Both the position numbers and the translations under genes were made by a program. Of a stretch of DNA of 64,000 nucleotides, positions 1-64,000 are shown piece after piece. The DNA comes from an uncultured Caulobacteraceae bacterium (GTDB lineage Bacteria; Pseudomonadota; Alphaproteobacteria; Caulobacterales; Caulobacteraceae): positions 248,001 through 312,000 of the forward strand of contig CAKZPF010000006.1 in NCBI GenBank assembly GCA_937138625.1, in the 5' to 3' direction. The notes beneath the pieces are model-generated. The model saw only the letters and a program-made list of their open reading frames with translations, was not told the origin of the DNA and made no database searches. Numbering within the stretch: the first letter of the stretch is position 1; each line of letters starts with the position of its first letter.

Positions 1-123
1 GCGGGCACGGGTGCCCATGGCGTTGGTATCCTGGCGGCAGCGCTGCAGTTCGGGGTGTTCGCGCACGCCCAGGCGCTGCACATAGCCAAGAACATCATCA
101 GACAGCATAAAGGATCGCGACAT
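1..123 (-). CDS. O-methyltransferase, N-terminal fragment (runs off window)
   Basis: Only the first 41 codons are in the window; the gene continues past base 1. The visible N-terminus (MSRSFMLSDDVLGYVQRLGV, then a Cys-Arg-Gln-Asp-Thr-Asn-Ala-Met-Gly stretch) resembles the start of class I SAM-dependent O-methyltransferases of the caffeoyl-CoA type (Methyltransf_3), whose Rossmann fold would follow outside the window. The ATG at 121-123 has a strong ribosome binding site (GGAGG) seven bases upstream. It lies 75 bases downstream of ccmG on the same strand and may be transcribed with the ccm genes. The family call rests on a short stretch, so substrate is unknown. Confidence 0.6.
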   Translation of the reverse strand, partial: MSRSFMLSDDVLGYVQRLGVREHPELQRCRQDTNAMGTRAR

Positions 124-198
124 AAGACCTCCGGTGGTTGTCCCCTGGGGTGGCAGTCTGGCGGGGAAAGGTCAAGGCTGGTGACGACGCGGGGAGGT

Positions 199-711
199 CT
201 AGTTCTGCAAGGCGGGCAGGATGCGCTGACGATACAGGTCTTCGTCAATAATGCCGACAATGTGAAAGCGCACGATGCCGTGGCGATCCACCACAAAGGT
301 TTCTGGCGCACCCGAGACCCCCAGCGACAAGGCCACCTCGCCTTTGGGATCAAGGCCCACAAGGCGGAAGGGATTGCCCTCGGTTTTCAACAGGCGGTCG
401 GCTTGGCTCCAGGTGTCTTTGTACAGCAGGCCGTGGATGGCCAGACCATCCTTTTGAATCTGCATCAGGGTCGGGTGCTCGACACGACAGGGCGCACACC
501 AACTGGCCCAAACGTTGAGCAAATAAGGGCCGCTGGCTTGGGCCAAATTGACCTCGGGGCCAGCGGGGCTCGGGGTCATCAAGGGTGGCAAGGTTTGTCC
601 CAGCAGCGGGCTGTCGCGTAGGCGCGGATCCTTTTGCAGGCTGCTGATGCCAAACAGCCCCACCAGGGCCAGGATGGCCAAAACTGGCAAGAAGGCCCAC
701 CAGCGTTTCAT
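199..711 (-). CDS. ccmG: Cytochrome c biogenesis thiol:disulfide oxidoreductase CcmG/DsbE
   Basis: A 170-residue membrane-anchored thioredoxin-fold protein that keeps apocytochrome c haem-binding cysteines reduced in the periplasm. Residues about 5-22 form the N-terminal membrane anchor; the WCAPC active site is at residues 71-75 (Cys72 and Cys75). The ATG at 711 is preferred over a longer reading frame because its ATGA overlaps the stop of ccmD, the usual translational coupling in these operons, and because the anchor begins right after it. Last of the five clustered ccm genes. The haem lyase part of System I (ccmE, ccmF, ccmH, ccmI) is not in this window, so the set is split on this chromosome. 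Confidence 0.95.
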   Translation of the reverse strand: MKRWWAFLPVLAILALVGLFGISSLQKDPRLRDSPLLGQTLPPLMTPSPAGPEVNLAQASGPYLLNVWASWCAPCRVEHPTLMQIQKDGLAIHGLLYKDTWSQADRLLKTEGNPFRLVGLDPKGEVALSLGVSGAPETFVVDRHGIVRFHIVGIIDEDLYRQRILPALQN

Positions 712-860
712 TGCTCTTGTGCCTTTGTATTGACCGCCCGTTGCGCCCGCCGATAGGCCCAGCGCGCCTGCAGCACCAGCCCCCCATAGACCACCACCAT
801 GGCGACAAAGCACGGCCAGACAAAAGCGCCATAGCCCCCCATGCTAGGATCAAAGCTCAT
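708..860 (-). CDS. ccmD: Haem exporter protein CcmD
   Basis: A 50-residue single-span membrane protein. The start at 860 (MSFDPSMGGYGAFVWPCFVA) is chosen over a longer frame because it overlaps the ccmC stop by ATGA and gives the normal CcmD length. It has the family pattern of a short N-terminus with Gly-Gly-Tyr, one hydrophobic helix (about residues 11-31) and a basic C-terminal tail with several arginines. CcmD stabilises the CcmABC-haem-CcmE complex and helps release haem-loaded CcmE. It sits between ccmC and ccmG with four-base overlaps on both sides. Confidence 0.92.
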   Translation of the reverse strand: MSFDPSMGGYGAFVWPCFVAMVVVYGGLVLQARWAYRRAQRAVNTKAQEQ

Positions 861-1576
861 CGGGCGCGCTCCGCCAATTTCAAAAACGCCTGCCGCCGCA
901 GCACAAGGGTGCGAATGCGCAGCAACCAGACATAGCCAAACCAAGCGGCCACACCCGCCGCCATCACCAATAAGGGGGTCAACATCTCAGGATGAATGGC
1001 CGCGCCCCCTTTGCGCAACAGGCTGGCGGGTTGATGCAGCGTGTTCCACCAATCGACAGAAAACTTGATGATGGGCAAATTGATGGCCCCGACCAAACAG
1101 ACGATGGCGGCAATGCGGGCGGCCAAGGGTTCGTCATCAATGGTGGCGTGTATGGCCATGTAGCCAAGATAAAACAAAAACAGCACCAGCATGCTGGTCA
1201 AGCGCGCGTCCCACACCCAATAGGCCCCCCACATCGGCTTGCCCCACAAGGCCCCCGTGAACAGCGCCAAAAAGGTCAGGCTGGCCCCAATGGGGGCAGC
1301 GGCGCGGGCTGCCAGATCCGCCAGCACATGCCGGAACACCAGCCCCAGAACCGAGGCCACGGTCATCGCCCCATAGACCCCCATGGCCCACCAGGCGGCG
1401 GGCACATGCACATACATGATGCGGGCGGTGTCGCCCTGTTGGTAATCGGGCGGGGCCACAAAAAGCGCGAGGTAAGTCCCCAACACGATTAATCCCAAGG
1501 CCAATATCCCCAACACAGGCGTCAGCCAGCGGGCCAGGCCCTCGAACCGGGCGGGATTGGCGAAATACGAAAACAT
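857..1576 (-). CDS. ccmC: Haem transporter/handler CcmC
   Basis: A 239-residue inner-membrane protein of about six helices that presents haem to the chaperone CcmE in cytochrome c System I. It carries the haem-handling tryptophan-rich (WWD) motif WGKPMWGAYWVWD at residues 111-123 and flanking histidines at His57 (in HVPAAWW) and His181 (in HQPAS). The start at 1576 (MFSYFANPARFEG) matches family length; the longer frame upstream runs through a repetitive spacer. It has only a weak ribosome binding site. It overlaps ccmD by ATGA but is separated from ccmB by 99 bases, which hold an 18-base tandem repeat. Confidence 0.96.
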   Translation of the reverse strand: MFSYFANPARFEGLARWLTPVLGILALGLIVLGTYLALFVAPPDYQQGDTARIMYVHVPAAWWAMGVYGAMTVASVLGLVFRHVLADLAARAAAPIGASLTFLALFTGALWGKPMWGAYWVWDARLTSMLVLFLFYLGYMAIHATIDDEPLAARIAAIVCLVGAINLPIIKFSVDWWNTLHQPASLLRKGGAAIHPEMLTPLLVMAAGVAAWFGYVWLLRIRTLVLRRQAFLKLAERAR

Positions 1577-1621
1577 CACGGCACTTTTAGCCCGAGAGCA
1601 CCACGCCCACAAGCGACAGAT

Positions 1622-1675
1622 GCGCGCAGGCCAGCAATTCTTAGAACACATCCAATTCTTAGGACACACCCAAGG
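1622..1675. repeat. 18-bp imperfect tandem repeat in the ccmB-ccmC spacer
   Basis: Two adjacent 18-base units (about 1634-1669), differing at two positions and built on CAATTCTTAG followed by ACACA, lie in the only real gap of the ccm operon. The operon is otherwise coupled by four-base overlaps. The repeat sits upstream of ccmC on the coding strand. I know of no function for it. Confidence 0.5.
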
Positions 1676-2323
1676 TCAGGATAGGTCTAAGGCCCGCAGG
1701 GCCGCAGCAATGCCCAGGGGGCAGAGCACAACCGCCATCAGGGTGATCGCTACCACCAGTCCCCAGGCACCTGGGCGTTCGGGTACGCCAGCCCCAAACA
1801 CCGCCAAGGGCACGTACAATGGCAGGGCCAAGATCGCCATCACCACGCCGGGGCGGCGCGAGGCCACGGACAAGGCCGCCGCCAGACTGCCGATGGCGGA
1901 AAAGCCCAGGCCACAGACCGCAACAATCGCCGCCCAAGTCAGGCTTTGGGCGGGCGGCAGGCCCAACATGATGCCATAGACCGGTGTGATCACCGCAAGC
2001 GCCAGCCCCTGCGCCAACCAATGGGCCACGATTTTAACACCGGCCACCACACTCAGGTCCAAGGGGCCAAGACACAGCTGACTGAGGGCGCCGGTGGCAT
2101 CGTCATGACGCCATTGGGTCTCGAGCCCCAAAAGTGTCGAAAGCGCCAAGCCCACCAGCAACACCGTGGGCGCTAAGATCCGCAGCTGGGCCAAATCGGG
2201 ACCCAAGGTCAAAGGGGCTAGAACTACCGTGGCGGTGAAAAAGGCCAGAGGGGCCAACAGCCCGCCACCGCCACCGAACGACAAGGCGACCTCACGACGC
2301 ATCAAGGCCAAAAGCGGGCTCAT
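1676..2323 (-). CDS. ccmB: Haem exporter membrane subunit CcmB
   Basis: A 215-residue polytopic membrane protein, close to the usual CcmB length of about 220. The N-terminus MSPLLALMRREVALSF followed by a Gly-rich stretch, and six hydrophobic segments, fit the family. CcmB forms the membrane part of the CcmAB ABC complex, which uses ATP to release haem-loaded CcmE from CcmC. Its ATG overlaps the ccmA stop by ATGA. Identity is supported mainly by position and topology, both strong here. Confidence 0.93.
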   Translation of the reverse strand: MSPLLALMRREVALSFGGGGGLLAPLAFFTATVVLAPLTLGPDLAQLRILAPTVLLVGLALSTLLGLETQWRHDDATGALSQLCLGPLDLSVVAGVKIVAHWLAQGLALAVITPVYGIMLGLPPAQSLTWAAIVAVCGLGFSAIGSLAAALSVASRRPGVVMAILALPLYVPLAVFGAGVPERPGAWGLVVAITLMAVVLCPLGIAAALRALDLS

Positions 2324-2949
2324 ACCGCCACCGTGTTCAAATCAAGGGGGATCAGGGGCAGGTCCACCGGATCATGGGCGGTCATGATCAGGCTGCCGCC
2401 GTCATTGAGGTGCTTTTGGAGACGTGAACACACAAGGGCGCGGGTGTCTTGGTCCAGCGGGCTGAGGGGTTCATCCAAGATCCACAACGGACGTGAGCTG
2501 TTCCACAAACGGCTTAGGGCCACACGGCGCTGCTGGCCCGCTGACAACACCCGACAGGGCAAGGGCAACAAGGGGTCGAGCCCCAAAGCCTTGGTCCCCG
2601 CGGTGGAGAGCGGACCTTGAAACCACTGGGACCAAAAGCGGATTTCATCGGCGACGGTGCGGGTGGGGGTCAGGCCATCGCGATGGGCAAGATACAACAG
2701 ATGATCGATGCGATCCTCGGGTGGCAGGGGCTGATCGCCAAGACGAGTGACCAGTGTGCCGTGGGCCGGACGGATCAGGCCAGCGACCATGCGCAACAAG
2801 GTGGTCTTGCCAACGCCGTTTCGCCCGGTGACCAGCAGCCCCTGGCCTGGGCCCAGATCGAACTCAAGGCCCGAGAACAACAGCCGATGCCCCCGTTGGA
2901 CACTGAGGTCCCGGGCAGACAGATGCAAAGATGGTAAAGTCAAAGCCAT
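2320..2949 (-). CDS. ccmA: Haem exporter ATP-binding subunit CcmA
   Basis: A 209-residue ABC ATPase. Walker A is GRNGVGKTT (residues about 43-51), the signature is LSAGQQRR rather than LSGGQ, and Walker B is LWILDEP followed by a D-loop and the switch histidine in MTAHDP. With CcmB it powers release of holo-CcmE during cytochrome c maturation. The start at 2949 (MALTLPSLHLSARDL) gives family length; a longer frame reaches 3018 without added conserved sequence. First gene of the ccmABCDG cluster and divergent from acnA, with 167 bases between the two starts. Confidence 0.95.
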   Translation of the reverse strand: MALTLPSLHLSARDLSVQRGHRLLFSGLEFDLGPGQGLLVTGRNGVGKTTLLRMVAGLIRPAHGTLVTRLGDQPLPPEDRIDHLLYLAHRDGLTPTRTVADEIRFWSQWFQGPLSTAGTKALGLDPLLPLPCRVLSAGQQRRVALSRLWNSSRPLWILDEPLSPLDQDTRALVCSRLQKHLNDGGSLIMTAHDPVDLPLIPLDLNTVAV

Positions 2950-3116
2950 AAACAGGCGGTATCCGCACAAAACCGCCCCGTCAAGCGCCACACCCCATAG
3001 ACGGATCGCCCAAGGCACGATAAAACCCGATCATCAAAACCCATGACGTCTTTATGGACATCCGGCTAGCGATGATCACATCGACGTCCCATGATCCTGT
3101 TGTCAAAGGAGACACC

Positions 3117-5795
3117 ATGCCCTCTATCGATAGCTTCAACGCCAAAAAAACCTTGACCGTCAATGGCAAGGACTATGTGTATTATGACCTCAAGGCCGCC
3201 GAGGAGGGGGGCCTGAAAGGCATTTCCCGCCTGCCCAACACCCTGAAAGTGTTGCTGGAAAATCTGTTGCGCCACGAAGATGGCGTCTCGGTGACCAAGG
3301 CCGACATCGAAAATGTCGCCAAATGGCTAGAGAACAAAGGCAAAGACAGCCACGAAATCGCCTTCCGGCCTGCGCGGGTGTTGATGCAAGACTTCACCGG
3401 GGTGCCGGCGGTGGTGGACCTGGCGGCTATGCGGGATGCCATGTCGGCGCTGGGTGGGGATGTGCAGAAAATCAACCCCCTGAACCCTGTGGATCTGGTG
3501 ATCGACCACTCGGTGATGGTGGACTATTTCGGCACCGATCAAGCCTTCGAGAAAAACGTCGCCCGCGAATATGAACGCAACACCGAGCGCTATCGCTTCT
3601 TGAAATGGGGCGCGACCGCCTTTGACAATTTCAAAGTGGTGCCGCCGGGCACTGGGATCTGCCACCAGGTGAACCTGGAATATCTGGGCCAAACCGTTTG
3701 GACCGGCACCGATGATGGCAAAGCGGTGGCCTATCCCGATACCGTGGTCGGCACCGACAGCCACACCACCATGATCAATGGCCTGGCCGTTCTGGGCTGG
3801 GGTGTGGGCGGTATTGAGGCCGAGGCCGCTATGCTGGGCCAGCCCATTCCCATGTTGATCCCCGAGGTTATGGGCTTTGAGCTGACCGGCCTGATGCCTG
3901 AGGGCGCCACCGCCACCGACCTGGTGTTGACCGTAACCGAAATGCTGCGCAAGCAGGGCGTGGTGGGCAAATTCGTCGAGTTTTATGGCGAAGGTCTGAA
4001 GCATATGACCCTTGAGGACATGGCCACCATTGCCAATATGGCGCCAGAATATGGAGCCACTTGTGGCTTCTTCCCCATCTCGGATTCGACGGTGAAATAT
4101 CTGAAAGCCACCGGCCGCGATGACGATCGCGTGGCGCTTGTTGAGGCCTATGCCAAGCAACAAGGCATGTGGTGGCAAGTGGGGGCGCCCGCGCCGGAAT
4201 TCACCGATAGCCTCAGCCTGAATTTGGCTGATGTTCAACCCTCTTTGGCCGGGCCGAAGCGGCCCCAAGACCGGGTCGATCTGAAGAACGTTGCCAACAA
4301 CTTCAAAACAGCCATGGAAGGATTCGGCAAAACCGACGAGCTGACCCGACGCTTTGATGTCGATGGCGAAGACCATGATCTGGGCCATGGTGATGTGACC
4401 ATCGCGGCCATCACCAGTTGCACCAACACCTCGAACCCCAGTGTGTTGATCGCCGCTGGTTTGGTGGCGCGCAAGGCGCGGGCCCTCGGTCTGATGCCCA
4501 AACCGTGGGTGAAGACCTCGTTTGCGCCCGGCTCGCAGGTGGTGACGGATTATATGGAAGGCACGGGCCTGCAAGATGACCTGGATGCTTTGGGTTTCAA
4601 CCTGGTGGGTTATGGCTGCACGACCTGTATCGGCAACTCGGGCCCACTGCCCGAGCCGATTTCCAAAACCATCCATGCCAACGACATGGTGGTGTCGTCG
4701 GTGTTGTCGGGCAACCGCAACTTCGAAGGTCGCGTCAGCCAAGACGTGCGCACCAACTATTTGGCCTCGCCGCCGTTGGTGGTGGCCTATGCTTTGGCGG
4801 GCACCGTGCAAAAAGATATCAGCCAAGAGGCACTGGGCACGGACAAAGACGGCAAGGATGTGTTCCTGAAAGACCTGTGGCCCACCAATCAGGAAATTGC
4901 CGACATTCAACGCCAGGCCGTGACCTCGGAAATGTTCCGCAAACGCTATGGCCAGGTCTTCAAGGGCGACGAGCAATGGCAGGACGTGAAGTCCCCCAGC
5001 GGCGAGACCTATGAGTGGCAAGGCACCTCGACTTACGTGCAGCACCCGCCCTATTTCGAAGGCATGCCCAAGGTGCCGGCGGGCATTGAAGACGTCAGCG
5101 GCGCGCATATCCTCGGTCTTTTTGGTGACAGCATCACCACTGACCACATCTCACCAGCGGGGGCGATCAAGGCCACCAGCCCGGCGGGTAAATATTTGAC
5201 CGACCATGATGTGCCGGTGTCCGAGTTCAATTCCTATGGCGCGCGGCGCGGCAACCACGAAGTGATGATGCGGGGCACCTTTGCCAACATTCGCATTCGC
5301 AACCAGATGCTGCGGGATGTCGAGGGTGGCTATACGCTGCACGTGCCATCAGGCGAGGAGATGTCCATTTATGACGCCGCCATGGCTTACCAAAAGGTGG
5401 GCACGCCCTTGGTGGTTTTTGCTGGCAAGGAATATGGTACGGGCTCGAGCCGGGACTGGGCCGCCAAAGGCACGCGGCTGTTGGGTGTGCGGGCCGTTAT
5501 CGCCGAAAGTTATGAGCGCATTCACCGCTCGAACCTGGTGGGCATGGGCGTGTTGCCCCTGCAAATGCCGGAAGGCGGTTGGAAGGCCCTGGGCCTGAGC
5601 GGCCGCGAAACCGTGGCGATTTCGGGTCTGGCGGATCTGAAGCCGCGCATGATGGTGCCGGTGGTGATCACCATGGCGGATGGGTCGGTGAAAACCGTCG
5701 AGACCACCTGCCGCATCGATACGGAAACCGAGATGATGTACTACCGCCACGGCGGGGTTTTGCTCTATGTGCTGAGAAATTTGGCTGGCGTTTAA
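3117..5795 (+). CDS. acnA: Aconitate hydratase A
   Basis: An 892-residue TCA-cycle enzyme that interconverts citrate and isocitrate through a [4Fe-4S] cluster in the cytoplasm. The cluster cysteines are visible at Cys435 (in TSCTNTSNPSV) and Cys501/Cys504 (in GYGCTTCIGNSGP). The swivel domain near the C-terminus keeps the GSSRDWAAKG substrate-binding segment. The length matches the AcnA/IRP1 type rather than AcnB. Start chosen at MPSIDSFNAKKTL because AAAGGAGA lies directly upstream; the frame is open a further 21 codons. Divergent from ccmA. A terminator-like hairpin follows about 115 bases after the stop. Confidence 0.98.
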   Translation: MPSIDSFNAKKTLTVNGKDYVYYDLKAAEEGGLKGISRLPNTLKVLLENLLRHEDGVSVTKADIENVAKWLENKGKDSHEIAFRPARVLMQDFTGVPAVVDLAAMRDAMSALGGDVQKINPLNPVDLVIDHSVMVDYFGTDQAFEKNVAREYERNTERYRFLKWGATAFDNFKVVPPGTGICHQVNLEYLGQTVWTGTDDGKAVAYPDTVVGTDSHTTMINGLAVLGWGVGGIEAEAAMLGQPIPMLIPEVMGFELTGLMPEGATATDLVLTVTEMLRKQGVVGKFVEFYGEGLKHMTLEDMATIANMAPEYGATCGFFPISDSTVKYLKATGRDDDRVALVEAYAKQQGMWWQVGAPAPEFTDSLSLNLADVQPSLAGPKRPQDRVDLKNVANNFKTAMEGFGKTDELTRRFDVDGEDHDLGHGDVTIAAITSCTNTSNPSVLIAAGLVARKARALGLMPKPWVKTSFAPGSQVVTDYMEGTGLQDDLDALGFNLVGYGCTTCIGNSGPLPEPISKTIHANDMVVSSVLSGNRNFEGRVSQDVRTNYLASPPLVVAYALAGTVQKDISQEALGTDKDGKDVFLKDLWPTNQEIADIQRQAVTSEMFRKRYGQVFKGDEQWQDVKSPSGETYEWQGTSTYVQHPPYFEGMPKVPAGIEDVSGAHILGLFGDSITTDHISPAGAIKATSPAGKYLTDHDVPVSEFNSYGARRGNHEVMMRGTFANIRIRNQMLRDVEGGYTLHVPSGEEMSIYDAAMAYQKVGTPLVVFAGKEYGTGSSRDWAAKGTRLLGVRAVIAESYERIHRSNLVGMGVLPLQMPEGGWKALGLSGRETVAISGLADLKPRMMVPVVITMADGSVKTVETTCRIDTETEMMYYRHGGVLLYVLRNLAGV

Positions 5796-5910
5796 GGCGT
5801 AAAAACACGGGACCTCACGCAGCTGTGATTGGACTTTTCGCGCGTTTTGGCGTAGGGTTAGATCATCGGATGCATTGGTCATCTCGACAGTTTTGGTCCT
5901 GACACTATTA

Positions 5911-5941
5911 ACGGCTGCCCTTCTCCGGGCAGCCGTTTTTT
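5911..5941 (+). terminator. Intrinsic terminator downstream of acnA
   Basis: A perfect 10-bp stem (ACGGCTGCCC / GGGCAGCCGT) with a six-base loop (TTCTCC) followed by a run of six T. It could end acnA transcription or a separate short RNA starting near 5865. Confidence 0.9.
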
Positions 5942-6051
5942 ATGTGGGTTATGACAGTTGCCGTTTGGCTTGTGTGCGTATAGGGGCGGGGGCGTTTGCT
6001 CCACTTGCTCTATACGGTCTGCCGATGAGAACTCTTTATGAATAACGCTCA

Positions 6052-6120
6052 GGAAAAGTTGCGGCCCCCGAAGGGCCCCGGAGGGCAAGTCTTGGAAAAG
6101 TTGCGGCCCCCGAAGGGGCC
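6052..6120 (+). repeat. 42-bp-period tandem repeat with GGCCCC-CGAA-GGGGCC hairpins
   Basis: Two copies of a 27-base unit beginning GGAAAAGTTGCGG are spaced 42 bases apart. Each contains a GC-rich hairpin closed by a CGAA tetraloop (perfect in the second copy, one base shorter in the first). Read as protein on either strand it gives short repeated peptides, which argues for a structural DNA or RNA repeat rather than coding. Confidence 0.6.
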
Positions 6121-6370
6121 GCAGGTTCCAGGGCAGGAAACGCTAAAGGATTTGTCGGCCGGGGGAACCTGGTGGGGGCTGGGGGGCTGGGTGATTGCCA
6201 GGTCATCTCCTCGGCCGACACATGTGTTATCGCACCGCTCTTCGGCAAACCCGGGGCGAAAATGTGGCAAGACTGTGTTTTCTATGAAATCGGCGTTAGA
6301 AGGGTTAATGCTTGCCATTATGCCTTGTGAAATAAAGAATTATGGCGGTTACGCCTGACCGGCAAAGCTG

Positions 6371-6379
6371 TGGTATACT
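6371..6379 (+). promoter_or_regulatory. Extended -10 promoter of the DUF2794 gene
   Basis: TGG followed by TATACT (6374-6379) makes an extended -10 element. Start of transcription is expected about seven bases later, at or next to the A of the DUF2794 ATG (6386). No good -35 is visible, which is usual for extended -10 promoters. Confidence 0.5.
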
Positions 6380-6385
6380 GATCAA

Positions 6386-6721
6386 ATGACCGTGCCGTTT
6401 GCTACACCTCATGCTGCCGCCCCCATTGTGTTTGATCGTACGGAAATGAACGCCATTTTCAGGCTCTATGCCCAAATGGTCAGTGCAGGCGTCTGGAGGG
6501 ATTATGCGCTCGATTTCCTCAAGGACGCGGCGATTTTCAGTGTTTATCGCAAGCACACGGAATATCCGCTTTATCGTATTGAAAAACGCCCAAGCCTGCG
6601 CAAGCGCCAGGGGGCCTATGCGGTGATTGCGCCCGGTGGCCTGGTGATGCGCCGAGGCCACGAGCTGACCCAAGTTTTACGGGTTTTGGAAAAAAAGCGC
6701 CTGCGTCCCATTGGGGGGTGA
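6386..6721 (+). CDS. DUF2794 domain-containing protein
   Basis: A 111-residue protein of the DUF2794 family, found in Alphaproteobacteria. Recognisable stretches are FRLYAQMVSAGVWRDYALDF, YPLYRIEKRPSLRKRQGAY and MRRGHELTQVLRVLEKK. It has no signal peptide or membrane segment and is probably cytoplasmic. The biochemical role is unknown. There is no ribosome binding site before the ATG, and the -10 element places the transcript start at the ATG itself, so the mRNA may be leaderless. A later ATG at 6446 would remove part of the conserved domain and is less likely. Confidence 0.9.
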   Translation: MTVPFATPHAAAPIVFDRTEMNAIFRLYAQMVSAGVWRDYALDFLKDAAIFSVYRKHTEYPLYRIEKRPSLRKRQGAYAVIAPGGLVMRRGHELTQVLRVLEKKRLRPIGG

Positions 6722-6779
6722 TGGGGGCTGTGGGGGACGCAAGCCGAGGGGCATACTTAGGCACTGTAGGCGGCGTGCC

Positions 6780-7202
6780 TTATTGCCGATACAAATCCAA
6801 TTCGTGGATAAACTCTTTGGGATCCGGGGTTGTTTTCGGTCCCATTTTGGGTTCAGCCTTCTGCCGCTCTGGACGCACGGGATCGGGCCGGACCTGATCT
6901 AGATCTGGTGTTTTGCGCTGGCGGTCAGGTGTGGCGGGTTCGGGTTTAGGGTTGGTATTGGGCTCGGGTTCGACGGGTTTGTTTTCAAAAAACTCACGAT
7001 CCAAAAACCGCGTCAGCAGTGCGCATTCTTTCTCGTATTTGCGCAGCAGGCTGTCTTGATTGGGGGTGCGGTTGTTCTTGGCGCGCAAATCGGCGGCTTT
7101 TTGGCAGGGGTCATCGGTCAGGGGCATGGCTTGCCAATCGGCAAGGGCCGTATCCTCGACCCAGCCGGCGCGGCCGATGTGGGTGGGTTGGGTGATCTGC
7201 AT
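6780..7202 (-). CDS. Small two-cysteine hairpin protein, paralogue of 11802-12173
   Basis: A 140-residue protein that I cannot assign to a named family. It has no signal peptide. Its first 40 residues align with the product at 11802-12173: M-x-IT...M-x(2-3)-DPC-x2-A-x2-LR. Cys33 and Cys60 bracket a predicted helical hairpin, then comes a Pro/Glu/Lys-rich disordered stretch (about residues 70-120) and a C-terminal ELDLYRQ that resembles MDLYEYR of the paralogue. Good ribosome binding site (GGGAGG) before the ATG. A promoter candidate (TTGTAA, 16 bases, TAATAG on the minus strand) lies about 80 bases upstream. Function unknown. Confidence 0.75.
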   Translation of the reverse strand: MQITQPTHIGRAGWVEDTALADWQAMPLTDDPCQKAADLRAKNNRTPNQDSLLRKYEKECALLTRFLDREFFENKPVEPEPNTNPKPEPATPDRQRKTPDLDQVRPDPVRPERQKAEPKMGPKTTPDPKEFIHELDLYRQ

Positions 7203-7280
7203 CTGTGTCCTCCCTTCAGAGGGTTGTTTCTTGTGAACAGCCTCCCCAAGGCGATGCTGTCATACCATAGGATCAATGCG

Positions 7281-7308
7281 CTATTATGACGGTGATGCGA
7301 TTTTACAA
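7281..7308 (-). promoter_or_regulatory. Putative sigma-70-type promoter for the 6780-7202 gene
   Basis: On the minus strand TTGTAA (7303-7308), a 16-base spacer and TAATAG (7281-7286). It reads toward the small two-cysteine protein gene. Confidence 0.4.
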
Positions 7309-7344
7309 AGACTCGGTCGGTGGCGTGGTACCCCTCCGTACAAA

Positions 7345-7370
7345 GAAAAACCCCCACCGCAGCGGGGGTT
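7345..7370 (-). terminator. Intrinsic terminator of the BAX-inhibitor-like gene
   Basis: On the minus strand AACCCCC / GGGGGTT pair around an eight-base loop, followed by a T run (7345-7350 read as A on the plus strand). It lies 27 bases beyond the stop of the 7397-8113 gene. Confidence 0.85.
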
Positions 7371-7396
7371 CTGTCAGTTTGGTGCTGATGTTCGGG

Positions 7397-8113
7397 CTAT
7401 TCGCGCGCTGTGCCCAAAAACTGCAGCAAGAACATAAACAGGTTCAAGAAGTTGATATAGAGGCTGAGCGCCCCCAAAATCGAGGTCCGCGCCGCCATGG
7501 TCGCATCCCCGGCCACTTGGTAATAGGTGTGCTTGATGCGCTGGGTGTCAAAGGCGGTCAGGCCGGCAAAGATCAGCACGCCAATAACGTTAACGGCAAA
7601 CGCCAGTGCCGAGGACTGAAAGAACAGATTGGCCAAGCTGGCGATAATCAGCCCAATCACACCCATAATCAGGAAGGTGCCCATGGGGCTAAGGTCGCGT
7701 TTGGTGGTGTAGCCATACAAGCTGAGGCCGCCAAAGGCCGCCGCTGTGATGAAAAACACCTTCAGGACCGAAACGGCGGTAAAGGCCAAGAAAATCCAAC
7801 TGATGGACAGCCCCATCACCGCCGAGAAGGCATAAAAGGTCCAGCGGGCGGCGCTGGGCGACATGCTCATGATTTTCATGCTGAAGGCGAAAACGAACAC
7901 CAGCGGGGCAAACATCACCACCCATTTCAGGGGTGTGGTGAAAATGGCCTGCATCAAGGCCGGTGAGCTGGCGGCAAACAGCGCCACCAGGCCAGAAATC
8001 AGCATGGCGATGGCCATGTGATTGTAAACGCCCAGCATATAGCTGCGCAGACCTTGGTCTATGCTCATGTCCGTGGTGCCAACCCGGGCCTGAGCGCGAT
8101 GGAACTCTTGCAT
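7397..8113 (-). CDS. BAX inhibitor-1 (YbhL/YccA) family membrane protein
   Basis: A 238-residue protein with about seven hydrophobic helices after a polar N-terminus (MQEFHRAQARVGTTDMSIDQ). The region FDTQRIKHTYYQVAGD near the C-terminus is the family's conserved Asp-Thr-Gln segment, associated in bacterial homologues with pH-dependent calcium leak. It acts in the inner membrane. The start at 8113 is set by GGAGGAA just upstream. A promoter fits at 8147-8176 (TTGCAA, 18 bases, TATAGT). A terminator follows. Its possible calcium link is notable given the many calcium-loop proteins around it, but that connection is only inference. Confidence 0.93.
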   Translation of the reverse strand: MQEFHRAQARVGTTDMSIDQGLRSYMLGVYNHMAIAMLISGLVALFAASSPALMQAIFTTPLKWVVMFAPLVFVFAFSMKIMSMSPSAARWTFYAFSAVMGLSISWIFLAFTAVSVLKVFFITAAAFGGLSLYGYTTKRDLSPMGTFLIMGVIGLIIASLANLFFQSSALAFAVNVIGVLIFAGLTAFDTQRIKHTYYQVAGDATMAARTSILGALSLYINFLNLFMFLLQFLGTARE

Positions 8114-8146
8114 TCGTTTCCTCCGATGATGTGCGAGATTTCTCCC

Positions 8147-8176
8147 ACTATATGGGTGGGATATTGGCCTTTGCAA
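8147..8176 (-). promoter_or_regulatory. Promoter of the BAX-inhibitor-like gene
   Basis: Minus strand: TTGCAA at 8171-8176, 18-base spacer, TATAGT at 8147-8152. The predicted start lies about 30 bases before the ATG and leaves room for the GGAGGAA ribosome binding site. Confidence 0.55.
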
Positions 8177-8286
8177 GGGGGAACGGCGTGGAATCCGATG
8201 ATCCCGGCCCCGGTTCCGTCCTCAGTGCAGCCCAAAAGCGCAAATACGATCGCCAATGGCCTTCATATCAAATAAGGAAAAAGATC

Positions 8287-8315
8287 TTAACAAAGGATTG
8301 ATCCCATGCTATAGG
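8287..8315 (+). promoter_or_regulatory. Promoter of the 8392-9198 gene
   Basis: TTAACA (8287-8292), exactly 17 bases, TATAGG (8310-8315). A similar pair (TTAAGT, 17 bases, TATAGG) precedes the gene at 9802. Confidence 0.6.
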
Positions 8316-8323
8316 GTCACAAG

Positions 8324-8339
8324 ATGACAAACTTGTCAT
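8324..8339 (+). promoter_or_regulatory. Operator-like palindrome ATGACAA-AC-TTGTCAT
   Basis: A perfect 7-bp inverted repeat with a two-base centre lies just after the predicted transcription start of the 8392 gene. That is a classic place for a repressor site. The cognate regulator is not apparent in the window. Confidence 0.5.
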
Positions 8340-8391
8340 GTGTTCTGCGTGTATCTGTGGTTTGAAATCTATTGGTTCCCAGGAGGTCAAA

Positions 8392-9198
8392 ATGCCCATT
8401 CCCCCCGTCACCCCCGCGCCGCAAAAGGTGCCCGACATCACCCAACAGGACTTTGCCAACCGATTGCTGAAACCCACGGGTGATGGCAACCGAAAACTTG
8501 GCCTGGGCAATTTGGTCAGCAACCGGCCCGAGCAACGCGACCTGACCAATGATGGCGTGGCGGAATGGATATACAGCTTTTCTTCCGGGCAAAAGCTGAT
8601 CGTCGTCAGCAATATGAACGCATGGGGCGTCACGGGCACCCGGCAAGAGCCGATCACCAAGAAGGAGATCGTGGACTATAAGCCCACACGAGAGTGGATC
8701 TCGACGGGCACCGAGCCGGTTTACGAGACCCACACGCCTGACACCTGCCCCGAGAAGGAGCGGTTGCTGGAGGCTTATAATAGGGCTAGAGACCGGGCGA
8801 AGATTTATGTTGATGACAATGGAAATTTACAAGGTAGTATATTTGAAGTGAATCAAGCCCAAAAGGCCTACGAAAATTACACCTGCCCAACGACCAGAAC
8901 CAAGGTGGACGAAAAAGAAACCGGATATTGGGATGAGGGCGAAGAGCCCATTTACAAAGAGGTCCCCACCGGCCGCACCCGCACGGTGGATGTCTATGGC
9001 TATATGGCCGATTTCGGCAATCTGGATGGCGACCCCAAAACGCCCGAGACCTGGATCGCCAATATCGTCTGGGGCGATGATCCGGCCACCCGTAACATTG
9101 AAAACGAAGTTCGCCGGGCCGTGGTGGTCGTGGGCAATCCGCCGCCAAAACGCGTCGATCAAGACCCCGCCCCCATCATCCTGGACGACAAAAACTAG
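8392..9198 (+). CDS. Hypothetical protein with calcium-loop and two-cysteine hairpin modules, paralogue of 12189-13025
   Basis: A 268-residue protein without signal peptide or membrane segment. It aligns along its whole length with the product at 12189-13025: both start M-x-IPPVT, share DGxAxxIYSFSSG (residues about 54-66 here), a Cys-helix-NG-helix-Cys hairpin (Cys119 to Cys165 here), repeated Thr-Gly-Thr-Arg/Glu strands, a Asp-Gly-Asp loop (FGNLDGDPKTPET) and a Pro-rich tail. LTNDGVAEW resembles FG-GAP or dockerin-type calcium loops. Ribosome binding site AGGAGGT. Own promoter and an operator-like palindrome upstream. No known family recognised. It may be structural or secreted by a leaderless route; neither is shown. 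Confidence 0.8.
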   Translation: MPIPPVTPAPQKVPDITQQDFANRLLKPTGDGNRKLGLGNLVSNRPEQRDLTNDGVAEWIYSFSSGQKLIVVSNMNAWGVTGTRQEPITKKEIVDYKPTREWISTGTEPVYETHTPDTCPEKERLLEAYNRARDRAKIYVDDNGNLQGSIFEVNQAQKAYENYTCPTTRTKVDEKETGYWDEGEEPIYKEVPTGRTRTVDVYGYMADFGNLDGDPKTPETWIANIVWGDDPATRNIENEVRRAVVVVGNPPPKRVDQDPAPIILDDKN

Positions 9199-9229
9199 AC
9201 AGCAAAGCCTGCGAGCCACCCCATAAAGC

Positions 9230-9264
9230 CCTCTCCCATAGGGAGAGGGTTGGGTGAGGGGGGG
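9230..9264. repeat. Half copy of the two-hairpin repeat
   Basis: Contains CCCTCTCCC-ATA-GGGAGAGGG followed by TTGGGTGAGGGG, the right half of the longer repeat found at 9293-9400, 11054-11146 and 11509-11633. Confidence 0.85.
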
Positions 9265-9292
9265 CGCTTAGGCTGGAACGCCAAGGGTGTTG

Positions 9293-9400
9293 CCCCTCAT
9301 CCGGCTCGTGCCTCGCCACCTTCTCCCTATGGGAGAAGGAAAAATCTGAGGGCCCACTGCATAATAGCCCTCTCCCGTGGGGAGAGGGTTGGGTGAGGGG
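9293..9400. repeat. Two-hairpin dispersed repeat, copy 2
   Basis: Begins CCCCTCATCC, holds hairpin CCTTCTCCC-TAT-GGGAGAAGG, a spacer with CCCACTGCATAATAG, hairpin CCCTCTCCC-GTG-GGGAGAGGG and ends TTGGGTGAGGGG. The outer ends are inverted relative to each other. A 14-base segment rich in CTCG is inserted in the left end compared with copies 3 and 4. Confidence 0.9.
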
Positions 9401-9496
9401 TTTTGATGTTCCCGTCTGTATGGCAACGGGGCCCAAACCACCCCCGTTCATCCCGGGCGTGACCCGGGATCCATAGGGCGGCGCGGCTGGGTATGG
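9367..9496. repeat. About 130-bp duplicated segment, copy A
   Basis: Nearly identical to 11600-11732. It joins the right half of the two-hairpin repeat to a second module containing GTATGGCAACGGGG and the palindrome TCCCGGG-CGTGA-CCCGGGA, ending in GGCGGCGCGGCTGGG. Confidence 0.9.
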
Positions 9497-9669
9497 CTTG
9501 GGGCCAAGTTTGCTCATGGGTTACCCTTGGATCCTCTCCCCTTGGATCCCCTCACCTTGATCCTCTCCCCAAGGGAGAGGAAAGAGGGAGAGGAAAGACG
9601 ACTCCCTTCCGGTCGCGTGATCGGGTGGGGCGCACCCAGGGGGCGAAATGTGACGCCAGTGTCTTGGGC

Positions 9670-9720
9670 TTGACATATAGGTAAAAATGTCTTAAGTTCA
9701 GCCCAAATTTGTGCTATAGG
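9670..9720 (+). promoter_or_regulatory. Promoter region of the 9802 gene
   Basis: Two overlapping candidates: TTGACA at 9670-9675 with a TAAGTT 17 bases on, and TTAAGT at 9692-9697 with TATAGG at 9715-9720 (17 bases). The second matches the promoter of the 8392 gene. Downstream, GGCCTGC...GCAGGCC (9722-9749 region) and GGCC-AAAA-GGCC can fold in the leader just before the GGAGG site. Confidence 0.45.
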
Positions 9721-9801
9721 GCCTGCAGACTGCATTTCACGCAGGCCGAACATAACGGTTGAAACGACAACATTCAGGCCAAAAGGCCGGAGGTAGACAT
9801 T

Positions 9802-10941
9802 ATGGGATTTTTTGGTTTCGTAAATAATCTATTTGGCTTTCGCGATGGGTTTAATAATATTCGCCTTGGAGATATTGCCAATGTGCCGCAGAATTTCCGA
9901 AATAATGTCAATACAATTGTTCAAAGCAATGCGGCTAATATTCGCGGGGACGTATACCCAATTAGCCAAGAGCAACTCACGGCTGCGGGTATCACCACGC
10001 CTGTGAATCAGGTGTTTACTCGTGTAGGCTTGAACTCAACAAGTTTTATAGTGAACCAAGATATCACAATCAATGACACGAGTTCTAATCCGCCCAGAAC
10101 CACACAATTGAGTGCTGGTGAGGTCATTAGCATGTATCAGGGAGATTTTGGGCCTGATACAACACATCCTCAGTGGACGGGGGGGATATTCGGCCAATAT
10201 AACCCGAGTCAAGCATGGCGATTTTACGGGTTTGATCTAAATGGGGACATTGATTTTAATAGTTTTGCTGGCCTCGATCCCTCTTTCAGTGACGAATACG
10301 GACGCGTTTGGGTAAGGTATGATCGCACCCACAATACGCTTTCCCAAATCAGTAACACTTCACAATTTGACCAAGCCAATGCTCATAGATTGCCAATTGG
10401 TTTAAATCGCGCGGCTGGCGATTATGTATATGCGACCGGTGATGGGCAATGGACTTTGATCAGAAAAACCTATATGGGTTTAGACAATATTAATTCTGCA
10501 GGTCGTCACCCGGTGACGGGTCAGCAGCTCAATAACCCCTATTTCAACCAACAGTTTGGCTATAATCAGTATAACCAATCCTGGCCTGGTGCATTTAACC
10601 AATTCACACCCGGCGGCTTTGATCCCCGTTTATACTATGATCCCATAAATAACCCCTTTGAGTGGCAACACAGCATTGGCAATATGGCTAATGCTTATAA
10701 TACGACGCCAGAAACGAGTTTTTTACGTGTGGTGCCCCAGAATGATGTCACCGGCGATTTGGCGCTGCTGCGGGATTATCTGCGCCAGGGGTATACGTAT
10801 CGCGACGGTTTCCTGAATGGCTATGGCGCTTGGAGCGTGGACTATACGTTCCAAGAGGGCACCCCGCCCCAGCCGGTGACCAAGACCATCACCGATGCTT
10901 ATCTGAACCAACAGGGCGAACTGATCGTCGAGTATGCCTAA
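9802..10941 (+). CDS. Asn/Gln/Phe-rich hypothetical protein of unusual composition
   Basis: A 379-residue protein with a good ribosome binding site (GGAGG) and no signal peptide. I recognise no family. The first 310 or so residues are rich in Asn, Gln, Phe and Tyr and written in AT-rich codons quite unlike the neighbours; from about base 10740 the remaining 65 codons switch to the GC-rich usage of the host. One loop, FDLNGDIDFNSF (around residues 144-155), resembles a calcium-binding EF-hand-like loop. The C-terminal part contains short repeats of aromatic and polar residues that suggest beta structure. It could be a recently acquired surface or matrix protein, but this is inference. Confidence 0.75.
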   Translation: MGFFGFVNNLFGFRDGFNNIRLGDIANVPQNFRNNVNTIVQSNAANIRGDVYPISQEQLTAAGITTPVNQVFTRVGLNSTSFIVNQDITINDTSSNPPRTTQLSAGEVISMYQGDFGPDTTHPQWTGGIFGQYNPSQAWRFYGFDLNGDIDFNSFAGLDPSFSDEYGRVWVRYDRTHNTLSQISNTSQFDQANAHRLPIGLNRAAGDYVYATGDGQWTLIRKTYMGLDNINSAGRHPVTGQQLNNPYFNQQFGYNQYNQSWPGAFNQFTPGGFDPRLYYDPINNPFEWQHSIGNMANAYNTTPETSFLRVVPQNDVTGDLALLRDYLRQGYTYRDGFLNGYGAWSVDYTFQEGTPPQPVTKTITDAYLNQQGELIVEYA

Positions 10942-11053
10942 GGCTTGAGGGGCTGCGGCCCCTTGGCCCTGTGCCTAGGATCGATCAAAAGGTTCGGGAG
11001 AAGGGCTTGAGGCCTTTTGTCCGCCTTGTCATTTTATTCTGCGACCTGTGTCT

Positions 11054-11146
11054 CCCCTCATCCTAACCTTCTCCCTGTGGGAGAAGGAATATCTGTGGCC
11101 CACTGCATAATAGCCCTCTCCCCCTGGGAGAGGGTTGGGTGAGGGG
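11054..11146. repeat. Two-hairpin dispersed repeat, copy 3 (left of DUF559 gene)
   Basis: CCCCTCATCCTAACC, then hairpin CTTCTCCC-TGT-GGGAGAAG, spacer GAATATCTGTGGCCCACTGC, then hairpin CCCTCTCCC-CCT-GGGAGAGGG and GTTGGGTGAGGGG. The two outer ends are near-complementary, so the whole 93-base unit can also form one long hairpin. It ends 16 bases before the DUF559 start codon. Confidence 0.92.
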
Positions 11147-11162
11147 GTATAACGAGACGAGT

Positions 11163-11507
11163 ATGCCCATGAAAACAAAAACGCAGCTGGCCCGCAAACT
11201 TCGTCGTCACCAAACGGATTGCGAACAGGTATTGTGGCGCGCCATCAGAAATCGCCAACTCTGTGGCCACAAATTTCGCCGTCAAGTTCCCATTGATCGC
11301 TTTATCGTTGATTTTGTGTGTCAGGAAAAAAGGCTGATCATTGAACTGGATGGCGGCCAACACACAACAACGCCCGAAGCCGATGCGGACCGCACACGTG
11401 TGCTGGAGGGGTGTGGGTATATCGTGCTACGGTTCTGGAATGCGGATATTCTGGGGAACTTACAGGGTGTGCTGGAAACCATAGCGGAGCAATTGCAACG
11501 GGTTTGA
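11163..11507 (+). CDS. DUF559 (Vsr-like PD-(D/E)xK) endonuclease-domain protein
   Basis: A 114-residue protein made almost entirely of the DUF559 domain, a relative of very-short-patch-repair endonucleases. The expected active-site pattern is present: Asp50 in RFIVDFVC and ExD at Glu61/Asp63 in IELDGGQH. The basic N-terminus (ARKLRRHQTDCEQVLWRAIR) is typical. ATG 11163 or 11169 could start translation; the ribosome binding site (GAGACGAG) is weak. Copies of the two-hairpin repeat lie 16 bases before the gene and one base after its stop, so gene and repeats look like one unit. Substrate is unknown; mobility of the repeat is a hypothesis. Confidence 0.88.
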   Translation: MPMKTKTQLARKLRRHQTDCEQVLWRAIRNRQLCGHKFRRQVPIDRFIVDFVCQEKRLIIELDGGQHTTTPEADADRTRVLEGCGYIVLRFWNADILGNLQGVLETIAEQLQRV

Positions 11508-11508
11508 T

Positions 11509-11633
11509 CCCCTCATCCTAACCTTCTCCCCATGGGAGAAGGAATATCTGTGATCCACCCTATATAGCCCTCTCCCGTTGGGGTGAGATATGTAAACTAG
11601 CCCTCTCCCCCTGGGAGAGGGTTGGGTGAGGGG
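11509..11633. repeat. Two-hairpin dispersed repeat, copy 4 (right of DUF559 gene)
   Basis: Starts one base after the DUF559 stop codon with CCCCTCATCCTAACC and hairpin CTTCTCCC-CAT-GGGAGAAG. The right half is duplicated: a degenerate CCCTCTCCCGTTGGGGTGAG (about 11568-11587) precedes a full CCCTCTCCC-CCT-GGGAGAGGG and TTGGGTGAGGGG. Confidence 0.92.
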
Positions 11634-11732
11634 TTTTGATGTTCCCGCCTGTATGGCAACGGGGGCCAAACCATTCCCGTTCATCCCGGGCGTGACCCGG
11701 GATCTATGGGGCGGCGCGGCTGGGCAATATGG
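11600..11732. repeat. About 130-bp duplicated segment, copy B
   Basis: Matches 9367-9496 with about a dozen differences. It includes the TCCCGGG-CGTGA-CCCGGGA palindrome. A separate hairpin, ACCCCAGC-TTGC-GCTGGGGT (about 11770-11789), follows before the next gene. Confidence 0.88.
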
Positions 11733-11801
11733 CCTGATGCCACAAAGCCTGAACCCAACGGCTGCATGGACCCCAGCTTGCGCTGGGGTGAGCGGAGGGG
11801 G

Positions 11802-12173
11802 CTATAGACCGTTCTCGAGGCGGTACTCATACAGATCCATGCGCATTTGCTTTTTTTCTTCTTCCTCTTTCTTTTTGGCGGCGGCCTTTTCTGCTGGGGT
11901 CAGTTCGCGGGGCGCTGGCGCCGCTGCCCGTTGCCGATCACAGTCATCTTCCTTGGCCTCGATTTGCTTGGTCAGCCGATCATAGGCCTGTTGATCAAGA
12001 ATAATTGGGCGTACGAAACGACCATTAGGGCCGATGTCAGGCTCTGAAACATACTTCTCCCGTTCTTTACGCAGTTTTTTGGCCTCGTCGCAGGGGTCGG
12101 CCGTCATCAGATGACCGCCAAAGGCCTCGTGGTCTGTGATCGCCGTCTCGTTGGGTGTGGTGGTGATTTTCAT
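11802..12173 (-). CDS. Small two-cysteine hairpin protein
   Basis: A 123-residue protein of no family known to me, without signal peptide. Cys28 (in ADPCDEAKKLR) and Cys78 bracket a helix, a loop with IGPNGRF, and a second helix DQQAYDRLTKQIE. That second helix aligns with DQDEYDTLTDEI of the 13232-13570 product, and the N-terminus aligns with the 6780-7202 product. A charged Ala/Lys/Glu coiled stretch (about residues 85-110) and a MDLYEYR tail follow. The ATG has GGAG upstream and lies 15 bases after the stop of 12189-13025, so the two genes form an operon. The neighbour carries a diverged version of the same hairpin. Confidence 0.78.
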   Translation of the reverse strand: MKITTTPNETAITDHEAFGGHLMTADPCDEAKKLRKEREKYVSEPDIGPNGRFVRPIILDQQAYDRLTKQIEAKEDDCDRQRAAAPAPRELTPAEKAAAKKKEEEEKKQMRMDLYEYRLENGL

Positions 12174-12188
12174 GACATTTGCTCCGGG

Positions 12189-13025
12189 TTAGTTCTGTTT
12201 GAACAGATCCAAATAATCTTTTTCTTGCTCTTTGGGTTTTGGTGGCGGCGGCGGTGGTGGAGGGGGCGGTGCATCCTCGAGCACCACCGTCATTCTGCTG
12301 ACGGCATAGGTTTCAATATCAAAGGTGTCCGGGTTGTCGCGCAGCGGGATGTGGCCAATGACCTGTTCACGGGTGTTGCCATCCCCATCAATATCGTTCC
12401 AATTGGCGACAGGTTTCATAATGGGTACGGTTTTTGTGCCGATGTATTCCCGTTTGTAATCAATGATATTGTCATAGTCTAAGACCTGTTTGCAGTCACT
12501 GTAATCCGTGACGGTGCGGGTGCCGGTTTTGCTGACGGTTTTGCAGCCCGCGGCAACAATGGCCTCTAGTTCATTCTTTCGATTCATATCGGGTCCAGGT
12601 GCCTCTACACCATTAATGATGACCGGTTTGCCACTAAACTGCCAATTGCCGTTTTTTAACTCGTCTTTCGCGGCATCCCTCTCGGTGCAGTCCTGTTCTG
12701 TATAGCTGTAGCTTTCTTGTTTCGTGCCATACTCGATTTTGGTGCCATAGACCGGGGTTTCTTTGTATTGTTCCTCATCGCGTGTGCCGGTCTGGACTTC
12801 CTCGCCATAATTGGTGATCAGAAACACCGTTTTGCCACTGCTGAAGCTATAGATCAGGTCCGCCTGGCCATCGTTGCTGATGTCTTGCTGACGCGGCGCG
12901 CTGGCATAACCAAGGCCATATTGTTTGTTGATTTTCCCGCGGGGGTTCAGGACTTGGTCTTGAAATTCCTTTGGGGTCAGACTGGGATTACCAGCTGCGG
13001 TGACGGTAACGGGTGGTATGCTCAT
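12189..13025 (-). CDS. Hypothetical protein with calcium-loop and two-cysteine hairpin modules, paralogue of 8392-9198
   Basis: A 278-residue protein. It shares with the 8392-9198 product the MxIPPVT start, the DISNDGQADLIYSFSSG segment (residues about 48-64), a Cys113-to-Cys161 hairpin with a NG-containing loop, Thr-Gly-Thr-Arg/Lys repeats, and a second calcium-loop candidate WNDIDGDGNTRE (about residues 207-218). It ends in a run of ten or so prolines and a charged DYLDLFKQN tail. No signal peptide. Ribosome binding site AAGGGGG before ATG 13025. First gene of a two-gene operon with 11802-12173. The poly-proline stretch could act as a rigid linker. Function unknown. Confidence 0.8.
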   Translation of the reverse strand: MSIPPVTVTAAGNPSLTPKEFQDQVLNPRGKINKQYGLGYASAPRQQDISNDGQADLIYSFSSGKTVFLITNYGEEVQTGTRDEEQYKETPVYGTKIEYGTKQESYSYTEQDCTERDAAKDELKNGNWQFSGKPVIINGVEAPGPDMNRKNELEAIVAAGCKTVSKTGTRTVTDYSDCKQVLDYDNIIDYKREYIGTKTVPIMKPVANWNDIDGDGNTREQVIGHIPLRDNPDTFDIETYAVSRMTVVLEDAPPPPPPPPPPKPKEQEKDYLDLFKQN

Positions 13026-13231
13026 GATGGCCCCCTTTCAGATATCATTTGCCAATCTGAGAAATAGGATTAATTCCCGCTAACCAAGATGGCAAGTCAC
13101 AGTTTTTTGACGCACTAAGGGGGCTTAACGCCCATATGGAAAAATAATTTCTGTTTTTTGACGTTTTTTCTTGATTTTTCGGTCAGGGTTTTCTTAGATG
13201 CAGGGGTCATCCAAAAACCGGGAGGAAAAAC

Positions 13232-13570
13232 ATGATTGGAAATATGACCACGGCCCCTATGGCCCCGCTGCCGTTTGACAAAACTTTCGAGGTCAATGGC
13301 GATGCATGTGAGGAAATGTTTGATAAAATTGACGAGCGGGACGCCCTGGTGGAAACTCGTACCCTCGAGCCCGGTGACCCATGTGACAGCTGCGAAGGGG
13401 GCTATGTCCCCGCGGGGCAATATCTGAAGGTTGAGGTCATCACCGACCAGGATGAGTATGACACCCTGACCGACGAAATCGCCGACCTGCGTAAAGCGTG
13501 CGAAAGCACACAAGAAGGCGAGTCCGATGGTCCCTTAGATGACCAAAGCTGGGATGGCCAGGACTGGTAA
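13232..13570 (+). CDS. Small acidic cysteine protein related to the two-cysteine hairpin family
   Basis: A 112-residue acidic protein starting with a strong ribosome binding site (GGGAGGAAAAAC). Cys26 and Cys90 frame two helices, and the second (VITDQDEYDTLTDEI) clearly resembles ILDQQAYDRLTKQI of 11802-12173. It differs by an extra CxxC (Cys51, Cys54, in DPCDSCEGGY) in the loop, which could bind a metal. The C-terminal 20 residues are nearly all acidic or polar. It is divergent from the 12189-13025 / 11802-12173 operon with 206 bases between, and followed by a terminator. Role unknown. Confidence 0.75.
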   Translation: MIGNMTTAPMAPLPFDKTFEVNGDACEEMFDKIDERDALVETRTLEPGDPCDSCEGGYVPAGQYLKVEVITDQDEYDTLTDEIADLRKACESTQEGESDGPLDDQSWDGQDW

Positions 13571-13607
13571 ATCCTAAGAGGTCCGAAGGCCCTCATCACA
13601 GATCAAG

Positions 13608-13645
13608 CGGCAGAGATGTGACCCCGTGTCAGCTCTGCCGTTTTT
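13608..13645 (+). terminator. Intrinsic terminator after the 13232-13570 gene
   Basis: CGGCAGAG / CTCTGCCG stem (13608-13615 and 13633-13640) with TTTTT after it. Confidence 0.85.
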
Positions 13646-13665
13646 ATATGATGTGATTTCAGAGG

Positions 13666-14169
13666 TTAAACCCCTGTCGAGCCAAAACCACCTGAGCCGC
13701 GGGCGGTTTCTGGCAGTTCGGCCACCGTTTGCAGGCGGGCCTGGACGACGGGCGCGATCACCATCTGCGCGATGCGGTCACCGCGCTTGATGACCACCGG
13801 ATCCTTGCCGGTGTTGACCAAAATCACCTTCACCTCGCCGCGATAATCGGCATCCACTGTGCCCGGCGCGTTCAGCACCGTCAGGCCTTGTTTCCAGGCC
13901 AAACCGGAACGGGGACGCACCTGGGCCTCGAAGCCATCAGGCAGGGCAATGGCCAGGCCTGTGGGCACCAGGGCCCGCTCGCGCGGTTTGATGGCGATGG
14001 GCAATTCATCTTCGCAGGCGGCGCGCAGATCCATACCCGCCGAGCCCGCGGTTTCATAAGACGGCAGCGGCAAATCTTGGTGGTGGGGCAGAAGTTTGAT
14101 TTGCACCGTGGGGCGCACTGTGGCCTTGGGCGTATCCAGGGGGTGGTCCAGGGTCAGGGTGTCGCTCAT
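13666..14169 (-). CDS. dut: Deoxyuridine 5'-triphosphate nucleotidohydrolase
   Basis: A 167-residue trimeric dUTPase that hydrolyses dUTP to dUMP and pyrophosphate, keeping uracil out of DNA and feeding dTMP synthesis. All five family motifs are present: [24 protein letters not shown] (catalytic Asp), RGDRIAQM and the C-terminal GSGGFGSTG. Start ATG 14169 has AGGAGG upstream; a TTG one codon earlier is in frame. It lies nine bases downstream of coaBC, a pairing common in proteobacteria, so the two are probably co-transcribed. Confidence 0.97.
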
Positions 14170-14178
14170 CAAATCCTC

Positions 14179-15372
14179 CTACAGCCAATCTGGGATGTGG
14201 GTCACCAGGCGGGACGCCGCGTCTGATTTGTCCATGGCCCCCCAGTCCTGTGTGCCAGCCTTCGTCACCAGCGTCCAGTCCGTTGTGGCTTGGCCAAAAA
14301 CCGCGCCATCGGCCACGGAATTGGCCACAATCACATCACAGCCCTTGCGGTTCAGTTTCTGCTGGGCGTTGGCCACCAGGTCTTGGGTTTCGGCGGCAAA
14401 GCCGATCACCAGCTTGGGCCGTTTTGTGTGCGTCGACAGTGTACGCAAAATGTCAGGCGTCTCGGTGAAGGTCAGCTGGGGCGGGCCGTCAGGGCCTTTC
14501 TTGATCTTATGGGCACGGGGTGTGGCCAGCTTCCAATCGGACACGGCGGCGGTGCAAATGGCAATCTCGGCGGGCAGGGCGCGTTCGCACGCCGCCAGCA
14601 TTTCGTCCGCCGTTTCCACATCCACACGATCAACGCCCACGGGCGTTGGCAAGTGGACGGGCCCGGCCACCAAGGTCACACGCGCGCCGGCGCGGGCCAG
14701 AGCCCCGGCGATAGCAAAGCCTTGTTGGCCACTGGATCGGTTGGTCAGCACCCGCACGGGATCCAGGGCCTCGGCGGTGGGGCCGGCGGTGACCAGGGCG
14801 TGATGGCCGACCAGGGTCTGGCCGTGGGTCAGCTGGTTTTCAATCGCGGCCAAGATTTCGGTGGGTTCTGCCATGCGGCCGGGGCCATGTTCGCCACAGG
14901 CCATATCGCCCGTGTTGGGGCCGACAAACGCAATGCCAAACTCACGCAAGGTTTTCGTATTGGCCATGACGGCGGGATGCTGCCACATGCGCACATTCAT
15001 GGCCGGCGCCATCAACACGGGCGTGTCGGTGGCCAACAGGGTGGTCGAGGCCAGATCATTGGCCAGGCCATTGGCCACCTTGCCCATCAGATCGGCGGTG
15101 GCGGGCGCGACCACAATCAAATCGGCGCTGCGGCTGAGCTCGATGTGGCCCATTTTGTTCTCGGCCGTCAGGTCAAACAGATCACTGCGCACCTCGTGCC
15201 CGGTCAGGGCTTGCAGCGACAGGGGGGTGACAAACTCGGCGCCCGCACGGGTCAGGATGGCCTGGGTTTGGTGACCGGCTTTGCTGATCAGGCGCACAAG
15301 CTCGAGACTTTTATAGGCGGCAATCCCACCGCCGACGATCAACAGAATGCGTTTTGTCTCCACCATGGTCAC
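14179..15372 (-). CDS. coaBC: Bifunctional phosphopantothenoylcysteine decarboxylase / phosphopantothenate-cysteine ligase
   Basis: A 397-residue fusion making 4'-phosphopantetheine from phosphopantothenate in coenzyme A synthesis. The N-terminal flavoprotein CoaC half has GHIELSR (catalytic His), PAMNVRMW and [11 protein letters not shown]. The C-terminal CoaB half starts near [14 protein letters not shown] and includes TNRSSG and the lysine-rich KIKKGPDGP. The GTG at 15372 is taken as start because GAGGT sits at proper distance; the ATG two codons later is the alternative. Upstream of dut and just downstream of ubiB (eight-base gap). Confidence 0.97.
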
Positions 15373-15380
15373 AGTCTACC

Positions 15381-16889
15381 TCAAAAGCCTGAAGTCATCA
15401 TCACCAAGATGACCGCCATCAGCCCGGCCCCCACCACCAGCCCGGTCAGCAGCGCCCATGGCCATAGGGCGCGATGGCGCGGTTGACTCAGCGCCTGTTC
15501 AATCTGGTTGATTTTTTGTGGCAGATCCCGAAAGGCCAGGGCCGTGGTGCGCACCGATTGTCCAAAGCGTTTTAGCCGCGCCGTGGGCGACAGCGCAGAT
15601 TTCAGGAAGCTTTCGACCACGGGCTTGGAGGTGGCCCACATATCAAAGTTCGGATCCAGTGCGCGGGCCGCCCCTTCGGCGGCGACCATGGTTTTTTGCA
15701 GCAAAATCAGTTCCTCGCGCAGTTCCATGTCATAAAGGGCGGTGATGTCGAACAACTGCTCGAGCACGCGCCCCATGGAAATTTGCGCGGCGTCCTGGCC
15801 AAAAATCGGCTCGCCCACCGCGCGCAGGGCCTGGGCAAAATCTTCAAGACGATGATGGCTGGGAACATAGCCCGCATCAAAATGGGCCTGGGCCGCGCCG
15901 TGGTAGTCACGGGCCAGAAAGCCCCACAATATACGCGCCAGCCAGACGCGTTCGTTTTCCGACAACCGCCCCATGATGCCAAAATCCACATAGCCCAACT
16001 GCCCCCCGGGCGTGACCAGCAAATTGCCTTCGTGGCTGTCGGCATGGAAAACGCCATAGGTCAGGGCCTGTTTGAGGAAGCTTTGCATGACGATGGTGGC
16101 CAGGCGCTGGCGATCGTCATCGGACAATTGGGCGCGGTTCAGGGCCTCGCCCTCAAGCCAACTCAGTGTCAACACCCGCTTGGCGGACAGGCCCCAAACC
16201 ACCGCCGGGGTGGTGGTGCCGGGCAGGTCTAGGGTGCGAAACTCGGCACAGCCCGCGGCCTCGAGGCGCAAATCCAGCTCCAGCTCCATTGATCGTGCCA
16301 CCGTCTCGACAAAGGCTTCGGGCTTCATGCGTTTTGATGGCTTGACCAAGCGCCGCACCCAGCGGGCCGCCAGACGCAAACTGTCAAGATCGCGCGCCAC
16401 TCGGGCCTCGATGCCTGGACGCAGGATTTTCACCGCCACGGTTTGCCCATCGGGCGTGGTGGCCTTGTGCACCTGGGCCAACGAGGCCGCGGCGGCCGCC
16501 GGGCCGAACTCTGTGAACAGGGTCTCGACCGGCTGGCCCAATTCGGCCTCTACGGTTTTGCGAGCCTGGGCATCGGGGGCGGCGGGCAGGGCATCTTTCA
16601 GCGTCTCAAGGCCCTTTGTCAGTTCCAGGCCAAAAATATCGGGCCGCATGGACATCAACTGACCCAACTTTATATAAGCAGGACCTAAACCTTCCAGCGC
16701 GCGCGCAAGGCGCACACCGGTGTTGGCATCGCGGCGGGCATAGGGCGAAAGTGCGCGCGCCAGGCCCGACATCAGCCGCAACCACCAGGGCAGGCGATGT
16801 TGATACGCGGGCGGACAGAAGGCGTCATGGGCCAGGATCACCAGCCCCGCCCGCAGCAGATGAACAGTAGCGCCCAATCCGGTCTTCAT
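15381..16889 (-). CDS. ubiB: Ubiquinone biosynthesis protein UbiB (ABC1/ADCK-type kinase-like)
   Basis: A 502-residue atypical kinase-like ATPase needed for ubiquinone synthesis, bound to the inner membrane. Landmarks are the KxGQ-type motif in AYIKLGQLMSMRPD (about residues 71-84), the alanine-rich nucleotide loop before SLAQVHKA, the HADSHEGNLL catalytic-loop equivalent, and YVDFGIMG for metal binding. The C-terminal residues (about 470-500) form a hydrophobic hairpin for membrane attachment. ATG overlaps the ubiE stop by ATGA, so the two are translationally coupled. Confidence 0.96.
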   Translation of the reverse strand: MKTGLGATVHLLRAGLVILAHDAFCPPAYQHRLPWWLRLMSGLARALSPYARRDANTGVRLARALEGLGPAYIKLGQLMSMRPDIFGLELTKGLETLKDALPAAPDAQARKTVEAELGQPVETLFTEFGPAAAAASLAQVHKATTPDGQTVAVKILRPGIEARVARDLDSLRLAARWVRRLVKPSKRMKPEAFVETVARSMELELDLRLEAAGCAEFRTLDLPGTTTPAVVWGLSAKRVLTLSWLEGEALNRAQLSDDDRQRLATIVMQSFLKQALTYGVFHADSHEGNLLVTPGGQLGYVDFGIMGRLSENERVWLARILWGFLARDYHGAAQAHFDAGYVPSHHRLEDFAQALRAVGEPIFGQDAAQISMGRVLEQLFDITALYDMELREELILLQKTMVAAEGAARALDPNFDMWATSKPVVESFLKSALSPTARLKRFGQSVRTTALAFRDLPQKINQIEQALSQPRHRALWPWALLTGLVVGAGLMAVILVMMTSGF

Positions 16890-17674
16890 TGTGCCGCGGC
16901 ACCCGATTTTGGCTTGGTTCCCCAGTGCAGAGCTACCACCCCGGCACTCAGGCGGCGAAAGCCAGTGCGCTCAAAGCCTGCGTCTTTCAGTTCTTGCTCA
17001 AAGGTGGGGGCATTGGGGAAGCGGCGAATGCTCTCCACCAGATACTGATAGGGCTCGGCGTCGCCGGTGACCAATTGGCCTAGCTTGGGCACCACTGCAA
17101 AAGAATAGCGATCATAAAGGGCGCGCAGGCTGGGGTGAGCCTCGGAAAACTCCAGACAGACAAACCGCCCGCCGGGCTTCAGCACACGCCAGGCTTCGGC
17201 CAGGGCCTTGGCGCGATGGGTGACGTTGCGAATGCCAAAGGCAATGGTGTAAAGATCAGCACTGGCATCGCCAAAGCCCAAGGCCTCGGCATTGACCTGT
17301 ACGCGCGGCAAGGTGGCATAAGGCGTAAGGGTATCTTGGCGTACCCCCGCCATCAGCATATCTGCATTGATATCACAGACAAAAATCTGCGCAGGTTCAC
17401 CGCCACGGCGGCTGCGCTGGCGTTCAATGGCATCATGCAGACGGTGGCTGATGTCGCCGGTGCCCCCGGCCATGTCGATGATGACCTCGCCGGGGCGTGG
17501 AGCGGCGCGGGCCACCATGGCGTCCTTCCACGGGCGGTGCAGGCCTGCGGACATCAGATCGTTCATCACGTCATATTTGTTGGCGACGCGGGCGAAAACA
17601 TGGCGCACCCGACCGGTTTTTTCGTCGATCGGCACCTCTTGAAAGCCATAGGATGTGTGCTCAGGTGGGGTCAT
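16886..17674 (-). CDS. ubiE: Demethylmenaquinol/2-methoxy-6-polyprenyl-benzoquinol C-methyltransferase
   Basis: A 262-residue SAM-dependent methyltransferase for the C-methylation step of ubiquinone (and menaquinone, where made). Family signatures include VFARVANKYDVMNDLMS near the N-terminus, the SAM-binding VIIDMAGGTGDIS, and the conserved IAFGIRNVTHRAKALAEAWRVLKPGG. The gene starts the ubiE-ubiB-coaBC-dut series on the minus strand and is divergent from mutM with 77 bases between starts. Confidence 0.97.
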   Translation of the reverse strand: MTPPEHTSYGFQEVPIDEKTGRVRHVFARVANKYDVMNDLMSAGLHRPWKDAMVARAAPRPGEVIIDMAGGTGDISHRLHDAIERQRSRRGGEPAQIFVCDINADMLMAGVRQDTLTPYATLPRVQVNAEALGFGDASADLYTIAFGIRNVTHRAKALAEAWRVLKPGGRFVCLEFSEAHPSLRALYDRYSFAVVPKLGQLVTGDAEPYQYLVESIRRFPNAPTFEQELKDAGFERTGFRRLSAGVVALHWGTKPKSGAAAQ

Positions 17675-17751
17675 ATCGTGTCCTTGTGGCCGGGTTATAG
17701 CCGAGGGCCGCCGACAAAGCTATAGAGAGCACAAAGGAAAGGACAGCCCAA

Positions 17752-18603
17752 ATGCCCGAATTGCCCGAGGTGGAAACGGTGGTGCGCGGCCTGCGGCCCG
17801 TGTTGACCGGCAAGACCATCACCGCCGTGCGCGTGGGGCCCAAGGCCTTGCGCTTTCCGTGGCCCGAAAGCTTTGCAGATCGGCTGACCGGGCGGCGGGT
17901 GCAGGCGCTGTCCCGTCGGGCCAAATCCGTGGTCATTGCCTTGGATGATGACCAGGTTTGGCTGGCGCATTTGGGCATGACCGGCCGCTTTGTTGCCGAG
18001 GCCGCGGGCGGTGTGCACCAGCCCGGCGCCTTTTATGACGCGAGCCCCCGCCAACCCGGTCACGATCATCTGTCGCTGGATCTCTCCGGCGGGGGGCGGC
18101 TAATTTACAATGACGTGCGTCGCTTTGGCTATATGAAACTGATGGCGGCTGCGGATCTGGAGGCGGCGTTTGCCACCCTGGGGGCTGAGCCTTTGGATCC
18201 TGCCCTAACGCCTGAAGCCCTGTATGATCTGTGCCACCGCAAAACCATGGCCATCAAGCCCGTGATCATGGACCAGCGCCTGTTGGTGGGGGTGGGCAAT
18301 ATTTATGCCTCCGAGGCTTTGTTTCTGGCCAGAATAGACCCCAGCCGTTCGGCCCAATCCATGAGCTTGGCCGATTGGCGGGTTTTGCTGGCGGCCATTC
18401 AACAGGTCTTGAGCCAGGCCATCGCGGCAGGGGGCTCGACCTTGCGGGATTATGCCCAGATCGATGGTCAACGTGGCGGCTATCAGGCCCATTTCCAGGT
18501 CTATGATCGCGCGGGTGAGCCCTGCCCCCATTGCCAAACCCCCATCCAAAAGCGTACACAGACCGGACGTTCGACATTTTATTGTGCCACCTGCCAAACC
18601 TGA
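17752..18603 (+). CDS. mutM: Formamidopyrimidine-DNA glycosylase
   Basis: A 283-residue base-excision repair enzyme that removes 8-oxoguanine and formamidopyrimidines and nicks the abasic site. The N-terminal PELPEVE supplies the catalytic proline and glutamate. The helix-two-turn-helix holds [13 protein letters not shown]. The C-terminal zinc finger has four cysteines in CPHCQ...YCATCQ. Full length. Ten bases separate it from the enoyl-CoA hydratase gene, so the two are likely co-transcribed. Confidence 0.97.
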
Positions 18604-18613
18604 GGGATTTGCC

Positions 18614-19408
18614 ATGACCGCTCCTGCTCATTTTGCTGATTTTGCCAACATCACCGCCGAGATCGAAGAGGGGGTGGGCGTCGTGCGCCTAAACCGGCCC
18701 AAGGCCCTGAACGCCTTGAATTCCGAACTGATCGCTGAGCTCGGCCAGGCGCTCGACCATTTTGAGGCCGATGACAGCATTGGCGCCATCATCATCACCG
18801 GCTCCGAGAAAGCGTTTGCTGCGGGTGCGGACATCAAGGAAATGGCCGAGAAAACCTATATGGAGGCCTACAAGGGTGACTGGCTTGCCAGTTGGGATCG
18901 GGTCACGCGCTGCCGCAAGCCGGTGATCGCCGCTGTGTCTGGGTTTGCCTTGGGCGGGGGCTGTGAACTGGCCATGATGTGTGACTTCATCATTGCCGCG
19001 GAAAATGCCAAGTTTGGCCAGCCGGAAGTGAATCTGGGCGTGATGCCGGGGGCCGGGGGCACCCAGCGCCTGACCCGTATTGTGGGCAAGGCCAAGGCTA
19101 TGGATCTGTGTCTGACCGCGCGCTTTATGGGCGCCGAGGAAGCCGAGCGCAGCGGCCTGGTGGCCCGCGTGGTGCCCGTTGACAGTTTGATGAGCGAGGC
19201 CATGGAGGCCGCGAAGAAAATCGCCACGCTTTCTAAGCCGATTATGATGATGACCAAGGAGGCGGTGAACGCGGCCTATGAAACCACGCTTAGCCAAGGG
19301 ATCATGTACGAGCGTCGTCTGTTCCACTCGATGTTTGCTACCGAAGACCAAAAAGAAGGCATGAAGGCCTTTGTCGAGAAGCGCACACCGGTGTTTTCGG
19401 ATCGCTAG
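18614..19408 (+). CDS. Enoyl-CoA hydratase
   Basis: A 264-residue crotonase-fold enzyme hydrating 2-trans-enoyl-CoA in fatty acid beta-oxidation. The oxyanion-hole segments [11 protein letters not shown] and [13 protein letters not shown] are present, as are the catalytic glutamates in [19 protein letters not shown] (first and second Glu of the E...GxxPGxGGTQ type, the second diverged in part). Start ATG 18614 follows GAGGGA and falls 10 bases after mutM; a longer in-frame opening overlaps mutM and is not used. The mutM-echA-rpsT-dnaA order is common near alphaproteobacterial origins. Confidence 0.94.
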
Positions 19409-19449
19409 GTGGTCATTCTCACAAGATAACCCATTCCATCGCAAATAAT

Positions 19450-19478
19450 TTGTAATTGTGCCCAGCCTTCGCTATGTT
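19450..19478 (+). promoter_or_regulatory. Promoter of the 19527 gene
   Basis: TTGTAA (19450-19455), 17 bases, TATGTT (19473-19478). Confidence 0.5.
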
Positions 19479-19526
19479 GCCCCGGAAAACCACAGGTTTA
19501 CGGGGAAATGGCGAAGGGTAGGCGTG

Positions 19527-20162
19527 ATGATCCTCACAGATATTGGTATGGGTGATAGAGGAAGTATGGCTTCCGATAATGGTGTTGCGCCAGAGCTTGG
19601 ACCCGCCATCAGCTCTATGGATCGTCAAGAGGGTGATACCTTTATCAAAACCATCATGACGGCGGATGTGACAGGCGATGGGGTGGCTGACCCGGTTTTC
19701 TTGAAATATCAAAAGCAAGATGGCGATTATGTCTTTGTGGGCGCTGTCTATACCTCCGGCGAGCACGGTGGCGGAGATGGTGAGCAGCACTTGTCTATTC
19801 TTTATGATGATGTGCACGGCAATTATTTTTACGGTGATTATACGGGGCTTGGTCACAAAGGCGATGGTTTTGAGGATACCTTTTGGTTTGCGGGTCGCTG
19901 GGAAGGTGATAACGAGATTTTTGGCCTGGTTGAGCAGCGATATCGCGCCAATGTGCGCTATATGGTCGAGGCTCATCCGCAGTCGGATCTGCATGGTTTG
20001 GTGCAAGGTCACGAGATCAAAGGTGCCGACCTGGTGCAAGAGCGCGGCAGCTTTGCGCGGCCCTTACGCATCGAAATCCAAGATGAACATGGTCAGGTCG
20101 AGGTCGAGCGCAGTTTCATCTATTATGGCTATTACGATAATGTGTTGCCTGAGGGGCACTAA
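19527..20162 (+). CDS. Hypothetical protein with a DVTGDGVAD calcium loop
   Basis: A 211-residue protein of no known family, without signal peptide or membrane segments. Residues 47-55 (DVTGDGVAD) form a calcium-loop motif like those of FG-GAP repeats, followed by beta-like strands (VFLKYQKQDGDYVFVG). This parallels the DGQADLIYSF segment of the 12189 protein and the NNGDGLFDVIEV segment of 29575. The rest is rich in Tyr, Gly and Asp. Start ATG 19527 has GAAGGG upstream; an ATG at 19569 after GAGG is possible. It has its own promoter and interrupts an otherwise conserved echA-rpsT neighbourhood. Function unknown. Confidence 0.7.
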   Translation: MILTDIGMGDRGSMASDNGVAPELGPAISSMDRQEGDTFIKTIMTADVTGDGVADPVFLKYQKQDGDYVFVGAVYTSGEHGGGDGEQHLSILYDDVHGNYFYGDYTGLGHKGDGFEDTFWFAGRWEGDNEIFGLVEQRYRANVRYMVEAHPQSDLHGLVQGHEIKGADLVQERGSFARPLRIEIQDEHGQVEVERSFIYYGYYDNVLPEGH

Positions 20163-20166
20163 ACTC

Positions 20167-20195
20167 TTGACCTATCCAGCCTAAGCGGGTAAGTA
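20167..20195 (+). promoter_or_regulatory. Promoter of rpsT
   Basis: TTGACC (20167-20172), 17 bases, TAAGTA (20190-20195). About 70 bases of leader precede the rpsT ATG. Confidence 0.6.
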
Positions 20196-20268
20196 GCCAG
20201 CCCTTGAGCGACTCTCCTGTCCCAGGCGCGGTCGCAAACAGACAGATTGAAGGTAACCGAGGTTTATT

Positions 20269-20532
20269 ATGGCCAACACGCCAGGTTCAAAAAAAGCTAT
20301 CCGTACCATTGCCGCGCGCACGGCTGTTAACACCGCGCGCCGCTCGCGTTTGCGTTCCTATGTTCGTCAATTCGAAGAGGCGCTGACTACAGGGGACAAA
20401 GCTGCGGCCAAGACCGCTTTCACCAAAGCCGAGTCCGAGGTGATGCGCGGTGTCTCAAAGGGTGTGCTGCACAAAAACACAGCCTCTCGTAAAGTGTCGC
20501 GTTTGCATGCGCGCTTGAAGGCGATGGCCTAG
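20269..20532 (+). CDS. rpsT: 30S ribosomal protein S20
   Basis: An 87-residue basic protein that binds 16S rRNA early in 30S assembly. The N-terminus [20 protein letters not shown] and the motif [20 protein letters not shown] are typical. Good spacing from GAGG upstream. Its own promoter (20167-20195) and terminator (20569-20597) make it monocistronic. Its position before dnaA is usual in alphaproteobacteria. Confidence 0.98.
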
Positions 20533-20568
20533 GCGCTTAGCGCACATTAAATTTCTGACGACCAAGAA

Positions 20569-20597
20569 GGTATAGCCTTGTGGGCTATGCCTTTTTT
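20569..20597 (+). terminator. Intrinsic terminator of rpsT
   Basis: GGTATAGCC / GGCTATGCC stem (one G-T pair), TTGTG loop region, then TTTTTT. Confidence 0.9.
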
Positions 20598-21011
20598 GCT
20601 GTGGAATTGTCACGGGTCTGATGAGTTTTTTTGGGCGAAAAGATGACGGAAAAACTCTTTTCAAGCGTTTTTTTAGCCTTAGCTGAGTCAAGACCAAAAA
20701 TGTTTTTTTTTGCGCCTGCAGCCGCTTGACCGGAGGGGGCTCTGCGCTATTGTGAAGGGGCCCATGAGGCGAGAGCTGGGGGCAGCGACAAGCGAAAAAC
20801 CTAATGGTTTCCTGGTCCTGTAACGGCGTTGTGTCGTTATCTCGGGGGGCGTGTGGCGTCCAATGCGCTTGGGCGGGGGTGGTGTTGTGTTTGCCGTCTT
20901 GCCGGGGGGGGTGAAGGTCTGACAACAGGCCGTCTGAGTGAAAACAAGCCACCAAAGTGGCGTGAAGATGGGGATGGTGACGTGCTGGGAGTGGCAGGCG
21001 TACAAGATCGT
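20598..21011. other. rpsT-dnaA intergenic region, candidate origin segment
   Basis: About 410 bases without a supported gene. An AT-rich part (20620-20710) has poly-T runs and the inverted repeat GAGTTTTT / AAAAACTC (20623-20630, 20650-20657). The second half is GC-rich with G runs. I searched by eye for DnaA boxes (TTATNCACA, either strand) and found only a two-mismatch AATTCCACA on the minus strand near 20600. The location and the change of gene direction near 17.7 kb suggest an origin nearby, but the box content does not prove it. Confidence 0.35.
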
Positions 21012-22505
21012 ATGGATATGAAGTCGTCAGCTGCGGAGACTGTGGGTGTGTCAGGTGAGCCGTCCGCCCAAATCAGACAACAGCAAGCCTCGTCCGAGGG
21101 CGCGCGTGCGAGCGCGCCCATAGCAGCGTCAACATCCCAAGATGCTGCCGTTTGGGAGCGTGTGCTTGACAGTTTGAAGCAAGAGCTGGGCCCGGCCACA
21201 TTTATGTCGTGGTGTGCACGCTTGCAGTGTACGGCGGGCAGCCATGAGGCTGAGCGTGTGATTTTGGCCCCAACGGCCTTTTGCGCCGACTGGGTGCGCC
21301 GGAATATTCAAGAGCACATCGAAGCCCTGTGGCAACAGCATGGTGGCGAGGTTGTCAGCTTTGACGTGCGCCACGAAACCAAAGCGCCTGGCCGCACGAG
21401 CTGGCCCCGTCCCAAGTCTACCGCGCCTTCGGCCGCGCCTGCATCGGCAGCACCTCGGGGCTCGGTGCCTTTGCCGTCTGCGGTCAATCAGCAAACCTTT
21501 GCCAATTTCGTCGAAAGCCCAGCCAATGCTTTTGCCGTTTCCATGGCGCGCAGCCTGGCCAATGCCGCCGAGGCGACGCCATCGCAGCTGGTGATGTTTC
21601 ACGGGCCTTATGGCAACGGCAAAACCCACCTTCTCAAGGCTATGGCTCACAAGGCCGCTCATGACCACGGCCAAAAGGTGGTCTCGTTGACGGCAGAAAA
21701 TTTTGTCCAGGGTTTTGTGCAGGCGGTGATGTCCCGCCAAGCTGAGGCCTTCAAGTCTGATTTGCGTCAGGCGGATTTTGTGCTGCTGGATGATGTGCAC
21801 TTCATTGCGGGCAAAACCTCGAGCCAAGACGAGCTGACCTCGGCGCTGGATGATCTGTTGGCGGCGGGCAAGCGAGTGGCCTTGGCGGCGGACCGGCCAG
21901 CAGCGGCTTTGGAAAACATCTCACCACGTCTGCGTTCGCGTTTGATGGGGGCCTTGGCGTGCCCCGTGCAGGCGGCGGATCGAAACTTGCGCCAGGCCTT
22001 TTTGCAGGCGCGTCTCGATCAAATGCAAGCCATGGGTGAGAGCCTGGAGATCGAGGCCGATGTCTTGGATTGGTTAGCGGACTCGGTTGCTGACAGCATC
22101 CGTGCGCTTGAGGGGGCATGGGTGACGGTGGTGGCGCGGGCGCGGGCGGGCTCTGGCCCCCTGACCCTAGAGGCCGCGCGCGAGGTTCTGAGCCACTATG
22201 CCCAAGTCAAGGAACGCAAGATCACCGTCGATGATATTCAGCGCAAGGTGGCGGGGCATTATAACGTGCGCCTGGCGGACCTGTTGTCGCCGTCGCGCGC
22301 GCGGAACTTGGCCCGACCTCGCCAAGTGGCCATGTACCTGACCAAACAGCTGACCACGCGCTCTTTGCCGGACATTGGGCGGCGCTTTGGCGGGCGGGAT
22401 CACACCACGGTGTTGCACGCCGTCAAGCGCATCGATGCCCTGATGCAAGAGGATGAAAGCTTCGCCCAAGACGTTCTGAGCTTGCGCCGCGCCTTGCAAA
22501 TGTAA
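21012..22505 (+). CDS. dnaA: Chromosomal replication initiator protein DnaA
   Basis: A 497-residue AAA+ initiator. After a low-complexity N-terminal stretch of about 45 residues, domain I begins at AVWERVLDSLKQELGPATF. A Pro/Ala/Ser linker (domain II) leads to the AAA+ domain with Walker A GPYGNGKTHLLKA and Walker B FVLLDDVHFI. Domain IV holds the DNA-binding signature FGGRDHTTVLHAVKRI. The start is uncertain: ATG 21012 (MDMKSSAAE) has no good ribosome binding site, and GTG 20982 or even the ATG at 20829 are in frame. Starts far upstream would add unconserved sequence. Leads into dnaN-recF-gyrB. Confidence 0.95.
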   Translation: MDMKSSAAETVGVSGEPSAQIRQQQASSEGARASAPIAASTSQDAAVWERVLDSLKQELGPATFMSWCARLQCTAGSHEAERVILAPTAFCADWVRRNIQEHIEALWQQHGGEVVSFDVRHETKAPGRTSWPRPKSTAPSAAPASAAPRGSVPLPSAVNQQTFANFVESPANAFAVSMARSLANAAEATPSQLVMFHGPYGNGKTHLLKAMAHKAAHDHGQKVVSLTAENFVQGFVQAVMSRQAEAFKSDLRQADFVLLDDVHFIAGKTSSQDELTSALDDLLAAGKRVALAADRPAAALENISPRLRSRLMGALACPVQAADRNLRQAFLQARLDQMQAMGESLEIEADVLDWLADSVADSIRALEGAWVTVVARARAGSGPLTLEAAREVLSHYAQVKERKITVDDIQRKVAGHYNVRLADLLSPSRARNLARPRQVAMYLTKQLTTRSLPDIGRRFGGRDHTTVLHAVKRIDALMQEDESFAQDVLSLRRALQM

Positions 22506-22621
22506 GCACAATGGTGCTGCGGCCTGAGTTTGCCAAAATCCAGTCCAGTTAGGGGCTTTGCAGGGGGCGTGCTGTGGGCTATGCAGGTCAGATCTTAAAG
22601 ACAAAAACCAGGACGGGTGTC

Positions 22622-23740
22622 ATGAAGCTGACCATCGAGCGGGCCCACTTGCTCAAGGCGTTGTCCCACGTGCAAAGTGTTGTGGAGCGTCGCACCACCA
22701 TTCCCATTCTGTCGAATGTTTTGATCACCGCGAGCCGCAGCGGTGTGCGCCTGACGGCCACCGACTTGGATCTGGAAATGGTCGAGGATGCGCCCGCCAA
22801 CGTCGAGACCGAAGGCGCAGTGACGGCCCCGGCCCACACCTTGTATGAAATCGTGCGCAAGCTGCCCGATGGCGCCGAACTGGAGCTCGAAGCCACGGGC
22901 GATGACCCGCGCCTGACGGTACTGGCAGGGCGGTCGCAGTTTGCCCTGCCCATTTTGCCGGCGGGGGATTTTCCGACCCTTTCCAGCGACAATCTGGCCT
23001 GTCAATTCAGCTTGCCGGCCGACGAGTTGGCGCGTCTGATCGACCGCAGCCGTTTTGCGGTTTCAACCGAAGAGACCCGTTATTATCTCAATGGGATCTA
23101 TCTGCATGCCATTGAAGATGAGGGCACGCACAAGCTGCGGGCCGTGGCCACCGATGGGCACCGTTTGGCGCTTGCCGACACCCCGTGCCCCGATGCGGCC
23201 AAAGACCTGCAGGGGATCATCATCCCGCGCAAGACGGTGGCGGAGGCTCGCCGTTTGTTGGAAGATGCCCAAGGAGACATCCAAATCGCGGCCTCACCGC
23301 AAAAGGTGCGCTTCGAGTTCGGGGCCGCCATTTTGACCTCGAAGGTCATTGATGGGGCCTTCCCTGATTATGGTCGTGTCATCCCCGTGGGCAATGACCA
23401 TCACATGGTGGTGGAAAATGGCCTGTTCGGCAAAGCCGTTGATCGCGTGGCGACCATTTCGTCGGAAAAGGCACGCTCGGTGAAGCTGAGTTTGGAAGCC
23501 GACCGTTTGATCCTGAGTGTGCGCAACGCCGAGGCGGGATTGGCTGTCGAAGAGCTGAGCGTGGATTATAAGGGCGATCCCATGGAGATCGGCTTTAACG
23601 CCCGTTACCTGCTGGACATTTGCAACGAAATCCAGGGCGACACTGCCACCTTCTCGTTTGCGGATCCGGCCTCGCCCACCTTGGTGACCGATGAAAAAGA
23701 TCCCCTTGTGCGCTATGTGCTGATGCCGCTGCGGGTGTGA
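22622..23740 (+). CDS. dnaN: DNA polymerase III beta subunit (sliding clamp)
   Basis: A 372-residue protein that dimerises into the ring tethering polymerase III to DNA. It begins MKLTIERAHLLKALSHVQSV, carries three clamp domains of about 120 residues each, and ends with VRYVLMPLRV, the conserved beta-clamp C-terminus. It starts 116 bases after dnaA with a modest ribosome binding site (GGACGGG). The longer frame from 22574 lacks support. Confidence 0.98.
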   Translation: MKLTIERAHLLKALSHVQSVVERRTTIPILSNVLITASRSGVRLTATDLDLEMVEDAPANVETEGAVTAPAHTLYEIVRKLPDGAELELEATGDDPRLTVLAGRSQFALPILPAGDFPTLSSDNLACQFSLPADELARLIDRSRFAVSTEETRYYLNGIYLHAIEDEGTHKLRAVATDGHRLALADTPCPDAAKDLQGIIIPRKTVAEARRLLEDAQGDIQIAASPQKVRFEFGAAILTSKVIDGAFPDYGRVIPVGNDHHMVVENGLFGKAVDRVATISSEKARSVKLSLEADRLILSVRNAEAGLAVEELSVDYKGDPMEIGFNARYLLDICNEIQGDTATFSFADPASPTLVTDEKDPLVRYVLMPLRV

Positions 23741-23752
23741 TGCGGATCTGAT

Positions 23753-27329
<3,577 letters not shown>

Positions 27330-27382
27330 GGGCCCCTATGATGGGGCCTGTTCGGGATCACGGAAAGTCAGTATAACAGCTC

Positions 27383-29494
27383 ATGCCCGCGATTTTTGTC
27401 ATGCCCAACACCAAGAAAAAACCGGCCCCATCAGCTGGTGGGCCGGGCGGCGGCGGCAAGCCGCCTAAGAAAAAAGGCAATCCGTTTATGCGAGCGCTCT
27501 ATTGGTTGGCCACCCTTGGGGTTTGGGCTGCCATTGGCGGGGCGATTTTTTTGGCCATGTTCGCCACTGATTTGCCGGATGTCAGCAAGATTTGGGACAT
27601 TCCGCGCCTGACCTCGGTGTCATATTACGATACCAATGGGCGATTGATCGCGGCGCGGGGGTCGAAATACTCATCGCCCATCCAACTGGAAAACTTGCCG
27701 GCCCATGTGCCGGCGGCGGTGGTGGCCGTCGAGGACCGCCGGTTTTACAAGCACCCGGGCGTTGATCCCCTAGGCCTGAGCCGGGCGGCCGTGAAAAATA
27801 TATCGGCTGGGCGTGTGGTGCAGGGGGGCTCGACGCTGACCCAACAGTTGGCCAAGAACCTGTTTTTGACCAACGAGCGCACCTATAAACGCAAAGCCCA
27901 GGAACTGATTTTGGCCTTGTGGCTGGAAATGAAATTCAGCAAGGACCAGATCCTGAATTTGTATTTGAACCGGGTGTATTTTGGCGCCGGCGCCTGGGGT
28001 ATTGAGGCCGCCGCCCAGCGTTATTTCCAAAAACCCGCCAAGGATCTGACCATCGCTGAGGCCGCCATGCTGGCCGGGCTGTTGAAGGGGCCATCAAAGT
28101 TCAACCCGATCTCGAGCGCCGAACGGGCCGAAGAGCGGGCCAATGTGGTTTTGGACGTGATGTTGGAAACCGCTTCGATCACTGAAGTGGAGTACCTGGC
28201 CGCTAAGGAGGAAGAGGTCAAAGTGGCCAGCAACGCTTTCACCGGTTCGGCGCAGTTTTTCATCGATTGGCTGGAGCCCCAGGTGCGGGATTATATCGGC
28301 GATTTGGATGAAGAGGTCATTGTCTACACCAGTCTGGATATGCGGATGCAGGCGGCGGCAAGCCAAGCGCTTGAGGCCGGTTTGGAAAACGCCACAGCCC
28401 GCAAGATCGGCCAGGCGGCCTTGGTGGCGCTTGATGAGGATGGCGCTGTGCGGGCCATGATCGGCGGTCGGCATTATGGCGACAGCCAGTTTAACCGCGC
28501 CACCCAAGCCAAACGCCAGCCAGGATCCGCCTTCAAGCCGTTTGTGTATCTGACGGCCCTTGAGCGCGGCCTGACGCCTAATGATGTGCGGGTTGATGCG
28601 CCCATTTCCTATGGCGATTGGAGCCCGGGCAACTACACCAATGAATATCTCGGCCCCGTGACCTTGGCGACCGCCTTGCAAAAATCCATCAACACTGTGG
28701 CGGTGCAATTGGCTGACGAGGTGGGACGCGCCGATGTGGCGCGCACGGCGCGGCGGTTAGGCGTGGAGTCGAAAATCGGCACGGTGCGGGCCATTGCACT
28801 GGGCACTTCGGAAATGACGTTGATCGAGCTGACGTCCGCCTATTTGCCGTTTGCCAATGGGGGCTTGCGCACCGCGGCCTGGGGCGTGAAGCGGATTGAA
28901 ACCTCAGATGGGCGGGTGATCTATGCCCGGCCCCGCACCGATGATCGCTTTCAGGTGGTAGCGGATCGGGAATTGCGCTTGATGAACGGCATGTTGCGCC
29001 GTGTGGTGACGTCAGGCACGGGGCGCAACGCCTTGCTGCCCAAACACGAAAACGCAGGCAAAACCGGCACCACCAGTGATTATCGCGACGCCTGGTTCAT
29101 TGGGTATGTCAAGGATTTCGCCATCGGGGTCTGGGTCGGTAACGATGATTTCACCGTGATGAACAAGGTCACCGGTGGGGCAGAACCCGCCCGCATATGG
29201 CGGGCTTTTGCTACCAAGGCTTTGGCCAAGCGCCCGCCTGAGGCTCTGCCGGTGTCCGCGCCCGAGGAAGAAGGCGCCCCGCCGGAGTTGGGTGATCCCT
29301 TGGGGGCCTTGATTGCGGGGCAACACAGCCTGGCGCCTGCACCCGCCAATGATGTCACTGGAGATGAGGCCATGGCGGATCCCTTGAGAGACCTGATCGA
29401 GGCGCAGCCCACGGCACCTGCTGAGCCCCAAACCGCGCCCGAGCCAGCCCCCGAGGATCCCTTACCGCCCGCGGCCATTGCCGCCCAGCGGTAA
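27383..29494 (+). CDS. Class A penicillin-binding protein (bifunctional transglycosylase/transpeptidase)
   Basis: A 703-residue inner-membrane protein that polymerises and cross-links peptidoglycan. After a Pro/Gly/Lys-rich cytoplasmic stretch it has one transmembrane helix (about residues 38-60). The GT51 domain shows EDRRFYKHPGVD (catalytic Glu) and GGSTLTQQLAKNLF. The transpeptidase domain has the SxxK motif in PGSAFKPF, SxN in KSINTV and KTGTTSD. The tail (about residue 610 on) is Pro/Ala/Glu-rich and probably disordered. ATG 27383 lacks a clear ribosome binding site; ATG 27401 is an alternative. Similar in layout to short PBP1a/PBP2d-like enzymes. Confidence 0.95.
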   Translation: MPAIFVMPNTKKKPAPSAGGPGGGGKPPKKKGNPFMRALYWLATLGVWAAIGGAIFLAMFATDLPDVSKIWDIPRLTSVSYYDTNGRLIAARGSKYSSPIQLENLPAHVPAAVVAVEDRRFYKHPGVDPLGLSRAAVKNISAGRVVQGGSTLTQQLAKNLFLTNERTYKRKAQELILALWLEMKFSKDQILNLYLNRVYFGAGAWGIEAAAQRYFQKPAKDLTIAEAAMLAGLLKGPSKFNPISSAERAEERANVVLDVMLETASITEVEYLAAKEEEVKVASNAFTGSAQFFIDWLEPQVRDYIGDLDEEVIVYTSLDMRMQAAASQALEAGLENATARKIGQAALVALDEDGAVRAMIGGRHYGDSQFNRATQAKRQPGSAFKPFVYLTALERGLTPNDVRVDAPISYGDWSPGNYTNEYLGPVTLATALQKSINTVAVQLADEVGRADVARTARRLGVESKIGTVRAIALGTSEMTLIELTSAYLPFANGGLRTAAWGVKRIETSDGRVIYARPRTDDRFQVVADRELRLMNGMLRRVVTSGTGRNALLPKHENAGKTGTTSDYRDAWFIGYVKDFAIGVWVGNDDFTVMNKVTGGAEPARIWRAFATKALAKRPPEALPVSAPEEEGAPPELGDPLGALIAGQHSLAPAPANDVTGDEAMADPLRDLIEAQPTAPAEPQTAPEPAPEDPLPPAAIAAQR

Positions 29495-29515
29495 CAGCAG
29501 GTGTTTGGTCGCATA

Positions 29516-29544
29516 TTGACAAATATGTGTACATCCGCTAAGGG
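29516..29544 (+). promoter_or_regulatory. Promoter of the 29575 gene
   Basis: TTGACA (29516-29521), 17 bases, TAAGGG (29539-29544). The -35 is consensus and the -10 weak. Confidence 0.45.
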
Positions 29545-29574
29545 CAGGGTCCATTTTTAGATGTGGAGTTTCTT

Positions 29575-29991
29575 ATGTCTATTCACCAAGTCCGTGACAC
29601 CACACGGCAAAGCCCGTTGTCAGATGCCCAAAATCCGGCAGATTTTACAGAAAGCTTGGCTGCCCATCAGGTCACGGACCCCGAACCGAGCAAGTGGATT
29701 GAAGTCAGTCGTACACCCAAAGACAATAACGGGGACGGTTTGTTTGATGTCATTGAAGTTGAGTACAAATCCACCGATCCGGACAGCGAATTAAAAAAAG
29801 TGGCCTGGTACGTGGATAAAAACTCTAATGGTATAATTGACCCGGAGGATGCCCAGGTGACGCACCGGGTTTTCATCCCCAGTACCTATAGTCCTCAAGA
29901 GTTTCCCCAGCCCCCACAACGGGACAGTGTGCCCGCCACAAGGCCCCCGCGCCAAAAAGACGATCGCCCAGTTTATATGACCTCGATGTAA
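29575..29991 (+). CDS. Hypothetical protein with two calcium loops
   Basis: A 138-residue protein with no recognised family and no signal peptide. Two loops match calcium-binding patterns: DNNGDGLFD (residues 50-58, followed by a beta-like VIEVEYKS) and DKNSNGIIDPED (81-92), an EF-hand or dockerin-like dodecamer. Between them, KKVAWYVD may form a strand. The Pro/Arg-rich C-terminus is probably disordered. ATG 29575 has GGAG six to seven bases upstream; a GTG at 29563 is also in frame. Monocistronic and flanked by its own promoter. Belongs with the other scattered calcium-loop proteins of this window. Function unknown. Confidence 0.72.
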   Translation: MSIHQVRDTTRQSPLSDAQNPADFTESLAAHQVTDPEPSKWIEVSRTPKDNNGDGLFDVIEVEYKSTDPDSELKKVAWYVDKNSNGIIDPEDAQVTHRVFIPSTYSPQEFPQPPQRDSVPATRPPRQKDDRPVYMTSM

Positions 29992-29996
29992 GGGGG

Positions 29997-30713
29997 TCAG
30001 GCCTGGATGGCCTTCAGACTTTGACCTTCATGGCGCAGCCAGTGCTGGGCCGCCTGGGTGGGCCCATACAGCGCCTGGAGCTGCCGCCAAAACGCGGGGC
30101 TGTGGTCTAGGTGCATAAGGTGGCAGACTTCGTGGGCCGCCACATAATCAAAGACTTTGGGCGGGGCCATGATCAGCCGCCAAGACAGCATGATCCGACC
30201 TTCAGATGAGCAGGACCCCCATCGCCCCAGGGGGTCGGCGATGCGCACACCTTGGAACGGGCGCCCCAACGCCTGGGCATAGTGATGCAGGCGGTCGCGG
30301 GCGTGCTCGCGCGCCAGCGCCTTCAGATAGCCAAGGGCAGCGGTCCCGGCCTTATCGGGGGCACAACGCAGGCCCAAACGGCCATCCCCATGATGGGCCC
30401 GCGGGTGGCCGTTTTCCAGAACATGCGGCACGCCTAAAATGGGCACAGTCTCCCCCAGCCGCAGCCGCTGCGTGCTGACTTGCCGTGCGGCCACAGATTG
30501 GATCCATTGCGCCCGGGCGCGCGCAAAGTCGACGGCATCGGGCAACAACTGGACACGGGGGGCCACCGCCAACATCTCACCCGTTTTGCGATCGGGCCGC
30601 AAGATCACACGGCGCGCACGGGTATTGACCACCAGCCGCACGGACACGCCGGCAACCTCGATCACGTCACCGTCTTGCCATTTCGATTTGGGGCTCAGCA
30701 GGGATAAAATCAC
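29997..30713 (-). CDS. YgjP-like (DUF45/M48-type) zinc metallopeptidase
   Basis: A protein of about 238 residues with the YgjP family signature: GRWGSCSSEGRIMLSWRLI, then the zinc site HEVCHLMHLDHSPAFW near residue 195 (HExxH plus a further His). The N-terminal part has the family's VRLVVNTRARRVILRPDR beta region. The GTG at 30713 is taken as start since it clears the end of the PHA depolymerase gene upstream; a longer frame to 30848 overlaps that gene. The ribosome binding site is weak, so the exact start is unsure. Substrates are not known. Converges on 29575-29991 with a five-base gap. Confidence 0.85.
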   Translation of the reverse strand: MILSLLSPKSKWQDGDVIEVAGVSVRLVVNTRARRVILRPDRKTGEMLAVAPRVQLLPDAVDFARARAQWIQSVAARQVSTQRLRLGETVPILGVPHVLENGHPRAHHGDGRLGLRCAPDKAGTAALGYLKALAREHARDRLHHYAQALGRPFQGVRIADPLGRWGSCSSEGRIMLSWRLIMAPPKVFDYVAAHEVCHLMHLDHSPAFWRQLQALYGPTQAAQHWLRHEGQSLKAIQA

Positions 30714-30741
30714 GGGGTCAGTGTAAAAGCCCGTTCGCGGC

Positions 30742-32046
30742 TTAGGAAGCCTTTTTTGTCTTTGGTTTTGGCTTGGGGGTTGTGCTGGCGTTGCGGTCTT
30801 TTGCTGTCTGGGCGCCCATGACATGGGCCAGGATTTTGGGATAAACATCGCGGCGGAATTTGCTGCCGGTGAAAATGCCGTAATGCCCTACGCCCGGTTG
30901 CACCAAGGTGGTTTTTAGCGTTTGCGGCAGATTTGGAGTCAGGTCATGTACGGCCTGGCACTGGCCCACGCCGGCGATGTCGTCCCGTTCGCCTTCAACG
31001 GACATAATCGCCATATCGGTGATGGCACCCGGGTCGATCAGACGGCCGCGGTGCATCAATTGGCCTTCGGGCAGCAGATGACGTTGAAAGACATAGTCGA
31101 TGGTTTGCAGATAGAACTCTTCGGTCAGGTCCAGAACCGAGAGGTATTCATCATAGAAATTGCGGTGCTTTTCGGCGCTGTCATCATCGCCCTCGAGGAG
31201 GTGTTCGAAGTAAGTGTAATGGGCGTCCATATGGCGGTCATGGTTCATCGAAATAAAGGCGGCTAACTGCATGAAGCCCGGGTACACACGGCGCATAGCG
31301 CCCGGGTAGGGCACCGGCACGGTGTGGATCATGTTGGATTTGAACCAGGTAAAGGGGCGACTGGCGGCCAGTTCATTCGGCACGGTGGGCGCGCGGCGAG
31401 CATCCATTGGCGAGCCAATGAAGGTCAAACTCAGGGGGCGCAGGGGGGCCTTTTCCTCGGCCATGACACTGGCGGCGGCCAGAACCGGTGGGCCGGGTTG
31501 GCAAACGGCAACAACATGACAAGGGCCGATCTGGCGGATCATTTCGGCGACATGATCGACATAGTCATGAAAATCAAAGCGGCCCTCATAGACAGGCACC
31601 AATTTGGCGTCGGTCCAGTCGCTGACATAGACCTCGGCGTCGGGCAAAAAGGCCTCGACCGTACCGCGCAACAAGGTGGCGAAGTGCCCGGACAAAGGGG
31701 CGACCAATAGCACCTTGGGGGTCTCGGTTTTCTTTGATTTGGTTTGTCTTGGTTTGGGTAAGTCCCGTTGAAAGTGCACCAGCTCTACCCACGGGCTTTC
31801 CCAGACCACTTCGGGGGTGACCGCCACGGCCTTGCCGTCGATCTCGGTGCTGTCAATGGCCCACGCGGGTTTGTCATAACGCTTGGTCAGGCGGTCTACC
31901 AGCTCGGCCGAGGCCGCCACTGAGCGGCCCACCAATGTCGAGGACAATGGGTTCAGGGGGTGATTGGCCCAGGCCCGCGCGCCCAAGGCCGACATGCGCC
32001 AGCCCTGACTGAGGGCATGGCCCATTTCATAAACACTGTACAGCAT
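30742..32046 (-). CDS. phaZ: Intracellular polyhydroxyalkanoate depolymerase
   Basis: A 434-residue alpha/beta-hydrolase of the PHB_depo_C family that degrades stored poly-3-hydroxybutyrate in the cytoplasm. The start MLYSVYEMGHALSQGWRM is typical of PhaZ1-type enzymes. The nucleophile is the cysteine in AVCQPGPP, and the catalytic histidine lies in GVGHYGIFTGSKFR near the C-terminus. A lysine-rich tail closes the protein. ATG 32046 is chosen since AAGGAG lies five bases upstream. It implies the organism stores PHB. Confidence 0.94.
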   Translation of the reverse strand: MLYSVYEMGHALSQGWRMSALGARAWANHPLNPLSSTLVGRSVAASAELVDRLTKRYDKPAWAIDSTEIDGKAVAVTPEVVWESPWVELVHFQRDLPKPRQTKSKKTETPKVLLVAPLSGHFATLLRGTVEAFLPDAEVYVSDWTDAKLVPVYEGRFDFHDYVDHVAEMIRQIGPCHVVAVCQPGPPVLAAASVMAEEKAPLRPLSLTFIGSPMDARRAPTVPNELAASRPFTWFKSNMIHTVPVPYPGAMRRVYPGFMQLAAFISMNHDRHMDAHYTYFEHLLEGDDDSAEKHRNFYDEYLSVLDLTEEFYLQTIDYVFQRHLLPEGQLMHRGRLIDPGAITDMAIMSVEGERDDIAGVGQCQAVHDLTPNLPQTLKTTLVQPGVGHYGIFTGSKFRRDVYPKILAHVMGAQTAKDRNASTTPKPKPKTKKAS

Positions 32047-32154
32047 ACTCACTCCTTCCGCGGGGCTTGGCCCCTAGCGGTTCCCCCGCATCATGCCCAC
32101 AGTGTAGATGATTTGGCTGAAAAGACCATAAAGGCCGCCGCGTGGCGAAAAAAC

Positions 32155-32748
32155 CTATAGCCGCGCGTTGGTTTCAATGGCGCGGCGGAATTTATCGGCC
32201 ATGGTCTGGGCGCTTTCGCTGGCCGAGCCAACGGCGGAAACCTTCCCATCCGGTGCCACCAAATAGACGACCGAGGAATGATCGACATTGTAATCCTCGC
32301 CGTCGCCAGCCTTTTGCGCATAGACGCGCCAAATCTTGGTCATATGGTCAATGGCCTCGGGGCTGCCGGTCAGACCAATGGTGCCCACCGGCAAACCATC
32401 AGAAGCCAAATAGTCTTTCAGCACCTCAGGGCTGTCGCGTTCAGGGTCGACACTGACAAAGACAACGCTCAGCTCCACTTGGTCTTCAAGGGTGCGTTGC
32501 ACATCCGCCAGCGTCACCAATGTTGTAGGGCAGATGTCGGGGCAATGGGTGAAACCAAAGAACAAGGCGGACCAATGGCCTTTGAACAGCGTTTCAGAAC
32601 GAACATCGCCCGTTTGGTCCACCAGCTCAAAGGACCCGCCGATATCATCCCCGCGATTGGGAGGTGTGGTGGCGGATAAAATCCAAACTCCCATCAAAAC
32701 CCCAATGAACAGTGCCAACACCAGGGGGATCAGTTTGCGTTTGGGCAT
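32155..32748 (-). CDS. senC: SCO1/SenC family copper chaperone
   Basis: A 197-residue membrane-anchored thioredoxin-fold protein that supplies copper to cytochrome oxidase CuA or otherwise supports its assembly in the periplasm. One N-terminal membrane helix (residues about 6-25). The copper ligands are Cys69 and Cys73 in THCPDICPTT and the histidine of NVDHSSVVYL. ATG 32748 follows GAGG; a longer frame to 32808 lacks support. Divergent from regB with 97 bases between starts, the arrangement known from the reg/prr loci of photosynthetic alphaproteobacteria. Confidence 0.95.
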   Translation of the reverse strand: MPKRKLIPLVLALFIGVLMGVWILSATTPPNRGDDIGGSFELVDQTGDVRSETLFKGHWSALFFGFTHCPDICPTTLVTLADVQRTLEDQVELSVVFVSVDPERDSPEVLKDYLASDGLPVGTIGLTGSPEAIDHMTKIWRVYAQKAGDGEDYNVDHSSVVYLVAPDGKVSAVGSASESAQTMADKFRRAIETNARL

Positions 32749-32845
32749 GATGGACCTCGTCATTTTCAGCCGGTTTGAAGCTGGGGAAAACTGTGCCAGA
32801 TGTAGCATCAGGATTCCGTTATGTTAAGTCATTGACGAGGCCCCC

Positions 32846-34183
32846 ATGCCCGATACCACTGTGTCCCTGATGTCTCCGCAGACCAGCCGCTTGCGCCTGC
32901 GCACCTTGATTATGCTGCGCTGGGTGGCCGTGATCGGCCAGGCGGCCACGGTGGGCTTTGTGCACTTTGTTTTGCAATTTCCGTTGTTGTTGCCGTCGGT
33001 GCTGTCGCTGGTGGGGGCCGGCGTGTTGTTGAATGTGTTGTTGATGGCCTCGGGCCAATCACAACGCTTGCTCAGCAACCGCGAGGCCGCCAGTCTGTTG
33101 TTGTTTGACACCGTGCAAATGGCGGCTTTGTTGGGGTTGACGGGGGGGCTGCACAATCCGTTCGTGATCTTGCTGGTGGCGCCGGCGGTGATCGCGGCGG
33201 CCAACCTGCGCCGGGATGTGGCGGTTTTTGTTTATGTCACGAGCGTGATCTTGGCGGGTGTGATCGGGCTTTATCACTTGCCCTTGCCGTGGCGAGACGC
33301 AGGCTTTGCGCCTTTGCCGCCCTTGTATGTTTTGGCTGAGTGGCTGGCCATTGTGGTCGGGGGTGGGTTTATCGCGGGTTTTGCAGGTTGGGTGGCGGCC
33401 GATGCGGGCCGCATGGAAACGGCCTTAGCGGCCACCCAGGATGTGCTGGCCAAGGAACAAAAATTAGCCGCCTTAGGGTCGTTGGCCACCATGACGGCCC
33501 ATGAGCTCGGGACACCACTTGCGACCATTCATCTGGTGGCCAAGGAGTTGTCGCGACAAGGCCAAGAGGATCCACACGTCCAAGAGGATCTGGACTTGAT
33601 TGTCGAGCAATCCGAACGCTGTCGGCACATTTTGGGGGGACTTGCCCATCACAAATCCACGACGGAGGCCACGGTGGTGCCTTTGGATGCTTTGCTCGAG
33701 GAGGTGGTCGATGCCCATCGCACCAGTGGCAAAACCGTGATGGTGCGCATCGACCATGTGCGGGCGGATGCGCCCATGCCGCACGTGCGCAGACGGCCAG
33801 AGATTTTGCACGGCCTCGGGGCATTTGTGGAGAATGCAGTTGATTTCGCGTTTTCCCAAGTCGAAGTGCGGGCGCGGGTTTCCGAGTGGTCACTGATCAT
33901 CGAGGTGCGCGACGATGGACCTGGGTTTTCCTCCGAGATCATGAGCAAGCTCGGCGAGCCTTATGTCTCGAGCCGGTCTGGCGGCCTGGCCACAGACGAG
34001 GACCGTGGGGGACTGGGTCTGGGATTTTTTATCGCCAAAACCTTGTTGGAACGTGCGCAGGCCCGGGTCGAGTATGGCAACCGTTCGCGACACATGGCCC
34101 ATGATGGCGTGGCCGGGGGGGCTTATGTGCGCGCGGCGTGGCGGCGTGCGGCCTTGGTTGTTGAGCCTGGGGACCGGGGCTAG
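32846..34183 (+). CDS. regB: Redox-sensing histidine kinase RegB/PrrB
   Basis: A 445-residue membrane kinase that senses respiratory redox state. About six transmembrane helices lie within residues 20-185, with the quinone-linked motif GGLHNPF at 100-106 (GGxxNPF in the family). The phospho-accepting His219 is in MTAHELGTPLATI, the full RegB H-box. Cys259 in QSERCRHIL corresponds to the redox-active cysteine. The ATPase has N, G1 (DDGPGF) and G2 (GGLGLGFFIA) boxes. It is followed by regA after 59 bases and divergent from senC. Probably controls oxygen-dependent genes such as oxidases. Confidence 0.95.
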   Translation: MPDTTVSLMSPQTSRLRLRTLIMLRWVAVIGQAATVGFVHFVLQFPLLLPSVLSLVGAGVLLNVLLMASGQSQRLLSNREAASLLLFDTVQMAALLGLTGGLHNPFVILLVAPAVIAAANLRRDVAVFVYVTSVILAGVIGLYHLPLPWRDAGFAPLPPLYVLAEWLAIVVGGGFIAGFAGWVAADAGRMETALAATQDVLAKEQKLAALGSLATMTAHELGTPLATIHLVAKELSRQGQEDPHVQEDLDLIVEQSERCRHILGGLAHHKSTTEATVVPLDALLEEVVDAHRTSGKTVMVRIDHVRADAPMPHVRRRPEILHGLGAFVENAVDFAFSQVEVRARVSEWSLIIEVRDDGPGFSSEIMSKLGEPYVSSRSGGLATDEDRGGLGLGFFIAKTLLERAQARVEYGNRSRHMAHDGVAGGAYVRAAWRRAALVVEPGDRG

Positions 34184-34242
34184 AATTGACGGCAGCTGAC
34201 ACCCAGGCTTATAAGGCAAAATCCTGCAGAAATGAGACGAGC

Positions 34243-34788
34243 ATGAATGATCCGCAAGCCCAACCTGATGACAAGTCCCTGCTGATTTTGGACGATGATA
34301 CGCCCTTTCGCACCCGCTTGGGTCGTGCCATGGAAGCCCGAGGGTTTCAGCCTAGATTGGCGGAAAGTGTGGCGGAGGCCAAGCGCCTGGTGGAGGACAC
34401 GCCACCGGCTTATGCGGTTTTGGACATGAAGCTTGAAGATGGCTCGGGCCTTGATGTCGTGAAAGTCATCCATGATCACCGACCCGAAGCTCGGGTGGTG
34501 ATGCTGACGGGTTATGGCAACATCGCGACGGCCGTGGCCGCCGTAAAGGCCGGGGCGGTTGATTATTTGGCCAAGCCCGCGGATGCCGATGATGTTATGA
34601 ATGCTCTTTTGAACCAGGGGGATGTGCCGCCGCCGCCTGAACAGCCCATGTCGGCCGATCGCGTGAAGTGGGAACATATCCAACGGGTCTATGAAGCCTG
34701 CGGACACAATGTGTCAGAAACCGCACGGCAGTTGAACATGCACCGCCGCACCCTGCAGCGGATCTTGGCCAAGCGCGCACCAAAATAA
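34243..34788 (+). CDS. regA: Response regulator RegA/PrrA/ActR
   Basis: A 181-residue regulator paired with RegB. The receiver domain has acidic pocket LDDDTPF, phosphoacceptor Asp61 in YAVLDMKLEDGSG and the lysine in YLAKPAD. A proline linker (PPPPEQP) leads to a Fis-type helix-turn-helix whose sequence VSETARQLNMHRRTLQRIL is almost invariant in this family. ATG 34243 fits the family length (about 184); the ORF opens upstream at 34186. In relatives it governs respiration, nitrogen fixation, CO2 fixation and photosynthesis genes in response to redox signals. Confidence 0.97.
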   Translation: MNDPQAQPDDKSLLILDDDTPFRTRLGRAMEARGFQPRLAESVAEAKRLVEDTPPAYAVLDMKLEDGSGLDVVKVIHDHRPEARVVMLTGYGNIATAVAAVKAGAVDYLAKPADADDVMNALLNQGDVPPPPEQPMSADRVKWEHIQRVYEACGHNVSETARQLNMHRRTLQRILAKRAPK

Positions 34789-34814
34789 GGCGCACAAAAA
34801 ACTGAATTCATGTG

Positions 34815-34843
34815 TTGACAAACTGTATTATATAAGATACATT
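34815..34843 (+). promoter_or_regulatory. Promoter of the 34888 gene
   Basis: TTGACA (34815-34820), 17 bases, TACATT (34838-34843). The stretch is AT-rich against the GC-rich background. Confidence 0.55.
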
Positions 34844-34887
34844 TCCTGCACTTTTAAGTGAGACGTGATTTAGGAAAGGAACACTCA

Positions 34888-35202
34888 ATGGGACAGTCAT
34901 TTTTAAGCAACGGCAATGTGTCGGCTGTGGGCATGCTGCAAACCCCAGACGGGCAGTTGGCCATCCGCACTGCAGAGCAAAGTTTTGAATTGACTTTGGA
35001 TACCGGGGAAACGGTCAGCATTATGCCCGGGCAAAAATTTGTGGTCACCGGCGAGCAAGCCAGTGGCTATGAGGTTGCGGCCAGCAAAGGGCGGGCGCAG
35101 TACGCCGATGCCGATCATGACGGCCGGGCAGACGATCGTCGCCTGTTGGTCAATGGCGAAGTGATTTACCAACTGGATCGCACGGATAATCTGGGCTGGT
35201 AA
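34888..35202 (+). CDS. Small hypothetical protein with a DADHDGRAD calcium loop
   Basis: A 104-residue protein with strong translation signals (GGAAAGGA before ATG 34888), a consensus-like promoter and a terminator. No signal peptide. The N-terminal part looks like a small beta barrel (MLQTPDGQLAIRTAE, then FELTLDTGETVSI). Residues 74-82 (DADHDGRAD) form a calcium-loop motif like those in the 19527 and 29575 products, followed by a strand (LLVNGEVIYQL). No known family recognised. It stands as an independent transcription unit between regA and dapB. Confidence 0.75.
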   Translation: MGQSFLSNGNVSAVGMLQTPDGQLAIRTAEQSFELTLDTGETVSIMPGQKFVVTGEQASGYEVAASKGRAQYADADHDGRADDRRLLVNGEVIYQLDRTDNLGW

Positions 35203-35227
35203 GGGCCTCAGTGTGTGTCGAGAAAGG

Positions 35228-35252
35228 GCCGCGCCTTGAGCGCGGCTTTTTT
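35228..35252 (+). terminator. Intrinsic terminator after the 34888 gene
   Basis: GCCGCGC / GCGCGGC stem around CTTGA, followed by TTTTTT. Confidence 0.9.
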
Positions 35253-35282
35253 GTGCCCTGACAGACAGGTCCTATAAAGGCG

Positions 35283-35945
35283 CTATTTCAGATCCAGAAC
35301 ATCCTGCATGTCATAAAGACCAGCGGGCTGGGATGTGACCCAACGGGCCGCTTGGCATGCGCCTTCGGCAAACACCTTCCGGTCTGTTGCCTTGTGGCCC
35401 AAGGTGATGACTTCACTGGGGCCCGTGAAGGTGACCTGATGATCACCAATCACCTCGCCCTCGCGGCGGCTGGTGATCTTGGCGTCTCCGCCCACGGCCC
35501 TTTGCAGCATCAGGGCCGTGCCGCTGGGGGCGTCCTGTTTGTGAATATGATGAACATCTAAAATATCGATTTTGAACGGGGGCAGGGCCCTTTGCGCTTG
35601 GGCCGCCAAGCCCAACAGCAGATTGATTCCCAGCGAAAAATTGCCAGATTTTACCACGGGAATGGCCTGAGCGGTTTTGGCGATGGCATCTTCGGTGGCC
35701 TGATCAAGGCCGGTGACCGCGATCACCCAGGCGGGACCTTGGCGGGTGGTCAGTAGGGGGGGCAGATCGGCAACGGCTGCAGGCGTCGACATATCCAAGA
35801 TCACATCGGCATCCAGTATGGGATCTTGGCCTCGCCCCCAGCCGCCCACCAACACAAGATCATCGTGCTGGGCGATAACGTCCTGGCAGGCTTGGCCCAT
35901 ACGGCCCTGAAGGCCCGCGATGGCGATGCGGATGGTGTCGGTCAT
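35283..35945 (-). CDS. dapB: 4-hydroxy-tetrahydrodipicolinate reductase
   Basis: A 220-residue NAD(P)H-dependent reductase in lysine and meso-diaminopimelate synthesis. It has the nucleotide-binding IAIAGLQGRMGQ, the NFSLGINLLLGL segment, the catalytic HHIHKQDAPSGTAL and the later ITLGHKATDRKVFAEGA. It is shorter than the usual 265-273 residues: the stretch between the N-terminal fold and DADVILDMSTPAA is compressed. All catalytic motifs remain, so it is probably functional. Its ATG overlaps the stop of 35942-37192 by ATGA. Confidence 0.93.
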   Translation of the reverse strand: MTDTIRIAIAGLQGRMGQACQDVIAQHDDLVLVGGWGRGQDPILDADVILDMSTPAAVADLPPLLTTRQGPAWVIAVTGLDQATEDAIAKTAQAIPVVKSGNFSLGINLLLGLAAQAQRALPPFKIDILDVHHIHKQDAPSGTALMLQRAVGGDAKITSRREGEVIGDHQVTFTGPSEVITLGHKATDRKVFAEGACQAARWVTSQPAGLYDMQDVLDLK

Positions 35946-37192
35946 GAGGTGACCTTAGCGGGCTTTGCTGTGGGGGCAAGGGCGCAGGTTCGCAACGCCA
36001 GAACAAACACATACAGGCTGACCAACCAGACGACCTGGGTTTGCAGATGAAAGGCAAAAAAGTGGATATGGGCGGCTAAGCCCACCAACAATACCCCCAG
36101 CCATAAGGCCGCATTGTGATGATGGTGATCGCGGTGGGCTACCAGCAACAACACGGCGGGGATCAGAATGACGATTTCATAATGCATGAAATAGGGGGCT
36201 GCCAAAGCCGTGCCTGATAACACCAAGGCCACTGTGGTGGGTGTGGCGCCCATCTGGATCCAGCGGTGACAAACAAAAATCATCACCCCAAGCGAGACCA
36301 CGATTTGCAAGGCCCAGGCCCAGATGGTGGGCATGTCATGGGTTTTGAACAGGCCGTAAGGATTAAACATGGAAAGGGGCGCAAGGCTTTTTGCCGTCTC
36401 CATACCCATGCGCGTGCCCTGGCTGACATCCCCGCCCATGTGGACAAAGGTGTCTGCCACCGACATTACAAAGCCCTGCCAGGCTCCAAGACCGGGCCAG
36501 ACCACCGAGAGGGCAAGCAGCCAAATTGTCGTCGCGACCGCGACACCAAAGGCGCGCCAATAGCCACCTGCAATCAAAACAAAGGGGATCAACACGCCCA
36601 AGGTGGGTTTCACGGTCATGAGGCCAATCATAACACCGGCCAATACCTGCTGGTCACGCATCAGGGCCACCATCCCCACCAGGAAGGCCGCCACAATAAA
36701 AAATGACATTTGACCGGATAGAAGGGTCACAAGGCCGGTGAACGAGGCCAGCAATATGGCCAGCCACAGGCCAGAAAGCCGCGCATAGCGATGGGCCGCT
36801 GCCATGGCCAACAGTCCTCCCAGGCCCCAAAGCAGATATGACGTTGCAAACCCCAGTGTGGAATGGGCAAAGGGTGCGATCAGCAATAGCGTGTTAGGAG
36901 GATAAAACCAGGGCCGATGGGCATCGGCGCTCGGTTCAATGGTGGTTTGCAGCTGATGACTGAGGTCATGGTCATAAAGCTGTGTGGCCTGGCCCTGTTC
37001 GACCATATAATCAGCCGTATAAAAGGTCAGGAAATCCCCGCCAAAGGCCTCGATGAATTTAAACATCACTGGGTTTTGTGACTGCGCCACCGCGATGACT
37101 GAGGGGATCAAACATACACTCAGGATGCCCAAAATTGATCCCACAAGCCATTGCAGGCGCAGGTCACGGGACATGGTGGGTTTGGAACTCAT
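35942..37192 (-). CDS. GT87/DUF2029-type membrane glycosyltransferase-like protein
   Basis: A 416-residue membrane protein with about ten helices. The N-terminal loop GGDFLTFYTADYMVEQGQA, then LYD, and the segment FYPPNTLLLIAPFA match DUF2029/GT87 proteins, which include mycobacterial polyprenol-phosphate mannosyltransferases. The acidic residue in GGDF is the likely catalytic or sugar-binding position. The sugar donor and acceptor here are unknown. The frame overlaps dapB by four bases, so the two are co-expressed, though no functional link is clear. ATG 37174 is a possible alternative start. Confidence 0.8.
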   Translation of the reverse strand: MSSKPTMSRDLRLQWLVGSILGILSVCLIPSVIAVAQSQNPVMFKFIEAFGGDFLTFYTADYMVEQGQATQLYDHDLSHQLQTTIEPSADAHRPWFYPPNTLLLIAPFAHSTLGFATSYLLWGLGGLLAMAAAHRYARLSGLWLAILLASFTGLVTLLSGQMSFFIVAAFLVGMVALMRDQQVLAGVMIGLMTVKPTLGVLIPFVLIAGGYWRAFGVAVATTIWLLALSVVWPGLGAWQGFVMSVADTFVHMGGDVSQGTRMGMETAKSLAPLSMFNPYGLFKTHDMPTIWAWALQIVVSLGVMIFVCHRWIQMGATPTTVALVLSGTALAAPYFMHYEIVILIPAVLLLVAHRDHHHHNAALWLGVLLVGLAAHIHFFAFHLQTQVVWLVSLYVFVLALRTCALAPTAKPAKVTS

Positions 37193-37245
37193 GGGCCCCA
37201 GAAGACCCTAGGCCGGTCAAAAAAGTGTGAAGGCGGGCGTTGCGC

Positions 37246-38226
37246 TTACTGGTCGCTGGCTCCGGCTTTGAAGAAATCGCGTATGGATTGCTGATCCAGG
37301 CCTCGGTTTTCAAAGGGGGGGTGGGGGTTTTTGGGTACGGCGGGGCGACCTTGGTCAAACCAGCCCCCGGGCCGTCGGGGGCCTTGGGGTTCAGTATAGG
37401 TGGTTTGGTCCACCAGGATATAATCATACATCCCCACCTCGTACATATCGATGGAGGTCTCATCGGGGTCATATGCACTCGGGTGAGCACTGGCGACAGT
37501 GAGCACATTTTCATACCCATAACGACGGGCCAACAAAATGCCCAGGGTTTGATCGGGGGCCATGGCCGCCTCGGCCATATCTTGGGTTTTGGCAGCCAGT
37601 TCGTACGCGGGGATGCTCTCGGCAGCGTGCTCGGCCCCCACCAGGAAGATATGGACGGCGCTAGGCTCAAATGCGGTTTGATTGATGCCGTCTTGGCCGC
37701 GGATCAACATGCCCTGGTCGCGAATGCCGGGTGTATTGTCCCGGTCCTCCAAAAATTGGATGGAAACCCCCTGGGCCAACAGGTCGAACAGCATGCCCGC
37801 CTGTTCTGGACGTGTGATATACAGACCATAGGGATAGGTGTTAATGAACTGGTCGCGCGCCTCGGCAAAGGCCTCAGGGTCATGTGTTTTTAGCGCTTGG
37901 TAGCCGTCGATATAAGCCAACTGATCAGCAGACTCGTTGACGTCGGATTCCATATGAAAATAGACGGTTTTGCCCTGGGCTTTTAGCTCGGTGGTCAGGT
38001 CTGTGATGGTGGCAACGGGGGTGTAGCTATGTTCCTCGCCCAAAACATAGATGGGCTTATCCAGATCCGCCAAGGCCTGGCCTGCCGTGCGACTGGGCGC
38101 GGCGGCGTTTTGTGTGGTTTGAAAGTGGGCTTGGATCTCGTTTTGCGAAATCAATCCATCCTGATTTAGGTCCGGTATGATATGCGGTGCCAGCGCCGAG
38201 GATGCGGCCAGGGTTGGGGTTCCCAT
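37246..38226 (-). CDS. EF-hand protein with a possible Tiki/ChaN-like domain
   Basis: A 326-residue protein. Residues 19-30 (DLNQDGLISQNE) are a textbook EF-hand loop with Glu at position 12. The remainder contains VLGEEHSYTP (about residue 60) and VHIFLVGAEHA (about residue 215), two Glu-His motifs set in an alpha/beta pattern like the ChaN/TraB/Tiki or erythromycin-esterase superfamilies, where such residues are catalytic or metal-binding. That assignment is tentative. No signal peptide. ATG 38226 follows GGAG; a TTG four codons earlier is in frame. The C-terminal 50 residues are Pro/Gly-rich. Monocistronic. Another calcium-loop protein of this window. Confidence 0.65.
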   Translation of the reverse strand: MGTPTLAASSALAPHIIPDLNQDGLISQNEIQAHFQTTQNAAAPSRTAGQALADLDKPIYVLGEEHSYTPVATITDLTTELKAQGKTVYFHMESDVNESADQLAYIDGYQALKTHDPEAFAEARDQFINTYPYGLYITRPEQAGMLFDLLAQGVSIQFLEDRDNTPGIRDQGMLIRGQDGINQTAFEPSAVHIFLVGAEHAAESIPAYELAAKTQDMAEAAMAPDQTLGILLARRYGYENVLTVASAHPSAYDPDETSIDMYEVGMYDYILVDQTTYTEPQGPRRPGGWFDQGRPAVPKNPHPPFENRGLDQQSIRDFFKAGASDQ

Positions 38227-38318
38227 TGTAATCTCCAAAAAAACACATCAAAATATTTGGGAATACTATCACAAGATTGGGCGCAGATCAAATGTGGGGG
38301 TTCTCATGATCAGGTGTC

Positions 38319-39449
38319 TTACACCCGGCTGAGGTAGCGTTTCATTTGCTCGACAAAGGCTTTGGTTTTGGGGTGACTATCTTCGGCGGCATCCGCAAAG
38401 GCTTGCAGCAGCTTTTTTTGCTTCCCGCTGAGGCCTTTGGGCGTTTCGACGTTCAGTTCCACCAGCATATCCCCACGACCCCGGCCACGCACCAAACCCA
38501 TGCCTTGCTTTTTCAAGCGCACCATAGTGCCGGACTGCGAGCCTTCGGGGACTTTGACCTTCAGGATTTTGCCTTCGATGCTGGGCACTTCAATCTCGCC
38601 ACCCAGCACCGCCGTCGTCAGGGGCACCGGCGCATGCACAATCAGATGCGGGCCTTGGCGTTCAAAAAAGCTGTGACGTAGCACCGAGACAAAAACATAG
38701 ACATCACCATTGGGGCCTCCACGCGCCCCGGCATCCCCTTCGCCAGCCAGGCGGATGCGGGCCCCGTCTTCAATGCCGGCCGGCACCTTGACGGTCAGGG
38801 TGCGGTGTTTGCGGATCACGCCATTGCCACGGCACTGACGACAGGGGTTGTCGATCACCTGGCCGCGACCTTGGCATTTGGGGCAGGTGCGCTCCAGGGT
38901 GAAAAAGCCCTGGCTGGCGCGCACGCGGCCCGCACCGCCGCAACTGGGGCACATACTGGGCTGGGCACCTGCCTCGGCACCCGTGCCGTCACAGCTGTCA
39001 CAGGCCACCACGGTGGGAATGTGGATTTCTTTCTCGACACCGTTAAAAGCCTCTTCGAGGGTCAATTGCATGTCCGCCCGGACATCCGAACCCCGTGCCG
39101 GACCACCGCGCCGGCCCCCGCCAAAGGCATCACCAAAGGCTTCGCCAAACATGGCCGAGAAGATGTCTCCCAGATCGCCAAAGTCTCCGCCAAAACCAGC
39201 ACCGCCAGGGCCACCGCCCATATTGCCACTGACACCGGCGTGGCCATAATGATCATAGGCCGCCCGCTTTTCGGGGTCGGAAAGGACCGAATAGGCCTCG
39301 TTGACCTCTTTGAATTTGGTTTCGGCGTCGGCATCCCCCTGGTTTTGGTCGGGGTGATATTTCATGGCCATCTTGCGGTAGGCAGACTTGATGGCGCCAT
39401 CATCGGCACCGCGGTCGAGGCCTAGAATTTCATAATAATCTCGCGCCAT
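38319..39449 (-). CDS. dnaJ: Chaperone protein DnaJ
   Basis: A 376-residue type I Hsp40 co-chaperone that stimulates DnaK. The J domain (residues 1-70) contains HPD in KYHPDQN. A Gly/Phe-rich region follows. The zinc domain has four CxxCxGxG repeats (CDSCDGTG, CPSCGGAG, CPKCQGRG, CRQCRGNG). The C-terminal substrate-binding domains complete the type I layout. It lies downstream of dnaK with 99 bases between, which include a strong palindrome. Confidence 0.98.
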   Translation of the reverse strand: MARDYYEILGLDRGADDGAIKSAYRKMAMKYHPDQNQGDADAETKFKEVNEAYSVLSDPEKRAAYDHYGHAGVSGNMGGGPGGAGFGGDFGDLGDIFSAMFGEAFGDAFGGGRRGGPARGSDVRADMQLTLEEAFNGVEKEIHIPTVVACDSCDGTGAEAGAQPSMCPSCGGAGRVRASQGFFTLERTCPKCQGRGQVIDNPCRQCRGNGVIRKHRTLTVKVPAGIEDGARIRLAGEGDAGARGGPNGDVYVFVSVLRHSFFERQGPHLIVHAPVPLTTAVLGGEIEVPSIEGKILKVKVPEGSQSGTMVRLKKQGMGLVRGRGRGDMLVELNVETPKGLSGKQKKLLQAFADAAEDSHPKTKAFVEQMKRYLSRV

Positions 39450-39505
39450 AAGGTCTCTCGCAAAGGCCAGAAAAGAATTCGCCCCGCTTCAGCAGGGCAC
39501 AGGAC

Positions 39506-39534
39506 GCTTAGTCCGGGTCAGGCCCGGACCAAGC
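39506..39534. repeat. Extragenic palindrome between dnaK and dnaJ
   Basis: GCTTAGTCCGGG-TCAGG-CCCGGACCAAGC, an imperfect 12-bp stem with one mismatch. It lacks a T run, so it is not a classic terminator. It may shape relative dnaK/dnaJ expression. Confidence 0.7.
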
Positions 39535-39548
39535 GGCACGTGGGTTGG

Positions 39549-41465
39549 TTATTTTTCGTCTTTGACTTCTTCGTATTCAGCGTCAACCACCTCATCGTCG
39601 GCATCAGATTGGGCGTCTTTGGCCGCATCGGCAGCCGCATCTGCCTCGGCGCGTTGGGCTTCAGCGTCCTTGTACATGGCTTCACCCAACTTCATCGAGG
39701 CCTGTGACAACGCCTGAGACTTGGTCTGAATGGCTTCGATATCGTCGCCTTCAAGGGCGGTTTTCAGCTCGGCAAGGGCGTCCTCGATGGCCTTTTTGTC
39801 CTCGCCTTCGATTTTATCGCCATGCTCTTCCAGGGCTTTTTCGCTGGAGTAAACCAAGGCGTCGCCCTGGTTTTTGGCTTCGACCAGTTCACGACGCTTT
39901 TTGTCTTCCTCGGCGTGGGCGTCGGCTTCTTGACGCATTTTTTCAATTTCTTCTTCCGACAGACCGCCACCGGATTGGATTTGCATGGATTGCTCCTTGC
40001 CGGTGCCTTTGTCGTGGGCGGAAATGGAGACAATGCCGTTGGCGTCAATGTCAAATGTGACCTCGATTTGCGGCACACCCCGGGGGGCTGGCGGAATGCC
40101 CACCAGATCAAACTGGCCCAGCAGTTTGTTGTCGCTGGCCATTTCGCGCTCGCCTTGGAAGACGCGAATGGTCACGGCGGACTGATTGTCATCAGCCGTC
40201 GAGAAGATCTGCGACTTTTTGGTGGGGATGGTGGTGTTGCGATCAATCAGACGCGTAAAGACACCACCCAAGGTTTCAATCCCCAGCGACAGCGGCGTCA
40301 CATCCAACAACAGCACGTCTTTGACGTCACCGGCCAAAACGCCCCCTTGTACGGCAGCCCCCAGTGCCACCACCTCGTCAGGGTTAACGCCTTTGTGGGG
40401 CTCGCGGCCAAAGAACTGTTTCACCGTCTCTTGGATTTTCGGCATGCGGGTTTGTCCGCCCACCAAAATCACCTCGTCGATATCCGAGGCTTTCAGGCCT
40501 GCGTCTTTCAGTGCCTGTTCGCAAGGCTTGATGGTGCGTTTAACCAGATCTTCGACCAAGGCTTCGAGCTTCGAGCGGGTCAGCTTGATGTTCAGGTGTT
40601 TAGGACCCGAAGCATCAGCGGTGATGAAGGGCAGGTTGACTTCATATTGGCTAGCCGAGGACAGTTCCTTTTTGGCTTTTTCGGCCTCTTCCTTCAGGCG
40701 CTGCAGCGCCAGCTTGTCTTTGCGCAGGTCGATGCTTTGTTCTTTTTTGAACTCATCGGCCAGATACTCGACGATGCGCATGTCAAAATCTTCACCGCCC
40801 AGGAAGGTGTCGCCGTTGGTGGATTTCACTTCAAAAACGCCATCACCGATTTCCAAGATGGAGATATCAAAGGTGCCGCCCCCCAAGTCGTAGACAGCGA
40901 TTTTCTTGCCGTCGTTTTTCTCGAGGCCATAAGCCAGAGCCGCCGCCGTGGGTTCGTTGATGATGCGCAGCACTTCAAGGCCGGCGATTTTCCCAGCATC
41001 CTTGGTGGCTTGACGTTGGGCGTCGTTAAAATAGGCCGGAACGGTGATCACCGCCTTGTCGACGGTCTCACCCAGATGAGCCTCGGCGGCCTCTTTCATT
41101 TTCATCAGAATGAAAGCGGACACTTGCTGCGGCGAGTAATCTTCGCCTTGGGCCTTGACCCAGGCTTCGCCATTGCTGCCTTTGACGATCTCATAGGGCA
41201 CCATCTCTTTGTCTTTTTTCACGGTGTCGTCTTCAAAGCGACGACCGATCAGACGCTTGATGGCAAACAGGGTGTTCTCCGGGTTGGTTACGGCTTGGCG
41301 ACGGGCGGGCTGACCTACCAGACGTTCACCGTCTTCCAAAAAGGCCACAACCGATGGCGTTGTGCGTGCGCCCTCGGCGTTTTCTATCACTTTGGGTTCG
41401 CGCCCATCCATAACGGCCACACAGCTGTTGGTGGTCCCGAGGTCGATGCCAATGATTTTGCCCAT
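39549..41465 (-). CDS. dnaK: Chaperone protein DnaK (Hsp70)
   Basis: A 638-residue ATP-dependent chaperone. The N-terminus [20 protein letters not shown] and [16 protein letters not shown] hold the phosphate loops of the ATPase; the substrate-binding domain follows, ending in an acidic EEVKDEK tail. ATG 41465 has GGAG upstream; an extended frame to 41561 is not supported. Divergent from alkB with 147 bases between starts. No obvious CIRCE element is visible there, so heat-shock control, if present, would be by sigma-32. Confidence 0.98.
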
Positions 41466-41588
41466 AGTGTACTCCGTCGATCTTGTTTGTTTTTCCGTGT
41501 TGTTCCGTGCAATCTGTGGCTTAGGTGGCTGGGTTTCGTCCGCGCCATATTTGGGCCACATTTATGATCTGTCCCTGATATGGGCATC

Positions 41589-41597
41589 ATTATCCAC
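41589..41597 (+). promoter_or_regulatory. Single perfect DnaA box between dnaK and alkB
   Basis: TTATCCACA, the strict DnaA consensus, lies 24 bases before the alkB start and about 125 bases before dnaK. A lone box may regulate a neighbour or titrate DnaA, or be chance. Confidence 0.4.
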
Positions 41598-41612
41598 AGT
41601 GCAAGAGGGGAT

Positions 41613-42245
41613 ATGGATTTTTTGCCGCCAGACCGGTCATATCCGTCAGGCTTTGGCTTGCATCGCTGTCATTTTGACGATCAGGCCCAGGCCGAATTGA
41701 TCAAGACCGTGCAAAAGGCTGTGACGGTGGCCCCCTGGTTTCAGCCCACCATGCCCCGCACCGGCCAGCCCTTGTCCGTGCGCATGAGCAATTTTGGCCC
41801 CTTGGGCTGGGTGGCGGATCACAAGGGCTATCGCTACCAAGTGCACCACCCGGAAACCGGCGCCCCCTGGCCGCCGATCCCGGATCTGTTGCTTGAGGCC
41901 TGGCACGCGTTGACGGGCTGTGCGGTTCCCCCCGATTGTTGCCTGATCAATTGGTACCAAGGGACTGCCAAAATGGGCCTGCACGTGGATAAAGACGAGG
42001 CCGATTATGCGTTTCCCGTGGTCTCGGTGTCTTTGGGCGATGACGCGGTGTTTGTACTTGGCCAAACCATGCGCAAGGGGCCGTATCGGCGCATGATGGT
42101 CAAATCGGGGGATGTGTGCGTGCTCGCGGGTGCGGCCCGCCTTCGCTATCACGGTGTGGACCGCATTGTGCCGGGGTCAAACCCGATCATTCCTGGGGGC
42201 GGACGTTGGAACTTGACGCTGCGCCGCGCCCGTCCAGCCCCATAG
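41613..42245 (+). CDS. alkB: AlkB-family 2-oxoglutarate/Fe(II) DNA dealkylase
   Basis: A 210-residue dioxygenase that oxidatively removes methyl groups from 1-methyladenine and 3-methylcytosine. The iron ligands are His and Asp in LHVDKDE and the distal His in YHGVDRI. The 2-oxoglutarate arginine and family RxNxTxR motif are in GRWNLTLRRA. The NWYQGTAKMGLH segment is typical. ATG 41613 follows GAGGGG; an in-frame ATG at 41580 is less well placed. A bidirectional terminator follows. Confidence 0.94.
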   Translation: MDFLPPDRSYPSGFGLHRCHFDDQAQAELIKTVQKAVTVAPWFQPTMPRTGQPLSVRMSNFGPLGWVADHKGYRYQVHHPETGAPWPPIPDLLLEAWHALTGCAVPPDCCLINWYQGTAKMGLHVDKDEADYAFPVVSVSLGDDAVFVLGQTMRKGPYRRMMVKSGDVCVLAGAARLRYHGVDRIVPGSNPIIPGGGRWNLTLRRARPAP

Positions 42246-42263
42246 ACAGTTTGTGATGCGCAT

Positions 42264-42293
42264 AAAAAAAGCCAGCGCGAGGCTGGCTTTTTT
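42264..42293. terminator. Bidirectional intrinsic terminator between alkB and the TIGR02300 gene
   Basis: AAAAAAA-GCCAGC-GCGAG-GCTGGC-TTTTTT: the stem is flanked by A and T runs and serves both converging genes. Confidence 0.93.
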
Positions 42294-42310
42294 GTAGATT
42301 GGTGTCTGGC

Positions 42311-42781
42311 TTAGACTTCGTCGTCGTCTGACTTTTTGATCTTGACGATGTCTTCACCACTGAACTCGTCTTCATCGTCGTCCAGGAACATGTCGCTGTC
42401 ATCGTCGCCTTCGTCATCCAACTCGACATCATCACCCAGATCGATGTCAATGTCATCCGAGGTTTTGGGGCCGTCCTCATCATCGTCATCTTCGTCCGCA
42501 TCCGGTGCGACCATGACTTCGTCTGCATCCAGCTCTTTGGCGACAGGTTCCTCTTCGGCGTCGGTATCGTCCTCAACGGTTGTGGCTTTGGTGTCCACTT
42601 CCTCGGTGTCGGCCTCTGGCGTTTCCGGCTCGGGGGCGGGGCGTGTTTTTGACTTCAGCACTTCGTCCGGCACATAGGTGTGCGCGCATTTCGGGCAGGT
42701 GGCGGGACGTTTATTCAGATCATAAAACTTTGCCCCGCATTCCGGACAGACTTGTTTGCTTCCCAGCTCTGGTTTGGCCAC
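42311..42781 (-). CDS. TIGR02300 (FYDLN acid) family protein
   Basis: A 156-residue protein of an alphaproteobacterial family. The N-terminal zinc ribbon has Cys12, Cys15, Cys29 and Cys32 in VCPECGAKFYDLNKRPATC and PKC; FYDLN names the family. The remaining 110 residues are extremely acidic, mostly Asp and Glu. No membrane segment. Its role is unknown; the acidic tail could mimic nucleic acid or bind cations. It lies divergent from aroA, with 86 bases between the starts. Confidence 0.95.
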   Translation of the reverse strand: MAKPELGSKQVCPECGAKFYDLNKRPATCPKCAHTYVPDEVLKSKTRPAPEPETPEADTEEVDTKATTVEDDTDAEEEPVAKELDADEVMVAPDADEDDDDEDGPKTSDDIDIDLGDDVELDDEGDDDSDMFLDDDEDEFSGEDIVKIKKSDDDEV

Positions 42782-42867
42782 GGCGTGTTCTCCTTAAAAA
42801 AAATTTCGCGCTTTCCTTGCCATGGGATCTTGACCCCTGTCAAAACCTAATCGCATAGATGAGGCAA

Positions 42868-44232
42868 ATGTCCACCCCTTCCACGCTGATTGTTCCCCCC
42901 ACAGGCCCCCTTCGCGGCCAGGTTGATGTCGTGGGCGACAAGTCCATTTCCCACCGGGCGCTGTTTTTGGCCGCGATGGCCGAAGGCGAAAGTCAGATTT
43001 ATAACCTCAGCCCAGCCCAGGATGTGGCCAGCACACAAGCGGTGCTGCAGGCCTTGGGTGCTGAAATTATGGGTGCTGAAATTATGGGTGCCGAGATTAC
43101 GGCAGACAAGACCAGCGTGCGGGTGCGGCCCGGCTGGCGCACCCCCTCAGGCCCGTTGATGTGCGGCAATTCCGGCACCACGGCGCGCAGCGTAATGGGG
43201 GCGCTGTTGGCCCAAGGTTTGGGGGCGCGGCTTGAGGGCGATGCCTCTCTGTCACGGCGGGCCATGGGGCCGGTGGTCAGGGCTCTTCAGGGGTTTGGTT
43301 TGCGCGCAGAGCTCAGCCAGGGTCATTTGCCCGCCCACATTGTGCCAGGGGCGCTCCGGGCCGCTGAGGTCCATATCGACAATGGCTCGGCGCAGATCAA
43401 AACTGCGTGTCTGTTGGCGGCCCTGCGGGCCAAAGGCACCAGTCGTATTACGGAGTCTCGGCCGGCGCGGGATCATACCGAACGTATGCTGCCGGTCTTT
43501 GGTGGGCGCTGCACAGTGACGGGCTCAGGCGTGACGGTGACGGGGCCGCAGAGCCTGAGGGGTGCCGAGCTGCATATCCCTGGTGATGTTTCGGCGGCGG
43601 CCTTCGTGGTGGTGGCGGCGAGTTTGATCCCTGGCAGTGATGTGACCTTGCGGGGGGTGGGGCTGAACCCGTTTCGGGTGGCCTATCTTGAGGTTTTACG
43701 CCGCATGGGCGCCCTTATCGAGATCACCGAGACCGGGTGCATGGGCGATGAGCCCGTGGGGCGGGTGCGGGTACGGGCGGCGCGCTTACGCGGAGTTGAA
43801 ATCCCGGCGGACTGGGCGCCGCGTTTGATTGATGAATATCCCATTTTGTCGGTGGCGGCTGCGTTTGCGGACGGCATTACAGAGTTTCGAGGCGCTGAGG
43901 CCTTGCGAGACAAAGAGTGTGATCGCTTGGCGGCAAGTGCCCAAAATTTGCGAAGCGCGGGGGTTGTGGTCGAGGCGTTCGCTGACGGCCTGCGGATCAC
44001 GGGCGGTGGTATCCGTCAAACCGCATTGCGTCTTGATGGCTTTGGCGACCATCGTATGGTGATGGCCAATGCGGTTTTGTTGATGGCGCGTGAGGATCAG
44101 GCCGAAGCGGGTATGGTCACAACCGCTGAGGTTATGGCGATTTCCGATCCTGAATTTGTCTCTCGGTTTCAATCTCTTGGGGGCCTGATGTCTATGGCCC
44201 CCGTGCAGCCTCCGGTTAGTGTGTGGACATGA
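42868..44232 (+). CDS. aroA: 3-phosphoshikimate 1-carboxyvinyltransferase (EPSP synthase)
   Basis: A 454-residue enzyme joining phosphoenolpyruvate to shikimate-3-phosphate in aromatic amino acid synthesis. Key segments are GDKSISHRALFLAAMAEG (substrate lysine and arginine), CGNSGTTARSVMGAL, NGSAQIKTACLLAAL and the C-terminal DGFGDHRMVMANAVL. The alanine-containing NSGTTAR loop suggests a class II type. Unusual: residues 64-78 are a three-unit 15-base tandem repeat (GAEIM-GAEIM-GAEIT). ATG 42868 follows GAGG; ATG 42859 is an alternative. Stop overlaps cmk by ATGA. Confidence 0.97.
   Translation: MSTPSTLIVPPTGPLRGQVDVVGDKSISHRALFLAAMAEGESQIYNLSPAQDVASTQAVLQALGAEIMGAEIMGAEITADKTSVRVRPGWRTPSGPLMCGNSGTTARSVMGALLAQGLGARLEGDASLSRRAMGPVVRALQGFGLRAELSQGHLPAHIVPGALRAAEVHIDNGSAQIKTACLLAALRAKGTSRITESRPARDHTERMLPVFGGRCTVTGSGVTVTGPQSLRGAELHIPGDVSAAAFVVVAASLIPGSDVTLRGVGLNPFRVAYLEVLRRMGALIEITETGCMGDEPVGRVRVRAARLRGVEIPADWAPRLIDEYPILSVAAAFADGITEFRGAEALRDKECDRLAASAQNLRSAGVVVEAFADGLRITGGGIRQTALRLDGFGDHRMVMANAVLLMAREDQAEAGMVTTAEVMAISDPEFVSRFQSLGGLMSMAPVQPPVSVWT
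43057..43101 (+). repeat. 15-bp tandem repeat inside aroA
   Basis: Three in-frame units (43057-43071, 43072-43086, 43087-43101). Units one and two (GGTGCTGAAATTATG) are identical; the third differs at three bases. They encode GAEIM twice and GAEIT. Confidence 0.9.
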
Positions 44233-44897
44233 TGACCCTTTCCTCGACATCGCCTTTGATCATTGCCGTCGATGGCCCAGCGGCCTCGGGCAAAGGCACC
44301 ATCGCGCGTTTGTTGGCGCGACACTTTGGTTTGCCACATTTGGATACAGGGCTTTTGTATCGGGCGGTGGGCTTGGCGGTGCGTGATGCCAACCTGGACC
44401 CTGATGACCCCGAGGCCGCCGCCCAAGTGGCCCAAGCCCTCAGCGAAGACAATCTGAAAGACGAAGCCCGGTTGCGCGGCGACGAGGCGGGGCAAATGGC
44501 CTCGAAAGTGGCGCGGCATGGGCCGGTGCGCCAGGCCCTGTTGCAGTGGCAGCGGGACTTTGCCGCCCAGCCCGGTGGCGCGGTCTTGGATGGTCGGGAC
44601 ATCGGCACGGTCATCTGCCCCCAGGCCACGGTCAAGCTGTTTATCGAGGCCCAGCCCGAGGTGCGCGCCGCCCGCCGTTTGCAAGATTTGCTCTCGCAAG
44701 GCGTGGACACCGACCAGCAAACCGTTCTGGCGGATTTACGGGCGCGGGATGCGCGGGATATGGCGCGTGCGGATGCGCCATTGCGCATGGCGGCGGATGC
44801 CCACTTGATTGACACCACAGAATTGGATATAGACACAGCCTTTGATGCGGCTCGCCGATGTGTGGAGCTGGCGCGATCAGGGGCGGAAGCCCGCTGA
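44229..44897 (+). CDS. cmk: Cytidylate kinase
   Basis: A 222-residue nucleoside monophosphate kinase turning (d)CMP to (d)CDP. The P-loop is in AVDGPAASGKGTIARLL; LDTGLLYRAVGLAV and LDGRDIGTVICPQA are conserved CMP-binding regions. ATG 44229 overlaps the aroA stop; an upstream in-frame GTG is also possible. The order aroA-cmk-rpsA is widely conserved. rpsA starts 187 bases later, probably with its own promoter. Confidence 0.97.
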   Translation: MMTLSSTSPLIIAVDGPAASGKGTIARLLARHFGLPHLDTGLLYRAVGLAVRDANLDPDDPEAAAQVAQALSEDNLKDEARLRGDEAGQMASKVARHGPVRQALLQWQRDFAAQPGGAVLDGRDIGTVICPQATVKLFIEAQPEVRAARRLQDLLSQGVDTDQQTVLADLRARDARDMARADAPLRMAADAHLIDTTELDIDTAFDAARRCVELARSGAEAR

Positions 44898-45084
44898 AAT
44901 CCCAACGTCGCCAACCATGCCATCCGTGGGCAGTGCCTGTCACAAGCGCTGAGTTTGTAAAGCTTGGCTTGCGTCCTGCCCATCAAACCCCTTTCTGAAA
45001 CATCGTTAAAATCGTTGTGGCCTGAGTGTGCGTGCGTGTTGTGCGGCGGGGGCCACAGTTCAACTTCTGGAGAAGAACACCCCA

Positions 45085-46782
45085 ATGAGTACGGATACCC
45101 TGAACCCAACCCGCGATGATTTCGCGGCTTTGCTGAAAGAAAACGAAGACGCCCGCCCGGTGTCTGAAGGCTCGGTGGCCACCGGTAAGGTCATCGCTGT
45201 CGAGAATGATTTCGCCGTTGTGGACATCGGCCAAAAAACCGAAGGCCGCGTGCCATTGCGCGAATTTGGCCTGTCGGGCGAAAAACCCCCCGTTGCCGTG
45301 GGTGACGAGGTCGAAGTTTACGTGGACCGCTTTGAAAATGCTCAGGGCGAAGCCGTGCTGTCCCGTGAGAAAGCCCGCCGCGAAGAGGCTTGGGAGCGTC
45401 TGGAAGAGTTTTACAACAAGTCTGAAACCGTATTGGGGGCCATTGTCGGTCGCGTCAAAGGCGGGTTTACGGTGGATCTGGGCGGGGCCTTGGCCTTTTT
45501 GCCTGGCTCGCAAGTCGATGTGCGTCCCACCCGTGACATTGGGCCTTTGATGAACAAAGAGCAGCCCTTTGCCATTTTGAAAATGGATCGTTCACGCGGG
45601 AACATTGTCGTGTCGCGTCGTGCGGTGCTGGAAGAAGAGCGCGCCGAGCAGCGTTCGGAAATTGTCGGTCAATTGGCCGAGGGTGAAGTGCGCGAAGGTG
45701 TGGTCAAAAACATCACCGATTACGGGGCCTTTGTGGACCTGGGTGGTGTTGATGGGCTGTTGCACGTCACCGACATGAGCTGGAAACGCATTTCCCACCC
45801 AACGCAAATCATGAATGTGGGCGATACGGTTAATGTACAGATCATCAAGATCAACCCCGAAAGCCAGCGCATCTCCCTGGGTATGAAGCAGCTGCAAAGC
45901 GATCCATGGGAAGGCGTGGCTGTGAAATACCCTGTGGGCACCAAGCTTTCGGGCGTGGTCACCAACATTGCCGATTACGGCGCGTTTGTGGAACTGGAAG
46001 ATGGCGTTGAAGGTTTGATTCACGTCTCGGAAATGTCCTGGACCAAGAAAAACATCCATCCGGGGAAAATCATCTCCACTTCGCAAGAGGTTGAGATTGT
46101 GGTTCTGGATGTGGATGCCGCCAAGCGCCGGATCTCCTTGGGTCTGAAACAAGCTCAGGCCAATCCTTGGGAGGCCTTCTTGGCTGTCCATCCGATTGGT
46201 TCGGAAATCGAAGGCGAGATCAAAACCATCACCGAATTCGGGCTCTTTATCGGTCTTGATAACGATGTGGATGGTATGGTGCACCTCTCCGATCTGGATT
46301 GGGACAAAGACGGTGAAGAGGCCATCAAGGACTACAACACCGGTGACGTCGTCAAAGCCAAGGTTCTGGATGTGGATGTGGAAAAAGAGCGCATCGCGCT
46401 TGGCATCAAACAGCTGTCCGAGGATCCCATGGAAGGTCTGCGCTTCCGCAAAGGGGATCGCGTCACCTGTGTGGTGACCGAGGTCACCAGTGGTGGTCTC
46501 GAGGTCAGTGTGGCCGATGGTATGATGACCGCCTTTGTGCGCAAATCTGATCTGAGCCGTGACCGTGGCGAGCAACGTCCTGATCGCTTTGCCAAGGGCG
46601 ACAAGGTCGATGCGGCCGTGACGTCGTTTGACAAATCCAGCCGGAAACTGAGCCTGTCGATCAAGGCGCTTGAAATTGCCGAAGAAAAAGAAGCCGTTGA
46701 GCAGTATGGCTCGACTGATTCGGGTGCGTCCTTGGGCGATATTCTGGGTGCGGCCCTGAAAGAAAAAGACAAGGACGAATAA
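45085..46782 (+). CDS. rpsA: 30S ribosomal protein S1
   Basis: A 565-residue RNA-binding ribosomal protein that helps mRNA engage the 30S subunit. It contains six S1 (OB-fold) domains; typical segments are ITDYGAFVDLGGVDGLLHVT and IADYGAFVELEDGVEGLIHV. ATG 45085 (MSTDTLNPTRDDFAALL) follows GGAGAAG; the frame extends to 45028 without similarity. A strong terminator follows. No ihfB is present next to it, unlike in some proteobacteria. Confidence 0.98.
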   Translation: MSTDTLNPTRDDFAALLKENEDARPVSEGSVATGKVIAVENDFAVVDIGQKTEGRVPLREFGLSGEKPPVAVGDEVEVYVDRFENAQGEAVLSREKARREEAWERLEEFYNKSETVLGAIVGRVKGGFTVDLGGALAFLPGSQVDVRPTRDIGPLMNKEQPFAILKMDRSRGNIVVSRRAVLEEERAEQRSEIVGQLAEGEVREGVVKNITDYGAFVDLGGVDGLLHVTDMSWKRISHPTQIMNVGDTVNVQIIKINPESQRISLGMKQLQSDPWEGVAVKYPVGTKLSGVVTNIADYGAFVELEDGVEGLIHVSEMSWTKKNIHPGKIISTSQEVEIVVLDVDAAKRRISLGLKQAQANPWEAFLAVHPIGSEIEGEIKTITEFGLFIGLDNDVDGMVHLSDLDWDKDGEEAIKDYNTGDVVKAKVLDVDVEKERIALGIKQLSEDPMEGLRFRKGDRVTCVVTEVTSGGLEVSVADGMMTAFVRKSDLSRDRGEQRPDRFAKGDKVDAAVTSFDKSSRKLSLSIKALEIAEEKEAVEQYGSTDSGASLGDILGAALKEKDKDE

Positions 46783-46806
46783 TATCCTTGCCTAATCAGG
46801 TGATTA

Positions 46807-46835
46807 AGGCCGGCCCTTTGGGGTCGGCCTTTTTT
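46807..46835 (+). terminator. Intrinsic terminator of rpsA
   Basis: AGGCCGGCCC / GGGTCGGCCT stem with TTTG loop and a T run. Confidence 0.92.
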
Positions 46836-46916
46836 CTTGTTCGAACATTTAACAGCCATTAACCTTGTGCCCGTTAAGCAAGGCTGTTGATTTGCGCCTG
46901 ATTTTAGGGGGACCCC

Positions 46917-49900
46917 ATGTTCAAACGTTTCCGCAGCGACCGGTCTGGGAACATTGCCATTATCTTTGCCTTGGCTTTGGTGCCTTTGGTGATTTTGGTG
47001 GCTGGGGCCATCGATTTGTCGCGGATGTTCACCCACAAGGCGCATATGCAGACCATCTCGGACCAAGCCGCCCTGGCGGGTTTGCGGCGGTACGCGGAAT
47101 TGGTAGATAGCGGCGAGGATGATGAGGCCACCCTAGAGGCCGCGGCCACCCAGGCCGCCAATGCCTTTCTGACAGCGCAAACCACCACTCTGACCACCAC
47201 GGCTAATCATCAGTGGGTGGTCAGTTTCCCGGATGCCTCAACATTTGTGGCGCCCCAGACGTCGTCCGGTGCCAGTTCGACAAGCACGACCACAACGTCG
47301 GGTACCACCAGCACCTCAACATCGACCACGACCACCAGTGGCACGACATCATCGACAAGCTCAACGTCCTCGACGAGTTCAACCTCAAGCACGTCGTCTA
47401 CAAGTTCGACGTCCAGTACATCATCCACATCCTCGACGTCGCCCCTGACCAGCGGCAGCACGACGACCACCAGTGGTACGACGTCTTCGACGAGTTCCAC
47501 GTCTAGCACCTCCTCGACGTCAAGTGTCGTCACCAGCACGTCGACGACCTCAGGTGTTGGCGGCGTCAGCTCCGGCACGTCTAGTAAGGCCCAGCCCGGC
47601 TTGCGCTTGTTTCAACGCATTGATTTGGGCGGCACGACTTCATCTGGGGCGGGGGCCGGAGGCACCAGCACCACGACCTCATCGGGCACTGGGGGCGAGA
47701 CCAGCACATCTGGTGGCTGGGCCCCGCCAATTCGCGGTTGGGCTGATCTGTTGAAGTCCTGTGCGGCGAATGATGTTGGTTGTATGACCGTGGAATGCAA
47801 CAGCTATTGTGGCGCGGACAAGGATTGCCAAGATGCGTGCGAGGCAGCGGCGGCACAGTACCGCAATGACAATCAAGGAGAAGGCGACGTTAAAGACGAA
47901 GAGGAGGAGGGGTCCAGCACCACGACGACGAGCGGCACATCTGGCACCACCACCACCACGACGAGCGGCACATCTGGCACCACTACCACAACGTCGGGCA
48001 CTACCAGCACCTCGACATCAACCACCACCACAACCACCAGCGGCACATCGAGCACCACATCATCAGGCTCAGGGTCGAGCGCTTGTGTTTCCTCTGGTGC
48101 GGGCGGTGGGGCCAGCAGCAGTGGCGCTGATGAAATCCGTGTAAAAGTGGAGCTAAGCGCTGATAGCCAGACGGCCATGTCGTCGTTTTTTGGTTTTGCC
48201 AGTCTGCCAGTGAATGTGACCTCGACAGCCATTCGCGGCGTCAGCTGCGGCTCGGCCGGCGAGTTTGTTTTGGCGCTGGATAACACCACATCGATGTTCG
48301 ATGTGGGCGGCGGCTCTGGTCAGCAGCGTTTCCAGCTGATGCGTGATGCGGCCAAGAATTTTGTGGGCACCCTGTATCAAAATAACCCCACACCCGGCGA
48401 GGTGAAAGTGGGCGTGGTGCCGTGGGCATCACTGATCAACATTAAGTCCCCGGCGGTGCAGGCCGATAATGTGACGGCCCCATCACCAAGCAATCCGCCC
48501 ATTTGGGGCAGCCGGATTTGGGATACACCGGCAGTCAGCCGCAACAACAACCTGCGTCACCCCACCAGTTCCGCCAGCATCACCGAAGCCCAAGCCAACG
48601 CCATTGCGGGGGTTGTGCCTTGGCGCGGGTGTGTGCGTTCGGATAGCTTGGTGGCCAACAATGGCGAGGCCCGCGTCAATGCCTCGGGCCAGGTGACCCA
48701 GGTGATTTCGGATGCGGCCCCACAACGCTGGCCGGCGGCCATCTTGACGCCGATGCAGTACAAGCAGGACTCGATGGAAGGCTGCACGATGAACTGTACA
48801 TGGTCGACATCGTCTACCTCTTCCACGTCGTCAACGTCGTCAACGTCGTCAACGTCTTCGACATCGTCCACCTCGTCAACGTCTTCGACCTCTTCGACGA
48901 CGACAACTTCGGGCGGGGGGCAGAACACACAAGGGTTCAATCAGTACACCCCTGGTGCCATGTGGCCCAAGCTGGATGGTTTGAAATCCTTGGGGGCAGA
49001 TGAGACCACGGCATCGCCGGTGGTCTGGACCTACACCACCAGTTGTCCAACGCCCGCCAACATCAATAATGTGTGCGATAGTGATATCGAGGCGGGGGCC
49101 GTCTGGGGCGTGAACAACCTGTATCGCAATTCCAGTAGCTTCCAGTGTGTGACGTCCGAGGCCTTGACGCCTCCGAATGACCCCAATATCTCGACGCCTT
49201 GCGAGTATCTGCATAGCTATGGGAATTTGCCGCAGTGTGTGGCGGACTTTAACGAGCCCACCTTCCCCAGCAACCTGTGCATGCATTACGAAAACGCTTG
49301 GCCCTCTGGCAGCAGCACGCTGTGGAACCAGCTGCGGCCTATTGCTGGGCCCAATATCAATTGCCCCGTGCCCATCCTGCCGTTGTCGGGTAACCATGCC
49401 CAAATCGTGGCCAAGCTTGATCAAATGACTCCTGTGCCCGGTGGAACCTTACCGGATGTGGGCTTGTTGTGGTCGTTGCGTGTGCTGTCGCCCAACAACA
49501 ACTGGCCGGCGTTTTGGGGCCTAAACAGCAGTCAAGCGCCCAAGGCGTTTGACGAACCTGACCACAAGAAGGTGATCGTGCTGATTTCTGATGGGAAAGT
49601 TGAACCCCCGCAAGATTTCGAAGGCTATTATGGCTGTGGCCGTCAAGAGGGTGGTTTCGGTATGGAGAACAACACCCTGACCTGTTATGACCCGTTTGTG
49701 GGCGGGAGTGGGAAAAACTGTGAACGCAACTGCTGGCGCTCTCAGAATATCAACTCGGGCTCTGCAGCCACCATTGCCCAGGCATCGACGTATGAAAATA
49801 TGTTGACCTCGGCCTGTGAAACCTTGCGGACCGCCTACAACATCAACCTGTATACGATCTTGGTGGATGTGAACGATGCCAATGCCACGGCCCTGATGCA

Positions 49901-50015
49901 GGGCTGTGCGGGGGATCCGGCCAATGCCTTCAATATCTCGGCGGCGCAGCTTGATTCCACTCTGAATCAAATCGCCAACACCGCGACCAAGGGTCAGATC
50001 CGCATCGAAAACTAA
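46917..50015 (+). CDS. TadG-like Flp pilus/von Willebrand factor A protein with Ser/Thr tracts
   Basis: A 1032-residue protein. Its N-terminus (FRSDRSGNIAIIFALALVPL and a membrane helix, then DQAALAGLRRY) matches TadE/TadG-like pseudopilin-type proteins. A vWA domain starts near residue 450: the MIDAS-like motif is DNTTS at 455-459, and VIVLISDGK (Asp892) is a later core strand. Four Ser/Thr-rich tracts lie at about residues 117-215, 239-265, 333-391 and 629-665; the last falls inside the vWA region. Many cysteines suggest disulfides outside the cytoplasm. The tad secretion genes are not in the window. GGGGGAC precedes ATG 46917. Confidence 0.85.
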   Translation: MFKRFRSDRSGNIAIIFALALVPLVILVAGAIDLSRMFTHKAHMQTISDQAALAGLRRYAELVDSGEDDEATLEAAATQAANAFLTAQTTTLTTTANHQWVVSFPDASTFVAPQTSSGASSTSTTTTSGTTSTSTSTTTTSGTTSSTSSTSSTSSTSSTSSTSSTSSTSSTSSTSPLTSGSTTTTSGTTSSTSSTSSTSSTSSVVTSTSTTSGVGGVSSGTSSKAQPGLRLFQRIDLGGTTSSGAGAGGTSTTTSSGTGGETSTSGGWAPPIRGWADLLKSCAANDVGCMTVECNSYCGADKDCQDACEAAAAQYRNDNQGEGDVKDEEEEGSSTTTTSGTSGTTTTTTSGTSGTTTTTSGTTSTSTSTTTTTTSGTSSTTSSGSGSSACVSSGAGGGASSSGADEIRVKVELSADSQTAMSSFFGFASLPVNVTSTAIRGVSCGSAGEFVLALDNTTSMFDVGGGSGQQRFQLMRDAAKNFVGTLYQNNPTPGEVKVGVVPWASLINIKSPAVQADNVTAPSPSNPPIWGSRIWDTPAVSRNNNLRHPTSSASITEAQANAIAGVVPWRGCVRSDSLVANNGEARVNASGQVTQVISDAAPQRWPAAILTPMQYKQDSMEGCTMNCTWSTSSTSSTSSTSSTSSTSSTSSTSSTSSTSSTTTTSGGGQNTQGFNQYTPGAMWPKLDGLKSLGADETTASPVVWTYTTSCPTPANINNVCDSDIEAGAVWGVNNLYRNSSSFQCVTSEALTPPNDPNISTPCEYLHSYGNLPQCVADFNEPTFPSNLCMHYENAWPSGSSTLWNQLRPIAGPNINCPVPILPLSGNHAQIVAKLDQMTPVPGGTLPDVGLLWSLRVLSPNNNWPAFWGLNSSQAPKAFDEPDHKKVIVLISDGKVEPPQDFEGYYGCGRQEGGFGMENNTLTCYDPFVGGSGKNCERNCWRSQNINSGSAATIAQASTYENMLTSACETLRTAYNINLYTILVDVNDANATALMQGCAGDPANAFNISAAQLDSTLNQIANTATKGQIRIEN
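47266..47560 (+). repeat. Ser/Thr codon repeat tract in the vWA gene (tract 1)
   Basis: Imperfect repeats of nine bases coding Thr-Ser-Ser plus Thr-Thr-Thr-Thr-Ser-Gly units. Related tracts lie at 47631-47712, 47914-48090 and 48801-48916. All lengths are multiples of three. Confidence 0.85.
48801..48916 (+). repeat. Ser/Thr codon repeat tract in the vWA gene (tract 4)
   Basis: Near-perfect nine-base units (TCGTCAACG and variants) coding Thr-Ser-Ser repeats, with several consecutive identical units around 48829-48857. Prone to length change by slippage without breaking the frame. Confidence 0.88.
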
Positions 50016-50074
50016 GTTCTGACTGCGGCGGGGCTGATCCCCCGCTGCAGGGTGGATTTGCAAATGACAGCCAT

Positions 50075-50104
50075 AAAAAAACGGGCGGTGAAGACCGCCC
50101 GTTT
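50075..50104 (-). terminator. Intrinsic terminator of ompW
   Basis: A nine-bp stem (ACGGGCGGT / ACCGCCCGT) around GAAG. Seven A on the plus-strand side make a U run for the minus strand. It may also serve the vWA gene from the other side, with a weaker T run. Confidence 0.88.
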
Positions 50105-50125
50105 CTGTATCAGGGGAGCGTGGAC

Positions 50126-50797
50126 TTAGAACTTGCGCCCCAATCCGACACCAAAGACCCAAGGGTCAATGTCAACATCAGATTTCACCGGCACCAGACC
50201 CACGCCCGTGGCGTCGGCTTTCAGGTCCGTGTCCAACCAAACTTTTTTGACGTCAAAGTTGACGAACCATGGCCCAGTGGTGGCCACGTCCACACCCGCT
50301 TGCAAGGCCCAACCAAAGCCGTCTTCGTACGAGACATTGCTGAGCGAGCCATCATTGACGTCATAGAAGAAGGTATAATTGATACCCGCACCCACATAAG
50401 GGCTGACTTTGCCTTTGGGATTAAAGTGCCACTGAGCGGTCACAACCGGTGGCAGAAGCTTCACGTCACCGGCATCAACCATGGTGGTGCCATTGTAAAC
50501 GCGGGCTTTGTGCTTGGTGGTGCCGGCGATCACCTCGACAGCGAAGTTGTCGGTGAAGAAGTATGTCAAGTCGATCTCGGGCACAAAGTCTTCGGTCAGT
50601 TTCACATCCCAACCGCTGTCGGCGCTAGTGGCTTGGGTCAACACGTCGCCACTTTCTTGGGGCTTCATGTCAATCATGCGCAGACGCACCATCCAGGTTC
50701 CCGCTTCTTTGGGTTGCCAATCCAGTGCCGTCGCCGATGTGGCGGTGGCCAAAACCGCTGCCGATAAGATGCCCGCGGCTAAGGTTTTTGTTTTCAT
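50126..50797 (-). CDS. ompW: OmpW family outer-membrane protein
   Basis: A 223-residue protein with a signal peptide (MKTKTLAAGILSAAVLATAT, cleaved near SATA-LDW), then an eight-stranded barrel of the OmpW family. Typical features are DLTYFFTDNFAVEVIAGTT, LLPPVVTAQWHF, YVGAGINYTFFYD and the C-terminal VFGVGLGRKF with terminal Phe. It forms a small hydrophobic channel in the outer membrane. ATG 50797 has AAGGA at good distance; an ATG three codons earlier lacks one. Confidence 0.94.
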   Translation of the reverse strand: MKTKTLAAGILSAAVLATATSATALDWQPKEAGTWMVRLRMIDMKPQESGDVLTQATSADSGWDVKLTEDFVPEIDLTYFFTDNFAVEVIAGTTKHKARVYNGTTMVDAGDVKLLPPVVTAQWHFNPKGKVSPYVGAGINYTFFYDVNDGSLSNVSYEDGFGWALQAGVDVATTGPWFVNFDVKKVWLDTDLKADATGVGLVPVKSDVDIDPWVFGVGLGRKF

Positions 50798-51008
50798 AAC
50801 TCTCATCCTTTTGCGTTAGGGCCGACCACCCCCAGCGGTCGCGCCATGGCCATACCCATAAAGGATTTATGGGCATTTGCCCCTGCGACCAGGCGTCATA
50901 GGGCGTTTTGTCGCAGCAAGAGGGCCAATATATATTCTCGTGAGGCGAGAATTTTAACCGCAATTTTATTCGGGGCTTATAGGGTGCTGTCCGGTAAGGG
51001 AGGGCGCG

Positions 51009-51590
51009 ATGACCGCAACATTACATACAAAGCCCGCACGGGATAGGGCCAAGCCTCAGACACGCAAGTTCATGCAAACCGTGCAGCCAACGGGTGTGGA
51101 GCGCACCTTTGGCGAGCATGAAGTGATTGTCTCGAAAACCGATCCCAAGGGGATCATCACCTATGTCAATCCGTTGTTCCTGCGTTTGGCCGACATGACC
51201 GAAGAGGAGGCCATTGGGGCCCCGCATTCTGTGGTGCGTCATCCGGATATGCCAAGCGCGGTGTTTCATCTGTTGTGGGACCGTCTGCTGAACAAGCAAG
51301 AGATTTTCGCCTATGTGGTCAATATGGCCAAGAATGGCGACCACTATTGGGTTTTGGCCCATGTGACCCCCAGCATCAATTCGGCGGGACAGATCACGGG
51401 TTTGCATTCTAATCGTCGCAAACCCACCGAGGCCGCCCTTGCGGTGATCAAACCCATTTACCAAAAAATGTGTGAGATCGAGGTCAAGCACGGCGACAAA
51501 AAAGCCGGCATGGAGGCCGCAGCCGAGTTCTTGAACCAAACACTGACAGCCAAAGGGTTGAGCTATGAAGAATTTATTTTCTCGCTTTAA
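51009..51590 (+). CDS. PAS-domain redox sensor, Aer-like N-terminal half
   Basis: A 193-residue soluble PAS protein. [20 protein letters not shown], then a [14 protein letters not shown] helix and [14 protein letters not shown], match the FAD-binding PAS of the aerotaxis receptor Aer. The C-terminal part ([17 protein letters not shown]) is helical. It stops inside the start of the next gene: their frames overlap by 26 bases, and that gene encodes the membrane and signalling half of a receptor. Together they look like Aer divided into two polypeptides. Ribosome binding site GGGAGGGCGCG before ATG 51009. Confidence 0.88.
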
Positions 51591-52875
51591 ACTGGGCGCT
51601 CTGAGCTCGGCTCAGGCGTTGATGTTGGGCACGGCCGTTTGCGGTCTTGCGGGTGTGGCTGTGGCCCCAGGTGTGTGGGCCAAGGGTCTGGCGGGCTGTG
51701 GTGTGATTTTGGCCTGTGCGGGCTGGGCGGCGTTGCGCCATCACACCCAAGTGCTGCAATCCCTGAAGAGCATCATGGATGAAGGCGCCAAGGCCAATTT
51801 CGAAGTGCGCGCCGTTCTGGTACCTGATCAGGGTCTGACCAAAGATCTGGCCTGGACGATCAATGCGCTGTTGGACAATGCGGATGCCTTTGCCCGTGAA
51901 GCCAAAGCGTCGCTTGAGCATGTGGCCGCTGGCAAATACTATCGCGAGGTTGTGGTGCGTGGCATGCAGGGTGACTATGCCATTGCAGCGGGCGTGATCA
52001 ACTCTGCTTCAGACTCCATGTCGAGCAAGGTGCAAGATTTCCAAAAGCTGACCGATACCTTCGAGGAGCGCGTGATGGCGGTCTCGAATGCCGTGACCCA
52101 GGCCGCCCAGGCCTTGGATAGCTCGGCACGGGATATGTCGGATGTGGTTACCACCGCGCGCCATCAAACCGATGATATTGGCAACAACGCCAACACCACC
52201 TCGCAAAGCGTTGAGAGTGTGGCCGCGGCCACCGAGGAGTTGACAGCCGCCATCGCCGAGGTGGGCCAGCAGGTTACCCATGCCTCGACCATCACAGGGC
52301 GCGCCGTGCAAGACGCCAAAGCCACCACCGAGAAGATGAGCACGCTGGCCGAGGCTTCAGACAAGATCGGTGAAGTGGTGCGTTTGATCAGTGACATCGC
52401 CGAGCAAACCAACCTTTTGGCTCTGAACGCCACCATCGAGTCGGCACGCGCCGGTGAGGCGGGCAAAGGCTTTGCGGTTGTGGCCTCTGAGGTGAAAACC
52501 TTGGCCAACCAGACCACCCAAGCGACCGAAAACATCGCCAAGCAGATCGAAGCGGTACAGGTGCTGACCAACGAGGCTGTCGAGGCCATCGCCGCGGTCA
52601 CCAAGACGATTGAAGAGATCAATCATGTCTCCGAGACCATTGCGGCGGCGGTTGAAGAACAAACCGCAGCCACCCAAAGCATCTCGAGCAATATGCAAGA
52701 GGCCTCATCAGGGATGCAGGTGGTGAACCAAAGTGTGGACGGGGTCTCAACCGCCATCTCCACCACCCAAAGTGGGGCCAGCCAAGTGCTGACCGCTTCC
52801 GAGGAACTGGGGGCCCAGGCTGACAGCTTAAAGAAAGAGCTGGACAGTTACCTGCAGCGCGCCCGCGCGGCCTAA
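51565..52875 (+). CDS. Methyl-accepting chemotaxis protein, Aer-like C-terminal half
   Basis: A 436-residue receptor. Two hydrophobic helices near residues 14-60 with almost no periplasmic loop anchor it in the membrane. A HAMP-like and coiled-coil region leads to the signalling tip [20 protein letters not shown] followed by [20 protein letters not shown], which binds CheA and CheW. It lacks a periplasmic sensing domain, so input must come from a partner, most likely the PAS protein encoded just upstream with a 26-base overlap. A terminator follows. Confidence 0.93.
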
Positions 52876-52907
52876 GGCTTTCCCGGGTTTTCCTTTCATC
52901 AGAAAAA

Positions 52908-52933
52908 GCCGCGGCGCGTTCGCGGCTTTTTTT
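52908..52933 (+). terminator. Intrinsic terminator after the chemotaxis gene
   Basis: GCCGCG / CGCGGC stem followed by TTTTTTT. Confidence 0.88.
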
Positions 52934-53002
52934 ATGCCGTTTCGGGCAGTGAATCGGGGCCGCATTTACGCTTGGGCAAGGCAAAAAGTTTACAGTTGAA
53001 CA

Positions 53003-53542
53003 ATGGGGAAGATAGAGAAACACGCGACGACCATGGCACCTGCCATGCCGGAAAAGGCTGCGACCTTTTCCGAAGACGATCTGCGTGCTGCCAACATCAA
53101 CCCGCATTCTTTTTTGGCGACAGATTACCTTAATCATTTCAATGAATTCATGATGTTGTTCGAACTGGTCGCTGCGATGCCCGATATGGCGGCGGAGTTG
53201 TTATCCTGGCGACCGAAATCTTATGCACAACATTTTAAGGACACAGGCTTTGAGGCCAAAGAGTTGGCCATCACAGCCTATCAATACGCGCCTGAGGGTG
53301 TGCGCACGGCCTTTGATGAGGTGGTCGCCGAGCTGGATCGTTTGTGTCTGACGGCCCAGGAAATCGCGCGTGATGTCGACAATCTGGATGCCGAGCACCT
53401 GCAAACCTTGATCACTGACATGCTTGATCAAATTAATCCGATGTTGGCCCAGGCTGACGGTTTGATTCACGGTCGTCATGAGCCCGTTCCAAATGAAGAC
53501 AACAGCGCGCTACAGGCGGACATTGACGCCCTGTTTGATTAA
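53003..53542 (+). CDS. Hypothetical acidic helical protein
   Basis: A 179-residue soluble protein of no family I can name. Conserved-looking segments are NPHSFLATDYLNHFNEFMML and a mostly helical middle. It ends in SALQADIDALFD, a short motif of the DIDALF type also found at ends of some flagellar and chemotaxis proteins. Together with the receptor genes just upstream this might point to a role in motility signalling; that is a guess. ATG 53003 lacks a clear ribosome binding site, and ATG 53033 is an alternative. Confidence 0.7.
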   Translation: MGKIEKHATTMAPAMPEKAATFSEDDLRAANINPHSFLATDYLNHFNEFMMLFELVAAMPDMAAELLSWRPKSYAQHFKDTGFEAKELAITAYQYAPEGVRTAFDEVVAELDRLCLTAQEIARDVDNLDAEHLQTLITDMLDQINPMLAQADGLIHGRHEPVPNEDNSALQADIDALFD

Positions 53543-53599
53543 GTTTTTTCAAGACGATTGCCAATAGACCCCTTGGCGCTGCCCGTGTATGCAAGGGGC

Positions 53600-54919
53600 A
53601 TGAAATCCGGTCAAAACATTGCGGTTATAGGGACAGGCATCTCGGGCCTGGGGGCGGCGTATTTGCTTTCGCAGCGGCACACGGTGACCTTATACGAAAG
53701 CCAATCTACCCCTGGCGGTCATGCCCGCAGCGTGACCACGGATGTGGGCCAAGGGCCTTTGGTTGTGGATACGGGCTTTATTGTGTTCAACCGCCGCAAT
53801 TATCCCTTGTTGTCAGGCTTGTTTGATCATTTGCAGGTGCCGGTGGCCAAAAGCGACATGTCCTTTGGGGTTAGTGTGGACCACGGCTGGCTGGAATATG
53901 GTACGCGACGACCGTATCATCTGTTCTCTCAGTTGGAAAACGCCACCCGCCCAGAGTATTGGCGTATGCTGCGGGATATTTTTCGCTTTAATCGGTTGGC
54001 GCCGCGGTACCTTGAGGCCTCGTTGGAGATTTCGTTGGGTGATGCGCTCGATGAAATGGATATGGGGCCCTGGTTCCGACATTATTATTTGCTGGCCATG
54101 GGGGGCGCGATCTGGAGCCTGCCCCTCACCCAAGTGTATGCCTTTCCTGCCCGGCCCTTTATTCAGTTTTTTAAAAATCATGGTCTGTTGACGGTTCTTG
54201 ATCATCCGCAATGGCACACGGTGCGCGGAGGGTCGCAGGTCTATGTGCGAACACTGCTGAACGCTTTTCCCCATACCCTAAAGCTGTCTACGGCGGTGAT
54301 GAGCGTGCGGCGCACGGGAACTGGCGTCGAGGTCATAGACGAGCGCGGTGGCCAGGCAGAATATGATCATGTGGTGTTGGCTTGTCATTCCGACCAGGCC
54401 CTGCGGATCATTGACGCCCCCACACCGGACGAGGCGCGCATCCTGGGGGCTATACGCTATCAACCCAATGTGATGATCCTGCACACCGACACCAGCTTTA
54501 TGCCCCAGCGCAAGGCGGCGTGGTCCAGTTGGAATTATCTGTCCGAGCATCGCGCCCGCAGCACCTATGAAGGCCAGCAGGCCGTTTGCCTTAGCTATTG
54601 GATGAACAATCTTCAGCCGCTGCCCACCAAAACCCCAATCCTGGTGACATTGAACCCCTCGCGCCGTCCGGCACCCGAGACGATTTTGGACCAGCACCAG
54701 TTTGCCCATCCGGTTTTCACTCGCGAAGCCCTGATGGCCCAGGAGGATATGAATACGATCCAAGGGCGCGACCGCTTGTGGTTCGCGGGGGCTTGGCAAG
54801 GGTATGGCTTTCACGAGGATGGCCTGAAAAGTGCCGTGGACATGGCCCGGCGGTTCGGGGTGACGCCACCCTGGCAGCCCGAAGCCGAAAAAGGCCCGGC
54901 CTCGCCAACAGCGGGATAG
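53600..54919 (+). CDS. FAD-dependent amine-oxidase-like oxidoreductase (COG2907 type)
   Basis: A 439-residue flavoprotein. It opens with the dinucleotide fold VIGTGISGLGAAYLLSQRH and ESQSTPGGHARS; the C-terminal flavin motif is LWFAGAWQGYGFHEDGLKSA. Such proteins sit beside cyclopropane fatty acid synthase-type genes in many proteobacteria and are thought to act on the same membrane lipids. ATG 53600 follows AAGGGG; a TTG at 53558 is not favoured. First of five tightly packed genes (next start three bases after its stop). Confidence 0.9.
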   Translation: MKSGQNIAVIGTGISGLGAAYLLSQRHTVTLYESQSTPGGHARSVTTDVGQGPLVVDTGFIVFNRRNYPLLSGLFDHLQVPVAKSDMSFGVSVDHGWLEYGTRRPYHLFSQLENATRPEYWRMLRDIFRFNRLAPRYLEASLEISLGDALDEMDMGPWFRHYYLLAMGGAIWSLPLTQVYAFPARPFIQFFKNHGLLTVLDHPQWHTVRGGSQVYVRTLLNAFPHTLKLSTAVMSVRRTGTGVEVIDERGGQAEYDHVVLACHSDQALRIIDAPTPDEARILGAIRYQPNVMILHTDTSFMPQRKAAWSSWNYLSEHRARSTYEGQQAVCLSYWMNNLQPLPTKTPILVTLNPSRRPAPETILDQHQFAHPVFTREALMAQEDMNTIQGRDRLWFAGAWQGYGFHEDGLKSAVDMARRFGVTPPWQPEAEKGPASPTAG

Positions 54920-54922
54920 GGT

Positions 54923-55765
54923 ATGATGTCTGCCCAGCCGACAGCGTCTTCTCCGTCGTTTCTGACCCATGCGCGGGTGCTGACCGCCAAGGTTATGCAC
55001 AAGCGCCTGACGCCCAAGGTCAACGGCTTTGCCTATGGGCTGTATTATCTGGTTCTGCCCTTGCCTTTGGCATCTGACACGGGGTTCGGTTGGCATTTTG
55101 GCATCAATCGTCCTGGTATCCTGAGTGTGCGGGCGCGGGATCATGGGGCACGAGATGGTGGCGATTTGCGCACCTGGGCGCTAGAGCAATGGCGGGCCTA
55201 TGGGCTGGAGACGCGCGTGCATCACATTGAGCTCGTCACCCTGCCGCGGGTGCTGGGCTATGTGTTCAATCCCGTCAGTTTTTTCCTGGGCCGAGATGAT
55301 CAGGGCCACTTGCGCACTGTGATTGCCGAGGTAAACAACACCTTTGGTGAGACCCACAGCTATGTCTGCGCCCCGACCGAGGATCGGCCCATCCGACCGG
55401 ATGAATGGTTGATGGCTGAAAAAGAGTTTCATGTCTCGCCGTTTTTACCGCGGGACGGGGGCTATCGTTTCCGCTTTGATGTAGATCATCCTGATCGCTT
55501 TGGGGTTTGGATTGACCACCTGGCCCCGGGTGGCGAGGTTCGACTGAAGACCGCTTTGCTGGGAGCGTGCGCGCCCCTCACAGCCCGTCGCTTGCGCATG
55601 GCGTTTTGGCGGCACCCCTTGGTGACCTTGAAGGCCATCGGCCTGATTCACTGGCAAGCGCTGAAACTGCTGGCCAAGGGCATTCGTTATATTGCCAAAC
55701 CAGAACAAAACCCCGACCGCCTGAGCCGCACCACAAGCGAGCCCGACAAGATGAACAAATCGTAA
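54923..55765 (+). CDS. DUF1365 family protein
   Basis: A 280-residue protein of the DUF1365 family, always found with FAD oxidoreductase and cyclopropane synthase-like genes. Characteristic segments are FAYGLYYLVLPL near the N-terminus, RVLGYVFNPVSFFLGRD, and VIAEVNNTFGETHSYV and AEKEFHVSPFLP. The catalytic role is unknown; proximity suggests modification of fatty acyl chains. ATG 54923 or 54926 may start it. Confidence 0.93.
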   Translation: MMSAQPTASSPSFLTHARVLTAKVMHKRLTPKVNGFAYGLYYLVLPLPLASDTGFGWHFGINRPGILSVRARDHGARDGGDLRTWALEQWRAYGLETRVHHIELVTLPRVLGYVFNPVSFFLGRDDQGHLRTVIAEVNNTFGETHSYVCAPTEDRPIRPDEWLMAEKEFHVSPFLPRDGGYRFRFDVDHPDRFGVWIDHLAPGGEVRLKTALLGACAPLTARRLRMAFWRHPLVTLKAIGLIHWQALKLLAKGIRYIAKPEQNPDRLSRTTSEPDKMNKS

Positions 55766-55821
55766 CCCCAGACCTGTGTTGGGCCTGGCAATATGTCCCA
55801 CTAAGAAACTAGGAGATTGTT

Positions 55822-56985
55822 GTGTTCAACCAGCATGTCACGCATCGGTTCCTGCGCGAGCTCGAGGGGCTTGAGAGCGGGGCGTTGCACATCACCACAC
55901 CTGATGGCCGTCAACACAGCTTTGCGGGCGCCAAACCCGGGGCCATTGGGCAAATTGAGATCCACGATTGGCGCACCATTCCGGCCCTGGTGTTTCGGGG
56001 GGATGTGGGCTTCGCCGAGGCCTATCGCGATGGGTGGTTTGAAACGGATGATTTGCCCAACTTGATGCTGGCGGCTTTGCAAAACGGCGAGGCTTTTGAT
56101 CCGGTGCTTGAAAATGGGCACTGGTTGCGCTGGGGTGAGCGCCTGTATCATCTGTGGAATGAAAACACTTTGCGCGGCTCGCGCCGGAACATCCAAGCTC
56201 ATTATGACTTGGGCAATGAGTTTTATCAGTTGTGGCTAGACCCGACCATGACCTATTCCTCGGCGTTGTTCCAAAGCGATGATGACGCCCTGGAGCACGC
56301 CCAGGCCAACAAATATCAGCGTATTCTCAATTGTCTTGACGCCCCTTCCGGTGACCTTTTGGAAATCGGCTGTGGCTGGGGCGGCTTTGCCGATCATGCG
56401 CTGTCGCGCGGGGATTATCGCATCAAGGGCATCACGCTTTCTGACGAACAACACGCCTATGCCCGCTCGCGCCTTGGCCAACGGGCCGATATCGTGCTCG
56501 AGGATTATCGCCATCAGACCGGCCGTTATGATGCTTTGGTTTCGATCGAGATGTTCGAGGCCGTGGGCGAGAAATACTGGCCCACCTATTTTACAAAACT
56601 GCGCAGCTTGCTGAAAACCAAGGGCCGTGCCGTGGTGCAAACCATCACCATGTCGGATCGACATTTCGAGGCCTACCGCAGCGGCACCGACATGATCCGA
56701 CGTTATATTTTTCCGGGCGGGATGCTGCCGTCTAAGTCACTGTTTCATGACCATGCTGCCCAGCAAGGCCTGCGGGTCAATTCCCAACATGCCTTTGGTC
56801 AGGATTATGCCAAAACCCTCAGCCACTGGCTGGATCGCTTTGATGCCAAAACCGAAGAGGTCAAGGCGTTGGGCTTTGATGACGCCTTTGTGCGCCTGTG
56901 GCGGTATTATCTATCGGCCTGCATCGCGGGGTTCCGCTCGGGCCGCACGGATGTGGTGCAATATGAGCTCCAGCCCGTGTCCTAG
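55822..56985 (+). CDS. cfa: Cyclopropane-fatty-acyl-phospholipid synthase family methyltransferase
   Basis: A 387-residue SAM-dependent enzyme. The SAM site is LLEIGCGWGGFADHALSRG; other landmarks are AHYDLGNEFYQLWLDPTMTYSS and YIFPGGMLPS. These enzymes transfer a methylene to cis double bonds of membrane lipid acyl chains; related ones make methyl-branched or furan fatty acids, which the neighbouring FAD enzyme would allow. GTG 55822 is the start, with AGGAG upstream. Fifty-six bases after DUF1365 and 26 before the DUF3833 gene. Confidence 0.94.
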   Translation: MFNQHVTHRFLRELEGLESGALHITTPDGRQHSFAGAKPGAIGQIEIHDWRTIPALVFRGDVGFAEAYRDGWFETDDLPNLMLAALQNGEAFDPVLENGHWLRWGERLYHLWNENTLRGSRRNIQAHYDLGNEFYQLWLDPTMTYSSALFQSDDDALEHAQANKYQRILNCLDAPSGDLLEIGCGWGGFADHALSRGDYRIKGITLSDEQHAYARSRLGQRADIVLEDYRHQTGRYDALVSIEMFEAVGEKYWPTYFTKLRSLLKTKGRAVVQTITMSDRHFEAYRSGTDMIRRYIFPGGMLPSKSLFHDHAAQQGLRVNSQHAFGQDYAKTLSHWLDRFDAKTEEVKALGFDDAFVRLWRYYLSACIAGFRSGRTDVVQYELQPVS

Positions 56986-57011
56986 CTCACACCCAAATCA
57001 CGGAGGGGTAC

Positions 57012-57590
57012 ATGACATCACTGTTGAAACCTGTGGCGGGACTGATCACCAGTTTGGCGGTCCTTGTGGGGTGTGCCAGTCCAAAGCTCAGTGCCTATGA
57101 GGGCACGACACCGCCTGCGGACATCGAGGCCTATTTCACCGGCCCCATTTCCGCCTGGGGGGTGGTGCAAGACTGGAAAGGTCATGTGGTGGCCCGCTTC
57201 GATGTCAAAATGGTTGGCACTTGGGAGGGGGACACCGGTACGCTTGACGAGACCTTCACCTATTATGATGGGGTCCAACAAAAGCGTGTTTGGACCATCA
57301 CCAAACATCCGGATGGCACCTATACGGGGACCGCTGGCGATATTGTCGGCGAGGCCACGGGCGCGCAAACCGGTACCGCCATCAATTGGGCCTATCAGAT
57401 GGATTTGGAGGTGGACGGCAAAACCTGGCGTCTGACCTTTGATGATTGGATGTGGCAGATGAACGACGGGGTGATGATCAATCGCTCCTATATGAAAAAA
57501 TTTGGTCTGACGGTGGCTGAGCTGACCCTGTTTATGAAAAAGGACACGCCTGCCGCCTCACCAGAAGGTGAGCCCGATGAAGACGCCTGA
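57012..57590 (+). CDS. DUF3833 family lipoprotein
   Basis: A 192-residue predicted lipoprotein: signal sequence ending in the lipobox LVGC (Cys21), then a lipocalin-like beta domain with YFTGPISAWGVVQDWKG, FTYYDGVQQKRVW and DWMWQMNDGVMINRSYMKKF. DUF3833 genes accompany cyclopropane synthase operons. It may bind or carry lipid in the periplasm. The ribosome binding site is GGAGGG. Its end overlaps the next gene by 14 bases. Confidence 0.93.
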   Translation: MTSLLKPVAGLITSLAVLVGCASPKLSAYEGTTPPADIEAYFTGPISAWGVVQDWKGHVVARFDVKMVGTWEGDTGTLDETFTYYDGVQQKRVWTITKHPDGTYTGTAGDIVGEATGAQTGTAINWAYQMDLEVDGKTWRLTFDDWMWQMNDGVMINRSYMKKFGLTVAELTLFMKKDTPAASPEGEPDEDA

Positions 57591-58341
57591 TTACCAGGGT
57601 GACGTGGTCTGGATCATCGGGGCCAGCAGCGGTATCGGGGCGGCGCTTGCCCGGCGCTTATCGGCGGCGGGGGCCAAATTGGTGTTGTCCGCACGGCGAG
57701 CCGAAGCCCTAAAGGACCTGAACCAGGAGCTGGGGGGTGGGCATCTCGTTAAGCCAGTGGATGTCACCGACAGCACAGCAACCGCCCTTGTGGCCCAAGA
57801 GATCAAAGCCGATCTTGGGCGCCTGGATCGGGTTGTGCTGTTGGCGGCTGTGTATGACCCTGGGCCGTTGCACACTATGGATATGCAAGCCGCCGAGATG
57901 ATGGTGAAGGTCAATCTGTTTGGCAGTTTATCCGTGATCCATGCGGTCATGCCCATTTTGCGTGCGCAAGATCATGGTCAGATCGCGCTGTGTGCCAGCG
58001 TGGCCGGGTTTATGGGTCTGCCCATGGGGCAGCCGTATGCGGCCACCAAGGCCGGTATGATCAATTTGGTGGAAAGTTTGCGTGTGGAAACCCCCAGCAG
58101 TATTGACGTCAAGGTGATCAATCCCGGCTTTGTCGACACCGATATGACGGCGAAAAACGATTTCCCCATGCCCATGATGATCACGGCCGACAAGGCCGCC
58201 GAGCACATCGCCAAAGGCCTCACCTCGCGGGCCTATGAAATTCACTTCCCCAAAGGGTTTACGGTGGCCCTCAAACTCATACGGACCCTGCCGGGCCCGC
58301 TGAGACGTCAACTGTTAAAGCTGGTGATGCCATCGGCGTGA
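57577..58341 (+). CDS. Short-chain dehydrogenase/reductase
   Basis: A 254-residue classical SDR. The cofactor motif is IGASSGIGAALARRL; the catalytic Ser lies in ALCASVAGFMGLP and Tyr-Lys in YAATKAG. After it comes NPGFVDTDMTA. The C-terminal 35 residues are hydrophobic and basic and may touch membranes. It is the last gene of the lipid operon, starting inside the DUF3833 gene with AAGG eight bases before ATG 57577. Substrate unknown. Confidence 0.92.
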   Translation: MKTPDYQGDVVWIIGASSGIGAALARRLSAAGAKLVLSARRAEALKDLNQELGGGHLVKPVDVTDSTATALVAQEIKADLGRLDRVVLLAAVYDPGPLHTMDMQAAEMMVKVNLFGSLSVIHAVMPILRAQDHGQIALCASVAGFMGLPMGQPYAATKAGMINLVESLRVETPSSIDVKVINPGFVDTDMTAKNDFPMPMMITADKAAEHIAKGLTSRAYEIHFPKGFTVALKLIRTLPGPLRRQLLKLVMPSA

Positions 58342-58351
58342 TGGGCTTGAT

Positions 58352-58498
58352 CTAAAGCACATAGCCCACGGTGACCAAAGCCAGGGCCACCACGGCCAAC
58401 CCTAGGGATATGCTCAGCACTCGCCGGACTGTGCCGCGTTTTTCTGCCTGACGGACTTTGTCAACTTGGTCGACATCGGTGGGGTGTAAATTTTGCAT
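58352..58498 (-). CDS. 48-residue single-span membrane protein
   Basis: A small gene read from the sequence itself. ATG at 58498 has a near-ideal ribosome binding site (GGAGGTCAAT). The product is MQNLHPTDVDQVDKVRQAEK, a basic RGTVRR turn, then one hydrophobic helix (SISLGLAVVALALVTVGYVL) to the end. This gives a cytoplasmic N-terminus with C-terminal anchor. It converges on the SDR gene with ten bases between stops. No homologue recognised. Confidence 0.65.
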   Translation of the reverse strand: MQNLHPTDVDQVDKVRQAEKRGTVRRVLSISLGLAVVALALVTVGYVL

Positions 58499-58668
58499 AT
58501 TGACCTCCTTATTTTTCCTGATGGTACCAAAGCCGGCATCAAATCGCCCCTGGGCCTTGGGGGGCTGAGATCAAGTGCGCATAAAATTCTGAGAATGGGT
58601 GCGGATTAGCCGGCCCCTTGAATATACACTGCTCAGGCGGTTTGAAGGGGGCTGGGAGATCTAAAGAC

Positions 58669-58745
58669 TGGCGCACCCGACACGATTCGAACGTGTGACC
58701 TTTGCCTTCGGAGGGCAACGCTCTATCCAGCTGAGCTACGGGTGC
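58669..58745 (-). tRNA. tRNA-Arg (anticodon CCG)
   Basis: A 77-base cloverleaf: acceptor GCACCCG / CGGGTGC, D arm GCTC...GAGC, anticodon stem TTGCC / GGCAA with loop CTCCGAA (anticodon CCG, complement at 58709-58711), T arm ACACG-TTCGAAT-CGTGT, discriminator G and an encoded CCA. It decodes CGG arginine codons. Confidence 0.97.
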
Positions 58746-58813
58746 AGGGAGCCTAAAGCTCGGCGCGGACCATAGCCGAGAGCGCCGAGAAGGGCAATGG
58801 GGTTTGACGTCCC

Positions 58814-59776
58814 CTAGGCCGGCATCGGCTCGCCGGATGTCAAAGCAACGAACACATCCTCAAGATCGGGTTCTTCGGTGGCCAGGTCCCGGATGGTGAT
58901 GTCCTGGGCCTTGATGCGGGCCAAGATGTCTTCAAAACTGATGCTGCCGGACTTAAAGGTGATGGCCAGGCGGCCATCCGGGCGCAGCTCGGTTTGCCAG
59001 GCGCGGCCTTCCCGTTGTCCCAAAACGGGGGCGCGGGTCAGGGCCTCTTCGGGGGTGATGACCAAAGTTTTGTGGTCCAGGCGGCGCAACAGTTTGGGTG
59101 TGGGTTCCGAGGCGATCAGCTCGCCATGGTTGATAATGGCGATGTGATCACAGAGCGCCTCGGCTTCCTCGAGGTAATGCGTGGTCAGGATGATGGTTAC
59201 GCCCCGGGCGTTGAGATCCATGACATTGGCCCACAGCTGGCGTCTGAGCTCGACGTCCACACCGGCCGTGGGTTCATCCAAGATCAAAACCGGCGGTGAG
59301 TGTACCATGGCCTTGGCCACCATCAGGCGGCGTTTCATACCCCCGGACAATTGCCGGACATAGGCATCGCGCTTGTCTGCTAAACCGACGGTTTCCAGCA
59401 ACTGATCGGTGATGCGTTCGGACATGGGCACGCCATACAAACCGGCCTGCAGGTCCAGGGCTTCGGCGGGCGTGAAGAACACATCCGTGGCGATTTCCTG
59501 GGGCACCACGCCAATGGCGGCCCGAGATTCGCGTGGGTGATGGTCAATATCATAGCCCCAGATTTTGGCTTGGCCTTCGGTCTTGATGCACACGCCCGCC
59601 AGAATGTTGATCAGGGTCGACTTCCCCGCGCCATTGGGGCCCAGCAAGCCCAAAACCGAGCCCCGAGGCACCGTCAGGTCAATGCCCTTGAGGGCGACTT
59701 TTGGCGGCATTTTTTTGCTTTTGGCGTAGGTTTTCTTCAGCCCGGTGATTTCGAGCGCATTGGCGGGTGCCGTCAT
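58814..59776 (-). CDS. ABC transporter ATP-binding protein (YadG/ABC-2 type)
   Basis: A 320-residue ATPase of the ABC-2 export group. Walker A is GPNGAGKSTLINIL, Q-loop VPQE, signature LSGGMKRRLMVAK, Walker B LILDEPTAGVD and switch His in TTHYLEEAEALCD. The C-terminal 80 residues are the usual regulatory extension. ATG 59776 (MTAPANALEI) follows GAGG; the frame opens farther but without ATPase sequence. No permease gene adjoins it in the window: the tRNA lies downstream and a divergent zinc-finger gene upstream. Confidence 0.92.
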   Translation of the reverse strand: MTAPANALEITGLKKTYAKSKKMPPKVALKGIDLTVPRGSVLGLLGPNGAGKSTLINILAGVCIKTEGQAKIWGYDIDHHPRESRAAIGVVPQEIATDVFFTPAEALDLQAGLYGVPMSERITDQLLETVGLADKRDAYVRQLSGGMKRRLMVAKAMVHSPPVLILDEPTAGVDVELRRQLWANVMDLNARGVTIILTTHYLEEAEALCDHIAIINHGELIASEPTPKLLRRLDHKTLVITPEEALTRAPVLGQREGRAWQTELRPDGRLAITFKSGSISFEDILARIKAQDITIRDLATEEPDLEDVFVALTSGEPMPA

Positions 59777-59857
59777 CTCTTGACCTCTTTTCACTGCTGC
59801 ACCATACCTAATGGCTAAATCACCGAAGTCCAGTGCTAACCCGTCAAAGGTGTCCCC

Positions 59858-60049
59858 ATGGCTGCTGCCTCTAAATCCTCTGTGAAACCGCCTGAAACCC
59901 TGATTGTGGATGACCATCGGGTGGCCTGTGATGGGGGCGGCGGGGCGCTGGGCCACCCGCGCGTGTTTTTGGAAATGGGGGACGAAGGGCATATCGATTG
60001 CCCCTATTGCGGACGCCGCTTTCAATTGAAGCATCGCAAAGCCCAGTGA
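59858..60049 (+). CDS. CHCC zinc-finger domain protein
   Basis: A 63-residue protein consisting of a zf-CHCC domain related to complex I accessory subunit NDUFS6. The zinc ligands are Cys24, His33, Cys48 and Cys51 in VACDGGGGALGHPRVFLEM and CPYCGRRFQL. It may associate with respiratory complex I, as family members do, though that is by analogy. AAGG precedes ATG 59858. Its stop TGA overlaps the GTG start of polA, so expression of the two is coupled. Confidence 0.9.
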   Translation: MAAASKSSVKPPETLIVDDHRVACDGGGGALGHPRVFLEMGDEGHIDCPYCGRRFQLKHRKAQ

Positions 60050-62853
60050 AGGCCGGAGATCGCCTGTATCTGGTGGATGGCTCGGGATATATTTTCCGGG
60101 CCTATCATGCCCTGCCGCCCCTGACCCGATCGTCCGATGGCCTGCCGGTGGGGGCCATTTCCGGTTTTTGCAATATGTTGTGGAAGCTGTTGCGGGAAAC
60201 CGCCAACGGCAAGGCCCCCAGCCATTTCGCCGTGGTGTTTGATGTCTCGCGGTTTTCTTTTCGCAACGAGATCTACCCCGACTACAAAGCCCACCGCCCG
60301 GATCCGCCCGAGGATCTGGTGCCGCAATTCCCCCTGATGCGGGATGCCACCAAGGCCTTTCACGTGGCCTGCCTGGAGGCTGAGGGCTATGAGGCCGATG
60401 ACCTGATCGCCACCTATGCCGAGGCCGCCCACGATAAAGGCGCCGAGGTGGTGATCGTCTCGTCTGACAAAGATCTGATGCAGCTGATCCGTCCGGGCGT
60501 GGTGATGATGGACCCTGTTAAAGGCGTCGAGCTGGGGCCCGAGGCGGTCGATAAGAAATTTGGCGTGACGCCTGACAAAGTGGTCGACGTGCAGGCCTTG
60601 GCGGGAGACAGCACCGACAATGTGCCGGGGGCCCCGGGCATTGGCGTGAAAACGGCGGCGCAATTGTTGGCAACCTATGGTGACCTCGAGAGCCTGTTGG
60701 CGCGGGCCGAGGAGATCAAACAGCCCAAGCGTCGGGAAACGCTGGTCAATTTCGCGGATCAAATTCGCATCTCAAAACAACTGGTGACGCTGAAGCGTGA
60801 TGCCCCGATGCCGGAACCGCTGGAGGCCTTGGCGGTGCGGCCAGTTGAGCCCGAAGTGTTGAAAGCCTTTCTGGATGAGATGGAATTCAAATCCCTGTCG
60901 CGTCGCATTGGGGCGGGGCTTGATGCCCTTTCAACAGGGCAGGGCACGAGTGCGTCTGCGCCTGCCAGCGCCACACCGGGGGCACCACCGGTGATCTCGG
61001 ATCAATTTGATACGACGGCCTATGAAACCGTGACCACCGCCGAGCAGCTGGCCGCTTGGGTGGAGCGCGCCCGCCAAGCCGGTGTGGTGGCCGTGGATAC
61101 GGAAACCGATGCCTTGGGTTCGGCGACGGCCAATTTGGTGGGGATCTCGTTGGCGACGGCGGCCAATGTGGCCTGTTACATTCCTGTTGGACACCGCCAA
61201 GCGGGTGGTGGCCTAGATTTTGATGGCGGCGGCATTGAACAACTGTCTCTGGAGGCCGCGCTAGACGGTTTGCGGCCGCTGCTGGCGGATCCCGCCGTTT
61301 TGAAAGTGGGGCAAAACATCAAATATGATGTGGCGGTGCTCAGCCGCTATGATGTGCCGCTCCGGCCCTATGATGATACCATGGTCATCAGCTATATCCT
61401 TGAGGCCGGGCAGCATGGCCATGGCATGGACGAGCTCGCGAAGCGCCATTTTGACCACACACCCATTCCCTTCAAATCGGTGGCCGGCACAGGCAAAAAA
61501 GCCATCAGCTTTGCCGAAGTGTCGCTAAAAGACGCCACACCCTATGCGGCGGAAGATGCGGACGTGACGTTACGGCTTTGGCAGCTGTTGAAGCCACAAC
61601 TTCTGACTTCGGGTCGTTTGCGGGTGTATGAGCGCCTTGAGCGGCCGTTAATCGGCGTACTGGCCAAGATGGAGAACGCGGGCATCGAGGTGGATCCCGC
61701 TGTGCTCAATCGCTTGTCGATGGATTTTGAAGGCCGCATGCGCACGCTCGAGGCCCAGGCCCACGAACAGGCGGGGGAAAATTTCAATCTGGCCTCGCCG
61801 CGTCAGGTGGGCGAAATCCTGTTTGGCAAAATGGGTCTGAAGGGCGGCAAGAAAACCGCGACAGGGGCTTGGTCGACGGGGGCGTCAGCATTGGAAGATC
61901 TGGCGGCTGATGGGGTGGATCTGGCGCGCACGGTACTGAATTGGCGCGGGCTTGCAAAGCTGAAGTCCACCTACACGGATGCATTGCAGGGGGCCATTCA
62001 TCCCAAAACCGGGCGGGTGCACACGTCATATTCCATGGCGGCGGCGGCCACGGGGCGGCTGGCCTCGACCGACCCCAACTTGCAGAACATTCCCATTCGC
62101 ACCGAAGACGGCCGCAAAATCCGCACCGCCTTTGTGGCGCCTGCTGGTCACAGTCTGTTGTCTGCGGACTATAGCCAAATCGAGCTGCGCATCCTGGCCC
62201 ATATGGCCGATATCGACAGCCTGAAACAGGCCTTTGCCGACGGCCATGACATTCACGCCATGACGGCGTCTGAGATTTTTGGCGTGCCGATCGCGGGTAT
62301 GGACCCTATGGTGCGGCGCAAGGCCAAGGCCATCAATTTTGGCATCATCTATGGCATTTCCGCTTATGGTTTGGCGCGCCAGCTGGATATCAGCAACGCC
62401 GAGGCGGCTGACTATATCAAAACCTATTTCCAGCGCTTTCCCGGCATTAAGGACTACATGGAGGAAACCAAGGCCCAGGTCCGCGAGCAAGGCTATGTCG
62501 AGACCCTGTTTGGTCGCCGGGTGTGGCTGCCCAGCATTCATGCCAAATCCCAGGCCGAGAAGGCCTTTGCCGTGCGTGCTGCCATCAACGCCCCCATTCA
62601 GGGGACGGCCGCTGATATCATCAAGCGGGCAATGATCCGCATGCCCGCAGCCCTTCAGGCGGCAGGGTTGTCGGCAAAGATGCTGCTGCAGGTGCACGAT
62701 GAATTGGTCTTTGAAGTGCCAGATGGTGAAAAAGAGAACACCAAGACAACGGTTTGCCAGGTGATGCAAACGGCCGCCGAGCCCGTTATCAAACTGTCTG
62801 TGCCTTTGGATGTGGATGCCAATTTCGGCCCAAACTGGGACGAGGCACACTAG
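60046..62853 (+). CDS. polA: DNA polymerase I
   Basis: A 935-residue repair polymerase with 5'-3' exonuclease (from LYLVDGSGYIFRAYHAL), a 3'-5' exonuclease that keeps its Asp and Glu in VAVDTETDALG, and the polymerase domain with DYSQIELRILAH (motif A), KAINFGIIYG (motif B) and QVHDELVFEVP (motif C). It removes RNA primers and fills gaps. GTG 60046 is the start; GTGA couples it to the zinc-finger gene. The frame open upstream overlaps that gene and is not used. Confidence 0.97.
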   Translation: MKAGDRLYLVDGSGYIFRAYHALPPLTRSSDGLPVGAISGFCNMLWKLLRETANGKAPSHFAVVFDVSRFSFRNEIYPDYKAHRPDPPEDLVPQFPLMRDATKAFHVACLEAEGYEADDLIATYAEAAHDKGAEVVIVSSDKDLMQLIRPGVVMMDPVKGVELGPEAVDKKFGVTPDKVVDVQALAGDSTDNVPGAPGIGVKTAAQLLATYGDLESLLARAEEIKQPKRRETLVNFADQIRISKQLVTLKRDAPMPEPLEALAVRPVEPEVLKAFLDEMEFKSLSRRIGAGLDALSTGQGTSASAPASATPGAPPVISDQFDTTAYETVTTAEQLAAWVERARQAGVVAVDTETDALGSATANLVGISLATAANVACYIPVGHRQAGGGLDFDGGGIEQLSLEAALDGLRPLLADPAVLKVGQNIKYDVAVLSRYDVPLRPYDDTMVISYILEAGQHGHGMDELAKRHFDHTPIPFKSVAGTGKKAISFAEVSLKDATPYAAEDADVTLRLWQLLKPQLLTSGRLRVYERLERPLIGVLAKMENAGIEVDPAVLNRLSMDFEGRMRTLEAQAHEQAGENFNLASPRQVGEILFGKMGLKGGKKTATGAWSTGASALEDLAADGVDLARTVLNWRGLAKLKSTYTDALQGAIHPKTGRVHTSYSMAAAATGRLASTDPNLQNIPIRTEDGRKIRTAFVAPAGHSLLSADYSQIELRILAHMADIDSLKQAFADGHDIHAMTASEIFGVPIAGMDPMVRRKAKAINFGIIYGISAYGLARQLDISNAEAADYIKTYFQRFPGIKDYMEETKAQVREQGYVETLFGRRVWLPSIHAKSQAEKAFAVRAAINAPIQGTAADIIKRAMIRMPAALQAAGLSAKMLLQVHDELVFEVPDGEKENTKTTVCQVMQTAAEPVIKLSVPLDVDANFGPNWDEAH

Positions 62854-62884
62854 ATATATTCGGTTAATCTAAAATAAAAACCTA

Positions 62885-64000
62885 TTAGGCCGCAGGATCG
62901 ATACAGGCCGCAAGCGTGGTGAACTGTTTGCGCAAATCTTGGTTGGTGGCCAGGGTGCGGCGGGCCTCGTCTGTGCGCAGCAATATTTTGGCGGCTTGCA
63001 CCGCGCGCGAAGTGGCTGGCCCCGCCGGCACATGGGCATTGGCCACCAGTTTCAAAAGGGCAATGGCGCGTTCCAATGGGCCCGCACGGGTGTTTTGGGC
63101 AATCGAGGCAATCAGACCCTCTTGCTGTTCGATGCGGTCGCCCAAAATGCCAAAGCTGCTGTGAATGCCCTCTTGCTCTTCCTCGTCAAAATCACACTTC
63201 TGTACCAAGGATTGCAAATGCGAGAGTTGCTTCAGACGTGGCGCCAGAGGTTCGCGGTCATTCAAGAAGTGGCGCTCGACTTTGGGGCTGGTCAAATGCC
63301 CGCGGATGTAGCCCGCTAGCGCCCGTTTGTTGACTTTCCCCACCACTTGCTCGCTCAGCTGGAACAGGCGCTCCAGCTCTTCGCCTGCGTCTTCGGCTTG
63401 GGACAGGTAGCGGTCAATGGCTTCGCCGGCCACCAATTGTTTGCAGCGCTCGACCATGGCCTCGTGCAGATCCTCGGCGGGCAGCAGGGGGCCTGTGGAT
63501 GTCTTGAGGTGCGCTGACAGTTGCCGCACCAACGAGATCTCGCCGTTGATATCGTTGGGGCATAGCCGCTTGGGGCTTTTCATCTCTTTCAAGATCCGGC
63601 GCGCTACGGCTCCACGGGCGGCCGCAAACTCACCAGCGGCAAAGTGTTCACCCAAACGTTTGACGGTGGCCAAGGCCCGCTGGCGATCACATTCGTCGTT
63701 TTCTTCGACCGAAGTCAGAGGCTCGCTGCTGACCTTACCAGCAAACAGATCCGCCAGAGACAACAAGGATGTCCCCAGGTTCTTGCGGGCCCCGATCAAT
63801 TCGTTCAGCCCGGCTTCTCCGGCCACCACCTCACCCAATATGGCGTCAAGCGGCTGCAGCACAAAGGTGCGCAATTCACTATTGGCGGGGGCGGCATCCG
63901 AAAGGTTCAGCAGGCGATCCACCTTTTCAGACCAGTCTTTGCTGTTGGCCAGATACAGGCTGACAGCACCGGACAACCGATAAAAACCGCTCTTATCTTT
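62885..64000 (-). CDS. Hypothetical protein, 5' end outside window
   Basis: The reading frame runs from the stop at 62885 through the window end, giving 371 residues of the C-terminal part. The upstream end (KDKSGFYRLSGAVSLYLANS) is still within the protein, so the true start lies beyond 64000. It is largely helical and rich in Leu, Ala and Glu, with no obvious membrane helix or catalytic motif. Scattered Cys residues do not form a known pattern. The first visible residues before SGFYRL suggest a preceding domain. I do not recognise the family. Confidence 0.75.
   Translation of the reverse strand, partial: KDKSGFYRLSGAVSLYLANSKDWSEKVDRLLNLSDAAPANSELRTFVLQPLDAILGEVVAGEAGLNELIGARKNLGTSLLSLADLFAGKVSSEPLTSVEENDECDRQRALATVKRLGEHFAAGEFAAARGAVARRILKEMKSPKRLCPNDINGEISLVRQLSAHLKTSTGPLLPAEDLHEAMVERCKQLVAGEAIDRYLSQAEDAGEELERLFQLSEQVVGKVNKRALAGYIRGHLTSPKVERHFLNDREPLAPRLKQLSHLQSLVQKCDFDEEEQEGIHSSFGILGDRIEQQEGLIASIAQNTRAGPLERAIALLKLVANAHVPAGPATSRAVQAAKILLRTDEARRTLATNQDLRKQFTTLAACIDPAA

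What the first reader, a model, noticed from the sequence alone, without database searches (positions are those of the whole stretch)
6780..13570. Clustered family built on a two-cysteine helical-hairpin module
Three small proteins (6780-7202, 11802-12173, 13232-13570) and two larger ones (8392-9198, 12189-13025) all contain Cys, a helix, a polar loop (often with Asn-Gly) and a second helix ending in Cys. The small pair 11802/13232 share DQxxYDxLTxxI before the second Cys; 6780/11802 share M-x-IT...DPCxxAxxLR. The large proteins carry the same Cys-to-Cys hairpin at residues 119-165 and 113-161. All lack signal peptides. Small and large members occur together, once as an operon, suggesting they pair or assemble. 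I know no described family like it.
Basis: partly seen in the sequence, partly recalled or inferred. Interest (0 to 1): 0.78.

Follow-up and report, generated by a model that had tools for sequence, protein, structure and literature searches.

The report
Cysteine-bracketed orphan proteins near injectisome
A small-genomed relative of Caulobacter carries two tiny families of proteins found in no other genome searched, built on a helical hairpin bracketed by two cysteines, and because the same genome also holds a needle-like protein-injection machine, they are plausible but unproven exported proteins.

Summary
The observation largely holds. All five genes exist with the stated cysteines and motifs. 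The two large proteins are homologous (shuffle z 34). Of the small ones, 11802/13232 look related (z about 6); 6780 is only a weak match (z 3.9; 1.8 with Cys masked). No sequence signal links small to large. AlphaFold2 models of one large and one small protein give a similar order: Cys, helix, loop, helix, Cys; in the large one it tips a two-stranded ribbon. Homology of the module across sizes is unproven.

No convincing relative outside this genome: large-family profile A3 in 299 family, 398 phylum and 11 class genomes (own included in each), small-family profile in 60. A third large paralogue lies elsewhere in the genome.

Best explanation: export through that injectisome, the hairpin an exposed, disulfide-locked tip. 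Export, disulfide and target are inferred; N-terminal tests are weak and no promoter box was found.

The parts
6780..7202 (-). small protein, 140 aa, Cys33/Cys60; weakest member; Pro-rich tail ending HELDLYRQ
7023..7106 (-). Cys-to-Cys segment (residues 33-60) of the 6780 protein
   Evidence: not modelled
8392..9198 (+). large protein, 268 aa: N-domain with DLTNDGVAE, beta ribbon, Cys hairpin, C-domain with NLDGDP
8626..8733 (+). outgoing ribbon strand, residues 79-114 (pLDDT under 50 before about residue 88)
   Evidence: AlphaFold2 model
8746..8886 (+). Cys119-helix-loop-helix-Cys165 module at the ribbon tip
   Evidence: helices 120-136 and 150-162
8893..9003 (+). returning ribbon strand, residues 168-204 (pLDDT under 50 from residue 196)
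   Evidence: AlphaFold2 model
11802..12173 (-). small protein, 123 aa, Cys28/Cys78, 15 bp behind 12189-13025
11940..12092 (-). Cys28-helix-loop-helix-Cys78 module
   Evidence: H27-39, H61-84, pLDDT about 90
12189..13025 (-). large protein, 278 aa, homologue of the 8392 protein; DISNDGQAD and DIDGDGNTRE
12543..12689 (-). Cys113 to Cys161 segment of the 12189 protein
   Evidence: not modelled
13232..13570 (+). small protein, 112 aa, Cys26/Cys51/Cys54/Cys90, probable homologue of the 11802 protein
13307..13501 (+). Cys26 to Cys90 segment of the 13232 protein, holding an inner CDSC
   Evidence: not modelled

Best explanation
The five genes are a lineage-restricted set of exported proteins from two orphan families. 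In the large family, N- and C-terminal segments carrying calcium-loop-like motifs flank a long two-stranded beta ribbon whose tip is a helix-loop-helix bracketed by two cysteines; the small proteins are little more than such a hairpin with disordered ends. They lack Sec signals and most likely leave the cell through the genome's Rhc-like type III injectisome, fold outside, bind calcium, close a disulfide between the two cysteines, and present the hairpin as an exposed binding tip to a host-cell or partner surface. Shown: genes, family relations, absence from the genomes searched, the injectisome genes. Predicted: the topology of two proteins. Inferred: export route, calcium binding, disulfide, binding role.
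For: Injectisome: SctV 849 bits against a cut-off of 692; over cut-off in 1 of 100 genomes searched, this one (the other 99 are relatives); a second homologue here is under cut-off and presumably flagellar FlhA. SctJ, SctL, SctN, SctQ, SctR and SctT over NCBIfam cut-offs; SctS, SctU, SctD and a short SctC below cut-off but best-matched by those models, SctD and SctC with Pfam domains over gathering score, SctD's being the rhizobial Y4YQ C-terminal domain. Signal-less proteins with D-x-[DN]-x-[DN]-G-x-x-[DE]: 30 of 548 signal-less genes in 770 kb of this genome, 2 of 245 in relative G011 (Fisher 0.0013). One such protein (L103:5185-6729, DVNSDGVSD) starts 242 bp from sctD, divergently; in 100 genomes, own included, its only other match is E 2e-4 across three stop codons. 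N-termini of those 30 are richer in S/T/P/N/Q and poorer in D/E than their own bodies (p about 2e-4). Models. The T6SS marker PF05936 is absent; of two VirB4-type genes one is TrbE of a conjugative cluster and the other lies in a similar-looking cluster (by eye).
Against: The five are not near the injectisome genes (different contigs). The N-terminal excess is also seen, weaker, in ordinary genes (difference of the excess p 0.04 and 0.02), and the recalled P. syringae N-terminal rule is not enriched (5 of 30 against 70 of 466; 3 of the five). No convincing promoter box. None of the five matches the strict DxDxDG pattern (none is in the list). At least two of the 30 motif genes look like ordinary enzymes (L130:2095, which hits the gene at window 45085 that I read as ribosomal S1; L113:7655, alike to its neighbour L113:10233). 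Three other alphaproteobacteria with an SctV-like gene show 0 of 220 such proteins, so the set does not go with injectisomes in general; their other injectisome genes were not checked. Models rest on two or three sequences. A type I route is not excluded: the PrtD search found nothing over cut-off, but the Caulobacter vibrioides control did not pass it either.
Confidence: 0.35

Rival explanations
1. The proteins are exported to the cell surface or matrix by another signal-less route, for instance type I secretion as for Caulobacter S-layer proteins, and are structural or adhesive rather than injected.
For: Calcium-loop-like motifs and paired cysteines suit an extracellular place (inference); two long ABC exporter-like genes exist (256 and 226 bits to TIGR01842).
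Against: Neither reaches the PrtD cut-off of 510, though that control is uninformative; no RTX-type repeats seen by eye in the five; their C-termini share at most a DL[YF] tail in three of five (by eye).
Confidence: 0.25
2. They are cytosolic lineage-specific proteins of no export relevance; the cysteines are reduced or bind a metal, and the motif excess reflects an unrelated expansion.
For: No signal peptide; the genes sit among housekeeping genes; no promoter box; N-terminal tests weak.
Against: Calcium-loop-like motifs and Cys-bracketed hairpins would be unusual for the cytosol (general knowledge, not tested); the motif excess over a relative.
Confidence: 0.3
3. They are remnants or cargo of a mobile element or phage.
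For: Two of the five (12189, 11802) and the neighbour 9802 have lower GC (0.51, 0.54, 0.47) than the window (0.58); short palindromic repeats and a DUF559-like gene lie between (by eye); conjugative clusters occur elsewhere in the genome.
Against: The other three have the GC (0.55-0.57) of the flanking housekeeping genes 6386 and 7397 (0.56). PHROGs: no hit for the five at E 0.1. The 12189 protein finds no match in phage or plasmid records, the large alignment none in viral contigs. No integrase or phage structural gene seen by eye in the list between 6386 and 14169.
Confidence: 0.1

Closest known systems
Type III secreted effectors (as a functional kind)
   Same: no Sec signal, S/T/P/N/Q-rich N-termini, orphan and lineage-restricted, genome with an injectisome
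   Different: secretion not shown, no effector domain found, no shared promoter box, not clustered with the injectisome
FG-GAP / calcium-loop repeat proteins (Pfam PF13517)
   Same: residues 48-71 of the 12189 protein (QDISNDGQADLIYSFSSGKTVFLI) resemble one FG-GAP unit (13.8 bits, E 0.093)
   Different: far under the gathering score of 26.9; one or two units at most, no signal peptide
Tir intimin-binding domain (PDB 1f02, 2zqk)
   Same: helix, beta-hairpin, helix exposed on a type III delivered protein (recalled); Foldseek ranks 4 and 6 for the 11802 model, prob 0.47 and 0.35
   Different: E 0.97 and 1.3; VIA Z 3.7 at ranks 42-43, rmsd 5.4-6.0, no better than unrelated rows, and Z 2.6 for the large model; an analogy of shape only
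Membrane-fusion-protein alpha-hairpin (MexA type)
   Same: best VIA rows for the large module, Z 5.3-5.4, rmsd 2.6-2.9, 46-48 residues
   Different: Z under 8 may be only a common arrangement (note); MexA has no Cys bracket of this kind (recalled)

Membership tests
Type III secreted effector | secreted in an injectisome-dependent way | not testable with these tools
   needs an experiment
Type III secreted effector | genome encodes a non-flagellar injectisome | tested here: met
Type III secreted effector | no Sec signal, N-terminal secretion-signal composition | tested here: inconclusive
   no signal peptide (for four, 6780 by eye); composition excess modest; P. syringae-type rule 3 of 5 for the finding, not enriched in the motif set
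Type III secreted effector | co-regulation with the injectisome by a promoter box | tested here: inconclusive
   no convincing box among 33 upstream regions by k-mer and dyad counts against 392 others; a weak search
FG-GAP repeat (PF13517) | score over Pfam gathering cut-off | tested here: not met
   13.8 bits against 26.9, one protein only
Tir intimin-binding domain fold | significant structural match | tested here: inconclusive
   E about 1, Z 3.7
Twin-CX9C (CHCH) hairpin proteins | two CX9C pairs (definition recalled) | tested here: not met
   bracketing pairs 27, 46, 48, 50 and 64 residues apart
One common hairpin family of small and large proteins | sequence cross-hits between small and large members | tested here: not met
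   z at most 1.3 in six pairings; no cross-hit
One common hairpin family of small and large proteins | same predicted topology of the Cys-to-Cys segment | tested here: inconclusive
   same order of elements in one large and one small model; three of five not modelled

The most novel reading that the evidence does not exclude
A Caulobacteraceae bacterium with a reduced genome has built its own injectisome-exported orphan repertoire of dozens of calcium-motif proteins, in which disulfide-locked helical hairpins, alone (small) or on beta-ribbon stalks (large), act as host- or prey-surface binders.
Probability: 0.15. Interest if true: 0.75.

Novelty: new member of a known kind. Interest (0 to 1): 0.42.

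Why it matters
If exported through the injectisome, these proteins would extend candidate type III substrates to a little-known Caulobacteraceae lineage and point to a host-directed life style; the ribbon-plus-locked-hairpin layout would be a new effector architecture. If cytosolic, they are a reminder that orphan clusters in small genomes need not form systems.

Tried and rejected
Families: Pfam, PHROGs, NCBIfam, PADLOC gave only chance-level hits for the five; PDB sequences: none with the large alignment, one chance hit (E 0.52) with the small. Fold searches gave no match at E 0.001 or better; VIA rows were middling; absence of a match is not proof of a new fold. Weak genome hits: with A3, G015 and G230 (E 0.017, 0.049); with A2, G055, G029, G018 and a fourth place in the own genome on C3 (E 0.003-0.07). 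Four of these six were opened and look unrelated (L016, L005, L006, L012); L011 (G055, two stops inside) and L013 (G018, one stop) were not opened. The 12189 protein was searched in 60 genomes and A3 in the nearest named relative's genome: no match outside the own genome. The genome-contig scan with A1 confirmed nothing; the second scan went to GyrB to name the group. Viral contigs, phages, plasmids: none, searched for the large family only. Promoter motif: none convincing. P. syringae N-terminal rule: not enriched. T6SS: marker PF05936 absent. T4SS: two VirB4-type genes, conjugative. T1SS: inconclusive. Papers: searches, of which I saw the listings, and passages of PMC12700997, which say that terrestrial Caulobacter genomes carry type III systems, so an injectisome in this family is not new in itself. 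I make no wider claim about what is in print.
Full report
What is there. The five ORFs are real by codon score. The two large proteins align over most of their length (BLASTP 85 of 268 identical, E 4e-23 for the single comparison; z 33.8). By eye, conservation is concentrated in the first 75 residues (F....L.P.G..N...GLG, then NDG.A..IYSFSSG) and in the C-terminal DGD region, not in the Cys-to-Cys part (z 1.4). A profile of the N-domain (A3) finds four places in this genome: the two window genes and two in one gene elsewhere (G000:C4, L003:1099-2376, 425 aa). Between the second N-domain and the C-terminal ANWEDIN motif of that paralogue is a stretch that by eye could be helix, YGNG turn, helix, but it holds no cysteine (not modelled). 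So the bracket of cysteines is not a constant feature of the large family.

Small proteins. 11802 and 13232 look related (z 5.6-6.1; 5.2 with cysteines masked; BLASTP 9e-5), although phmmer at E 0.01 did not link them. 6780 to 11802 is marginal. 13232 has four cysteines. A profile of the three (A2) finds its own three sources in 60 genomes, own included, plus four hits at E 0.003-0.07: one more in the own genome (C3, opened) and three in other genomes, two of which run over stop codons and one of which was opened (L012). I take these four for chance.

Shared module. By sequence the small and large segments cannot be joined. By prediction they look alike. The 8392 model (two-sequence alignment) is poor overall (mean pLDDT 53.3) but ten-residue means are 60-89 from 91 to 190: strand, helix 120-136, helix 150-162, strand. 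Cys119 and Cys165 stand just outside the two helices. The 11802 model (three sequences) has helix 27-39, a few isolated strand residues, helix 61-84, with Cys28 at the start of the first helix and Cys78 within the second. I did not see coordinates, so no Cys-Cys distance was measured. Convergence is as possible as common descent: helical hairpins are common, and the notes warn of that.

Orphan status. No family-library hit over a cut-off, no PDB sequence, phage, plasmid or viral contig match (searches covered the large family only). A3 at E 0.001 or better: own genome only, of 299 genomes in its family (two others, at 0.017 and 0.049, were opened and look like a TonB receptor and a short lipoprotein-like protein), of 398 in the phylum and of 11 with an SctV-like gene; the own genome is counted in each, and the groups overlap, so the numbers must not be added. 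The small profile was tried on 60 genomes only.

Whose genome. The window is G000:C6:248001-312000; the genome has 2,023,278 bases in 10 contigs, 98.8 % complete. The best GyrB match among the 80 named loci kept is 74 % to a MAG titled SZAS AMP-5, then Caulobacter sp. Root655 at 71 % (very near records may be left out there). PMC12700997 (passages) places SZAS_AMP-5 as a deep branch of Acaudatibacter, Caulobacteraceae.

Injectisome. Reading stretches of the genome for context turned up injectisome genes on contigs C1 and C2: SctJ, SctL, SctN, SctQ, SctR, SctT and SctV over NCBIfam cut-offs; SctS, SctU and SctD (60.6 bits against 86) below them, and a 204 aa SctC with N-terminal secretin domains only (93.7 bits against 238; Pfam N0 and Secretin_N over gathering), as in the split rhizobial secretin (recalled). 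TIGR01399 exceeded its cut-off in 1 of 100 genomes, the own, and in 0 of 14 control genomes. In the class sample 11 of 337 genomes, own included, had an SctV relative at E 1e-150, the best other 48 % identical; I did not check the other genes of those genomes.

Signal-less motif proteins. With one gene caller and one crude signal test, 31 of 728 genes in 769,966 bases here carry D-x-[DN]-x-[DN]-G-x-x-[DE], 30 of them among 548 signal-less genes; in 360 kb of relative G011 it is 2 of 335, both among 245 signal-less; in 400 kb of three other alphaproteobacteria with an SctV-like gene 0 of 301 genes, 220 of them signal-less. Fisher 0.0013 against G011. A first sample with a looser pattern gave 24 of 369. 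Stretches were partly chosen around hits, and at least two of the 30 look like ordinary enzymes, so the excess is indicative. The five themselves carry related but non-matching loops (DISNDGQAD, DIDGDGNTRE, DLTNDGVAE).

N-termini and promoters. The 30 motif proteins have more S/T/P/N/Q and fewer acidic residues at positions 2-26 than in their bodies (p 1.5e-4 and 1.9e-4); ordinary genes show the same trend less strongly (difference of the excess p 0.04 and 0.02). Against other signal-less genes, S/T/P/N/Q is higher (0.37 against 0.28, p 5e-5), but the aliphatic-at-3/4-plus-no-acid rule is not enriched. Many tests were made without correction. No convincing promoter box.

How it may work. An exported protein that needs calcium and an oxidising environment to fold, with a locked hairpin at the end of a ribbon, fits a binding or anchoring role at a target surface. 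Export by the injectisome is the best-supported specific route because it is the only dedicated host-directed machine found in the searches made: the type IV genes seen belong to conjugative clusters, the T6SS marker is absent and type I is undecided. This remains inference. The verdict: a genuine orphan cluster, two families rather than one proven, with a plausible but unproven link to a type III system.

Noticed in passing
L102:11724-19768, L115:769-2649, L103:1372-4942 (G000 contigs C1, C2): Rhc-like injectisome genes (short SctC, SctD, J, L, N, Q, R, S, T, U, V) in a 2.0 Mb Caulobacteraceae genome; SctV over cut-off in it alone of 100 genomes.
   Followed up: partly
L103:5185-6729: 514 aa signal-less Gly/Pro/Asn-rich protein with DVNSDGVSD, divergent from sctD; no Pfam hit at E 0.01, no convincing relative in 100 genomes.
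   Followed up: partly
window 19458-20162, 29575-29991, 34888-35202: Further signal-less proteins with calcium-loop-like motifs among housekeeping genes.
   Followed up: partly
L097:4564-5019, L097:11915-12400, L098:12154-15147, L104:4437 and 5948, L115 end: Signal-less LysM-like proteins by eye, two with several cysteines. Pfam LysM over cut-off for L098:12154; L104:4437 under cut-off; the others untested.
   Followed up: partly
L098:11230-19361: Run of signal-less proteins with similar-looking FNxxTG and DxNGDG motifs by eye, some Asn/Gln/Pro rich; among them the LysM gene at 12154-15147.
   Followed up: no
L107:14661-16895: Three tandem paralogues with EF-hand-like DPNRDGVIE loops, no signal peptide.
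   Followed up: no
window 9200-9600, 11050-11160, 11510-11760: Palindromic-looking intergenic repeats (CCCTCTCCC...GGGAGAGGG, by eye) around a gene at 11163-11507 that I recall as DUF559-like.
   Followed up: no
window 9802-10941: 379 aa low-GC (0.47) protein between the two large genes; no Pfam or NCBIfam hit, PHROGs only at E 0.041.
   Followed up: partly
C-termini of 6780, 11802, 12189 proteins: Shared tail-like DL[YF] motif (HELDLYRQ, RMDLYEYRLENGL, DYLDLFKQN).
   Followed up: no
L122:11322-19337, L191:6743-17988: Two similar-looking Trb conjugative clusters on separate contigs; TrbE of the first confirmed.
   Followed up: partly
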